From IMG/VR virus record IMGVR_UViG_3300008464_000005, positions 1-29,052 of that record: DNA of 29,052 nucleotides; one strand, given 5' to 3'. Made by a program: the position numbers and the translations under genes. The DNA is from a virus. Position 1 is the stretch's first letter. Every line of letters begins with the position of its first letter. The notes under the pieces were generated by a model that saw nothing but the letters and a program-made list of their open reading frames with translations, had not been told where the DNA came from and made no database searches. Shown here piece after piece: positions 1 to 29,052 of this stretch.

Positions 1-45
1 GCACCGCCTTCAGAGCGAGGCCCACGGGGTGCAACCTTTGAATAA
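1..45 (+). CDS. C-terminal end of an upstream gene (partial, possibly scaffold)
   Basis: The first frame is open from the window edge to a TAA at 43-45, giving a 14-residue tail that ends RGATFE. It stops 14 bases before the coat gene, whose ribosome site (TAGGA) lies in the gap. In P22-like phages the gene before coat is scaffold, so this may be the scaffold C-terminus. The fragment is too short to identify by sequence; the assignment rests on position only. Confidence 0.4.
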   Translation, partial: APPSERGPRGATFE

Positions 46-59
46 AATAGGATTAAACA

Positions 60-1343
60 ATGGCTAATGATTTTGACAGCAACTTTACACGCAAACTTGC
101 AAAGATCTTCCTCGAAAAGGTAGAGACTTCTCGTGTGCATTCTAAAAACGTAGATACACAATTACTAAAAACAAACAGCTTTAAGCCTGATACTGGTGAC
201 ACTATCGACTTTAAGCGCCCAACAGACTACACCTCCAAGCGTACAGCTACTGGTGATATCAGCGCATTAACTGCGAGCGATATTGTCACTGGTAAAGCCT
301 CCGGTGTGGTTCAAGATTACTTTACTGTAGACGTTGATTATGACGAAGCAGATGAAGCGATTAAGATGGATCAGATCGACCAACTGCTTGCGCCTATGGC
401 GACTCGTATTGTTACCGACTTGGAGTTAGATTTTACTAGCTTCATGACTCGTAACACTGCATTAGTAGCGGGTAATGTGGGTACGGCTGCGACGACTTGG
501 GATCATATCGCGGAAGCGGGTGCAATCTTGACCTCGCATGGCGTGCCTCAGGATATGCCTTGGCATTATACCGTGAACCCATTCACTCAACGTAAATTAG
601 CGAGCAATCAGCGTTCTTTGGGTGCAGGTGGTACAGCGGGTGCATTGATTTCTGAGTCACACCGTAAAGCGACGATCACAGAAAACTTTGCCGGTTTTGA
701 CAACGTAATGACTGCTACTACTTTAGCTAGTTATACAAATGATGCGGACGCAGATCGCGCCGGTACGTTATCAGCCAACCCTACTGTGACTTATGCAGCA
801 GCTAAAGACACAATGACGCAATCATTAGCAGTTACGGCTTTTGGTGCTAACTTGGTTGTTCCGGCTGGGTCTACTATTCAGATCACTGGTCGCAATCGTT
901 TGAACCTGTCAACTCGTCAATTAATACTTGATGAAACAGGCGCTCCGATTGTTTGGTCGGGTACTGTAACCGCTGACGTTACGCTCGGTGCGGTGGGTGA
1001 AGGTACTCTGGTTGTTACTGGCCCCGCTATCTTTGAAGCGGGTGGTTCTTATAACACCGTTGATACTGCTCCGGTTTCTGGTGACGTTGTGACATTACTA
1101 GGTGCGGCTAGCGCGATTATTCAGCCTAACTTGTTCTGGCATAAGCAAGCGTTCTCTATTGGTTCTGTACCAATTAAGAAACTGCACAGCACTGATACAC
1201 TCGCGACAACTGAAGACGGCCTTCAATTCCGCGTGAGTAAGTTTGCGGATGGCGCAGCGAATAGGCAGACTGTTCGTTTCGATTTCCGTCCAGCTTACGG
1301 TGTAATGAACCCATTCTTTGCAGGTCAAGGATTTGGTATTTAG
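60..1343 (+). CDS. Major capsid (coat) protein, P22 gp5-like
   Basis: This 427-residue protein is close in length to P22 coat (430). It matches the family in several landmarks: a YTVNPFTQRKLA segment near 170-181 (P22 has FFNPQDYKKAG), NFAGFDNVM near 209-217 (P22 VAGFDDVL), and NLFWHKQAFSIGSVPI near 357-372 (P22 NVFWADDAIRI..QPI). The stretch at about 225-345 is Thr/Val/Gly-rich and corresponds to the inserted I-domain of the HK97-fold P22 coat. It would assemble the T=7 shell. The ATG follows a TAGGA ribosome site, and a strong hairpin follows the stop, consistent with high, separately terminated expression. The family is secure; the individual sequence is divergent. Confidence 0.9.
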   Translation: MANDFDSNFTRKLAKIFLEKVETSRVHSKNVDTQLLKTNSFKPDTGDTIDFKRPTDYTSKRTATGDISALTASDIVTGKASGVVQDYFTVDVDYDEADEAIKMDQIDQLLAPMATRIVTDLELDFTSFMTRNTALVAGNVGTAATTWDHIAEAGAILTSHGVPQDMPWHYTVNPFTQRKLASNQRSLGAGGTAGALISESHRKATITENFAGFDNVMTATTLASYTNDADADRAGTLSANPTVTYAAAKDTMTQSLAVTAFGANLVVPAGSTIQITGRNRLNLSTRQLILDETGAPIVWSGTVTADVTLGAVGEGTLVVTGPAIFEAGGSYNTVDTAPVSGDVVTLLGAASAIIQPNLFWHKQAFSIGSVPIKKLHSTDTLATTEDGLQFRVSKFADGAANRQTVRFDFRPAYGVMNPFFAGQGFGI

Positions 1344-1349
1344 GTAGAA

Positions 1350-1379
1350 TTAAAGCCGCTCTTAACTGGGCGGCTTTAA
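1350..1379 (+). terminator. Hairpin after the coat gene, probable terminator or attenuator
   Basis: The arms TTAAAGCCGC (1350-1359) and GCGGCTTTAA (1370-1379) are perfectly complementary around a 10-base loop. The hairpin begins six bases past the coat stop. The T-run is short, so partial termination, or protection of the coat mRNA, fits better than a complete stop, because the next genes need read-through. Confidence 0.7.
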
Positions 1380-1398
1380 CTTATAGAAAGGCGATAAT

Positions 1399-1539
1399 AT
1401 GATCAAGTGGCAGAAAGCAGACGGGCAAAAGGTCGAGACTAACGATCTACCAGCGAGCATTAAGGCGGCTGAGGGGTTGGGTTGGAAGCGAGTAAAAGCA
1501 GCGGCTAAACCCAAACTAGTAAAATCAAGGGCTAAATAA
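1399..1539 (+). CDS. Small basic protein between coat and gp4-like gene
   Basis: This is a 46-residue protein starting MIKWQKADGQ, with a Lys/Arg/Ala-rich C-terminus (RVKAAAKPKLVKSRAK). The ATG is preceded by GAAAGGCG, and the stop overlaps the next start (TAATG), so the two are translationally coupled. No domain is recognised. The basic tail suggests nucleic-acid contact or a minor capsid role, which is inference. Small genes at this position are common in P22-like genomes. Confidence 0.75.
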   Translation: MIKWQKADGQKVETNDLPASIKAAEGLGWKRVKAAAKPKLVKSRAK

Positions 1540-2024
1540 TGGCAACAGTCGCGCAAGTAGCCAAGGCATCATTACAGCGTATTCTAGTGCAAGCGTCTGA
1601 AGCTCCTTTAGAAGCTGACGAATATCAAGACTATATCTTTGCATTAAATAACTACATGCTTTCTCTGGATGCAGAGGGTATCAATCTAGGTTATACCGAG
1701 GTGTCGAACTTAGGTGATGATGTAACGGTGCCAACAGGTGCTTTGCGCGGCATTATTGCTAATATGGCAATAGAAGTATCACCAGACTACAACGGGCAGA
1801 TAACTCCCGCCCTTGTTAATGCTGCAACTGATGGCTTAAAGGTCATGCGCAGATTAGCGAGAAATATTATATCCACCGCCTATCCTGCTAACTTGCCGAT
1901 AGGTTCAGGTAATGAGGACGGTACACGACTCACGGATACCCATTTCTACCCAGATTTAGAAGATACAATCTTAGCTGAAACAACCGGCGCGATTACATTA
2001 GAGACAAACACAAACAACATATAA
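1539..2024 (+). CDS. Head-tail connector / tail accessory factor, P22 gp4-like
   Basis: The protein has 161 residues (P22 gp4 has 166). It shares the signature segment YPANLPIGSGNE (115-126; P22 YPSRMPTGSGNS), the DYIFALNNYM..EGINLGY region that parallels P22 LEAMMAEWYQDGIITGY, and the pattern ALRGIIANMAIEVSPDY (P22 AVFHNLACRIAPDY). In P22, twelve gp4 copies bind under the portal and seal the packaged head. P22 gp4 also has muramidase activity; I see no basis to claim that here. It is coupled to the preceding small gene. Confidence 0.85.
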   Translation: MATVAQVAKASLQRILVQASEAPLEADEYQDYIFALNNYMLSLDAEGINLGYTEVSNLGDDVTVPTGALRGIIANMAIEVSPDYNGQITPALVNAATDGLKVMRRLARNIISTAYPANLPIGSGNEDGTRLTDTHFYPDLEDTILAETTGAITLETNTNNI

Positions 2025-2032
2025 GGTAAGTA

Positions 2033-3607
2033 ATGGCTAACAACGGTAGACGAAAGAGTTTATTTCCCGAACTAAACAATGTACCCAGTGACGCAACGTT
2101 TGACTTTGTTAGCAACGGTGCTAATTATAAAATACCGCTTGCCGACTTCCTCACTGCACTAACAGCAACGGGTACTATCGTTCAAGACGGTGACCCAGCA
2201 AGCACGCCAGTTTTAGATACTCAAGGCACTGTTAATAATATCCGTAATTTAAAAGACGGAGCAGGTATAAAGGCGGCGGTCAATCCAAACAATGGGATTA
2301 CGCTAGACCATAACTTTACGATCGACTCAATCGGCGCGCCTATAATGTCGGGTGCCGCTGATATTTCCCCTGTTTTAAAAAGCATCGTTGCGGGTTCAGG
2401 CATCGCAGTATCTCAAGTTGATGACACGATTGTTATTGCTGATTCAGGCGTTGTAGCTAGCACAAAGACGGTATTAATCAATCAGAAGTCAGATTTTCCC
2501 AGCCCGGTTATCGGAGTTATCACATTAGAAGCCGATACTAACTATCTATTAGCTAACGACATCAACGTCGGCACAGATAGATTCGTATTACAAGACAGGA
2601 CGTCAATCCAAGGTACGGGTGTTCTTAATATAACGATCACTTACACGGGTACAGGCGCATTAATTACATGGGTAAACGCTGAAGTTCAGCTTGATAACTT
2701 TAGAATCTCGGCGGCTAATGGGTCGGCGTGGGACGGAACTAATGTTTCCGGCGTTATTAGGATGGATAATCTATCAATAGACGCTTGCGATAAAATAGGA
2801 ATCCTTACATCGTCAGGTTTAACGAGCATTCGAGTTAGCGCCGTTTCATGCATACAGGCTACTACTGACGGGCTTAGTTTTTCAGGCTCATTCAACGCAT
2901 TTAATCAAAATACCGCGCTAATGTCCGTGGATGCGGGTTCTATTTATGATTTAGGAACGGCCACGTTCGAGTTCTTCACGATAGAAACAATCGTTGCTAA
3001 TGTAGCGGCTGGCGCGATAGGAATAAAGGGCTTGGTTGATTCTGGCAATATCACCGCAACAGGGGTTGGGCGTATATTATCAAGCTCGAACCTTGGCGCG
3101 GGTGACCCTGCTTTGAATATTGACTCTACGGATGTTAGATGGTTGTTCGCGCATAACGGTGGCTTACCCGACACGCGGACGGATGCCTTGGCCTCTTTGC
3201 AATCAAACGCAACTGCAACGGTCATAACGGCTTCTAGTTCAGACGGTTCTAACGCTGTTTTAGTCGCAGGGGTTTGGGTCGCTGATTTAGAGAGCCGAAT
3301 GACAGCAACGGTCGGCGGTAGGGTAACTCATCTTCCTTTGGCTAGTGAGCGGCTTCCTGTTACTGCGTCGGTGACTATTGAACCGTCAAGTGGTACCAAT
3401 GTTAGTTTATCGGCTTATATCGCGGTCAATGGTGTGGTTGCTGTCAATTCTAAAAAAACAGCTTCAGCAAGCGCAAGCGCGCCAGCTTCGGTAACAATAC
3501 CTTGGCAAATAGACTTTAATGAAAATGACTACGTTGAAATATTCGTAGAAAATAACGATACGACCGCTAATATACTTGTATCAAGCGGCATGCTAAGGGT
3601 TAACTAA
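2033..3607 (+). CDS. Beta-rich structural protein between gp4- and gp10-like genes
   Basis: This is a 524-residue protein with no P22 counterpart at this position. The N-terminus has a signature seen in other phage structural proteins (IRNLKDGAGIKAAVNPNNGITLDHNF, about 69-95). The middle (about 145-360) is a series of short alternating hydrophobic strands with repeated D/N/G turns, which looks like a right-handed beta-helix similar to tailspike or pectate-lyase folds. The C-terminus (about 425-524) looks like a beta-sandwich. The stop overlaps the next start (TAATG). It may be a tail-tip or fibre-like appendage, or a head-surface protein. The function is not established from sequence. Confidence 0.6.
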   Translation: MANNGRRKSLFPELNNVPSDATFDFVSNGANYKIPLADFLTALTATGTIVQDGDPASTPVLDTQGTVNNIRNLKDGAGIKAAVNPNNGITLDHNFTIDSIGAPIMSGAADISPVLKSIVAGSGIAVSQVDDTIVIADSGVVASTKTVLINQKSDFPSPVIGVITLEADTNYLLANDINVGTDRFVLQDRTSIQGTGVLNITITYTGTGALITWVNAEVQLDNFRISAANGSAWDGTNVSGVIRMDNLSIDACDKIGILTSSGLTSIRVSAVSCIQATTDGLSFSGSFNAFNQNTALMSVDAGSIYDLGTATFEFFTIETIVANVAAGAIGIKGLVDSGNITATGVGRILSSSNLGAGDPALNIDSTDVRWLFAHNGGLPDTRTDALASLQSNATATVITASSSDGSNAVLVAGVWVADLESRMTATVGGRVTHLPLASERLPVTASVTIEPSSGTNVSLSAYIAVNGVVAVNSKKTASASASAPASVTIPWQIDFNENDYVEIFVENNDTTANILVSSGMLRVN

Positions 3608-5049
3608 TGCCAATAACCACCCTACCAATTGCTAACGGTTTTTATTTATCAGATAGCTTACCTATTTCGGCTCAAGAGTGCGTTAACTGGTATCCAAATA
3701 TCGTACAAGCTCCGGCCCTCAGTCAAGAAACGCTCCTAGGTACTCCGGGCAGTGAATTGCTCGCAACAACTGGTGTAATGAAGCAGGAAAACAGAGGTGC
3801 GTGGTTATTAAACGGCGTGCCTTATTTCGTTAACGGGGATTCATTGTACCGATTAGAGTCCGATTTAGTGACCATGACGACTATCGGCACAATCACAGGT
3901 ACAGGCCGCGTATGGATGGCTGATAACGGCACTCAGTTAATGATATTAGTGCCGGATACCACAAGCGCCGGCTATATCTTCACGACTTCCCCAGACGCAT
4001 TAGTAACCATAACGGACGTAGATTTTAAGGCTAATGGTGAGCCTCAAGCGGTTAGGTTTATAGATGGTTATTTTGCAGTAACAACAGACAGCAAGAAGTG
4101 GACAGTATCGAACTTAAACGATGGTACCAGTTGGCTAGCAACTGATTTCAGTAGTGCCGAGTCTGACCCTGATGACATTGTTGCACCTGTAGTATTCAGA
4201 AATCAATTGTTTATAGGTGGTTCTGAAACAATCGAAGCTTTTCAAAACATCGGTGGCGCTGATTTCCCGTTTCAAAGAACTGGGTTATTTATTGATAAAG
4301 GAATTAAGGCTCCGTTCTCTGTTATTAATTCAAATGATACATTTATGTTCATCGGTGGCGGTAAAAACGAATCACCGGCCATCTGGGCGCTCGCTGGTAA
4401 CTCAGTAGCCAAAGTTTCAACCACTGCTATCGATTCGATATTGCAACGCTTTACAGAGGCCGAGATAAAAGAAGCCTTTGCTTATTCATATGCTCAAAAA
4501 GGTGCTTATTTTGTCGCTTTCTCTCTACCAACAACAACACTAGTTTTTGATACGATCACTAATAGATGGCATGAAAGAAAATCACAAGTGATCGATGGGT
4601 TAAACCGAACCAAAACAATTCGCTCGCGTGTTAATTCTTTGGTGTCGGCTTATGGGAAGGTGTTGGTTGGTGATTCACAAGATGGGCGCATAGGTTCATT
4701 AGACCCTGATATCTATTCAGAATACGGGGGTAGTATTGTTAGGCGTGTAGCTACCCAGCCATTTCAGAACAACATGAAACCAATAACCGTGCCATCTTTG
4801 GAATTGACGATGGAGGCCGGTGTCGGAAATAGCGAAGTGACAGACCCCAAGATAAGGCTAGATAGAAGTTTGGACGGCAAAACATTCAAAGATGACCGCA
4901 CAAGAAGTATTGGCAAAGCGGGGCAATATGGCCGTAGAACTATTTGGCGAAGAAATGGCAGGGCAAGCCGCTTCGAGATATTCAGGTTTACATTAAGTGA
5001 TTCGATAAAGCCTGTTATAATTCAACTCACAGCCGACATTCAAGGTTAA
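3607..5049 (+). CDS. Packaged-DNA stabilisation protein, P22 gp10-like
   Basis: The protein has 480 residues (P22 gp10 has 472). It starts MPITTLPI (P22 MPIQQLPL), has a family-like VNWYPN segment near residue 26, and contains AIDSILQRFTEAEIKEAFAY (P22 SIEKILRSYTADELADGVME). A LVFDTITNRWHER block corresponds to P22 LVYDASS..W. The C-terminal RRTIWRRNGRASRFEIFRF matches P22 KRVLWKRVGRIRKNVGFKL. In P22 it forms the beta-propeller hub of the tail below gp4 and carries the needle. Gene order right after the gp4-like region supports the call. Confidence 0.85.
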   Translation: MPITTLPIANGFYLSDSLPISAQECVNWYPNIVQAPALSQETLLGTPGSELLATTGVMKQENRGAWLLNGVPYFVNGDSLYRLESDLVTMTTIGTITGTGRVWMADNGTQLMILVPDTTSAGYIFTTSPDALVTITDVDFKANGEPQAVRFIDGYFAVTTDSKKWTVSNLNDGTSWLATDFSSAESDPDDIVAPVVFRNQLFIGGSETIEAFQNIGGADFPFQRTGLFIDKGIKAPFSVINSNDTFMFIGGGKNESPAIWALAGNSVAKVSTTAIDSILQRFTEAEIKEAFAYSYAQKGAYFVAFSLPTTTLVFDTITNRWHERKSQVIDGLNRTKTIRSRVNSLVSAYGKVLVGDSQDGRIGSLDPDIYSEYGGSIVRRVATQPFQNNMKPITVPSLELTMEAGVGNSEVTDPKIRLDRSLDGKTFKDDRTRSIGKAGQYGRRTIWRRNGRASRFEIFRFTLSDSIKPVIIQLTADIQG

Positions 5050-5051
5050 TA

Positions 5052-5312
5052 ATGCCGCAGTCACAGCAAAAACTAAACGCAGGTCAGCCAATTGTTGAGA
5101 CAGATCAAACTATGTCCCAACTCTTTAGAACTTGGGCGATGTTAGTTTCAAACAACCTACCAGTAGTCGGCTCAGGCTCGCCAGAAGGCGTTATTGAGCT
5201 ACCCCAATACTCGCTTTACATTGACGAATCAACGCCTCTTGTCCCCGTACAGTATAGAAAAATGCTACCTGATGTCAGTGGCGACAGATCAAAAGGGTGG
5301 GTGGTTTTATGA
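5052..5312 (+). CDS. Small virion-module protein with tail-fibre-type SPEG motif
   Basis: This is an 86-residue protein two bases after the gp10-like gene. Its second half, GSGSPEGVIELPQYSLYID...KGWVVL, resembles a short module found at the ends of phage tail proteins (GSGSPEGVV.AP.GSLY ... GWV). The N-terminal half is polar and helical. It could be a small tail or fibre-connecting protein. P22 has the needle gp26 here, but this protein is far too short to be it. The stop overlaps the next start (ATGA). Confidence 0.6.
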   Translation: MPQSQQKLNAGQPIVETDQTMSQLFRTWAMLVSNNLPVVGSGSPEGVIELPQYSLYIDESTPLVPVQYRKMLPDVSGDRSKGWVVL

Positions 5313-5785
5313 TAAGCGCGGACAGAATCTTTGATACTGATTTAATAAAAGCTGTTATCACTCGCGATGATATGTGGGCGACGGTTGCGGAAGATGGGCA
5401 GAACAAGGGCGATTATCTGGCTGACGTCATAAACGAGTGCTGGATAATGATAACGGATGACGATGAGCTTGTCGGCTTATACAATCTTCATGTGCATAAC
5501 TCGATCACGATAGAGATACACGCGCATATATTGCCAGAGCATAGAAAGAAATATTCCAAAGACTCCGGCAGGGCCGCGCTAGAGTGGATTTATTTGAACT
5601 CACCCGAATATAAAAAAGTCATTGCACAGATACCCGTTATTTATGAGAATGTTAAAAAATTTACGTGTAGTTTCGGCTTTAAAGAAGAAGGTATTAATAG
5701 AATGAGCTATTTAAAAAACAGTGTAATTGTAGATCAGTGGATGCTAGGTATTACACGCGAAGAAATAGAGGGTTATTTAAAATGA
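5309..5785 (+). CDS. GNAT-like acetyltransferase-fold protein in the virion module
   Basis: The chosen ATG at 5309 overlaps the preceding stop and has a GGGTGGGTGG purine tract before it; an in-frame GTG at 5297 is less likely. The 158-residue product has GNAT-like features: a central strand IEIHAHILPEHRKKYS (about 68-83) leading into the helix DSGRAALEWIY, and a late FGFKEEG (about 122-128) typical of GNAT motif B. The acetyl-CoA loop (R/QxxGxG/A) is degenerate. T7 gp13 and related internal virion proteins have a similar fold next to ejection genes, so a virion or ejection role is as plausible as catalysis. Confidence 0.6.
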   Translation: MISADRIFDTDLIKAVITRDDMWATVAEDGQNKGDYLADVINECWIMITDDDELVGLYNLHVHNSITIEIHAHILPEHRKKYSKDSGRAALEWIYLNSPEYKKVIAQIPVIYENVKKFTCSFGFKEEGINRMSYLKNSVIVDQWMLGITREEIEGYLK

Positions 5786-6231
5786 CTTCAGTAACTAAAA
5801 GCATTTTCGGCGGGACAGATGACAGCGCACAAAAAGCGCAAACAAGGTCTAACGCGCAAACTCAGCGGTTTATTGCTGAGCAGACAGCGAAGGCGAGAAA
5901 GGATATTTTAGATATCTTCCCCGTAGCTGAGGACAATAGAAACTTAGGCTTCCAAGGCGCGTTAGATATTCTTTCGCAAACTATCCCGCAGTCACAAAGG
6001 GCATTACAGACGGGTAATTTGCAAGCACAACAGCATTTATTAGCCGGATTGCCGCAAATACAGAACGCTCTTTTAGGCACTGCACCCGTTAATTTTACTG
6101 GCTTCAGGCCGCAGACCGTTCCACTTGACTTAGGTTTTGCATCGCAGCAATTACCAAACTTCACTAGTACGCGGGATATACTCCCCGCTGAAGATGAGGA
6201 AAATATCAGCAACTTATTAGGCGGCTCATAA
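5782..6231 (+). CDS. Probable internal virion / ejection-associated protein
   Basis: The start ATG at 5782 overlaps the previous stop (AATGA); an upstream in-frame ATG at 5737 lies inside the GNAT-like gene and is less likely. The product has 149 residues. It begins MTSVTKSIFGGTDDSAQKAQ, a pattern common in phage proteins just upstream of ejection proteins, followed by a Gln/Ala-rich helical region (about 25-95) and a Pro-rich C-terminus ending LLGGS. Position corresponds to P22 gene 7 (ejection). No enzymatic motif is seen. Confidence 0.55.
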   Translation: MTSVTKSIFGGTDDSAQKAQTRSNAQTQRFIAEQTAKARKDILDIFPVAEDNRNLGFQGALDILSQTIPQSQRALQTGNLQAQQHLLAGLPQIQNALLGTAPVNFTGFRPQTVPLDLGFASQQLPNFTSTRDILPAEDEENISNLLGGS

Positions 6232-6233
6232 AT

Positions 6234-7442
6234 ATGGCTACTTCTACAGAAAACAGACTAAGAGCAACATTTAATCAGATATTCGGCGGTGAACCACCAG
6301 CGGATAAGCTAGCATTCTGGGTAAATGCCGTTGATAACGGGTTTCCTTTGGAAAAACTCCGTCAACAGATGGCGACCTCTCCAGCAGCGCAACAGATATC
6401 ATCTGAGCAAGCAGCAGCAGGGCCGCAAATTGGGCTAGTAGGTGCTGAAGATGCTTTGCAGCGGGGGTTAACGGGCGCTTTATCAGGTTTAACGGAAGGT
6501 ATTGGCGCAGCAACTCAAACACTTGACCCGTTCGCGCAACAAGGCGGGCAAGCGCTGAACTTGCAAGCGGCTTTGTCAGGCGCATTAGGTCCAGAAGCCC
6601 AAGCGCAAGCGTTTACAGATTTCCAAGACTCACCCGGTCAGCAATTCTTACAAGAGCGGGGCGAACGTGCCATTTTAAGAAACCAGTCAGCATTAGGCGG
6701 CTTAGGTGGCGGTTTAGTTCAGCAAGAGCTGCAGCGTCAAGGCATAGGGCTAGCTAGGCAAGACTTCGCAGATCAATTTAATAGATTAGGCCCTTTGTCG
6801 AGTATTGGATTCGGCGCAGCAGGTCAGCAAGCGGGATTCCAAAACAGAGGTGGGCAAACAGCCGCAGAACTGGCGTTTCAAACTGGCAGAGATTTGGCGG
6901 GTGGTAGGACAAGAGCCGGCGAGCAATTGGCCGGTGCAATAGGTGGTACAACAAGCGCGTTATCTAGTCTGGCTAATCAGCAGGGAACCGGTATTTCACA
7001 GCTAACAGGTCAAGCAGGTAGCAACCTAGCTAATTTATTATCGGGCGCTGGTCAGCAGCAAGCGGGCGGTCAGACACAACTAGCAGGACTATTGGCTAAT
7101 TTATCTACGCAGCAAGGCTCACAAGTGGCAGGATTGCCCAGCATCCCGGGCACACAGCAAACAAGAGGCATTATTGATAGTATTGGTCAAGCAGCAAGTG
7201 GGGCGGGTACTGCAATGGCTGCTTTTTCAGATTCTAGGTTAAAAGAAAACATCGAAAAAATAGGCGTTACAGATAAAGGCCATAATTTATACACTTGGGA
7301 CTGGAACGAGATCGGACTTACAAAGGCCGGTGACTCGCCCACTATTGGCGTTATCGCCCAAGAGGCTCTTAAGAAAGACCCTAGTTTAGTCTCAATAGAT
7401 GAAGACGGGTATTTAATGGTTGATTATTCGAGGGTTTATTAA
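6234..7442 (+). CDS. Ejection-type virion protein with C-terminal S74-like chaperone segment
   Basis: This is a 402-residue protein. The body is Gln/Ala/Gly-rich and helical (about 40-320), as in phage DNA-transfer proteins. The last 71 residues (from 332) match the start of the intramolecular chaperone family: SDSRLKENIEKIG, then YTWDWNEIGL, GVIAQEALKKDPSLV and a terminal DGYLMVDYSRVY. In endosialidases this domain self-cleaves after assisting trimer folding; the SD.RLK.NI core includes the Ser used for cleavage there. Here the domain is short. Similar tails occur in other podophage internal proteins. The stop overlaps the next start (TAATG). Confidence 0.7.
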   Translation: MATSTENRLRATFNQIFGGEPPADKLAFWVNAVDNGFPLEKLRQQMATSPAAQQISSEQAAAGPQIGLVGAEDALQRGLTGALSGLTEGIGAATQTLDPFAQQGGQALNLQAALSGALGPEAQAQAFTDFQDSPGQQFLQERGERAILRNQSALGGLGGGLVQQELQRQGIGLARQDFADQFNRLGPLSSIGFGAAGQQAGFQNRGGQTAAELAFQTGRDLAGGRTRAGEQLAGAIGGTTSALSSLANQQGTGISQLTGQAGSNLANLLSGAGQQQAGGQTQLAGLLANLSTQQGSQVAGLPSIPGTQQTRGIIDSIGQAASGAGTAMAAFSDSRLKENIEKIGVTDKGHNLYTWDWNEIGLTKAGDSPTIGVIAQEALKKDPSLVSIDEDGYLMVDYSRVY

Positions 7443-8548
7443 TGGCAGATTTTGACGCAATAGCAAGAGGGCTTCAGGGCTTTGGCGCGGGTGTTGCAGG
7501 CAGGGGGCCGGAGTTCATTCAAGGCTTGCAACAGCAAGAACAAAGATTAGACAATCAGCGTAAAAACGCGCTACTTCAGGACTCATTCACCGTGATGCAG
7601 AATTTAAAAACGGGTGATATCAGCGGCGCTCGTGAGGTTCTAATGAGCAGGTTAGAAGCTATTAAGCAATTAGGCGGTGACCCTTCAGATACGTTAGGCG
7701 TTCTGAGAAAGCTTGAATCTGGTGATGTACCCGGCGCTTTCAATGATGTATCAACAGTGGTTAACTTTGCTCAAGCTCAGGGCTTGCTAAAGCAGGACGC
7801 CGGACAACAAACTAAAAGACAGATTGTAGGCGGTCAAGTCGTATCAATTGACCCTTCAACTGGTCAAGCGACAGCAGCGCCGATACAAGGATTCGAGCAA
7901 GATCAAGGCGCAGCAAGAGACAGAGCATTGAGAGAGCGTCAAATTGCAGTGTCTGAAGCGGCAGAGAAGCGCCAGACAAGCAAAATGTCAGCAGGACTTG
8001 AAAAGGCATTAATAACCTCACAAGATCGCGTGGTGGAAGCTCAGCGCAATGCCAACGAATTCGATGTGTTAGCAAGTGACTTCGAGCGGCTGAATTTAGA
8101 AGGTGGTGTTAAGTCATCATTTACCGAGACATTGAAAGGTATTCTTGGCACACAGGATGATGTTTCAGAATTTAGACGCAGATTTAACAAGGTTCGATTA
8201 TCTGAAGGCCTGAAGAATTTACCACCGGGGCCTGCAACTGATCGAGACGTGCAGGAAGCTTTTAAAGGTGTGCCAAAAGATAATGCTAGTTCGGAGCAAG
8301 TAGCGTCATTTTTACGCGGTGCAGCAAGGTTAGCCCGTTTTGAATCTGGTTATAATCAGTTTAAAGCAGACTTCATAAGCGGCAAAAGCTCAGCCAAGGG
8401 ATTAAATAGCTCTTGGCGTAAGAAAATGAAGTCATCGGCGCTTAATCGGAGCGTATCCGTAGCTGAGATTTATGAGACGGCGCAAAACAGAGGTGTAACG
8501 CCTGAAGAAGTAGCTAGTCAACTAGGAGTAGAAGGCGGGTTATTTTAA
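7442..8548 (+). CDS. Probable DNA-ejection protein, P22 gp20-like by position
   Basis: This is a 368-residue helical protein. It begins MADFDAIARGLQGFGAGVAGRGPEFIQGLQ, followed by Gln-rich and charged coiled-coil stretches (about 25-60 and 155-215). The sequence is consistent with P22 gp20-type internal proteins that leave the capsid and help form the trans-envelope conduit. No catalytic motif is seen. It lies between two other ejection-type genes and is coupled to both by overlapping stop/start codons. Confidence 0.6.
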   Translation: MADFDAIARGLQGFGAGVAGRGPEFIQGLQQQEQRLDNQRKNALLQDSFTVMQNLKTGDISGAREVLMSRLEAIKQLGGDPSDTLGVLRKLESGDVPGAFNDVSTVVNFAQAQGLLKQDAGQQTKRQIVGGQVVSIDPSTGQATAAPIQGFEQDQGAARDRALRERQIAVSEAAEKRQTSKMSAGLEKALITSQDRVVEAQRNANEFDVLASDFERLNLEGGVKSSFTETLKGILGTQDDVSEFRRRFNKVRLSEGLKNLPPGPATDRDVQEAFKGVPKDNASSEQVASFLRGAARLARFESGYNQFKADFISGKSSAKGLNSSWRKKMKSSALNRSVSVAEIYETAQNRGVTPEEVASQLGVEGGLF

Positions 8549-10713
8549 TGGGCGATTTACTGGACGAGCTTCAAGGTAATACAACCGATAGAATCGGTGA
8601 AAACGTCCGTGTTTTGGGTGGCGATTTACTGGATGAAGCGGGTATTGTTAATAAAGACAGCTCTTTATTGTCTAGCAAACTCACCCAGAAAGAAGCATCT
8701 GGAGACAGAATGCGTATTATTGAATCAATTAATGCTGATATGTCGAGTTTAGATAAGTTCCTGGTCGGCGCGGGGCGTGGCTTGACGAATGTTGCGCGTG
8801 GTGTTGGTTTAGCTGAACCAGAAGACGCGATCACTAGGGAAGCATTTACACAATTAGCCGACGATAATTTAGCGGCTCAGGCTGGTGAAATCATTGGTGA
8901 AGCAGCACCTTTTCTAGCCTTGGCCCCTTTAACCGGTTCGGGCTTAGCGGTAAGCGCAGGGGGTAGAGCGTTAATACCGGCGGCGACAGGAGCAGCGAGT
9001 CGAATAGGCGGAGCTATTGGTTTAGGTACTTTGGAAGGTGGAATTTTAACAAAAGGAAGAGGTGGAAATGCAGATGAAACGATACTTGGAGCAGGTGCCG
9101 GGGGCGCTATCGCGGGTACTATTGAGGCTGTTCTTCCTGTGCTTGGTCGCTTGGGGCGCAAGGTATTCCAGCGACTTGGGCGAACTCCTAAAGGGCCTCT
9201 TTTAACTGCAAACGGGCAACCAACAGCCGAGCTTCAGAAAGCCTTAAAAGATACGGGGACATCTTTTGACGATCTAAGCAATGAAGCCTTTGCACTAGTG
9301 AACAAAGAAGGCGTAGACCCGTCTCAAGCAGCAAGGGCAGCAAGGTTTAAGTCACAAGGCATACCAGCAACAGCAGGCGATATAAGTCAAGATTTCGGAC
9401 AGCAAGCCACTGAACAAAGAATACTATCTCAGGCAGGTACAACGGCTGGCGAACCGTTACGACAAGCTAAGCTTCATCAAAGCGAAGCGTTTAAAACACA
9501 AGTTAATGATCTAGTTGATTCGCTCGGCGTTCCTGATGAAGCGGGCGACACTTTAAAAGCCGCGCTATCAGGGCGTAAAAAGCTATTAAAAGCCGAAAAG
9601 AACAAATTATATAAAGAGGTCTTTGACGCTAACCCAGACATTAAAGCCGTTCCTATTCAAACTAATGATATTGCTGATGCAATGCCCGGCATAGATGATT
9701 TGGACGATTTATCTATCACGGCTCCCGAATCGGTCGAGAAAGTACGGCTTGCGCTGGCTCGTTTCGGCATTGATGGCAGTGAAGAAGGGTTGGAATTATT
9801 AGAGAAAAAAGGACTAACCGCGCAACCATTAACAGCCGGTAACTTTGAACGATTCAGAAAAACGATAAACAGTATTGAAAGAGCCGACCAAACAGGCGCA
9901 GCCAAGGTTATGACTGGGCCAATTAAATCAGCCTTAGATAAAGAGGGCGATATTATTGCAGACGCTATTGAAGCGTCTGGTATTGATGGAGGTCAATTTA
10001 TTGACGCTTTGAAAGAGGCTCGCGGCATTGTAAGGCAAGTTAAAACAGAGTTTTCACCACAGGCGATAACAGGAAGGCTAATTGATGTTAAACGCGATGG
10101 CGTTACTCCAGTTATAGAAGCATCTAAGGCGGTTAATGAATTATTGAAGCCCGGCGCACCAATTGAGAATTTGCAACGTACCTTGTCAAGCCTTAATAAA
10201 TCCGGCGCTAACGGCAAGAAAGCTATAAAAGACATTCAAGCCTCGGTGGTATTAAACGCGCTTAATGACGCGTTAAAAGCTCCCTCAAGAAAGACAGCAG
10301 GAATCGAGACGATCGGCGGCATTCCTTTTGCTAAATCATTATCTAAATTTGGTGATGATAAGCTTGAATTATTGTTCAAAGGCAATAAGAAATCCCTAAA
10401 TAGATTAATGAACTTAAAGCAAACGGCTTTAGATATTACGCCCACGGCTGGAGCAACGCCTAAAGGCTCTGCACCCGTGATACTCGACATAATGAGAAGG
10501 GCGGGGAGCATGCCGGGTCTAGCTGCAATCCGTGACGCAATAGAGTTTGTTGTTAATGCAGGAGCGGATGAGAGAGCAGTACGCAAGGCAATGGACGCTA
10601 AACCAATATTTAAAAAAGCACTTAGAACACTAAGCTCAGATTTTCCCGCTATTGCATCGGTTATCGGGGTTTCAGCAATACCAAAAGCAACCGAAGATAA
10701 GGGGGATAGATAA
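8548..10713 (+). CDS. Large internal virion / ejection protein, P22 gp16-like by position
   Basis: This is a 721-residue protein (P22 gp16 has 609). Near the N-terminus (about 110-215) are long Gly/Ala-rich hydrophobic helices (IIGEAAPFLALAPL, GAGAGGAIAGTIEAVLP) that could insert into membrane. The remainder is charged and helical with several KAL/KK-rich stretches. P22 gp16 is the largest ejected protein and is membrane-active; position and composition agree, but sequence identity cannot be shown by eye. I see no lytic transglycosylase motif. It overlaps the genes on either side by TAATG. Confidence 0.6.
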   Translation: MGDLLDELQGNTTDRIGENVRVLGGDLLDEAGIVNKDSSLLSSKLTQKEASGDRMRIIESINADMSSLDKFLVGAGRGLTNVARGVGLAEPEDAITREAFTQLADDNLAAQAGEIIGEAAPFLALAPLTGSGLAVSAGGRALIPAATGAASRIGGAIGLGTLEGGILTKGRGGNADETILGAGAGGAIAGTIEAVLPVLGRLGRKVFQRLGRTPKGPLLTANGQPTAELQKALKDTGTSFDDLSNEAFALVNKEGVDPSQAARAARFKSQGIPATAGDISQDFGQQATEQRILSQAGTTAGEPLRQAKLHQSEAFKTQVNDLVDSLGVPDEAGDTLKAALSGRKKLLKAEKNKLYKEVFDANPDIKAVPIQTNDIADAMPGIDDLDDLSITAPESVEKVRLALARFGIDGSEEGLELLEKKGLTAQPLTAGNFERFRKTINSIERADQTGAAKVMTGPIKSALDKEGDIIADAIEASGIDGGQFIDALKEARGIVRQVKTEFSPQAITGRLIDVKRDGVTPVIEASKAVNELLKPGAPIENLQRTLSSLNKSGANGKKAIKDIQASVVLNALNDALKAPSRKTAGIETIGGIPFAKSLSKFGDDKLELLFKGNKKSLNRLMNLKQTALDITPTAGATPKGSAPVILDIMRRAGSMPGLAAIRDAIEFVVNAGADERAVRKAMDAKPIFKKALRTLSSDFPAIASVIGVSAIPKATEDKGDR

Positions 10714-11336
10714 TGGCGCGTTTTGGCGAAATAGGTAAACAGTATTTTGATGATGCGGGTGACCCCTTAATATTGGGGAAGCTGTATTTTTATGAATCAG
10801 GCACGACCACGGATAAAGACACGTTTGCAGATGTGAACCTGTCGATTACTAACACTAATCCGGTGATACTAACCGCGGCAGGTAGACAACCGAATGTATT
10901 TTTTAACGGCTCTGCTAGGGTAATCTTAACCAAAAACGACGACACACAGATCGAAGTGCGCGACCCTGAAGGTGGCGAAACAGGAAGCGGTCAGTTTGAG
11001 ACGTGGAACGCACTAACGATTTTTAACGAGGGTGATATTGTTATTGCGTCAAACGCTCGTTATTACCGTTCTTTTACAGATAACAATCAAGGAAACGACC
11101 CAACGACAACGCCCACAGAATGGGAAGAGGTCGAGTTCTTAAAGATATGGAACGTCTCAGTTACGTATGATTTAAACGCCACTGTAAAAGGCTCTGACGG
11201 TCTCTTCTACCGCTCTTTAGTTGGCTCAAATATTGGCAACGACCCGACGTTAGACGCTGGCGCAAATTGGGGCGCACCCATACCCGCACAAGAATCAGAT
11301 CTAGCACTTATCCAAGCATCCGTACTTTCATTTTAA
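10713..11336 (+). CDS. Tail protein: head-binding-like N-terminus plus two CBM5/12-like repeats
   Basis: This is a 207-residue protein. Residues 1-75 (GEIGKQYFDDAGDPLILGKLYFYESGTT...NPVILTAAGR) resemble the virion-binding N-terminal domains of podophage tailspikes and fibres. Two tandem repeats follow at about 98-139 and 146-188. Each has the order W..x..Y/FxxGD/x.V..s...YYRS...N.GNDPT...W, the pattern of family 5/12 chitin-binding modules. It may bind surface polysaccharide or act as an adaptor for the glycine-rich adhesin encoded downstream. There is no catalytic domain. Confidence 0.7.
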   Translation: MARFGEIGKQYFDDAGDPLILGKLYFYESGTTTDKDTFADVNLSITNTNPVILTAAGRQPNVFFNGSARVILTKNDDTQIEVRDPEGGETGSGQFETWNALTIFNEGDIVIASNARYYRSFTDNNQGNDPTTTPTEWEEVEFLKIWNVSVTYDLNATVKGSDGLFYRSLVGSNIGNDPTLDAGANWGAPIPAQESDLALIQASVLSF

Positions 11337-11345
11337 GGAAACATT

Positions 11346-11759
11346 ATGGCTATCACAAACACAGCAGCATTCGCCCAAACATCTAAAACAGGTTCAGCCG
11401 TTGCTATCGCAGCATCTGTAGTAACTACTGACGCACCAACCAATACAATCCTGATCGCTACAGCGGGAGTAGATGGCGGTATTTTGACTAAACTAACCGC
11501 TATCCCACGAGCCACCGTCACGGCTTCAGGGTTGTATTTATTTATATCTCAAGATTCAGGTACGACTAAACGAATGGTTGATAGTGCTTTAATGGCTGCT
11601 TATACATACGCAGCTACTACGGACAATGAACCGACTATCTTTGATGATATTACTGAAACTACACCAATTCGATTGCAGGCAGGCGATGAGCTTTATGTAT
11701 CAAGTGCCGTAGCTTTAGCCGGTGGCATTGTATTTAACGCTGAATGGACTGACTTTTAA
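11346..11759 (+). CDS. Small beta-rich tail/virion protein
   Basis: This is a 137-residue protein, Ala/Thr-rich with alternating strands (NTILIATAGVDGGILTKLTAIPRATVTASGLYLFIS). It ends FNAEWTDF. The start ATG follows an AAGGAAAC ribosome site, and the stop overlaps the next start (TAATG). This protein type occurs in tail regions of several phages without a known role. Its place between the adaptor-like and adhesin genes suggests a tail or fibre component. Confidence 0.6.
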   Translation: MAITNTAAFAQTSKTGSAVAIAASVVTTDAPTNTILIATAGVDGGILTKLTAIPRATVTASGLYLFISQDSGTTKRMVDSALMAAYTYAATTDNEPTIFDDITETTPIRLQAGDELYVSSAVALAGGIVFNAEWTDF

Positions 11760-12646
11760 TGGCTTATTTACCTAAATTAAAACCTGCTATCGGCAATCAG
11801 TTAGGAGGTATGCCGGAAAGAACTAAGGGCGTTCCAGTTAGAGGTGAGATGACTTTTGCTATTCCCGGAGCATATACGTGGATAGTGCCAGAAGGTGTCA
11901 CTTCTGTAAGTATAGTTTGTGTTGGTGGTGGTGGTGGTTCGACACATGCTGATCTAGCCACCGACTACCGAAACGGCGGCGGTGGTGGCTCTCTTGCATG
12001 GGTTAATAATGTAAGCGTGGCATCTGGTGATGAAGTGAACGTGCTGGTTGGAGAGGGGGGGTTTGGGCAACCGCTTGGGGGTACGCCAATCAGTGATGGA
12101 GGTAATTCGGATGCTGTGGTGAAAGGCGTGACTGTAGTTGAGGCAGGAGGCGGCAAAGCTGGCCCAGATGCCGCCTCCGCAGCTCTTGGAGGCGTTGTTA
12201 TTGTTGGTTCTGGCGGGAGTGGTGGCGCTGGCGGCAGTTCGGTAGACACTAACAATAATTACACGTCTTCTGGCGGTGGCGCTGGTGGTTACAGTGGAGA
12301 TGGTGGTGATGGAATAGAAACCGTTAATTCAACAGTCGCAGGAAATGCCGGTGCTGGCGGTGCTGGTGGCTCTGGCGGCGGTACAACGAGTACAATTGGC
12401 GGAGCCGGTGGGGTTGGCATATTTGGCGAGGGGCCGTCAGGCGCAGGCGGCGCGGGGACAGGCAGTATTGGTGGCGGTGGTGGCTCTGGCGGGCAAAATG
12501 GCTATGATAATGAAACGCGTAGCGGTTTGTTTGGTGGAGGTGGTTCGCTTACTGCCTCTATTAGTGGCCACGGGGGATCTGGTGCAGTAAGAATTCTATG
12601 GGGAAAAGGTAGAGCATTTCCAAGTACAGACGTAGGACAATCATAA
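11759..12646 (+). CDS. Glycine-rich tail adhesin
   Basis: This is a 295-residue protein. A short N-terminal strand domain (TFAIPGAYTWIVPEGVTSVSIVCVGGGGG, about 30-58) matches the entry of phage glycine-rich domains. It is followed by about ten Gly-rich runs (GGGGGS, GSGGSGGAGGS, GAGGAGGSGGG and others) through residue about 275, closing with GHGGSGAVRILWG. Poly-glycine helices of this type form the receptor-binding tip of T-even-like gp38 adhesins, where loops between the runs set host range. A receptor-binding role here is inference. Confidence 0.75.
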   Translation: MAYLPKLKPAIGNQLGGMPERTKGVPVRGEMTFAIPGAYTWIVPEGVTSVSIVCVGGGGGSTHADLATDYRNGGGGGSLAWVNNVSVASGDEVNVLVGEGGFGQPLGGTPISDGGNSDAVVKGVTVVEAGGGKAGPDAASAALGGVVIVGSGGSGGAGGSSVDTNNNYTSSGGGAGGYSGDGGDGIETVNSTVAGNAGAGGAGGSGGGTTSTIGGAGGVGIFGEGPSGAGGAGTGSIGGGGGSGGQNGYDNETRSGLFGGGGSLTASISGHGGSGAVRILWGKGRAFPSTDVGQS

Positions 12647-13278
12647 TGATTAAAACAAATATACAAACACAAGAACTAACCCGTGAAGCCATCCCTGCTA
12701 ATATCAGAGGGCTATCAACTTACACATTAAATAACCTTCAAACAGAGCTAAATCCAGTACCTTTGAACCTAACGGACATTGAGTATTGGAATGAATCGCC
12801 GCAATCAACAGCTTACGACTCAGAAACACAGAAACTAGGTGCGGAGATACTAACGATAGACGTTACTAATCGTGTGGTTATTGTCACTCATGAAGTGGTT
12901 GAATTAACAGCGCAAGAGATAACAGATAACTTGAATGCCGCTAAAGCAAGCAAGATCGTCACATTAGAATCTAAAGCATTAGGAGTACAGCTTGAAGATT
13001 TAACGGCGGGCGGCGTTACTTTCACAACTGACGCAGAAAGCATCTCTGAAATTACTACATCTCTATCAATCATGGGCAGAAACCCAACTGAAACAATAGA
13101 TTTCAAGGGTAAGTCAGGTTGGGCGGTGGCTAATAAAGCCGCTCTTGAAGCTATGCAGGATGCGGTGTGGGTTAAGCGTAAAGCGACTAATGCTAATGAG
13201 AAATTACATGACGACGCTATCAATGCACTAACAACCGTTCAAGCGGTAAATGATTATGATATTGCGACTGGCTGGTAA
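12646..13278 (+). CDS. Tail-fibre-associated protein with DUF4376-like C-terminus
   Basis: This is a 210-residue protein. The C-terminal half (about 90-205) follows the DUF4376 pattern: an AAKASKIVTLES helix, then GVTFTTDAESISEITTSLSIMG, a W in KSGWAVANKAALEAMQDAV, and a closing helix with TTVQAVNDYDIATGW. This domain commonly sits at the end of tail-fibre or fibre-assembly proteins encoded beside the adhesin. The N-terminal half contains YWNESPQS. It may be a fibre chaperone or a minor tail protein. Confidence 0.65.
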   Translation: MIKTNIQTQELTREAIPANIRGLSTYTLNNLQTELNPVPLNLTDIEYWNESPQSTAYDSETQKLGAEILTIDVTNRVVIVTHEVVELTAQEITDNLNAAKASKIVTLESKALGVQLEDLTAGGVTFTTDAESISEITTSLSIMGRNPTETIDFKGKSGWAVANKAALEAMQDAVWVKRKATNANEKLHDDAINALTTVQAVNDYDIATGW

Positions 13279-13280
13279 GT

Positions 13281-13673
13281 ATGCAGTATAAAAAAGGCTA
13301 TAAGTATCAGTTAGCCGAATTACAGCGGTTTAAAATTGATATTAAAGCCGACATTAAGACGTCCTTTATTGAGATGGATAGCAATGGATGCCTAACGATA
13401 AAAAAAGGCTATGCGTGGGACGGGGCAAGCGTTATCCCTGATCGCCTTACTAATATGCGGGCATCTTTGGTGCATGATGCTTTATATCAACTTATGCGAG
13501 AAAGGGAATTAAGCTTCACACGTTGGCGTGAAGCAGACTTAGAATTTGATAAGTTACTTAAAATGGATGGCGCGTGGGGTATTACGCGCAAAATAGACAT
13601 GGCGGGTCTTTGGATAGCGCAAGGAAAAGCCGCGCACCCCAGCAACCGTAAAAGCGTTCTAACGGCCCCATGA
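13281..13673 (+). CDS. DUF1353-like phage protein
   Basis: This is a 130-residue protein with the DUF1353 landmarks: KKGYAWDGASVIPDRL (about 41-56), VHDALYQLM (about 64-72) and a conserved helix after it (READLEFDKLLKMDG). The family is found next to endolysin and tail genes in many phages, and its biochemical role is unknown. The stop overlaps the start of the endopeptidase gene (ATGA), so it is part of the late lysis cluster. Confidence 0.7.
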   Translation: MQYKKGYKYQLAELQRFKIDIKADIKTSFIEMDSNGCLTIKKGYAWDGASVIPDRLTNMRASLVHDALYQLMRERELSFTRWREADLEFDKLLKMDGAWGITRKIDMAGLWIAQGKAAHPSNRKSVLTAP

Positions 13674-14089
13674 TGATTAGAGGCAATGATTGCCACGGGT
13701 CAGGCGCTTATCTAGCGTCACGAGGCTCTAGGGAGCATAACGGTATAGATATATGCTGTGATAAGGGTGAGCTAATAACATCGTTCATTAATGGCGTGGT
13801 GACAAAGATAGGCTATCCATATTCACAAGGGCTATTAACTCATCCAGCTAAAAAAGCATTGCGTTACGTCCAAGTCACGGATTTATACGGCTTTGATATT
13901 CGCTGTTTTTATGTACTGCCATCCGTAGAAGTAGGCGATAGGATAACCGCAGGGCAAATTTTAGGTGATGCACAGGGATTAACTGATATATACGAAGGAA
14001 TCACCGAGCACTATCATTTTGAAGTGTTAATGATGATAGGTAGAAATAAGTTGTTTGTTGACCCTGAAAAGTACCTAGCTGCACGATAG
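13670..14089 (+). CDS. M23-family endopeptidase (endolysin candidate)
   Basis: This is a 139-residue single-domain protein. The zinc ligands of LytM-type M23 peptidases are visible: H23 and D27 in EHNGIDI (HxxxD), and the HxH pair H114/H116 in EHYHFEV. The segment PSVEVGDRITAGQILGDAQ (84-102) is the usual strand before the HxH. It would cut peptide cross-links in peptidoglycan. There is no signal peptide or membrane anchor, so a holin would be needed for cytosolic enzyme to reach the wall. Its place after the tail genes and before membrane proteins supports lysis rather than a tail-tip enzyme. Confidence 0.8.
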   Translation: MMIRGNDCHGSGAYLASRGSREHNGIDICCDKGELITSFINGVVTKIGYPYSQGLLTHPAKKALRYVQVTDLYGFDIRCFYVLPSVEVGDRITAGQILGDAQGLTDIYEGITEHYHFEVLMMIGRNKLFVDPEKYLAAR

Positions 14090-14105
14090 ATTTTATCGTG
14101 TTTTT
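14082..14105 (+). terminator. Intrinsic terminator overlapping the endopeptidase stop codon
   Basis: The arms CACGATA (14082-14088) and TATCGTG (14094-14100) flank a 5-base loop and are followed by TTTTT. The left arm contains part of the TAG stop. The stem is short and AT-rich, so it probably attenuates transcription rather than ending it fully. Confidence 0.6.
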
Positions 14106-14138
14106 AATTAATGTTAAGATAACCAAAAAGGAGGCAAT

Positions 14139-14189
14139 ATGTCAGGTAGAAATACACGAAAAGGCAAGACCAAGCCAAAGAAAAAGTAA
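14139..14189 (+). CDS. 16-residue basic micro-ORF with near-perfect Shine-Dalgarno
   Basis: The ATG is preceded by AAAAAGGAGG at ideal spacing. The peptide MSGRNTRKGKTKPKKK is half Lys/Arg. Its TAA overlaps the ATG of the membrane protein (TAATG). It could be a translational coupling leader for the lysis membrane gene, or a real small nucleic-acid-binding peptide. The strength of the ribosome site makes chance unlikely. Confidence 0.55.
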   Translation: MSGRNTRKGKTKPKKK

Positions 14190-14605
14190 TGGATATTTAC
14201 GGGTTCTTTGACCTAATAGCCGTTATTGCTGGTATAGCAGTAGCGGCGCATTTAAAGACTAAAGACAGTTTATTACTGGCTGTTTTCTTTATTGTATCCT
14301 CCATAATTTCATTCATTTTATTTCAAACAGAGTGCTATGAGTATTTTCAGCACATCTTCATTGCTTTATCTTTAATCTTTGGCTTATCTAGCACGCGGCA
14401 TCCTGTCACGCTCGGTTATGCAATGTATCTAGTTTTAATTGGTTTAAATACGATCTATGAAGTAACTCTTTATACAATGTATATTTATATGATATACGCT
14501 TATCAGCTTTGGGTGGTCAGGTATGAAAGCATGGGCAGTCGCATTGGCTGTATCTGGGTTAATCGTTCTGATAAAGAAGCTTATAAAAAAGGCCCGGCAA
14601 CATGA
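14189..14605 (+). CDS. Polytopic membrane protein, holin candidate
   Basis: This is a 138-residue protein with about four hydrophobic segments (about 5-22, 27-45, 54-67, 75-106) and a short polar C-terminus. It directly follows the endopeptidase and is coupled to the preceding micro-ORF. A holin role is inferred from position and topology. No named holin family is recognised, and four segments is more than the usual one to three. Confidence 0.5.
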   Translation: MDIYGFFDLIAVIAGIAVAAHLKTKDSLLLAVFFIVSSIISFILFQTECYEYFQHIFIALSLIFGLSSTRHPVTLGYAMYLVLIGLNTIYEVTLYTMYIYMIYAYQLWVVRYESMGSRIGCIWVNRSDKEAYKKGPAT

Positions 14606-14612
14606 GCGATGA
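14523..14612 (+). CDS. Possible nested 29-residue single-span membrane peptide
   Basis: This is a second frame inside the end of the holin-candidate gene. Its sequence is MKAWAVALAVSGLIVL followed by IKKLIKKARQHER: one hydrophobic span then a strongly basic tail. It reaches ten bases past the start of the next gene, making a chain of three overlapping frames. The topology resembles small lysis regulators, but the ribosome site is weak (TCAGG almost adjacent to the ATG). Treat as a candidate only. Confidence 0.3.
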   Translation: MKAWAVALAVSGLIVLIKKLIKKARQHER

Positions 14613-14937
14613 ACTATTTCAGATATTGTTTAATTATATCTACGTTCCTTTTGTCGCTGCATTCATAATAAGCGCGTCATTTTTCTGGCGCTTAAGAGAA
14701 AAAGACTGTGAGAATATGCTCCACGAGATAGAAGAGATCGACAGAAGATTATCTAATGCAGTTTCACAAGCAGAAGTTAGACTCATGATAGAAGATAAAT
14801 TCGAGCAACTAAACAGATCAAACGATATTCAAACTAAACTACTAGCCAAGATAACCGAAAACACCGCCCAAACTAGCGTTAACATAGCTAGAATGGACGA
14901 GCGACTAAAGGCCGTAGAGTCTAAGATGATTTCTTAG
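14602..14937 (+). CDS. Single-span membrane protein with coiled coil, lysis accessory candidate
   Basis: This is a 111-residue protein. One N-terminal span (about 12-29, YVPFVAAFIISASFFW) is followed by a charged alpha-helical region to the end (EIEEIDRRLSNAVSQAEVRLMIEDKFEQL, ENTAQTSVNIARMDERLKAVESK). The topology is that of i-spanins (Rz) and of some holin-linked proteins. No overlapping outer-membrane spanin with a lipobox is visible, so the spanin call is weak. It is the last rightward gene before the convergent leftward operon. Confidence 0.5.
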   Translation: MSDELFQILFNYIYVPFVAAFIISASFFWRLREKDCENMLHEIEEIDRRLSNAVSQAEVRLMIEDKFEQLNRSNDIQTKLLAKITENTAQTSVNIARMDERLKAVESKMIS

Positions 14938-15013
14938 GCTTCTTAAATATACGATCAAAGTTCTCATTAAACTTTTTCTTATCAGACGGTCTTTGTTTGC
15001 TGCCTTTTGACAT
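14921..15013 (-). CDS. 30-residue basic protein, last gene of the leftward operon
   Basis: The reading starts ATG at 15013, coupled by TAATG to the stop of the preceding minus gene, with a GAGGGGTGG tract before it. The peptide is MSKGSKQRPSDKKKFNENFD followed by RIFKKPKKSS. Small basic proteins of this type recur in phage early operons. Its 3' end overlaps the end of the plus-strand membrane gene by 17 bases, so the two operons converge here without a separate terminator. Confidence 0.55.
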   Translation of the reverse strand: MSKGSKQRPSDKKKFNENFDRIFKKPKKSS

Positions 15014-15378
15014 TACCACCACCCCTCATTAGATTTTAACATCTCAGTTTCACGACTATGCCACACACAATTAACCCCTGAACACTCGGCTAAGTGCCTT
15101 TCAAATACTTGGTATGTTTCAATCGTTTCCTTAGTCGTTAGTTGGCTAGAAGTCTTGCCGCCATTCATAGCTTTAGATACCACGTTGAACAATTCGTGTA
15201 GATTGTCTTTTGTCCACTTAGCCTTAAATCCTTTCTTCATGGCCTGCTCAATAAACACCGTGTACTCATAACCTGAATCATCTAGCTTTGTAGCATACTC
15301 GGTTAAAGTGCCAAACAGTGACGTTCTTTGTTTAGCTGTTCTCGGTTTAACCTCTGGCTTTTCGTATGTATCATTCAT
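15013..15378 (-). CDS. NinB-neighbourhood type phage early protein
   Basis: This is a 121-residue protein. The stretch WTKDNLHELFNVVSKAMNGG, then KTSSQLTTKETIETYQVFERHL, follows a pattern frequent in phage early genes (WTKE.VKE...PV.KAM.GK.STTELTTKEV.E.Y.V..RHL), where it lies beside recombination and replication genes. The usual VPFPS ending is replaced by VNCVWHSRETE. The function of the family is not established. It overlaps the genes on both sides. Confidence 0.55.
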   Translation of the reverse strand: MNDTYEKPEVKPRTAKQRTSLFGTLTEYATKLDDSGYEYTVFIEQAMKKGFKAKWTKDNLHELFNVVSKAMNGGKTSSQLTTKETIETYQVFERHLAECSGVNCVWHSRETEMLKSNEGWW

Positions 15379-15535
15379 TAAATAACCCCTCTTTCCTGCA
15401 TTCTTCTAGCAGCTTAACCCACGTTTCAGATAATTGACGTTGATCGCCCCGCTCTTGGGCCATTAAAGAACCCGTTAGTATTAGCCTTCTGAATGTCGCA
15501 GATTTAGGCTTTCTTCTTTTGGGTCGTTTATTCAT
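15371..15535 (-). CDS. Small basic protein of unknown function
   Basis: This is a 54-residue protein: MNKRPKRRKPKSATFRRLIL then a polar helix ending EECRKEGLFNE. The first 20 residues are strongly basic. The start is coupled to the preceding minus gene (TAATG), and its stop lies beyond the next start (ATGAATGA). No domain is recognised. Confidence 0.6.
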   Translation of the reverse strand: MNKRPKRRKPKSATFRRLILTGSLMAQERGDQRQLSETWVKLLEECRKEGLFNE

Positions 15536-16029
15536 TACTCAACCCCCGTTAGCATCAGTTTTACGTCTTCAGCCATGTTCTCAGCTACCCACTCGACAGC
15601 GTCATGCGTGGAATAAAGTTCGCTTTCTTTGTCCTGATAAGACCATCCACACTCGACTTCAGATTCAGAAGTTAAAAAACACCTGTCGGCTGGCTCACCT
15701 TCCCAATCTATTTCTTTTTCTTTGCGCTCTGCGAGAGCGTCTATCACCCTAACCTTTGCTTGCTGGCGCTTAATAGCCAGCTCTGCTGCTTCACGGGTTA
15801 GGTAGACGTTACCTAGTAACCACAAAGCTTTGTCATCTGCATCGTCGACCCACCTTTTACTGTACGCCTCCCCAACGCTACTCAAGAGCCAATACTTATC
15901 CCCAACCACCGGCTTAACCCTACCGTATTTGGGTTTAGGTAGCATCTTATTTACTATTGATGAATTGCGTGTATACCCTGCCTCTGCAAGCTGTGCTTCT
16001 GAAATAATTACTCCGTTAAATATCGGCAT
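15535..16029 (-). CDS. Hypothetical phage protein with GN-x-[FY]-LT repeat helix
   Basis: This is a 164-residue protein. Residues about 70-100 (WLLGNVYLTREAAELAIKRQ then QAKVRVIDALAE) match a motif common in phage early proteins, where an aromatic strand and GN lead into a long amphipathic helix. The C-terminus is acidic (SEVECGWSYQDKESELYSTH). The N-terminal INGVIISEAQLAEAGY-like start could be a small helical domain. The function is unknown. Confidence 0.6.
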   Translation of the reverse strand: MPIFNGVIISEAQLAEAGYTRNSSIVNKMLPKPKYGRVKPVVGDKYWLLSSVGEAYSKRWVDDADDKALWLLGNVYLTREAAELAIKRQQAKVRVIDALAERKEKEIDWEGEPADRCFLTSESEVECGWSYQDKESELYSTHDAVEWVAENMAEDVKLMLTGVE

Positions 16030-16208
16030 TACTCTTCTCCGTACTCTTTATCTAGCTTTTCGAGCTCCTCGTCCCACTCAGTACCCAAATCAGCTATCCC
16101 TTGTTGGTAGGCTGGAGGCAGGGTGTCTTTAATGATGTATATAGCCGTTGTTAGAGCATTTTCCATAAGTAAGCTTCTACTTTCCCAATACGTTTTAGGC
16201 TCTTTCAT
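16029..16208 (-). CDS. Small acidic hypothetical protein
   Basis: This is a 59-residue protein starting MKEPKTYWESRSLLMENALT and ending with an acidic helix (DEELEKLDKEYGEE). A GGAGAAAC ribosome site lies just before the ATG. The stop overlaps the next start. No family is recognised; it is likely an ordinary early phage gene. Confidence 0.6.
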   Translation of the reverse strand: MKEPKTYWESRSLLMENALTTAIYIIKDTLPPAYQQGIADLGTEWDEELEKLDKEYGEE

Positions 16209-16384
16209 CTTTGTTTCTCCACTGTAAAATGCGACTCACCCATCTTTCTATGCCAAGTACCACATGAGCATTTGTATGGAAAAATCATTGAGTTGTTGCC
16301 TTCTAGTCGTTCACTGCAATTAGGGCAGTGAGGCTTTCTTTCTCTGACAAACTTGTACTTTGGGAACAGTTTGTTAGTTGGCAT
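16205..16384 (-). CDS. Small zinc-ribbon protein
   Basis: This is a 59-residue protein with a two-knuckle zinc ribbon: CPNC at 20-23 and CSC at 39-41, with a conserved W after it (CGTWHRKM). The N-terminus is basic (KLFPKYKFVRERK). It is probably a nucleic-acid-binding or host-modulating early protein. The ribosome site AAAAGGAGAAA precedes the ATG. It overlaps the next gene by four bases. Confidence 0.65.
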   Translation of the reverse strand: MPTNKLFPKYKFVRERKPHCPNCSERLEGNNSMIFPYKCSCGTWHRKMGESHFTVEKQR

Positions 16385-16550
16385 TAGTTTTCTCCTTTTT
16401 TAGCTTCAATCTTTTAGCGTTTTTTCTTAGCCTTTTTCTATCTGCTCGGTTCAGTCGTTGATCGTCGTGTTGCCATGCTCGTGAGGGCTCTTTAACGCCT
16501 ACTGGTGACGAGAAAGCCCCTAATATGGTGTAGTACCATTCCTGCTTTAG
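16374..16550 (-). pseudogene. Coding-like frame lacking a start codon
   Basis: One minus-strand frame is open for 58 codons before TAA at 16374-16376. It reads like a real early phage protein (KQEWYYTILGAFSSPVGVKE, then SRAWQHDDQRLNRADRKRLRK). It has no ATG, GTG or TTG near its 5' end. The only ATG there (16552-16554) is in another frame and opens a 20-residue frame. A one-base shift right after that ATG would restore a full gene. It may be a recent frameshift, a sequencing error, or a non-standard start. Confidence 0.4.
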
Positions 16551-16557
16551 TCATTTC

Positions 16558-17145
16558 TTAACCCCATTGTTGAGCCATAGCGTTTGCTATACCTTGATAC
16601 GTTAATGATCTAAGTTTTGCCCTGTCCTTACTTGGTGGTAAATAATGCAATCTTTCACGCTGATTCTTTGGCAACTTCATCATTTCTTCTTTCACGTCAT
16701 TTGTTGGCTGTAAATTTGGCAAACCTTTCAACCATAGACAGGTTGCCTTCTGCTCCGTGTGACCAAACATATGCGGTTGAACAACTTGGCTTTGCCCCCC
16801 CCCGATTAGCCTCTTTGCGTACTTGTGCATAATTGGGTTCTCTATCGCTATCTTTGGGATCGGCAAATCTAGTAATTTTTTAAAGAACTCAGCTCCATCA
16901 AATAAATCTATCCATCGTTTAGCGTGCTTATGTAAATGCGTCACGCCTGCATTGGTTAGGTAAGTACATGGCGGATGGGCAACCATTAAGTCGAATTGGG
17001 TAAAATCTAAATCAAACACATCGCCTTGATAATGCTCACCAGGTGAATCGGTTGGTAAAATATCGCAACTCATCGCACTATGCCCCTTAGCACTGAACGC
17101 ATCACGAACACGACCAGAATATTCACAAGCGACTAAAACCCTCAC
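16558..17145 (-). CDS. DNA cytosine methyltransferase-like phage protein
   Basis: This is a 195-residue protein with a GTG start overlapping the upstream stop (GTGA). It has a Rossmann start (MRVLVACEYSGRVRDAF), an acidic strand end (SCDILP), a PPC at 58-60 in VAHPPCTYL resembling C5-methyltransferase motif IV, and IENP at 101-104 resembling motif VI (ENV). Then come FGHTEQKATCLWLKGLP and a basic C-terminus. The family is widespread in phages and usually annotated as a cytosine methyltransferase. It is shorter than true enzymes and lacks a clear target-recognition domain, so activity is unproven. A run of nine G encodes its GGG near residue 115. Confidence 0.65.
   Translation of the reverse strand: MRVLVACEYSGRVRDAFSAKGHSAMSCDILPTDSPGEHYQGDVFDLDFTQFDLMVAHPPCTYLTNAGVTHLHKHAKRWIDLFDGAEFFKKLLDLPIPKIAIENPIMHKYAKRLIGGGQSQVVQPHMFGHTEQKATCLWLKGLPNLQPTNDVKEEMMKLPKNQRERLHYLPPSKDRAKLRSLTYQGIANAMAQQWG
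16795..16803. repeat. Nine-base poly-C (poly-G in the gene) tract
   Basis: C occurs nine times in a row on the plus strand. It reads as three glycine codons in the methyltransferase-like gene on the minus strand. Homopolymers of this length slip at replication; gain or loss of one base would shift the frame at about residue 115. Confidence 0.8.
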
Positions 17146-17348
17146 TCGCTTAACCTCTTGCTGTTCATTGCATCTCGGATATGTTTTGCCGAGTTCTGAT
17201 CGATTGTTTCTAAGAACCTCTTAAAGAACACCTTGAACTCAATAGGCGCTATGACCCTACGCTGTGATCCGTCAAAACTTAGTTGTCGTTCAAACGCTAT
17301 CTTGTCCATTTCTTCTTTGGGTAGATTGGCAAGGTTTTGGTGTTTCAT
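17142..17348 (-). CDS. Hypothetical early protein
   Basis: This is a 68-residue, helical, charged protein starting MKHQNLANLPKEEMDKIAFE and ending RDAMNSKRLSE. Its start overlaps the stop of the loader-like gene (ATGA), and its stop overlaps the GTG of the methyltransferase-like gene. This makes it a firm member of the operon although no family is recognised. Confidence 0.6.
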   Translation of the reverse strand: MKHQNLANLPKEEMDKIAFERQLSFDGSQRRVIAPIEFKVFFKRFLETIDQNSAKHIRDAMNSKRLSE

Positions 17349-17998
17349 CGCGTAGCCTTTTTCAGTTGTTTAAGTTTGTCTAGCCGCTTCACCTTGTCGG
17401 CTTCTGATATTGATTGATTAACCAGTTTAAGAAACGGTTTGTTAATCGGCGCTTGCTTGCCAAGCATTAGCGTCTTTCCGCGCTCATTGCTTATCAAGCC
17501 CTTAACCATTGCTTGCTCGATAGCTGTGTCTCTTCTCTGTGCGTCGTGGCCTTGAGAAACCCAAACGTTAACCGGCACACCTAATTCACGCGATTGGCTT
17601 ACTAGGCGGCTGTACGAGTCCCTAAACGCCATCCTAGCAGCGGTTTTGTCACCGTCAGCTAATAGATCACCCGCACCCAAGCTCAATGCTTGCGCTATTT
17701 CATCCGTCCAGATAATGGTTTCTGCCTCATTGCTTGATAATAATGCAGTTGCCCACGCTTCTTCTGCTGTTGGTCTGCCGTCTTGAGTTCTCATGCTTTC
17801 GATTAATTTATCAGGCGTGGGTGCAAACGGGCTGTTTGATGTAAACGAATCCAGTGCCGTAAGCGATGCGGTTAGACTGTACTTTGATAAAAGCCTGAAC
17901 CATGCGGCCAGCGCCCTATCACTTAAAGGCGGCTTGCCCTTTAGTTCAAACGCCACTTCAAGTTCTTCTGAAAATTCCTGAAACTCTTGGTTATTCAT
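17345..17998 (-). CDS. Replication protein, possible helicase loader
   Basis: The chosen ATG at 17998 has AAGGAG at good spacing; an in-frame upstream ATG at 18031 lies inside the previous gene. The 217-residue product begins with a helical domain (LSDRALAAWFRLLSKYSLTA, then F.PTPDKLIESM) resembling the N-terminal domain of phage helicase loaders. A central segment (DGRPTAEEAWATALLSS...IWTDEIAQAL...AARMAFRDSYSRLV) is common in phage proteins encoded right after a replication initiator. No Walker A is seen. The loader role is inference from position. Confidence 0.55.
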   Translation of the reverse strand: MNNQEFQEFSEELEVAFELKGKPPLSDRALAAWFRLLSKYSLTASLTALDSFTSNSPFAPTPDKLIESMRTQDGRPTAEEAWATALLSSNEAETIIWTDEIAQALSLGAGDLLADGDKTAARMAFRDSYSRLVSQSRELGVPVNVWVSQGHDAQRRDTAIEQAMVKGLISNERGKTLMLGKQAPINKPFLKLVNQSISEADKVKRLDKLKQLKKATR

Positions 17999-18602
17999 GT
18001 GTAAATTCTCCTTCAATTGCTGTTTTATCACTACCGCCTGTTATAGCTGCCCAGTTACGCTCTGGTTTTTGCTTGGTAGATTGTCCTTTACCGCCAAAAT
18101 TACCTTGCCTACCACTCCAGCCATTTGCTGCTGCTTGCCAATCCTTCATGCTATTTTTACCAACCTTCCAGCCGTTGCTTTCGTAATAATCATAGAAGCC
18201 AGCGATATTTAAGTTTTTTTCACTAGCATAACTTTTTACATTTTCTAACGTCGGCTTTGTAAAGCCCCTCTTCTCTTCTCTATTTTCCTCTTCTCTTCTC
18301 TTCTCTTCTCTAGGTACTGTTTCGTACTTCTCCGTACGGACTATAAAACCTGTTCGTACTAGCTTATCCATATTGAGCTTTGACGCGCCTATCTTCCTAG
18401 CTATGAACTTATCAGTACCTTCAAAACAACCTTTGTTTTTTGCAGCAAACAGCCATAACTTTAAAATATATAATTGATCTAACTCTGGTAGTTCTTCAAA
18501 ATGGAAGTCATCAAGAAGTTCAACGTGTAGTTTTATCCAATGTACAGGCCTATCATCTTTGTATTGCTGGAATTTATCCCAGTTTTTAATTTGATATTTC
18601 AT
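17991..18602 (-). CDS. Replication initiator-like protein (phage O-type role)
   Basis: This is a 203-residue protein. The N-terminal 85 residues look like a winged-helix domain (HWIKLHVELLDDFHFEELPE...LWLFAAKNKG...FIARKIGASKLNMDKLVRTGFIV). A highly charged linker of EEKR/EENR repeats follows (about 97-112). The C-terminal FYDYYESNGWKVGKNSMKDW motif (about 137-156) then a W is typical of phage replisome-organiser C-termini. It likely binds the origin and recruits the loader encoded next. The linker is encoded by a pentanucleotide microsatellite. Confidence 0.65.
   Translation of the reverse strand: MKYQIKNWDKFQQYKDDRPVHWIKLHVELLDDFHFEELPELDQLYILKLWLFAAKNKGCFEGTDKFIARKIGASKLNMDKLVRTGFIVRTEKYETVPREEKRREEENREEKRGFTKPTLENVKSYASEKNLNIAGFYDYYESNGWKVGKNSMKDWQAAANGWSGRQGNFGGKGQSTKQKPERNWAAITGGSDKTAIEGEFTHE
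18268..18311. repeat. CTCTT pentanucleotide microsatellite in the initiator linker
   Basis: On the plus strand CTCTT occurs two times plus a partial copy (18268-18281) and four times plus a partial copy (18288-18311), separated by six other bases. It lies inside the initiator gene and encodes the EEKR-type linker. A change of one unit would shift the frame; three units would keep it. Confidence 0.85.
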
Positions 18603-18621
18603 AACGTCTCAATGGTGTTAT

Positions 18622-18792
18622 TTACTTTATACCAAGGGCTTTCAAATGCCCTTGAAGAGTCTTAAACGTCACACCAACCGCTTTGCATACGTCTTTACGC
18701 ATAGCGTCTGGGTTTGATTGAACGTAAGCTTTTATAGCGGCTCTGTTAACCATGCTCTTCTTAGCGGCGTGCGAGCCTCTTCCGTCTTTCAT
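18622..18792 (-). CDS. Small helix-turn-helix-like protein
   Basis: This is a 56-residue basic protein. The stretch KAYVQSNPDAMRKDVCKAVG followed by VTFKTLQGHLKALGIK has the spacing of a helix-turn-helix (helix, turn at AVGV, recognition helix KTLQGHLKAL). The ATG follows CGGGAGATAAA. It lies directly upstream of the initiator-like gene, with a strong nested inverted repeat on its 5' side, so it may bind DNA there (inference). Confidence 0.6.
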   Translation of the reverse strand: MKDGRGSHAAKKSMVNRAAIKAYVQSNPDAMRKDVCKAVGVTFKTLQGHLKALGIK

Positions 18793-18860
18793 TTTATCTC
18801 CCGTTTATCTATTTAATGTTTATGCTACCACTCTTAATACAGGTGTGCAAGCAATAAAAA

Positions 18861-18985
18861 GCAGCTATTAAAATAAGGTAACTATATCTAAACTATAAAA
18901 ATCTACTGGTTTCAACGAGTTAACACTTTGCAAAAAATGCAAAGTGTTAACTTATATATAGTTACCTAAATTAATTATCAGCTGC
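18861..18985. repeat. Three-level nested inverted repeat, candidate origin or operator
   Basis: The inner arms GTTAACACTTTGCA (18919-18932) and its exact complement (18938-18951) flank AAAAA. Middle arms AGGTAACTATAT (18876-18887) and ATATAGTTACCT (18956-18967) match exactly. Outer arms GCAGCT (18861-18866) and AGCTGC (18980-18985) match as well. All three share one centre near 18935. The region lies in the gene-free 213 bases upstream of the replication genes. It could form a cruciform, be a binding array, or act as a transcript hairpin. Confidence 0.75.
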
Positions 18986-19005
18986 CTATTAATTACAATT
19001 CACAT

Positions 19006-19197
19006 TTAACTCACTAGCGAATAACGAGCGAACCTCTTTCCCTTTGAATAAACGATCTTTGTGTTAATTGGGTATATTACCCGTAATTCGATAATTCGAG
19101 CGGCAAGTCTCATGCAACCGTATAAATTTAAGGCCTGTATCTGGGTGATTGATTGGCCTCTTTTTAAGTGATCTAATATCTTTAGTGATTGACTCAT
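19006..19197 (-). CDS. Small helix-turn-helix protein
   Basis: This is a 63-residue protein. SLKILDHLKRGQSITQIQAL then NLYGCMRLAARIIELR matches the small phage HTH type in which ITQIQALNLYG precedes a recognition helix and a wing (IVYSKGKRFARYSL). This frame was preferred over the overlapping one at 19064-19276 because it carries the recognisable domain and a CGGAG ribosome site. It probably binds DNA as an early regulator. Confidence 0.7.
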   Translation of the reverse strand: MSQSLKILDHLKRGQSITQIQALNLYGCMRLAARIIELRVIYPINTKIVYSKGKRFARYSLVS

Positions 19198-19198
19198 T

Positions 19199-19217
19199 AT
19201 TAACTCCGTTAGTTAAT
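19199..19217. promoter_or_regulatory. Inverted repeat over the ribosome site of the HTH gene
   Basis: ATTAACT (19199-19205) and AGTTAAT (19211-19217) flank CCGTT immediately upstream of the HTH gene's start. The Shine-Dalgarno CGGAG on the minus strand lies in the loop and right edge. It may be an operator for self-regulation or a translation-controlling hairpin. Confidence 0.4.
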
Positions 19218-19315
19218 CCGTAATAAAAAGCGTGGCAACCAGTACGGTTCTGGGGTTCAGTAATTAGCCTAGCCACACCTAAAGTCTAGTTCTTTTCTAT
19301 ACTTAGCGTTATGCT

Positions 19316-19507
19316 TCAATAGTTATTTTGCACCGGAGCATGAACGTTTATTTCAGGGTATATATTTAGCGTCATAACCTGCATTAACTTACACCCTTTC
19401 ACGTTTAGCCCGCCAACAGGGATGAAGCCAATCTCAACAAGGCTATTTACTTTACGCTCCAAAACATCTGGCGCCTCTGCTACTACGATTTTGTACTCTT
19501 GATTCAT
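19316..19507 (-). CDS. DUF1737-type protein
   Basis: This is a 63-residue protein. MNQEYKIVVAEAPDVLERKV then NSLVEIGFIPVGGLNV follows the DUF1737 pattern (EYKVV.A.....LE..VN..I..GW.P.GG). The family is small, found in phages and bacteria, and of unknown role. A strong ribosome site (AAAGGAGAA) precedes the ATG. Confidence 0.7.
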   Translation of the reverse strand: MNQEYKIVVAEAPDVLERKVNSLVEIGFIPVGGLNVKGCKLMQVMTLNIYPEINVHAPVQNNY

Positions 19508-19538
19508 TTTATTCTCCTTTAACTGGTTAAATAGGGCA

Positions 19539-19715
19539 CTAGGCGGTTATCATTTTGCTAAATAGCCTAGCGGCCTCGGACGGGCTTGAAGCAACTTCTC
19601 GATTATAATTGAACTCTGCAACACAAACCCAAGGTGAGCCGTGTTTATCGGGATTCTCTAAAACTATCACCCGACAACCTTCTACCCTTATATTTTCTGC
19701 TTTATGTTTTTTCAT
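19539..19715 (-). CDS. Small hypothetical protein
   Basis: This is a 58-residue protein starting MKKHKAENIRVEGCRVIVLE and ending AARLFSKMITA. It looks like a compact alpha/beta fold: strand, strand with PWVCVAEFNYN, then a helix. The ribosome site AAAGGAGAATAA is strong. Function unknown. Confidence 0.55.
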   Translation of the reverse strand: MKKHKAENIRVEGCRVIVLENPDKHGSPWVCVAEFNYNREVASSPSEAARLFSKMITA

Positions 19716-19717
19716 GT

Positions 19718-19879
19718 TTATTCTCCTTTATTCTTTAATAGCTCCACGCCGTAAGCAAACCACCCTATAGCTGCGCCAAGAGAAGGGGCGGCTGCGGCGT
19801 AGTTACCTAAAGCCAAGTTAAATACAAACGCAATGGAAAATATGGAGCTAGCAACGAAGATTATCTTTCCGTCTTTCAT
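19718..19879 (-). CDS. Small two-span membrane protein
   Basis: This is a 53-residue protein with two hydrophobic segments (IIFVASSIFSIAFVFNLAL, then AAAAPSLGAAIGWFAYGVEL). It overlaps the Cro-like gene's stop and precedes the strong ribosome site of the next gene. Early phage membrane peptides of this kind may act in superinfection exclusion or host modulation; that is speculation. Confidence 0.55.
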   Translation of the reverse strand: MKDGKIIFVASSIFSIAFVFNLALGNYAAAAPSLGAAIGWFAYGVELLKNKGE

Positions 19880-20073
19880 TCCCCTTTAACCGGAAGCATG
19901 TCTTTACATCTAACCTTACCCTTAGTGACCTTCTCAATCTTCACAGCTATACATAAGCCAGCATTACGATGACCGCTCATAATCTGATTAAGATAGCCAT
20001 ATGAGACGTTTATTGATTTAGCGAATGATTGTCTAGCAATCCCGTTATCGTTCAAGTATTTTTTAAGTTTCAT
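19876..20073 (-). CDS. Cro/YdaS-like DNA-binding regulator
   Basis: This is a 65-residue protein. The helix-turn-helix is clear: RQSFAKSINVSYGYLNQIMSG (residues about 14-34) with a following helix NAGLCIAVKIEKVTKG. It resembles Cro and YdaS-type regulators that turn on the Gly/Leu core. The N-terminus LKKYLNDNGI fits. It is the second gene of the leftward operon and a candidate to bind the operator near 20.43 kb. Confidence 0.7.
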   Translation of the reverse strand: MKLKKYLNDNGIARQSFAKSINVSYGYLNQIMSGHRNAGLCIAVKIEKVTKGKVRCKDMLPVKGE

Positions 20074-20105
20074 GCTTATCCTGTTATGTTCTGCTTATTG
20101 CGCTG

Positions 20106-20339
20106 TTATATTGCGTCCCAAAGTTCATTAGGCAGCCATATATTATTATCTTTCTCCTCAAAAGCATCGCCAGCGGTAAACACTAAATTCACGGTTCTTC
20201 CTTCAATGCTTTTTAAGAATATTTTAGTCTTTACATACTCATCCCAACCCCAAGCCTTCCATACACCATTAAGCTCACCTTTCAGGTCGCTGCATAATTG
20301 GTACCTCATTATCAAGTTTGTTTTCATTCTTGCTTTCAT
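20106..20339 (-). CDS. First gene of the leftward operon, hypothetical
   Basis: This is a 77-residue protein. The ATG at 20339 has AAAGGAAAG just upstream; later in-frame ATGs exist, so the start is slightly uncertain. The sequence (CSDLKGELNGVWKAWGWDEY ... VNLVFTAGDAFEEK) belongs to no family I recognise. It is the nearest gene to the leftward promoter and so would be made earliest. Confidence 0.55.
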   Translation of the reverse strand: MKARMKTNLIMRYQLCSDLKGELNGVWKAWGWDEYVKTKIFLKSIEGRTVNLVFTAGDAFEEKDNNIWLPNELWDAI

Positions 20340-20410
20340 AATTCTTTCCTTTTTCTAGCTGCCACATAAAAAAGTCGTTTAAATAGCTTAATCAATCTTT
20401 ACTTACAATC

Positions 20411-20438
20411 ATTATAACAGCATTTGGTAAGGATGCAA
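20411..20438 (-). promoter_or_regulatory. Leftward sigma70-type promoter with operator-like repeat
   Basis: On the minus strand TTGCAT (20433-20438) and a perfect TATAAT (20411-20416) are separated by 16 bases. An inverted repeat CATTTG (20421-20426) / CAAATG (20436-20441) overlaps the spacer and -35 box, where a repressor would block polymerase. It points at the leftward operon about 70 bases away. Confidence 0.7.
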
Positions 20439-20490
20439 ATGATAAGCAAACAAAAGCCCTATCTCCTAGAACCATTGCGACTGTGCGCGG

Positions 20491-20519
20491 TTGACATAAA
20501 GATAAGGCTTGTGTAATAC
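20491..20519 (+). promoter_or_regulatory. Rightward sigma70-type promoter
   Basis: A perfect TTGACA (20491-20496), a 17-base spacer and TAATAC (20514-20519) give a strong consensus promoter. Transcription would begin near 20526, more than 400 bases before the first rightward gene. An imperfect dyad centred on TGTAATACTACA covers the -10 region and may be an operator. Confidence 0.75.
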
Positions 20520-20525
20520 TACATA

Positions 20526-20935
20526 TAAGTGATGAGCTTCTAACTCATGACTTTACAGTTAAACGATCCAAACTCGAAATAACTGCGTTGATAAGAATTA
20601 TAGTCAACGGATTTAAAAAAATCAAATGTTTGGCGGAGTTTCCCTTGGTTAGGCCGCAACCCAAACTCAAAAGTCCTAAGACTCTAAACTAAAAAGTTAC
20701 TTAAAAAGTTACTAGCATAAAAGTGATAACAAGCGAACTATCGGCTAGTCAAGATGAAGTCACTGTTGGTTAGAGGTGCTAAAGAACTTGTATCTTAATC
20801 ATATCAGCGGTGATCTGCGTGAGCAGAGGGCAACTTAGTAATTGTGACGGAGCAATAGGCTCATGGGGTGGTTCACAAAGAAAGGGCTAGAGGTCTGTCT
20901 TAATATAGTGACAGCTATGCTTTAAATAAAGAGGT
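20526..20935 (+). ncRNA. Candidate structured leader or non-coding RNA
   Basis: The region downstream of the rightward promoter is free of genes and rich in local pairing. Examples are ATGAG/CTCAT (20532-20548), CGTTGA/TCAACG (20586-20609), and GAGTTT/AAACTC with an inner GGTT/AACC (20636-20668). Further on are CTGC-GTGA-GCAG (20815-20826, a GNRA loop), TTGTGA/TCACAA enclosing GAGC/GCTC (20842-20878), and CTGTC/GACAG (20895-20914). No known RNA class is recognised. It could be an antitermination leader, a replication-origin transcript, or a separate small RNA. Confidence 0.4.
20690..20713. repeat. Two tandem copies of a 12-base unit
   Basis: TAAAAAGTTACT is repeated exactly, end to end (20690-20701 and 20702-20713), within the gene-free leader. 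Two copies are few for origin iterons but the exactness and position in the control region make a binding site possible. Confidence 0.7.
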
Positions 20936-20941
20936 TAGATA

Positions 20942-21169
20942 ATGAGTAATAAAGAAGAATATCTATTCACCTGCCCTTTTAATGGTCGAATATTCGCTGA
21001 TGAAATAGACCGTAGCGCAAAGTCTAAATCAAGGCTAAACGCTGATTTGAGGTTTATTTATGTACCCCACAACGGATATTTTAAAGAGGTGAAGCAATAT
21101 AAAGGTGCTTTGTGTTACGGGGTATCTTGGAAAAGGTGTGACGAAGATGGCGTGGTTGCTTCAGTATAG
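20942..21169 (+). CDS. First gene of the rightward operon, hypothetical
   Basis: This is a 75-residue protein starting MSNKEEYLFTCPFNGRIFAD, with paired Cys positions too far apart for a clear zinc site. The ATG follows AGAGG. No family is recognised. It lies right after the long structured leader, so its translation may depend on leader folding. Confidence 0.6.
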   Translation: MSNKEEYLFTCPFNGRIFADEIDRSAKSKSRLNADLRFIYVPHNGYFKEVKQYKGALCYGVSWKRCDEDGVVASV

Positions 21170-21217
21170 CCAAAGAAAGAATTAACGGCTAAGAAGGAAA
21201 TTAATTAACATTTGCTA

Positions 21218-21245
21218 TTGACAGACTCACATCATTTGCTAAGAT
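21218..21245 (+). promoter_or_regulatory. Second rightward sigma70-type promoter
   Basis: TTGACA (21218-21223) and TAAGAT (21240-21245) are separated by 16 bases, with an upstream TTTGCTA-rich stretch. It lies in the gap between two rightward genes and would serve the genes from 21275 onward. Confidence 0.55.
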
Positions 21246-21274
21246 GTAGGCAAGTTAAACGAAAGGAGCGGAAA

Positions 21275-21454
21275 ATGATTGTTGGCAAAGAAAAGGCATT
21301 AGAGCTATTAGTAGATGCCTCAACTAGGGTGTTCAATTTAACTAATGACCAAGTTAACCAGCTTGCTTCTCTTGCGGTACTAGCTGAAAGTGGTCACTTA
21401 GATATTGAGGGGCTGTCTAATCTAGTTAGACAAATAGAAGGAGTGGAAAAATGA
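21275..21454 (+). CDS. Small hypothetical helical protein
   Basis: The ATG at 21275 has the strong ribosome site GAAAGGAGCGG; an in-frame ATG at 21212 lies upstream of the promoter and is unlikely. The 59-residue product (MIVGKEKALELLVDASTRVF ... LVRQIEGVEK) is helical and acidic. The stop overlaps the next start. Confidence 0.6.
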   Translation: MIVGKEKALELLVDASTRVFNLTNDQVNQLASLAVLAESGHLDIEGLSNLVRQIEGVEK

Positions 21455-21732
21455 TTGATCTAAGAAATAAAGACAAGGCTGAAGTATTGGCAGCACTTTA
21501 CAACGCGAGCCAGCCACTTGGTTTGGGGTTCTTACAAGCTGACAGTAATAAAATGACTACTGAAGAGGCGCGTGAATTACTCAGCGATGGCAGTGGGTAT
21601 TTTGACTACCTTAATGGCAGGGTTATGAAGATCGATTTAAGCGGTGAAGAGCTTGACCCTTGGCTCTACGATAGGGATAACGGCCAAGGAGCTGCGGAAG
21701 CGGCGATCAAGGGCGCGGAAGCTAAAAACTAA
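21451..21732 (+). CDS. Conserved phage/prophage hypothetical protein
   Basis: This is a 93-residue protein. It has a recognisable layout seen in prophage genomes: ALYNASQPLGLGFLQ, then MTTEEARELL, then FDYLNGRVMKIDLSGEELDP followed by WLYDRDNGQGAA. The function is not known. The stop precedes a GGAAAG ribosome site for the next gene. Confidence 0.6.
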   Translation: MIDLRNKDKAEVLAALYNASQPLGLGFLQADSNKMTTEEARELLSDGSGYFDYLNGRVMKIDLSGEELDPWLYDRDNGQGAAEAAIKGAEAKN

Positions 21733-21746
21733 ATAAGGAAAGAAAA

Positions 21747-21890
21747 ATGATCGACTACAAAAACAACTGCGAACAACGCGACAAGCGCAAAGACTTCTAC
21801 GACAAGTTAATTCTTAACGTAGCGGGTATTGGTGGAGCAATAGCATTTATTATTATCATGGCTATTAGTCAAACGTTGGTGACGTTATGA
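21747..21890 (+). CDS. Small single-span membrane protein
   Basis: This is a 47-residue protein. Charged N-terminus (MIDYKNNCEQRDKRKDFYDK) then one hydrophobic span (LILNVAGIGGAIAFIIIMAI). The ATG follows AAGGAAAGA. The stop overlaps the start of the next gene (ATGA). Function unknown. Confidence 0.6.
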   Translation: MIDYKNNCEQRDKRKDFYDKLILNVAGIGGAIAFIIIMAISQTLVTL

Positions 21891-22249
21891 ACCCTTTAAG
21901 TAACATCATACAAGGTATGCCATGCCATATAACTGCTATGGGTGACGAACGCGAACCAAGCGAATCATTATTAGATGAACGTATGGAAGAGCTAAATGAA
22001 ATAGACCGGATTGCCAAAGGCCTATTAAACGGCGATAAGTTTTGGGTTTGTGGTGGGAATATTGTGGATTTCAGCGACGTAGTAGACGATGAGCTGTCAT
22101 GTAACCCTGAGTACGCCAACGCGCTTAGAAAACTAATGAACGTTGGCGATCATATAGCTAACACATTTGAAGCCGCTGAAGAGCTTAGAGACATTGTTAA
22201 CAAGGCTGTCAATAAAGTAGCTGAATCAATTTTTGAGGATAGGGAATAA
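21887..22249 (+). CDS. Hypothetical acidic helical protein
   Basis: This is a 120-residue, acidic protein starting MNPLSNIIQGMPCHITAMGD. The middle half carries a strand-rich segment (GDKFWVCGGNIVDFSDVV) and the end is helical (AANTFEA-like, RDIVNKAVNKVAESIFEDRE). No family is recognised. It sits in a coupled run leading to the ERF gene. Confidence 0.55.
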   Translation: MNPLSNIIQGMPCHITAMGDEREPSESLLDERMEELNEIDRIAKGLLNGDKFWVCGGNIVDFSDVVDDELSCNPEYANALRKLMNVGDHIANTFEAAEELRDIVNKAVNKVAESIFEDRE

Positions 22250-22251
22250 TT

Positions 22252-22431
22252 ATGATACCTAACGAAATAAAACAAAACTTTCTAGCTAAAGCGCATATGG
22301 AAATAGACTTTCCTGCTTACTTGGACGATCTAGCTTTAGCCACACTGGATACACACATGGCTAGCGGCTGCGGTTGGATAGACGCTAAAAACCAGACATT
22401 AAATGAATTAAAGGACGGGGTATTATTATGA
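22252..22431 (+). CDS. Small hypothetical protein upstream of ERF
   Basis: This is a 59-residue protein starting MIPNEIKQNFLAKAHMEIDF. It is acidic and helical. Its stop overlaps the ERF start (ATGA), so it is translationally coupled to it. No domain seen. Confidence 0.55.
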   Translation: MIPNEIKQNFLAKAHMEIDFPAYLDDLALATLDTHMASGCGWIDAKNQTLNELKDGVLL

Positions 22432-23156
22432 GTATTAATGAAAAACTATCCGAGATTCAAAGAGGCTTGGCGGTACCAAAAGGCCAGCGCAATGATTTTG
22501 GTAAATACGCATACAGAAGCGCCGAAGATGTACTTCACGCAGTAAAGCCGCTATTAGGTGGGCTGACATTAATCACTAACACTGAAATGGTCGCCGTAGG
22601 AGATAGGGTTTACGTAAAATGCACCGCCATTATTCGTGACAACAGCGAGTCCGCTTCAGCCTCTGGTTACGCTAGGGAGCCTTTATCGCGCAAGGGTATG
22701 GATGAGTCGCAGATAACAGGAGCGGCCACTAGCTACGCTAAGAAGTACGCGCTAGGCAATCTATTTGCCATTGATAACGAAAAAGACGCGGATACTATGG
22801 CCCCGCCGCCGCCTTATACAGATGAACAGCAATTAGAGTTCACGGGGATTATAGAGAGAGGAACTGGCTTAGGCTTGGTCAACTTTATTGAGCGTCATGG
22901 TAGAGAGGTTTATACGGCCTTATATAATTCAGCGCCTAAAGATAAGATGAAGTTCAAGGCAAAGTGTGACGAACTGTATGCGGAAGGTTCAGCAACGTTT
23001 GACGAGATAGCCCACGAATGTAAGACGGCTTTAGATATGGGTGATGCTGAAGGCTTTAAGGAGCAAGTATCGGATTTACCGCCGCCGCTTAAAAAGCTAC
23101 TGACAAAGCAATTAACACCTGGGCATATGGCGCAAATTAAGGCGTTTAAATCATGA
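22428..23156 (+). CDS. ERF-family single-strand annealing recombinase
   Basis: This is a 242-residue protein. The ERF domain covers residues 1-125: KLSEIQRGLAVPKGQRNDFG, the KYAYRSAEDVLHAVKPLL core, and the signature GMDESQITGAATSYAKKYAL followed by LFAIDNEKDAD (about 90-122). ERF proteins anneal complementary single strands in phage recombination and genome circularisation, as in P22. The C-terminal half is helical with no named domain. It works with the SSB and NinG-like proteins encoded downstream, which the cassette array now separates from it. Confidence 0.85.
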   Translation: MSINEKLSEIQRGLAVPKGQRNDFGKYAYRSAEDVLHAVKPLLGGLTLITNTEMVAVGDRVYVKCTAIIRDNSESASASGYAREPLSRKGMDESQITGAATSYAKKYALGNLFAIDNEKDADTMAPPPPYTDEQQLEFTGIIERGTGLGLVNFIERHGREVYTALYNSAPKDKMKFKAKCDELYAEGSATFDEIAHECKTALDMGDAEGFKEQVSDLPPPLKKLLTKQLTPGHMAQIKAFKS

Positions 23157-23305
23157 AAAACGAAACATACTGCGGGTGTTGTGGCAGATTCAAAAAGAAC
23201 GCTCTATTCCCTGCGAGAATGGGCAGGAGAAGAGCTATGTGTAACCCGTGTTCAGAAAGGGCTACAGATGCGCGTAAAAGAATGGCAAAGGAGTTTAAAA
23301 AGTGA
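23153..23305 (+). CDS. Small Cys-rich zinc-binding protein
   Basis: This is a 50-residue protein with two Cys pairs: CGCC near 7-10 and CNPC near 30-33. The rest is strongly basic (RMGRRRAMC, RKRMAKEFKK). This is a treble-clef or ribbon-like nucleic-acid-binding candidate. It overlaps the ERF stop (ATGA) and the next start (GTGA). Confidence 0.65.
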   Translation: MKNETYCGCCGRFKKNALFPARMGRRRAMCNPCSERATDARKRMAKEFKK

Positions 23306-23571
23306 ACGAACTAGACGCAGGTAGTCACTACCGCTTCGTGCATAGAATCAAAGTGACAGAGCTTGATTTAGAACTGGGCTACATTGACATTAAGCTAGAC
23401 CCTTTTAGGGTAGCTAAAATATGGGGAATGACTTGTTTTGCAGCGCACACAATCTTAAAGAAAATATCAGCTACAGGTAAGCGTGGTTACAAAGATGAGG
23501 AACAAGACCTGAAGGATATTATTTGTGCAGCCGAACGTAAATTGGAAATGCTTGAAGAGGATAAGCAATGA
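23302..23571 (+). CDS. Early phage protein, DUF3310-like
   Basis: This is an 89-residue protein with a GTG start overlapping the previous stop. The order GYIDIKLDPFRVAKIWGM, CFAAHTILKKI, GKRGYKDEEQDLKDI, ERKLEMLEED parallels the DUF3310 pattern (conserved DP/RV, hydrophobic helix, K-rich helix, EM..ED). The assignment is tentative. It is probably an ordinary early gene coupled to its neighbours. Confidence 0.45.
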   Translation: MNELDAGSHYRFVHRIKVTELDLELGYIDIKLDPFRVAKIWGMTCFAAHTILKKISATGKRGYKDEEQDLKDIICAAERKLEMLEEDKQ

Positions 23572-23786
23572 AAAGACTAGGTAAAAAAGTGCAGTTTCAC
23601 GGTATTGATATTGTGATAACTAAGCCTTACGTGGCGGTTGATGGTCTTGGGATGATTCATGAATACTCAAGAAAACCTGCTCCCCATCGGCATTATTGGA
23701 GAACCAATAGCTTTGTAAATTATCTCGGTAAGGTCGATCTTCAAGGGATGGACTTTAAAGAAACACTACTGAGGTTTGACGTATGA
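23568..23786 (+). CDS. Hypothetical early protein
   Basis: This is a 72-residue protein starting MKRLGKKVQFHGIDIVITKP. Its composition is beta-rich with an RHYWRTNSFVNYL segment. No family is recognised. The stop overlaps the next start. Confidence 0.55.
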   Translation: MKRLGKKVQFHGIDIVITKPYVAVDGLGMIHEYSRKPAPHRHYWRTNSFVNYLGKVDLQGMDFKETLLRFDV

Positions 23787-24082
23787 GCGGAACACCTTCT
23801 GCAAAAGTGATCGCATTCAATGAAAACAAACACGGCAAAGGTTGCTTAGAACCAAAAATATGCGAAGGATGCGGCGGGTTTATGCGGGTTGAAAACTTTA
23901 AAACCCCGTACTACTTTATCCGAGGTGTCACCTGCGGCTCTGCCTGTGCCCAGTTCGTTAAAAGCAAACCGAGAACAGTAAAAGGTAAGTACGCTAAAGT
24001 CGTTAGAGCGATAGGCGAAGATTGGGCCAAAAGGTCAGCAACAGAAAAGCTAATACAAGATGCCATCTGCGCAAAACTTTAA
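23783..24082 (+). CDS. Zinc-finger-like protein at the left edge of the cassette array
   Basis: This is a 99-residue protein. A CEGCGGFM motif (about 27-34) is followed by CGSAC (about 51-55), so four Cys could hold one zinc. The C-terminal 45 residues are basic and helical. It is coupled to the upstream gene. Its last bases (ACTTTAA) run into the first attC-like site, so the array was inserted right at its 3' end. Confidence 0.6.
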   Translation: MSGTPSAKVIAFNENKHGKGCLEPKICEGCGGFMRVENFKTPYYFIRGVTCGSACAQFVKSKPRTVKGKYAKVVRAIGEDWAKRSATEKLIQDAICAKL

Positions 24083-24109
24083 CCGCTCAATTTGAGCGAC
24101 TTGTTATAA
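24077..24109 (+). repeat. Left boundary attC-like site (short form)
   Basis: CTTTAAC, then the stem CGCTCAA/TTGAGCG, then ACTT and GTTATAA. Order and spacing are those of a minimal attC. Its 3' part GCGACTTGTTATA is identical to 13 bases of the fifth cassette's attC. It has no cassette of its own upstream, so it is the entry point of the array or the remnant of a lost cassette. Confidence 0.6.
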
Positions 24110-24124
24110 ATACGGAGATGAAAA

Positions 24125-24331
24125 ATGAATTTTACTGTAAGAAATATTGCTGGCGAATATCAAGAGATGACGGTGGACGCTATTGAGACGGGAACGATGG
24201 GCAAGAAAGAGGCTGTTAGACTTGCGCAGGCGATGATTAGCGCGGCAGAAGAATTACTTCATGGCGCTGACTTACCCGTCAACAGCGATGCTTGCGGTAC
24301 TATTGTCGAGGATTTGATTGAGTATTTATAA
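24125..24331 (+). CDS. Cassette 1 gene: acidic helical protein
   Basis: This is a 68-residue acidic protein starting MNFTVRNIAGEYQEMTVDAI and ending TIVEDLIEYL. Residues 25-50 form an Ala-rich helix (EAVRLAQAMISAAEELLHGA). The ATG follows a GGAGATGAAAA ribosome site at the cassette's 5' end. Its stop TAA lies inside the following attC, as is common for cassettes. No family recognised. Confidence 0.6.
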   Translation: MNFTVRNIAGEYQEMTVDAIETGTMGKKEAVRLAQAMISAAEELLHGADLPVNSDACGTIVEDLIEYL

Positions 24332-24388
24332 CGCCCTAGTTAAAGAGGCGCGTGCTTTAACGCGCTCTGTTTGAAAGAAATGTTAGGT
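24326..24388 (+). repeat. attC of cassette 1
   Basis: R'' TTATAAC (24326-24332) is complementary to the cassette's own first bases; ten bases (GTTATAAATA at 24103-24112) match. R' GTTAGGT (24382-24388) fits GTTRRRY. Between are AGAGGCGCGT/ACGCGCTCT with one unpaired G and a 6-base top. 46 bases of this site recur almost exactly in cassette 4. Confidence 0.85.
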
Positions 24389-24413
24389 GGTTTTAAAGTA
24401 AACAGGAGTGAAT

Positions 24414-24665
24414 ATGAAATATGCAATTTATGAACGTGAAACCGTATTGGAGAGCATAGCCTCTGACGCAGTTACATTCTTAGGATTAACTTTTTGTATT
24501 TGGTTTAGCGACAAAATGGGCGGTGCTTTTTGGACGATTATGAGCGCAGCAATGCTATTTATTTGGCTTAGCGTGAAGATACCCATGGAAAAAGACAGGG
24601 TGAAGAAACTTAAAAGCAAAGAAGAGGCTATTGAGTGGGCAAAGTCACTACCTGACGACACCTAA
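24414..24665 (+). CDS. Cassette 2 gene: two-span membrane protein
   Basis: This is an 83-residue protein from the ATG at 24414 with AACAGGAGT ribosome site; an in-frame GTG at 24408 is inside that site. Two hydrophobic segments (about 18-32 and 38-55), then a charged helix (KDRVKKLKSKEEAIEWAKSL). Small membrane proteins are frequent in integron cassettes. Function unknown. Confidence 0.65.
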   Translation: MKYAIYERETVLESIASDAVTFLGLTFCIWFSDKMGGAFWTIMSAAMLFIWLSVKIPMEKDRVKKLKSKEEAIEWAKSLPDDT

Positions 24666-24723
24666 CGCCCAACTTTAAGCAGCCGCAAGCTTTGTGCGGT
24701 CTGACTTTAAATATTTGTTATAC
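24660..24723 (+). repeat. attC of cassette 2
   Basis: R'' ACCTAAC fits RYYYAAC exactly and, with the C before it, is the reverse complement of the cassette's start GTTAGGTG. R' is GTTATAC (24717-24723). The inner stem is AAGCAGCCGCA paired with TGCGGTCTGACTT, leaving one T and one A unpaired, the typical attC extrahelical bases. Confidence 0.88.
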
Positions 24724-24745
24724 GATTAATTTAGGAGAAGTAAAA

Positions 24746-24988
24746 ATGAACATAATAGATCCCAAACGATTGAAAAATAGAGATGTTGTAACGGTTAAAG
24801 AATGGACTAGAAGCAACGACACGAGTTACGTTGGCGAGCTATTAAGAGTTAAGCATAACCGTTTACCTTTTATTGTTTTAGAAAGACGCGCAGGGGGGCT
24901 AAGAGAAGATATTAAGCTGGACAGCAGGAAAGTGATATTTGAAAAGCCGATATATAATTACGCTAAAGAAATGCTACGGGATCATTAG
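24746..24988 (+). CDS. Cassette 3 gene: basic hypothetical protein
   Basis: This is an 80-residue protein from the ATG at 24746 with ribosome site TTAGGAGAAG; an in-frame ATG at 24692 lies inside the attC and is unlikely. The sequence is basic and beta-rich (KRLKNRDVVTVKEWTRSNDT ... RLPFIVLERRAGG). No family recognised. Confidence 0.6.
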   Translation: MNIIDPKRLKNRDVVTVKEWTRSNDTSYVGELLRVKHNRLPFIVLERRAGGLREDIKLDSRKVIFEKPIYNYAKEMLRDH

Positions 24989-24997
24989 ACCCATTCC

Positions 24998-25060
24998 GTA
25001 TAACGCCCTAGTTAAAAGGCGGCTGCTTTCTAGCCGTCATTTTTGAACACTTTGTTATAC
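24998..25060 (+). repeat. attC of cassette 3
   Basis: R'' GTATAAC (24998-25004) matches the complement of the cassette's start GTTATAC. The inner stem pairs GCGGCT with AGCCGTC imperfectly, under a CTTT-containing top, with an outer TTAAAA/TTTTTGAA. R' is GTTATAC (25054-25060). Confidence 0.82.
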
Positions 25061-25085
25061 GAGAATTAAAAATAGAGGAAGCATT

Positions 25086-25292
25086 ATGTTAAAAGTTGGA
25101 AAAAAATACACCTATACGAACCTTAGACCTTTCCCCGCAGATATGGCCTTATCTGAAATAACAATAACCGGCATCCGCACCGAAGGCGAAGGCCTCAGCG
25201 TATCACATGATTTTGTAAAAACTAACGGGAACACTGGCAGTGGGACAATGACTGCTAGGCAGGCTGAAAAATACTTAGAACCTGCCGTATAA
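25086..25292 (+). CDS. Cassette 4 gene: small beta-rich protein
   Basis: This is a 68-residue protein starting MLKVGKKYTYTNLRPFPADM. It has alternating strands (SEITITGIRTEG, LSVSHDFVKTNG, GSGTMTARQAEKYL). The ribosome site is TAGAGGAAG. The stop TAA is inside the attC. No family recognised. Confidence 0.6.
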   Translation: MLKVGKKYTYTNLRPFPADMALSEITITGIRTEGEGLSVSHDFVKTNGNTGSGTMTARQAEKYLEPAV

Positions 25293-25349
25293 CGGAATAA
25301 TTAAAGAGGCGCGTGTTTTAACGCGCTCTGTTTGAAAGAAATGTTATAC
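25287..25349 (+). repeat. attC of cassette 4
   Basis: R'' GTATAAC and R' GTTATAC (25343-25349). Positions 25301-25346 are identical to 24340-24385 of the first attC except one base at the stem top, so these two sites are recent copies. The 5' part differs (AACGGAATAA instead of AACGCCCTAG). Confidence 0.83.
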
Positions 25350-25369
25350 GAATTTAATGGGAGATTGAT

Positions 25370-25555
25370 ATGACAGAAAACTGGTTAAGTGTTGATAAAG
25401 GTTTACCAAAAGACGGCGATTACACCGTAAAAGTTACCAAAAATGGTAAAGAAGCTGTGGTAATTCGCAGGCTAATTAAAGGCAAATGGTTGGGAGGCTG
25501 CCGCCCTTTCACGGACGGAGAGAATGAGACGCACTATAAAAATGACGGCGTATAA
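25370..25555 (+). CDS. Cassette 5 gene: DUF551-like protein
   Basis: This is a 61-residue protein. NWLSVDKGLPKDGDYTVKV then KGKWLGGCRPF resembles the short DUF551 pattern (W.SV...LP..G..V.V.....), also found in phages and small mobile genes. The ribosome site is TGGGAG. The stop is in the attC. Role unknown. Confidence 0.6.
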   Translation: MTENWLSVDKGLPKDGDYTVKVTKNGKEAVVIRRLIKGKWLGGCRPFTDGENETHYKNDGV

Positions 25556-25615
25556 CGCCATAGCTCACTTGCTGCGCGGCTCTTTCGCGCAGTCAGGTGC
25601 TGCGACTTGTTATAT
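25550..25615 (+). repeat. attC of cassette 5
   Basis: R'' GTATAAC matches the complement of the cassette start. The inner stem is CACTTGCTGCGCG paired with CGCGCAGTCAGGTG, with one unpaired T. R' is GTTATAT (25609-25615). It shares GCGACTTGTTATA with the left boundary site. Confidence 0.87.
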
Positions 25616-25646
25616 TGCGATAATTTAATTTTACAGAGGAATTAAC

Positions 25647-25796
25647 ATGGAAATAGAATGTCCAGAATGCGAGAAAACACAAGAGTTAGACTGGGACGAT
25701 TTGCCAGAGAGAGCTTGTGATGATGAAGACTACGAATGCAGGTATTGCGAGTACCAATTCAAGATTGGCTGGTACGCTACTGCCGAATTGAGATAG
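25647..25796 (+). CDS. Cassette 6 gene: zinc-ribbon protein
   Basis: This is a 49-residue protein with two CxxC knuckles (CPEC near 5-8 and CRYC near 31-34), highly acidic between (DDLPERACDDEDYEC). It is a typical minimal zinc ribbon. The ribosome site is AGAGGA. The stop precedes the attC. Similar small ribbons occur in phage and in cassette genes; the target is unknown. Confidence 0.7.
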   Translation: MEIECPECEKTQELDWDDLPERACDDEDYECRYCEYQFKIGWYATAELR

Positions 25797-25798
25797 CA

Positions 25799-25860
25799 AT
25801 ATAACGCCCGTTAATAAGCCGCTGCGCTTTTTGCAGTCGGCTTGATAAACCTTGTTATAC
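25799..25860 (+). repeat. attC of cassette 6
   Basis: R'' ATATAAC extends to ten bases complementary to this cassette's own start (GTTATATTGC at 25609-25618). The stem AAGCCGCTGC paired with GCAGTCGGCTT has exactly one unpaired T, and the outer GTTAATAA/TTGATAAAC also pairs. R' is GTTATAC (25854-25860). The cleanest attC of the array. Confidence 0.9.
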
Positions 25861-25882
25861 GCGATTTTAAGGAGAAGTGAAT

Positions 25883-26056
25883 ATGAGCTTGTACAAGACT
25901 AGGCAGAAGAAATACTGTAAAGATTGCAGATACCACTGGCTTATCGGAGCTAATGACGGAAGCCTTGATAATTGGTGTTGCAAAATAGGAAGATCAGCTA
26001 GGAGAGCGATACCGCGTTGCATAGCAAAGAATTACAAAACTTTGCGTGACGTATAA
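25883..26056 (+). CDS. Cassette 7 gene: small Cys-rich protein
   Basis: This is a 57-residue basic protein starting MSLYKTRQKKYCKDCRYHWL. CKDC (12-15), CC and a later C could bind metal. The ribosome site AAGGAGAAG is strong. The stop TAA is inside the attC. No family recognised. Confidence 0.65.
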   Translation: MSLYKTRQKKYCKDCRYHWLIGANDGSLDNWCCKIGRSARRAIPRCIAKNYKTLRDV

Positions 26057-26134
26057 CGCCTTAGTTAAATTGGCACGTGACGTAGACTGATAAGCCGCAA
26101 ATATATGCGGCTCAATTTAAACGCCATGTTATAT
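26051..26134 (+). repeat. attC of cassette 7 (longest)
   Basis: R'' GTATAAC is complementary to the cassette start. Outer stem TTAAATTG/CAATTTAA is followed by an internal arm AGCCGCA/TGCGGCT. The total is 84 bases, about 20 longer than the others because of an extra unpaired arm on the 5' side. R' is GTTATAT (26128-26134). Confidence 0.82.
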
Positions 26135-26157
26135 GGCGACCAGAAAAAGGAAAGAAA

Positions 26158-26340
26158 ATGACAACAGATAAAGAGAGAGGTTGCTGGTATTGGGGAACTG
26201 ACCCGCGTGAAGGAGACATATGGTTTCCGTTTTACTACAGAGAAGATGGCGTGATATTAACTGACGGAGTAGAGCAAGACGCTGAACCAACATTTAACGC
26301 ACTTATTACTGTGAAAGCAGAAATGCCAAAGGCAATATAA
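26158..26340 (+). CDS. Cassette 8 gene: small aromatic-rich protein
   Basis: This is a 60-residue protein starting MTTDKERGCWYWGTDPREGD. It is rich in W, Y and F (WYWGTDP, IWFPFYYRED) and acidic. The ribosome site is AAAAAGG. The stop overlaps the right boundary site. No family recognised. Confidence 0.6.
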   Translation: MTTDKERGCWYWGTDPREGDIWFPFYYREDGVILTDGVEQDAEPTFNALITVKAEMPKAI

Positions 26341-26374
26341 CTAGTCATTAAGAGGAATTAAATTCCTGTTAATA
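26335..26374 (+). repeat. Right boundary attC-like site (degenerate)
   Basis: R'' ATATAAC (26335-26341), a compact palindrome AGGAATT-A-AATTCCT (26353-26367), then GTTAATA (26368-26374). Complementarity to the cassette start GTTATAT is seven bases only, and the R' box is off-consensus. Probably a decayed attC; it may no longer recombine. Confidence 0.5.
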
Positions 26375-26430
26375 CACTAATAAAGCCCAAAGCGGGAATC
26401 AACAAACACAACACAACAAGAGGAAAGAAA

Positions 26431-26808
26431 ATGAACACTTTTAATTTTACTGGAAATTTAGGTCGTGACGTAGAGGTTAAGTACGCGGCAAGTGGTACGG
26501 CAATAGCAAGTTTTAGCGTACCCGTTAAATCAGGATATGGCGATAATGAAAAAACATCATGGGTGCGTTGTGCGATTATTGGCAAACGCGCTGAAGGTGG
26601 GCTGATTCAGTACCTTAAAAAAGGCCAGTTAGTTGGTATAAGCGGCGAATTATCAATCAATGTTTACACGAATAAAGAAGGCGTTGAAAAGACGAGCGTC
26701 GAAGTGTTTGTAAAAGAGATTGACCTACTAGGCAGTAAGCAACAAGCTAGCCAAGCACCGCAGCAAGCAGATAATGCGGGTGGCTTTGATGATGATCTTG
26801 ATTTTTAA
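26431..26808 (+). CDS. ssb: Single-stranded DNA-binding protein
   Basis: This is a 125-residue protein. OB-fold: MNTFNFTGNLGRDVEVKYAA, FSVPVKSGYG, TSWVRCAIIGKRAEGGLIQYL, then a KGQLVGISGELSINVY strand. The C-terminal tail is Gln-rich and ends DDDLDF, matching the acidic partner-binding tip of bacterial SSB (DDDIPF). It would coat replication and recombination intermediates together with ERF. It also follows directly after attC DNA, which folds only when single-stranded, so its dose could influence attC folding (inference). Confidence 0.88.
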   Translation: MNTFNFTGNLGRDVEVKYAASGTAIASFSVPVKSGYGDNEKTSWVRCAIIGKRAEGGLIQYLKKGQLVGISGELSINVYTNKEGVEKTSVEVFVKEIDLLGSKQQASQAPQQADNAGGFDDDLDF

Positions 26809-26813
26809 TATCA

Positions 26814-27401
26814 ATGAATAGCAAGCAGAAATGTCTATGCTGCAATGAGTATTACCCGTCAGATCACCGATGGGTAATTACCCCGCGCGGTAAATTTGCA
26901 GGGTATGACCACATTCAGTCATTCGTTAAAGCAGAGAGCGCTAGGAAGCTGTTTAAGGCTAATAACAAAGTTAAAAAAGAGGAGAAGAAGGTCAACGCCA
27001 AGCAGAAGAGGGAATTTTACGCCAACGACGTTAGCTTCAGGAAGAAGGCCGCGCAAAAAGCATTCAACGCGTACATTAGGAGCCGTGACCGTGAGGAACC
27101 GTGCATTTCATGCGACAAGCCGGATAATGGGCAGCATCAAAGGCACGCGTCGCACTACCGCAGCGTTGGGGCTTGCTCACAATTAAGATTCAACGAGGAA
27201 AATGTACACGCAAGCTGTGCCCAGTGTAATGGCGTTAAATCGGGCAATATCACAGAATATCGCATTAGGCTTATTAAAAAAATAGGCGTGGAAAAGGTTG
27301 AGTGGCTAGAGTGTCAAAACAAAGTAACGCGCTACACATGTGAAGAACTGCTTGAAATTGAGAGGAGTTATAAAGAAAAATTGAAAGAGCTAATGATATA
27401 A
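26814..27401 (+). CDS. NinG/Rap-like recombination nuclease
   Basis: This is a 195-residue protein. The NinG-type core is FNAYIRSRDREEPCISCDK (about 84-102), followed by HASHYRSVGACSQLRFNEEN and HASCAQCNGVKSGN, a Cys/His zinc site as in lambda NinG (Rap). An additional N-terminal CLCC (7-10) could form another zinc knuckle. Lambda Rap resolves recombination junctions. It is five bases after ssb. Confidence 0.8.
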   Translation: MNSKQKCLCCNEYYPSDHRWVITPRGKFAGYDHIQSFVKAESARKLFKANNKVKKEEKKVNAKQKREFYANDVSFRKKAAQKAFNAYIRSRDREEPCISCDKPDNGQHQRHASHYRSVGACSQLRFNEENVHASCAQCNGVKSGNITEYRIRLIKKIGVEKVEWLECQNKVTRYTCEELLEIERSYKEKLKELMI

Positions 27402-27408
27402 TTAACTT

Positions 27409-27460
27409 ACGGCTGAGGGTTGCTCCTTTTATCAGTTACACCGACTGACAGCCGTTTTTT
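27409..27460 (+). terminator. Branched hairpin terminator after ninG-like gene
   Basis: An outer stem ACGGCTG (27409-27415) / CAGCCGT (27449-27455) is followed by six T. Inside are a possible small arm GAG/CTC and a clear arm TCAGT (27432-27436) / ACTGA (27444-27448). This makes a small three-way-junction-like terminator rather than a simple hairpin. Confidence 0.65.
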
Positions 27461-27494
27461 CTTCTTTCGGTGATTAACTAAAGGTGGTGGTTAT

Positions 27495-28097
27495 GTGTTA
27501 GTTTATTCGCCTAATCACTATTTATCTCAAAAGAGCGGTTTTGTGTATGAGCATAGGCTTGTTATTTATTCTGAGTATGGAAAGGAGATACCGCCCTGTG
27601 AATTTTGTGGGCAAGAGTCGGATTGGTTTAGCAGGGCAACACACATTGATCACATAGAGGAGGTCAGAGGAAATAACGAGAGGTCGAATTTAAGGGTTTT
27701 GTGCAATTCTTGCAACGTGACGAGAACAAAGAGAGTCGCACACGAGACTAAAGGTAACGCTAAACTAACTTTTTTTGGTGAGTCAAAGACACCGCAGGAG
27801 TGGGGTAGAGACCCAAGAATAAGCGTGTCGGGTAGCTGCGTTAGACACCGTTTGAGAAAAGGGATGTCAATCGCAGATGCGTTGTTGTCAAAAAAGATCA
27901 CCCATAACGGCAATGTGCCAAAGAAGAAGGCGGCACCACCAAGGCACACTAGAAAGAATTCGACTGCTATTTCTATTAACGGGGTTTCTCTAACAGCTAG
28001 TGAGTGGTCAAGGCATCCTGATTGCTTGGTAACTGACGGAACTATACGGAACAGGCTAAAAAGGAACGTCCCGCATCGCGAATGCGTTTTTGGATAA
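27495..28097 (+). CDS. Free-standing HNH (homing-type) endonuclease
   Basis: This is a 200-residue protein with a GTG start after AAAGGTGG (an ATG two bases earlier is in another frame and ends at once). The HNH domain (about 18-80) has CEFCG and HIDHI, then NNERSNLRVLCNSCN. Two DNA-binding repeats follow: FFGESKTPQEWGRDP...RHRLRKG (about 93-120) and ISINGVSLTASEWSRHP...IRNRLKR (about 155-185). The pattern is typical of selfish phage endonucleases. It sits between recombination and packaging genes, a usual homing site. Confidence 0.78.
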   Translation: MLVYSPNHYLSQKSGFVYEHRLVIYSEYGKEIPPCEFCGQESDWFSRATHIDHIEEVRGNNERSNLRVLCNSCNVTRTKRVAHETKGNAKLTFFGESKTPQEWGRDPRISVSGSCVRHRLRKGMSIADALLSKKITHNGNVPKKKAAPPRHTRKNSTAISINGVSLTASEWSRHPDCLVTDGTIRNRLKRNVPHRECVFG

Positions 28098-28117
28098 CTT
28101 AAACTAAAGGAATTATT

Positions 28118-28381
28118 ATGAAAGCCGCGCAGAAATCACTTGACAATCAACTAAGAGAGGCAAAGTTAACGCCATTCCTAAAGAATCACAGCATACAAGG
28201 CGGGACAATGTGTTTCGCATGGCCCGAAAGAAAGTTAGGTGTAGAAATAGTCGATAAGAATAAGATCGGGTTGTCGGAAATAAGTAATGATTGGACTATC
28301 TATCAGGTAACTCCAAATCAAGCTAAAAATGGCGACGCTAGGCAGATGATTGAAATGCTACTTACAACAAAAAGGGGTTAG
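28118..28381 (+). CDS. Small nuclease-fold-like hypothetical protein
   Basis: This is an 87-residue protein. The end AWPERKLGVEIVD ... IYQVTPNQAKNGDARQMIEMLL resembles the C-terminal half of small PD-(D/E)XK-type phage nucleases (F.WP..KLA.EV.G ... V.RF....V..G.A...I..LL), but the central region is missing, so the active site is incomplete. It may be a shortened relative. The ribosome site AAAGGAA is good. Confidence 0.5.
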   Translation: MKAAQKSLDNQLREAKLTPFLKNHSIQGGTMCFAWPERKLGVEIVDKNKIGLSEISNDWTIYQVTPNQAKNGDARQMIEMLLTTKRG

Positions 28382-28383
28382 TT

Positions 28384-28554
28384 ATGAGCTTTATAATCAT
28401 AGAGAATAGCGATCACCCAGAACTTGCAGAGTTCGTATTAGATGACTACGGGTTTAGGCTGATTTTTAATAATGAAAATGATGCCTTAGATTTTATTTCT
28501 AAAAATGCAACGGAAGTTACTAAATACAGTTGGCATAACTGCGATGATGACTAA
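28384..28554 (+). CDS. Small acidic hypothetical protein
   Basis: This is a 56-residue acidic protein starting MSFIIIENSDHPELAEFVLD and ending HNCDDD. It lies two bases after the preceding gene, and its stop is 25 bases before the terminase small-subunit start. No family recognised. Confidence 0.6.
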   Translation: MSFIIIENSDHPELAEFVLDDYGFRLIFNNENDALDFISKNATEVTKYSWHNCDDD

Positions 28555-28579
28555 AGAAACCAAGTAGGAGCGCAAAGTA

Positions 28580-29052
28580 ATGGCCAAGCAATATGACAAA
28601 GAAATGCTTATAGCTGATTGGAAAACTGGTGGGTACTCACAGAGAGATTTAGCTGCTCGGTATCACATAAGCGCGGGTATGGTTGCGAGACTTACTAAAG
28701 GGGTAGATAAAGAAGAAAGTAAGCAGTTAGTAAGCAGTTTAGCCCTTGCGCAGCAACAAATGGCTGAAAAGACAGCAAAGGAAGTAAGCGCAATCAATAC
28801 TTTAGTAAGCACTATTACTGAAGATGCCAAGATGTTACGCACGTTATCTAAGAACAATATGGCTGGGTTAAGCGTAAAGCTACAGAATCATACGGAGATG
28901 AGCGTCGCTGATCACTTGATGTCAGCTAAAGCGATAGACACAACAAGCATCACACTAGGCGTTAACGACAGACACGCTAAGCCCACGCAGGTCAATCAAA
29001 CTAATCAAACGCTAGTCAATGTAACTGACGATCAACTTGACGCTAAGATCAA
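28580..29052 (+). CDS. Terminase small subunit (partial, runs off the window)
   Basis: At least 157 residues are present. The N-terminus is an HTH: MLIADWKTGGYSQRDLAARY followed by HISAGMVARLTKG, as in DNA-recognition domains of small terminases. Helical coiled-coil-like central region (about 45-110). The visible end NQTLVNVTDDQLDAKI is typical of the stretch linking to the C-terminus. It recognises packaging sites and regulates the large subunit. The ribosome site is AGGAGCG. The large subunit must lie beyond the edge. Confidence 0.75.
   Translation, partial: MAKQYDKEMLIADWKTGGYSQRDLAARYHISAGMVARLTKGVDKEESKQLVSSLALAQQQMAEKTAKEVSAINTLVSTITEDAKMLRTLSKNNMAGLSVKLQNHTEMSVADHLMSAKAIDTTSITLGVNDRHAKPTQVNQTNQTLVNVTDDQLDAKI

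Follow-up and report, generated by a model that had tools for sequence, protein, structure and literature searches.

The early region of this phage raises the question of what the short attC-like sequence at the left end of its cassette array represents: a distinct entry site for cassettes, or part of an ordinary attC site. The window, by which we mean the whole stretch of 29,052 nucleotides that was analysed, is a 29-kb virus record, partial and linear, encoding a P22-type coat protein; by coat, Pseudoalteromonas phage H6/1 (67%) is the named phage closest to it. Its early operon carries, in this order, erf, a few small genes, a 99-aa gene, seven small cassettes, a small gene, ssb and ninG, all features given below being on the plus strand unless stated. 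The Erf-like single-strand annealing protein (22428..23156; PF04404, E 8e-30) belongs to the same early operon, and ssb lies at 26431..26808 (PHROG 44, E 3e-37). The site itself occupies 24077-24109 and reads CTTTAACCGCTCAATTTGAGCGACTTGTTATAA, 33 bases, position and letters agreeing with an earlier note on this DNA. That note took it for a distinct short, possibly attI-like site with its own ends and stem, while our results point instead to a 5'-truncated attC.

We characterized the array using separate 5'-arm and 3'-arm profiles, built from 20 full attC sites of the window and of the contigs L031, L115, L136 (contig G030) and L140; attC calls therefore refer to arm profiles made in this analysis and not to the HattCI or IntegronFinder model. 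Results showed an array of seven cassettes at 24104..26128, each consisting of a small ORF and an attC, the first spanning 24104-24382 and the following ones ending at 24717, 25054, 25343, 25609, 25854 and 26128. Both arms scored in the seven full attC sites (24327-24389, 24660-24724, 24999-25061, 25288-25350, 25551-25616, 25800-25861 and 26052-26135), with 10.9-24.0 bits for the 5' arm and 14.9-23.5 bits for the 3' arm. We also considered an eighth attC at the right border (26334-26377) and rejected it, as both arms failed (5' arm -1.7 bits, 3' arm -8.9 bits). Because the sequence after the gene at 26158-26340 fails both profiles, the array holds seven attC sites and this gene is probably native; the putative native right flank (26129..26430) would thus comprise a leader, this gene and the spacer to ssb. 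A second short hairpin, AGGAATTAAATTCCT, is present at 26334-26377 near GTTAATA, just left of ssb, and is attC-like in look.

Tandem attC cassettes with no integrase found, in a genome that is a phage's by its P22-type coat, Erf, NinG and ssb, make this locus a CALIN. No PF00589 tyrosine recombinase was detected in five virus contigs searched, the window record included, all of them partial or possibly fragments, which fits an integrase acting in trans.

Where do the cassettes begin? IntI crossover in the R' box follows the rule G|TTRRRY. The R' box GTTATAA at 24103-24109 is in register with the other attC sites of the array (W1-W7), and the rule places the crossover at 24103|24104, making G24103 the presumed last base of the left phage DNA and T24104 the presumed first cassette base. 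The half-site sequence at this left junction reads ...CAAAACTTTAACCGCTCAATTTGAGCGACTTG. As the earlier note had proposed, this is the left border of the cassette array. The cassette-side G|TT lies at 24103|24104, and seven complete cassettes follow it in register. Its remarks on the neighbouring gene were also borne out: the site overlaps a stop codon, the TAA at 24080-24082 that closes the ORF 23783-24082, and cassette entry at 24103|24104 would spare this upstream gene.

We then asked whether the bases left of the crossover occur elsewhere. Within the array, the 13-mer GCGACTTGTTATA at 24096-24108 recurs in the attC of cassette 5, accounting for the 13 common bases noticed earlier. A scan of IMG/VR for CGCTCAATTTGAGCGNNNTGTTA returned one contig, L031, in which the bases shared with the half site make up the right half of a complete attC of 85 bp (L031:339-423), starting TATAACGCCATAGCTAAATTGG; window positions 24069-24107 and the 3' half of this attC are identical at 38 of 39 positions, with one mismatch. 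Scanning bacterial and archaeal representative genomes for the arm added one real case, L115. In this phage-like contig of 4.6 kb, which comes from the bin of a Cellvibrionales genome, a dUTPase gene is followed by GATAACGATTTAGTTAAATTGGCCGAAACTTTAACCGCTCAATTTGAGCGATTTGTTATGC, and the end of a 62-bp attC matches the window arm at 33 of 34 bases. Among four pattern matches to the exact arm in bacterial representatives, about the number expected by chance (rough estimate 3-4), only L115 has an attC, and 390 genomes of the order yielded only L115 plus one match with 3 mismatches.

As the matching bases form the right half of full attC sites in L031 and L115, the 33 bases are an attC 3' arm. They are contained in a longer element, 24069..24109, which corresponds to the 3' arm (L' + R' half) of an attC that lacks the 5' arm. 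This changes the reading of the site's left end: CTTTAAC, previously regarded as matching the end of an attC, is not an R'' box, and in the full L031 and L115 sites it lies, together with the 7-base stem, internal to the 3' arm. The statement that full attC arms are missing is correct for the left side, where no 5' arm is found upstream, and wrong for the right side, where 24069-24107 is a complete 3' arm.

The profiles gave the same picture. The half site scored 27.5 bits on the 3'-arm profile and 25.0 bits when L031 and L115 were excluded from training, against a best score of 15.7 bits outside the array; with near-identical sites excluded from training it ranked first among 58,058 positions on both strands of the window. 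This match is far beyond chance. The 100 nt upstream of the site reached at best -3.7 bits on the 5'-arm profile, a value exceeded by 96% of the other 100-nt blocks of the window, and an AAC-N5-AGCTAA match found there, tried as a decayed 5' arm, was unsupported by the profile. The half site thus has an R' box with G|TT and a 3' arm like those of its neighbours and lacks the 5' arm (R'' + L''); since this arm is unrecognisable, we regard the site as a remnant and not as a complete attC. Arm-to-arm duplex energies add nothing to this conclusion, because real attC sites were not separated from random partners.

These matches also bear on the idea that a host IntI used a plain GTT in phage DNA, the attC likeness on the left being due to chance. 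A border at G|TT would suit such an event, and IntI1 can use attG sites, through which cassettes can enter genomes (PMC12901181). It predicts, however, no attC likeness left of G|TT, yet about 34 bases there match the attC 3' arms of other phages; this largely refutes the attG reading, which we consider highly improbable. Judged from its letters, the half site is the surviving right half of an ordinary attC, attached where a fixed phage gene ends; it marks the real left junction of the array.

The stem announced by the earlier note is present inside 24077-24109 as the palindrome CGCTCAATTTGAGCG (24085..24099), two 7-base arms, CGCTCAA and TTGAGCG, around a single T. Taken alone, the hairpin is weak evidence: by chance (Markov model, same composition) the arrangement AAC, 7-bp perfect stem and GTT is expected 0.27 times per strand, and the window contains it at two places. 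The bottom strand of the 33 bases folds at -6.1 kcal/mol, an energy equalled by none of 200 shuffles (z -4.3), and in this fold TAAC pairs with GTTA beside the stem. Single-strand folding did not recover the textbook attC structure for every full site, and for this reason we do not take folding as proof. The fold could nonetheless suggest that the palindromic 3' arm is an autonomous site, folding on itself into a hairpin used by IntI and serving as a compact entry point at the gene end; the left border of G030, likewise very short at 31 bp, would agree with this. However, in L031 and L115 the same palindrome sits within a full attC, which makes a separate function unnecessary, the fold has a one-sided 4-nt bulge without L'' box or extrahelical bases, and the short site of G030 differs in sequence and has no such palindrome. 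We therefore find a self-sufficient hairpin unlikely and retain the reading as a truncated attC.

We also considered the gene to which the arm is attached. This 99-aa phage gene (99 codons, 23783..24082) has its last codons and its stop inside the attC arm. Cassette genes are followed by their attC, and their stop codons are often located in R''. An arm directly after the 99-aa gene, as in a cassette, could accordingly mean that this gene is an old first cassette with a decayed attC and not a fixed phage gene. However, its start overlaps the upstream neighbour by ATGA (23783-23786) with no attC or cassette leader before it, and its stop codon is inside the 3' arm and not in an R'' box. The ATGA overlap indicates an operon gene that is not itself a cassette, and we judge the old-cassette origin quite unlikely. 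A fixed phage gene carrying the remnant is the reading we keep.

No relative of the 99-aa gene was found in Pfam, PHROG or by tblastn, nor in IMG/VR, phage records, 28 phage contigs and 369 class genomes, and these searches gave neither an array-less relative of this exact lineage nor one with the same gene and an intact attC. A DNA search of named phages with the region gave no near match, and in distant mode only ssb matches; the coat-protein relatives have no early region in common with the window. As no relative with the 99-aa gene was found, we infer the deletion of the 5' arm and do not see it directly.

The same layout was recognised in other phages. In four other phage contigs an early-operon gene likewise carries an attC at its stop, and in three of them cassettes follow; the genes at these left borders resemble ordinary operon genes, and the border sites comprise three full attC and one 31-bp shortened site, so that full, shortened and half forms are observed across phages. 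G030 follows the plan of the window, with operon genes, a dUTPase, the 31-bp site GATAACGCCAAGTTAAACCGCCTTGTTATAC, cassettes with full attC and then ssb. L140 carries the same dUTPase (94% protein identity); a long array headed by a different full attC comes after it. In L115 a single full attC follows the dUTPase, with no further attC ahead of the next two genes. The closest relative by ssb, L002 (83% over 103 aa), lacks an attC in the 321 bases that precede this gene, at which point its contig starts; its array sits downstream of ssb, with several attC-like sites of which two passed the profile scan and the others were read by eye. The first of these attC-like sites is located where a PrtN-like gene has its stop codon, and its sequence is nearly identical to that of the third attC of the window.

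A few further observations were made in these genomes. One phage whose ssb is related (L002:1218-2393 and the end of contig G025, L138) has several attC cassettes after this gene and additional ones at the opposite end of the contig. An almost identical attC-like site of 53 bp occurs in two phages (L136:5000-5052 and L140:448-500), and the gene that follows this shared site in G030 is mostly deleted in L140. In the window, the leader behind the last attC (26129-26156) and that of the minus-strand gene 20106-20339 (leader at 20342-20369) share 86% identity; the match at 20342-20369 runs on into a degenerate attC 3' arm, GCTATTTAAACGACTTTTTTATG, scoring 5.3 bits, and L031 has a full attC at the corresponding place, upstream of a cro-like gene. 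A conserved motif, TAACAGC-N(2-5)-AATAAGC[AG]GAA, was present in three phages (window 20089-20109 on the minus strand, L002:256-276, L031:721 and 1415), starting at stop codons just before cro-like, ssb and other early genes; it begins like an attC R'' box and no 3' arm comes after it. Moreover, the protein of cassette 2 (24408-24665) is homologous to the product of an operon gene located upstream of dUTPase (L136:3416-3667; 32% over 82 aa, E 6e-9). As this homologue is an ordinary operon gene elsewhere, phage genes exist both inside and outside cassettes.

Taken together, we consider it very probable that a phage early-operon gene once ended in an attC, that the 5' arm of this attC was later deleted, and that the site is the 3' half left over. 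A host IntI, acting in trans, would have used the G|TT of the attC for cassette insertion; the gene and the attC bases left of the crossover would have stayed in place, and cassettes would have been gained and lost to the right of G. With an attC at its stop, a gene would thereby become the fixed end of the array, as attI is in an integron. A later deletion, not made by IntI, would have joined the gene to the inner 3' arm, with loss of the 5' arm and a new stop codon. Some other illegitimate event could instead have joined the 3' arm to the gene, and just one of the four other left borders is shortened, which counts against this reading. At present the half site probably makes a poor or dead attC hairpin; its R' box could still allow low-efficiency use as a double-stranded acceptor, and the site may anchor the cassettes, the first of which would be harder to excise than the others. 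If it still serves insertion or excision, the locus without cassettes would consist of CTTTAACCGCTCAATTTGAGCGACTTG joined to TTATATGGCGACCAG.

These features can be compared with known systems. Phage genomes with runs of small cassettes and attC but no integrase are already known as CALINs, and some of their attC sites recombined with IntI1 (Qi et al. 2023, PMC9892861). The window phage resembles them in its small attC cassettes and in the absence of a detected integrase; it differs in its left border, a half attC on an early-operon gene, a kind of border site not discussed in the parts of that paper considered here. Truncated attC sites are also known. Partial loss of an attC with gene fusion is documented for blaGES-1/aacA4, where the truncated GES-1 attC is inactive, while a truncated aadA1 site was reported active (PMC4670013). 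There, as here, part of the first gene's attC is lost and the gene is fused to the following sequence, but those cases are in bacterial class 1 integrons, whereas the window has a phage operon gene with the 3' part kept. Delta-attI cassettes and attG sites (PMC12901181) are likewise non-standard sites usable by IntI1 in arrays or genomes; the delta-attI cores AAACAAAGTTRRRY and AATAAAATGTTRRRY do not match our site, and the left flank in the window is an attC arm. Like attI of integrons, the site marks a fixed left end for cassette addition; unlike attI, it is derived from attC, no intI was found (no PF00589 in the partial window record), and by eye it does not resemble the Shewanella-type attI printed in PMC9892861. 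A recurring early-operon gene with a stop-codon attC as fixed left border in several phages seems undescribed in PMC4670013, PMC12901181 and the portions of PMC9892861 covered here.

A broader model is conceivable, although we hold it only tentatively and think it rather doubtful: a docking attC fixed at the stop of an early-operon gene (dUTPase, PrtN-like, 99-aa gene), near ssb or other replication and recombination genes, would replace attI, host integrases would swap cassettes during infection when ssDNA is plentiful, and ordinary phage genes could become cassettes. Integron biology still has to explain how genes gain an attC and hence how cassettes arise. The phage borders described here offer natural material on whether phages supply or shuffle cassettes and on whether a half attC still receives them, and the homologue of cassette 2 found as an ordinary operon gene adds to that material.
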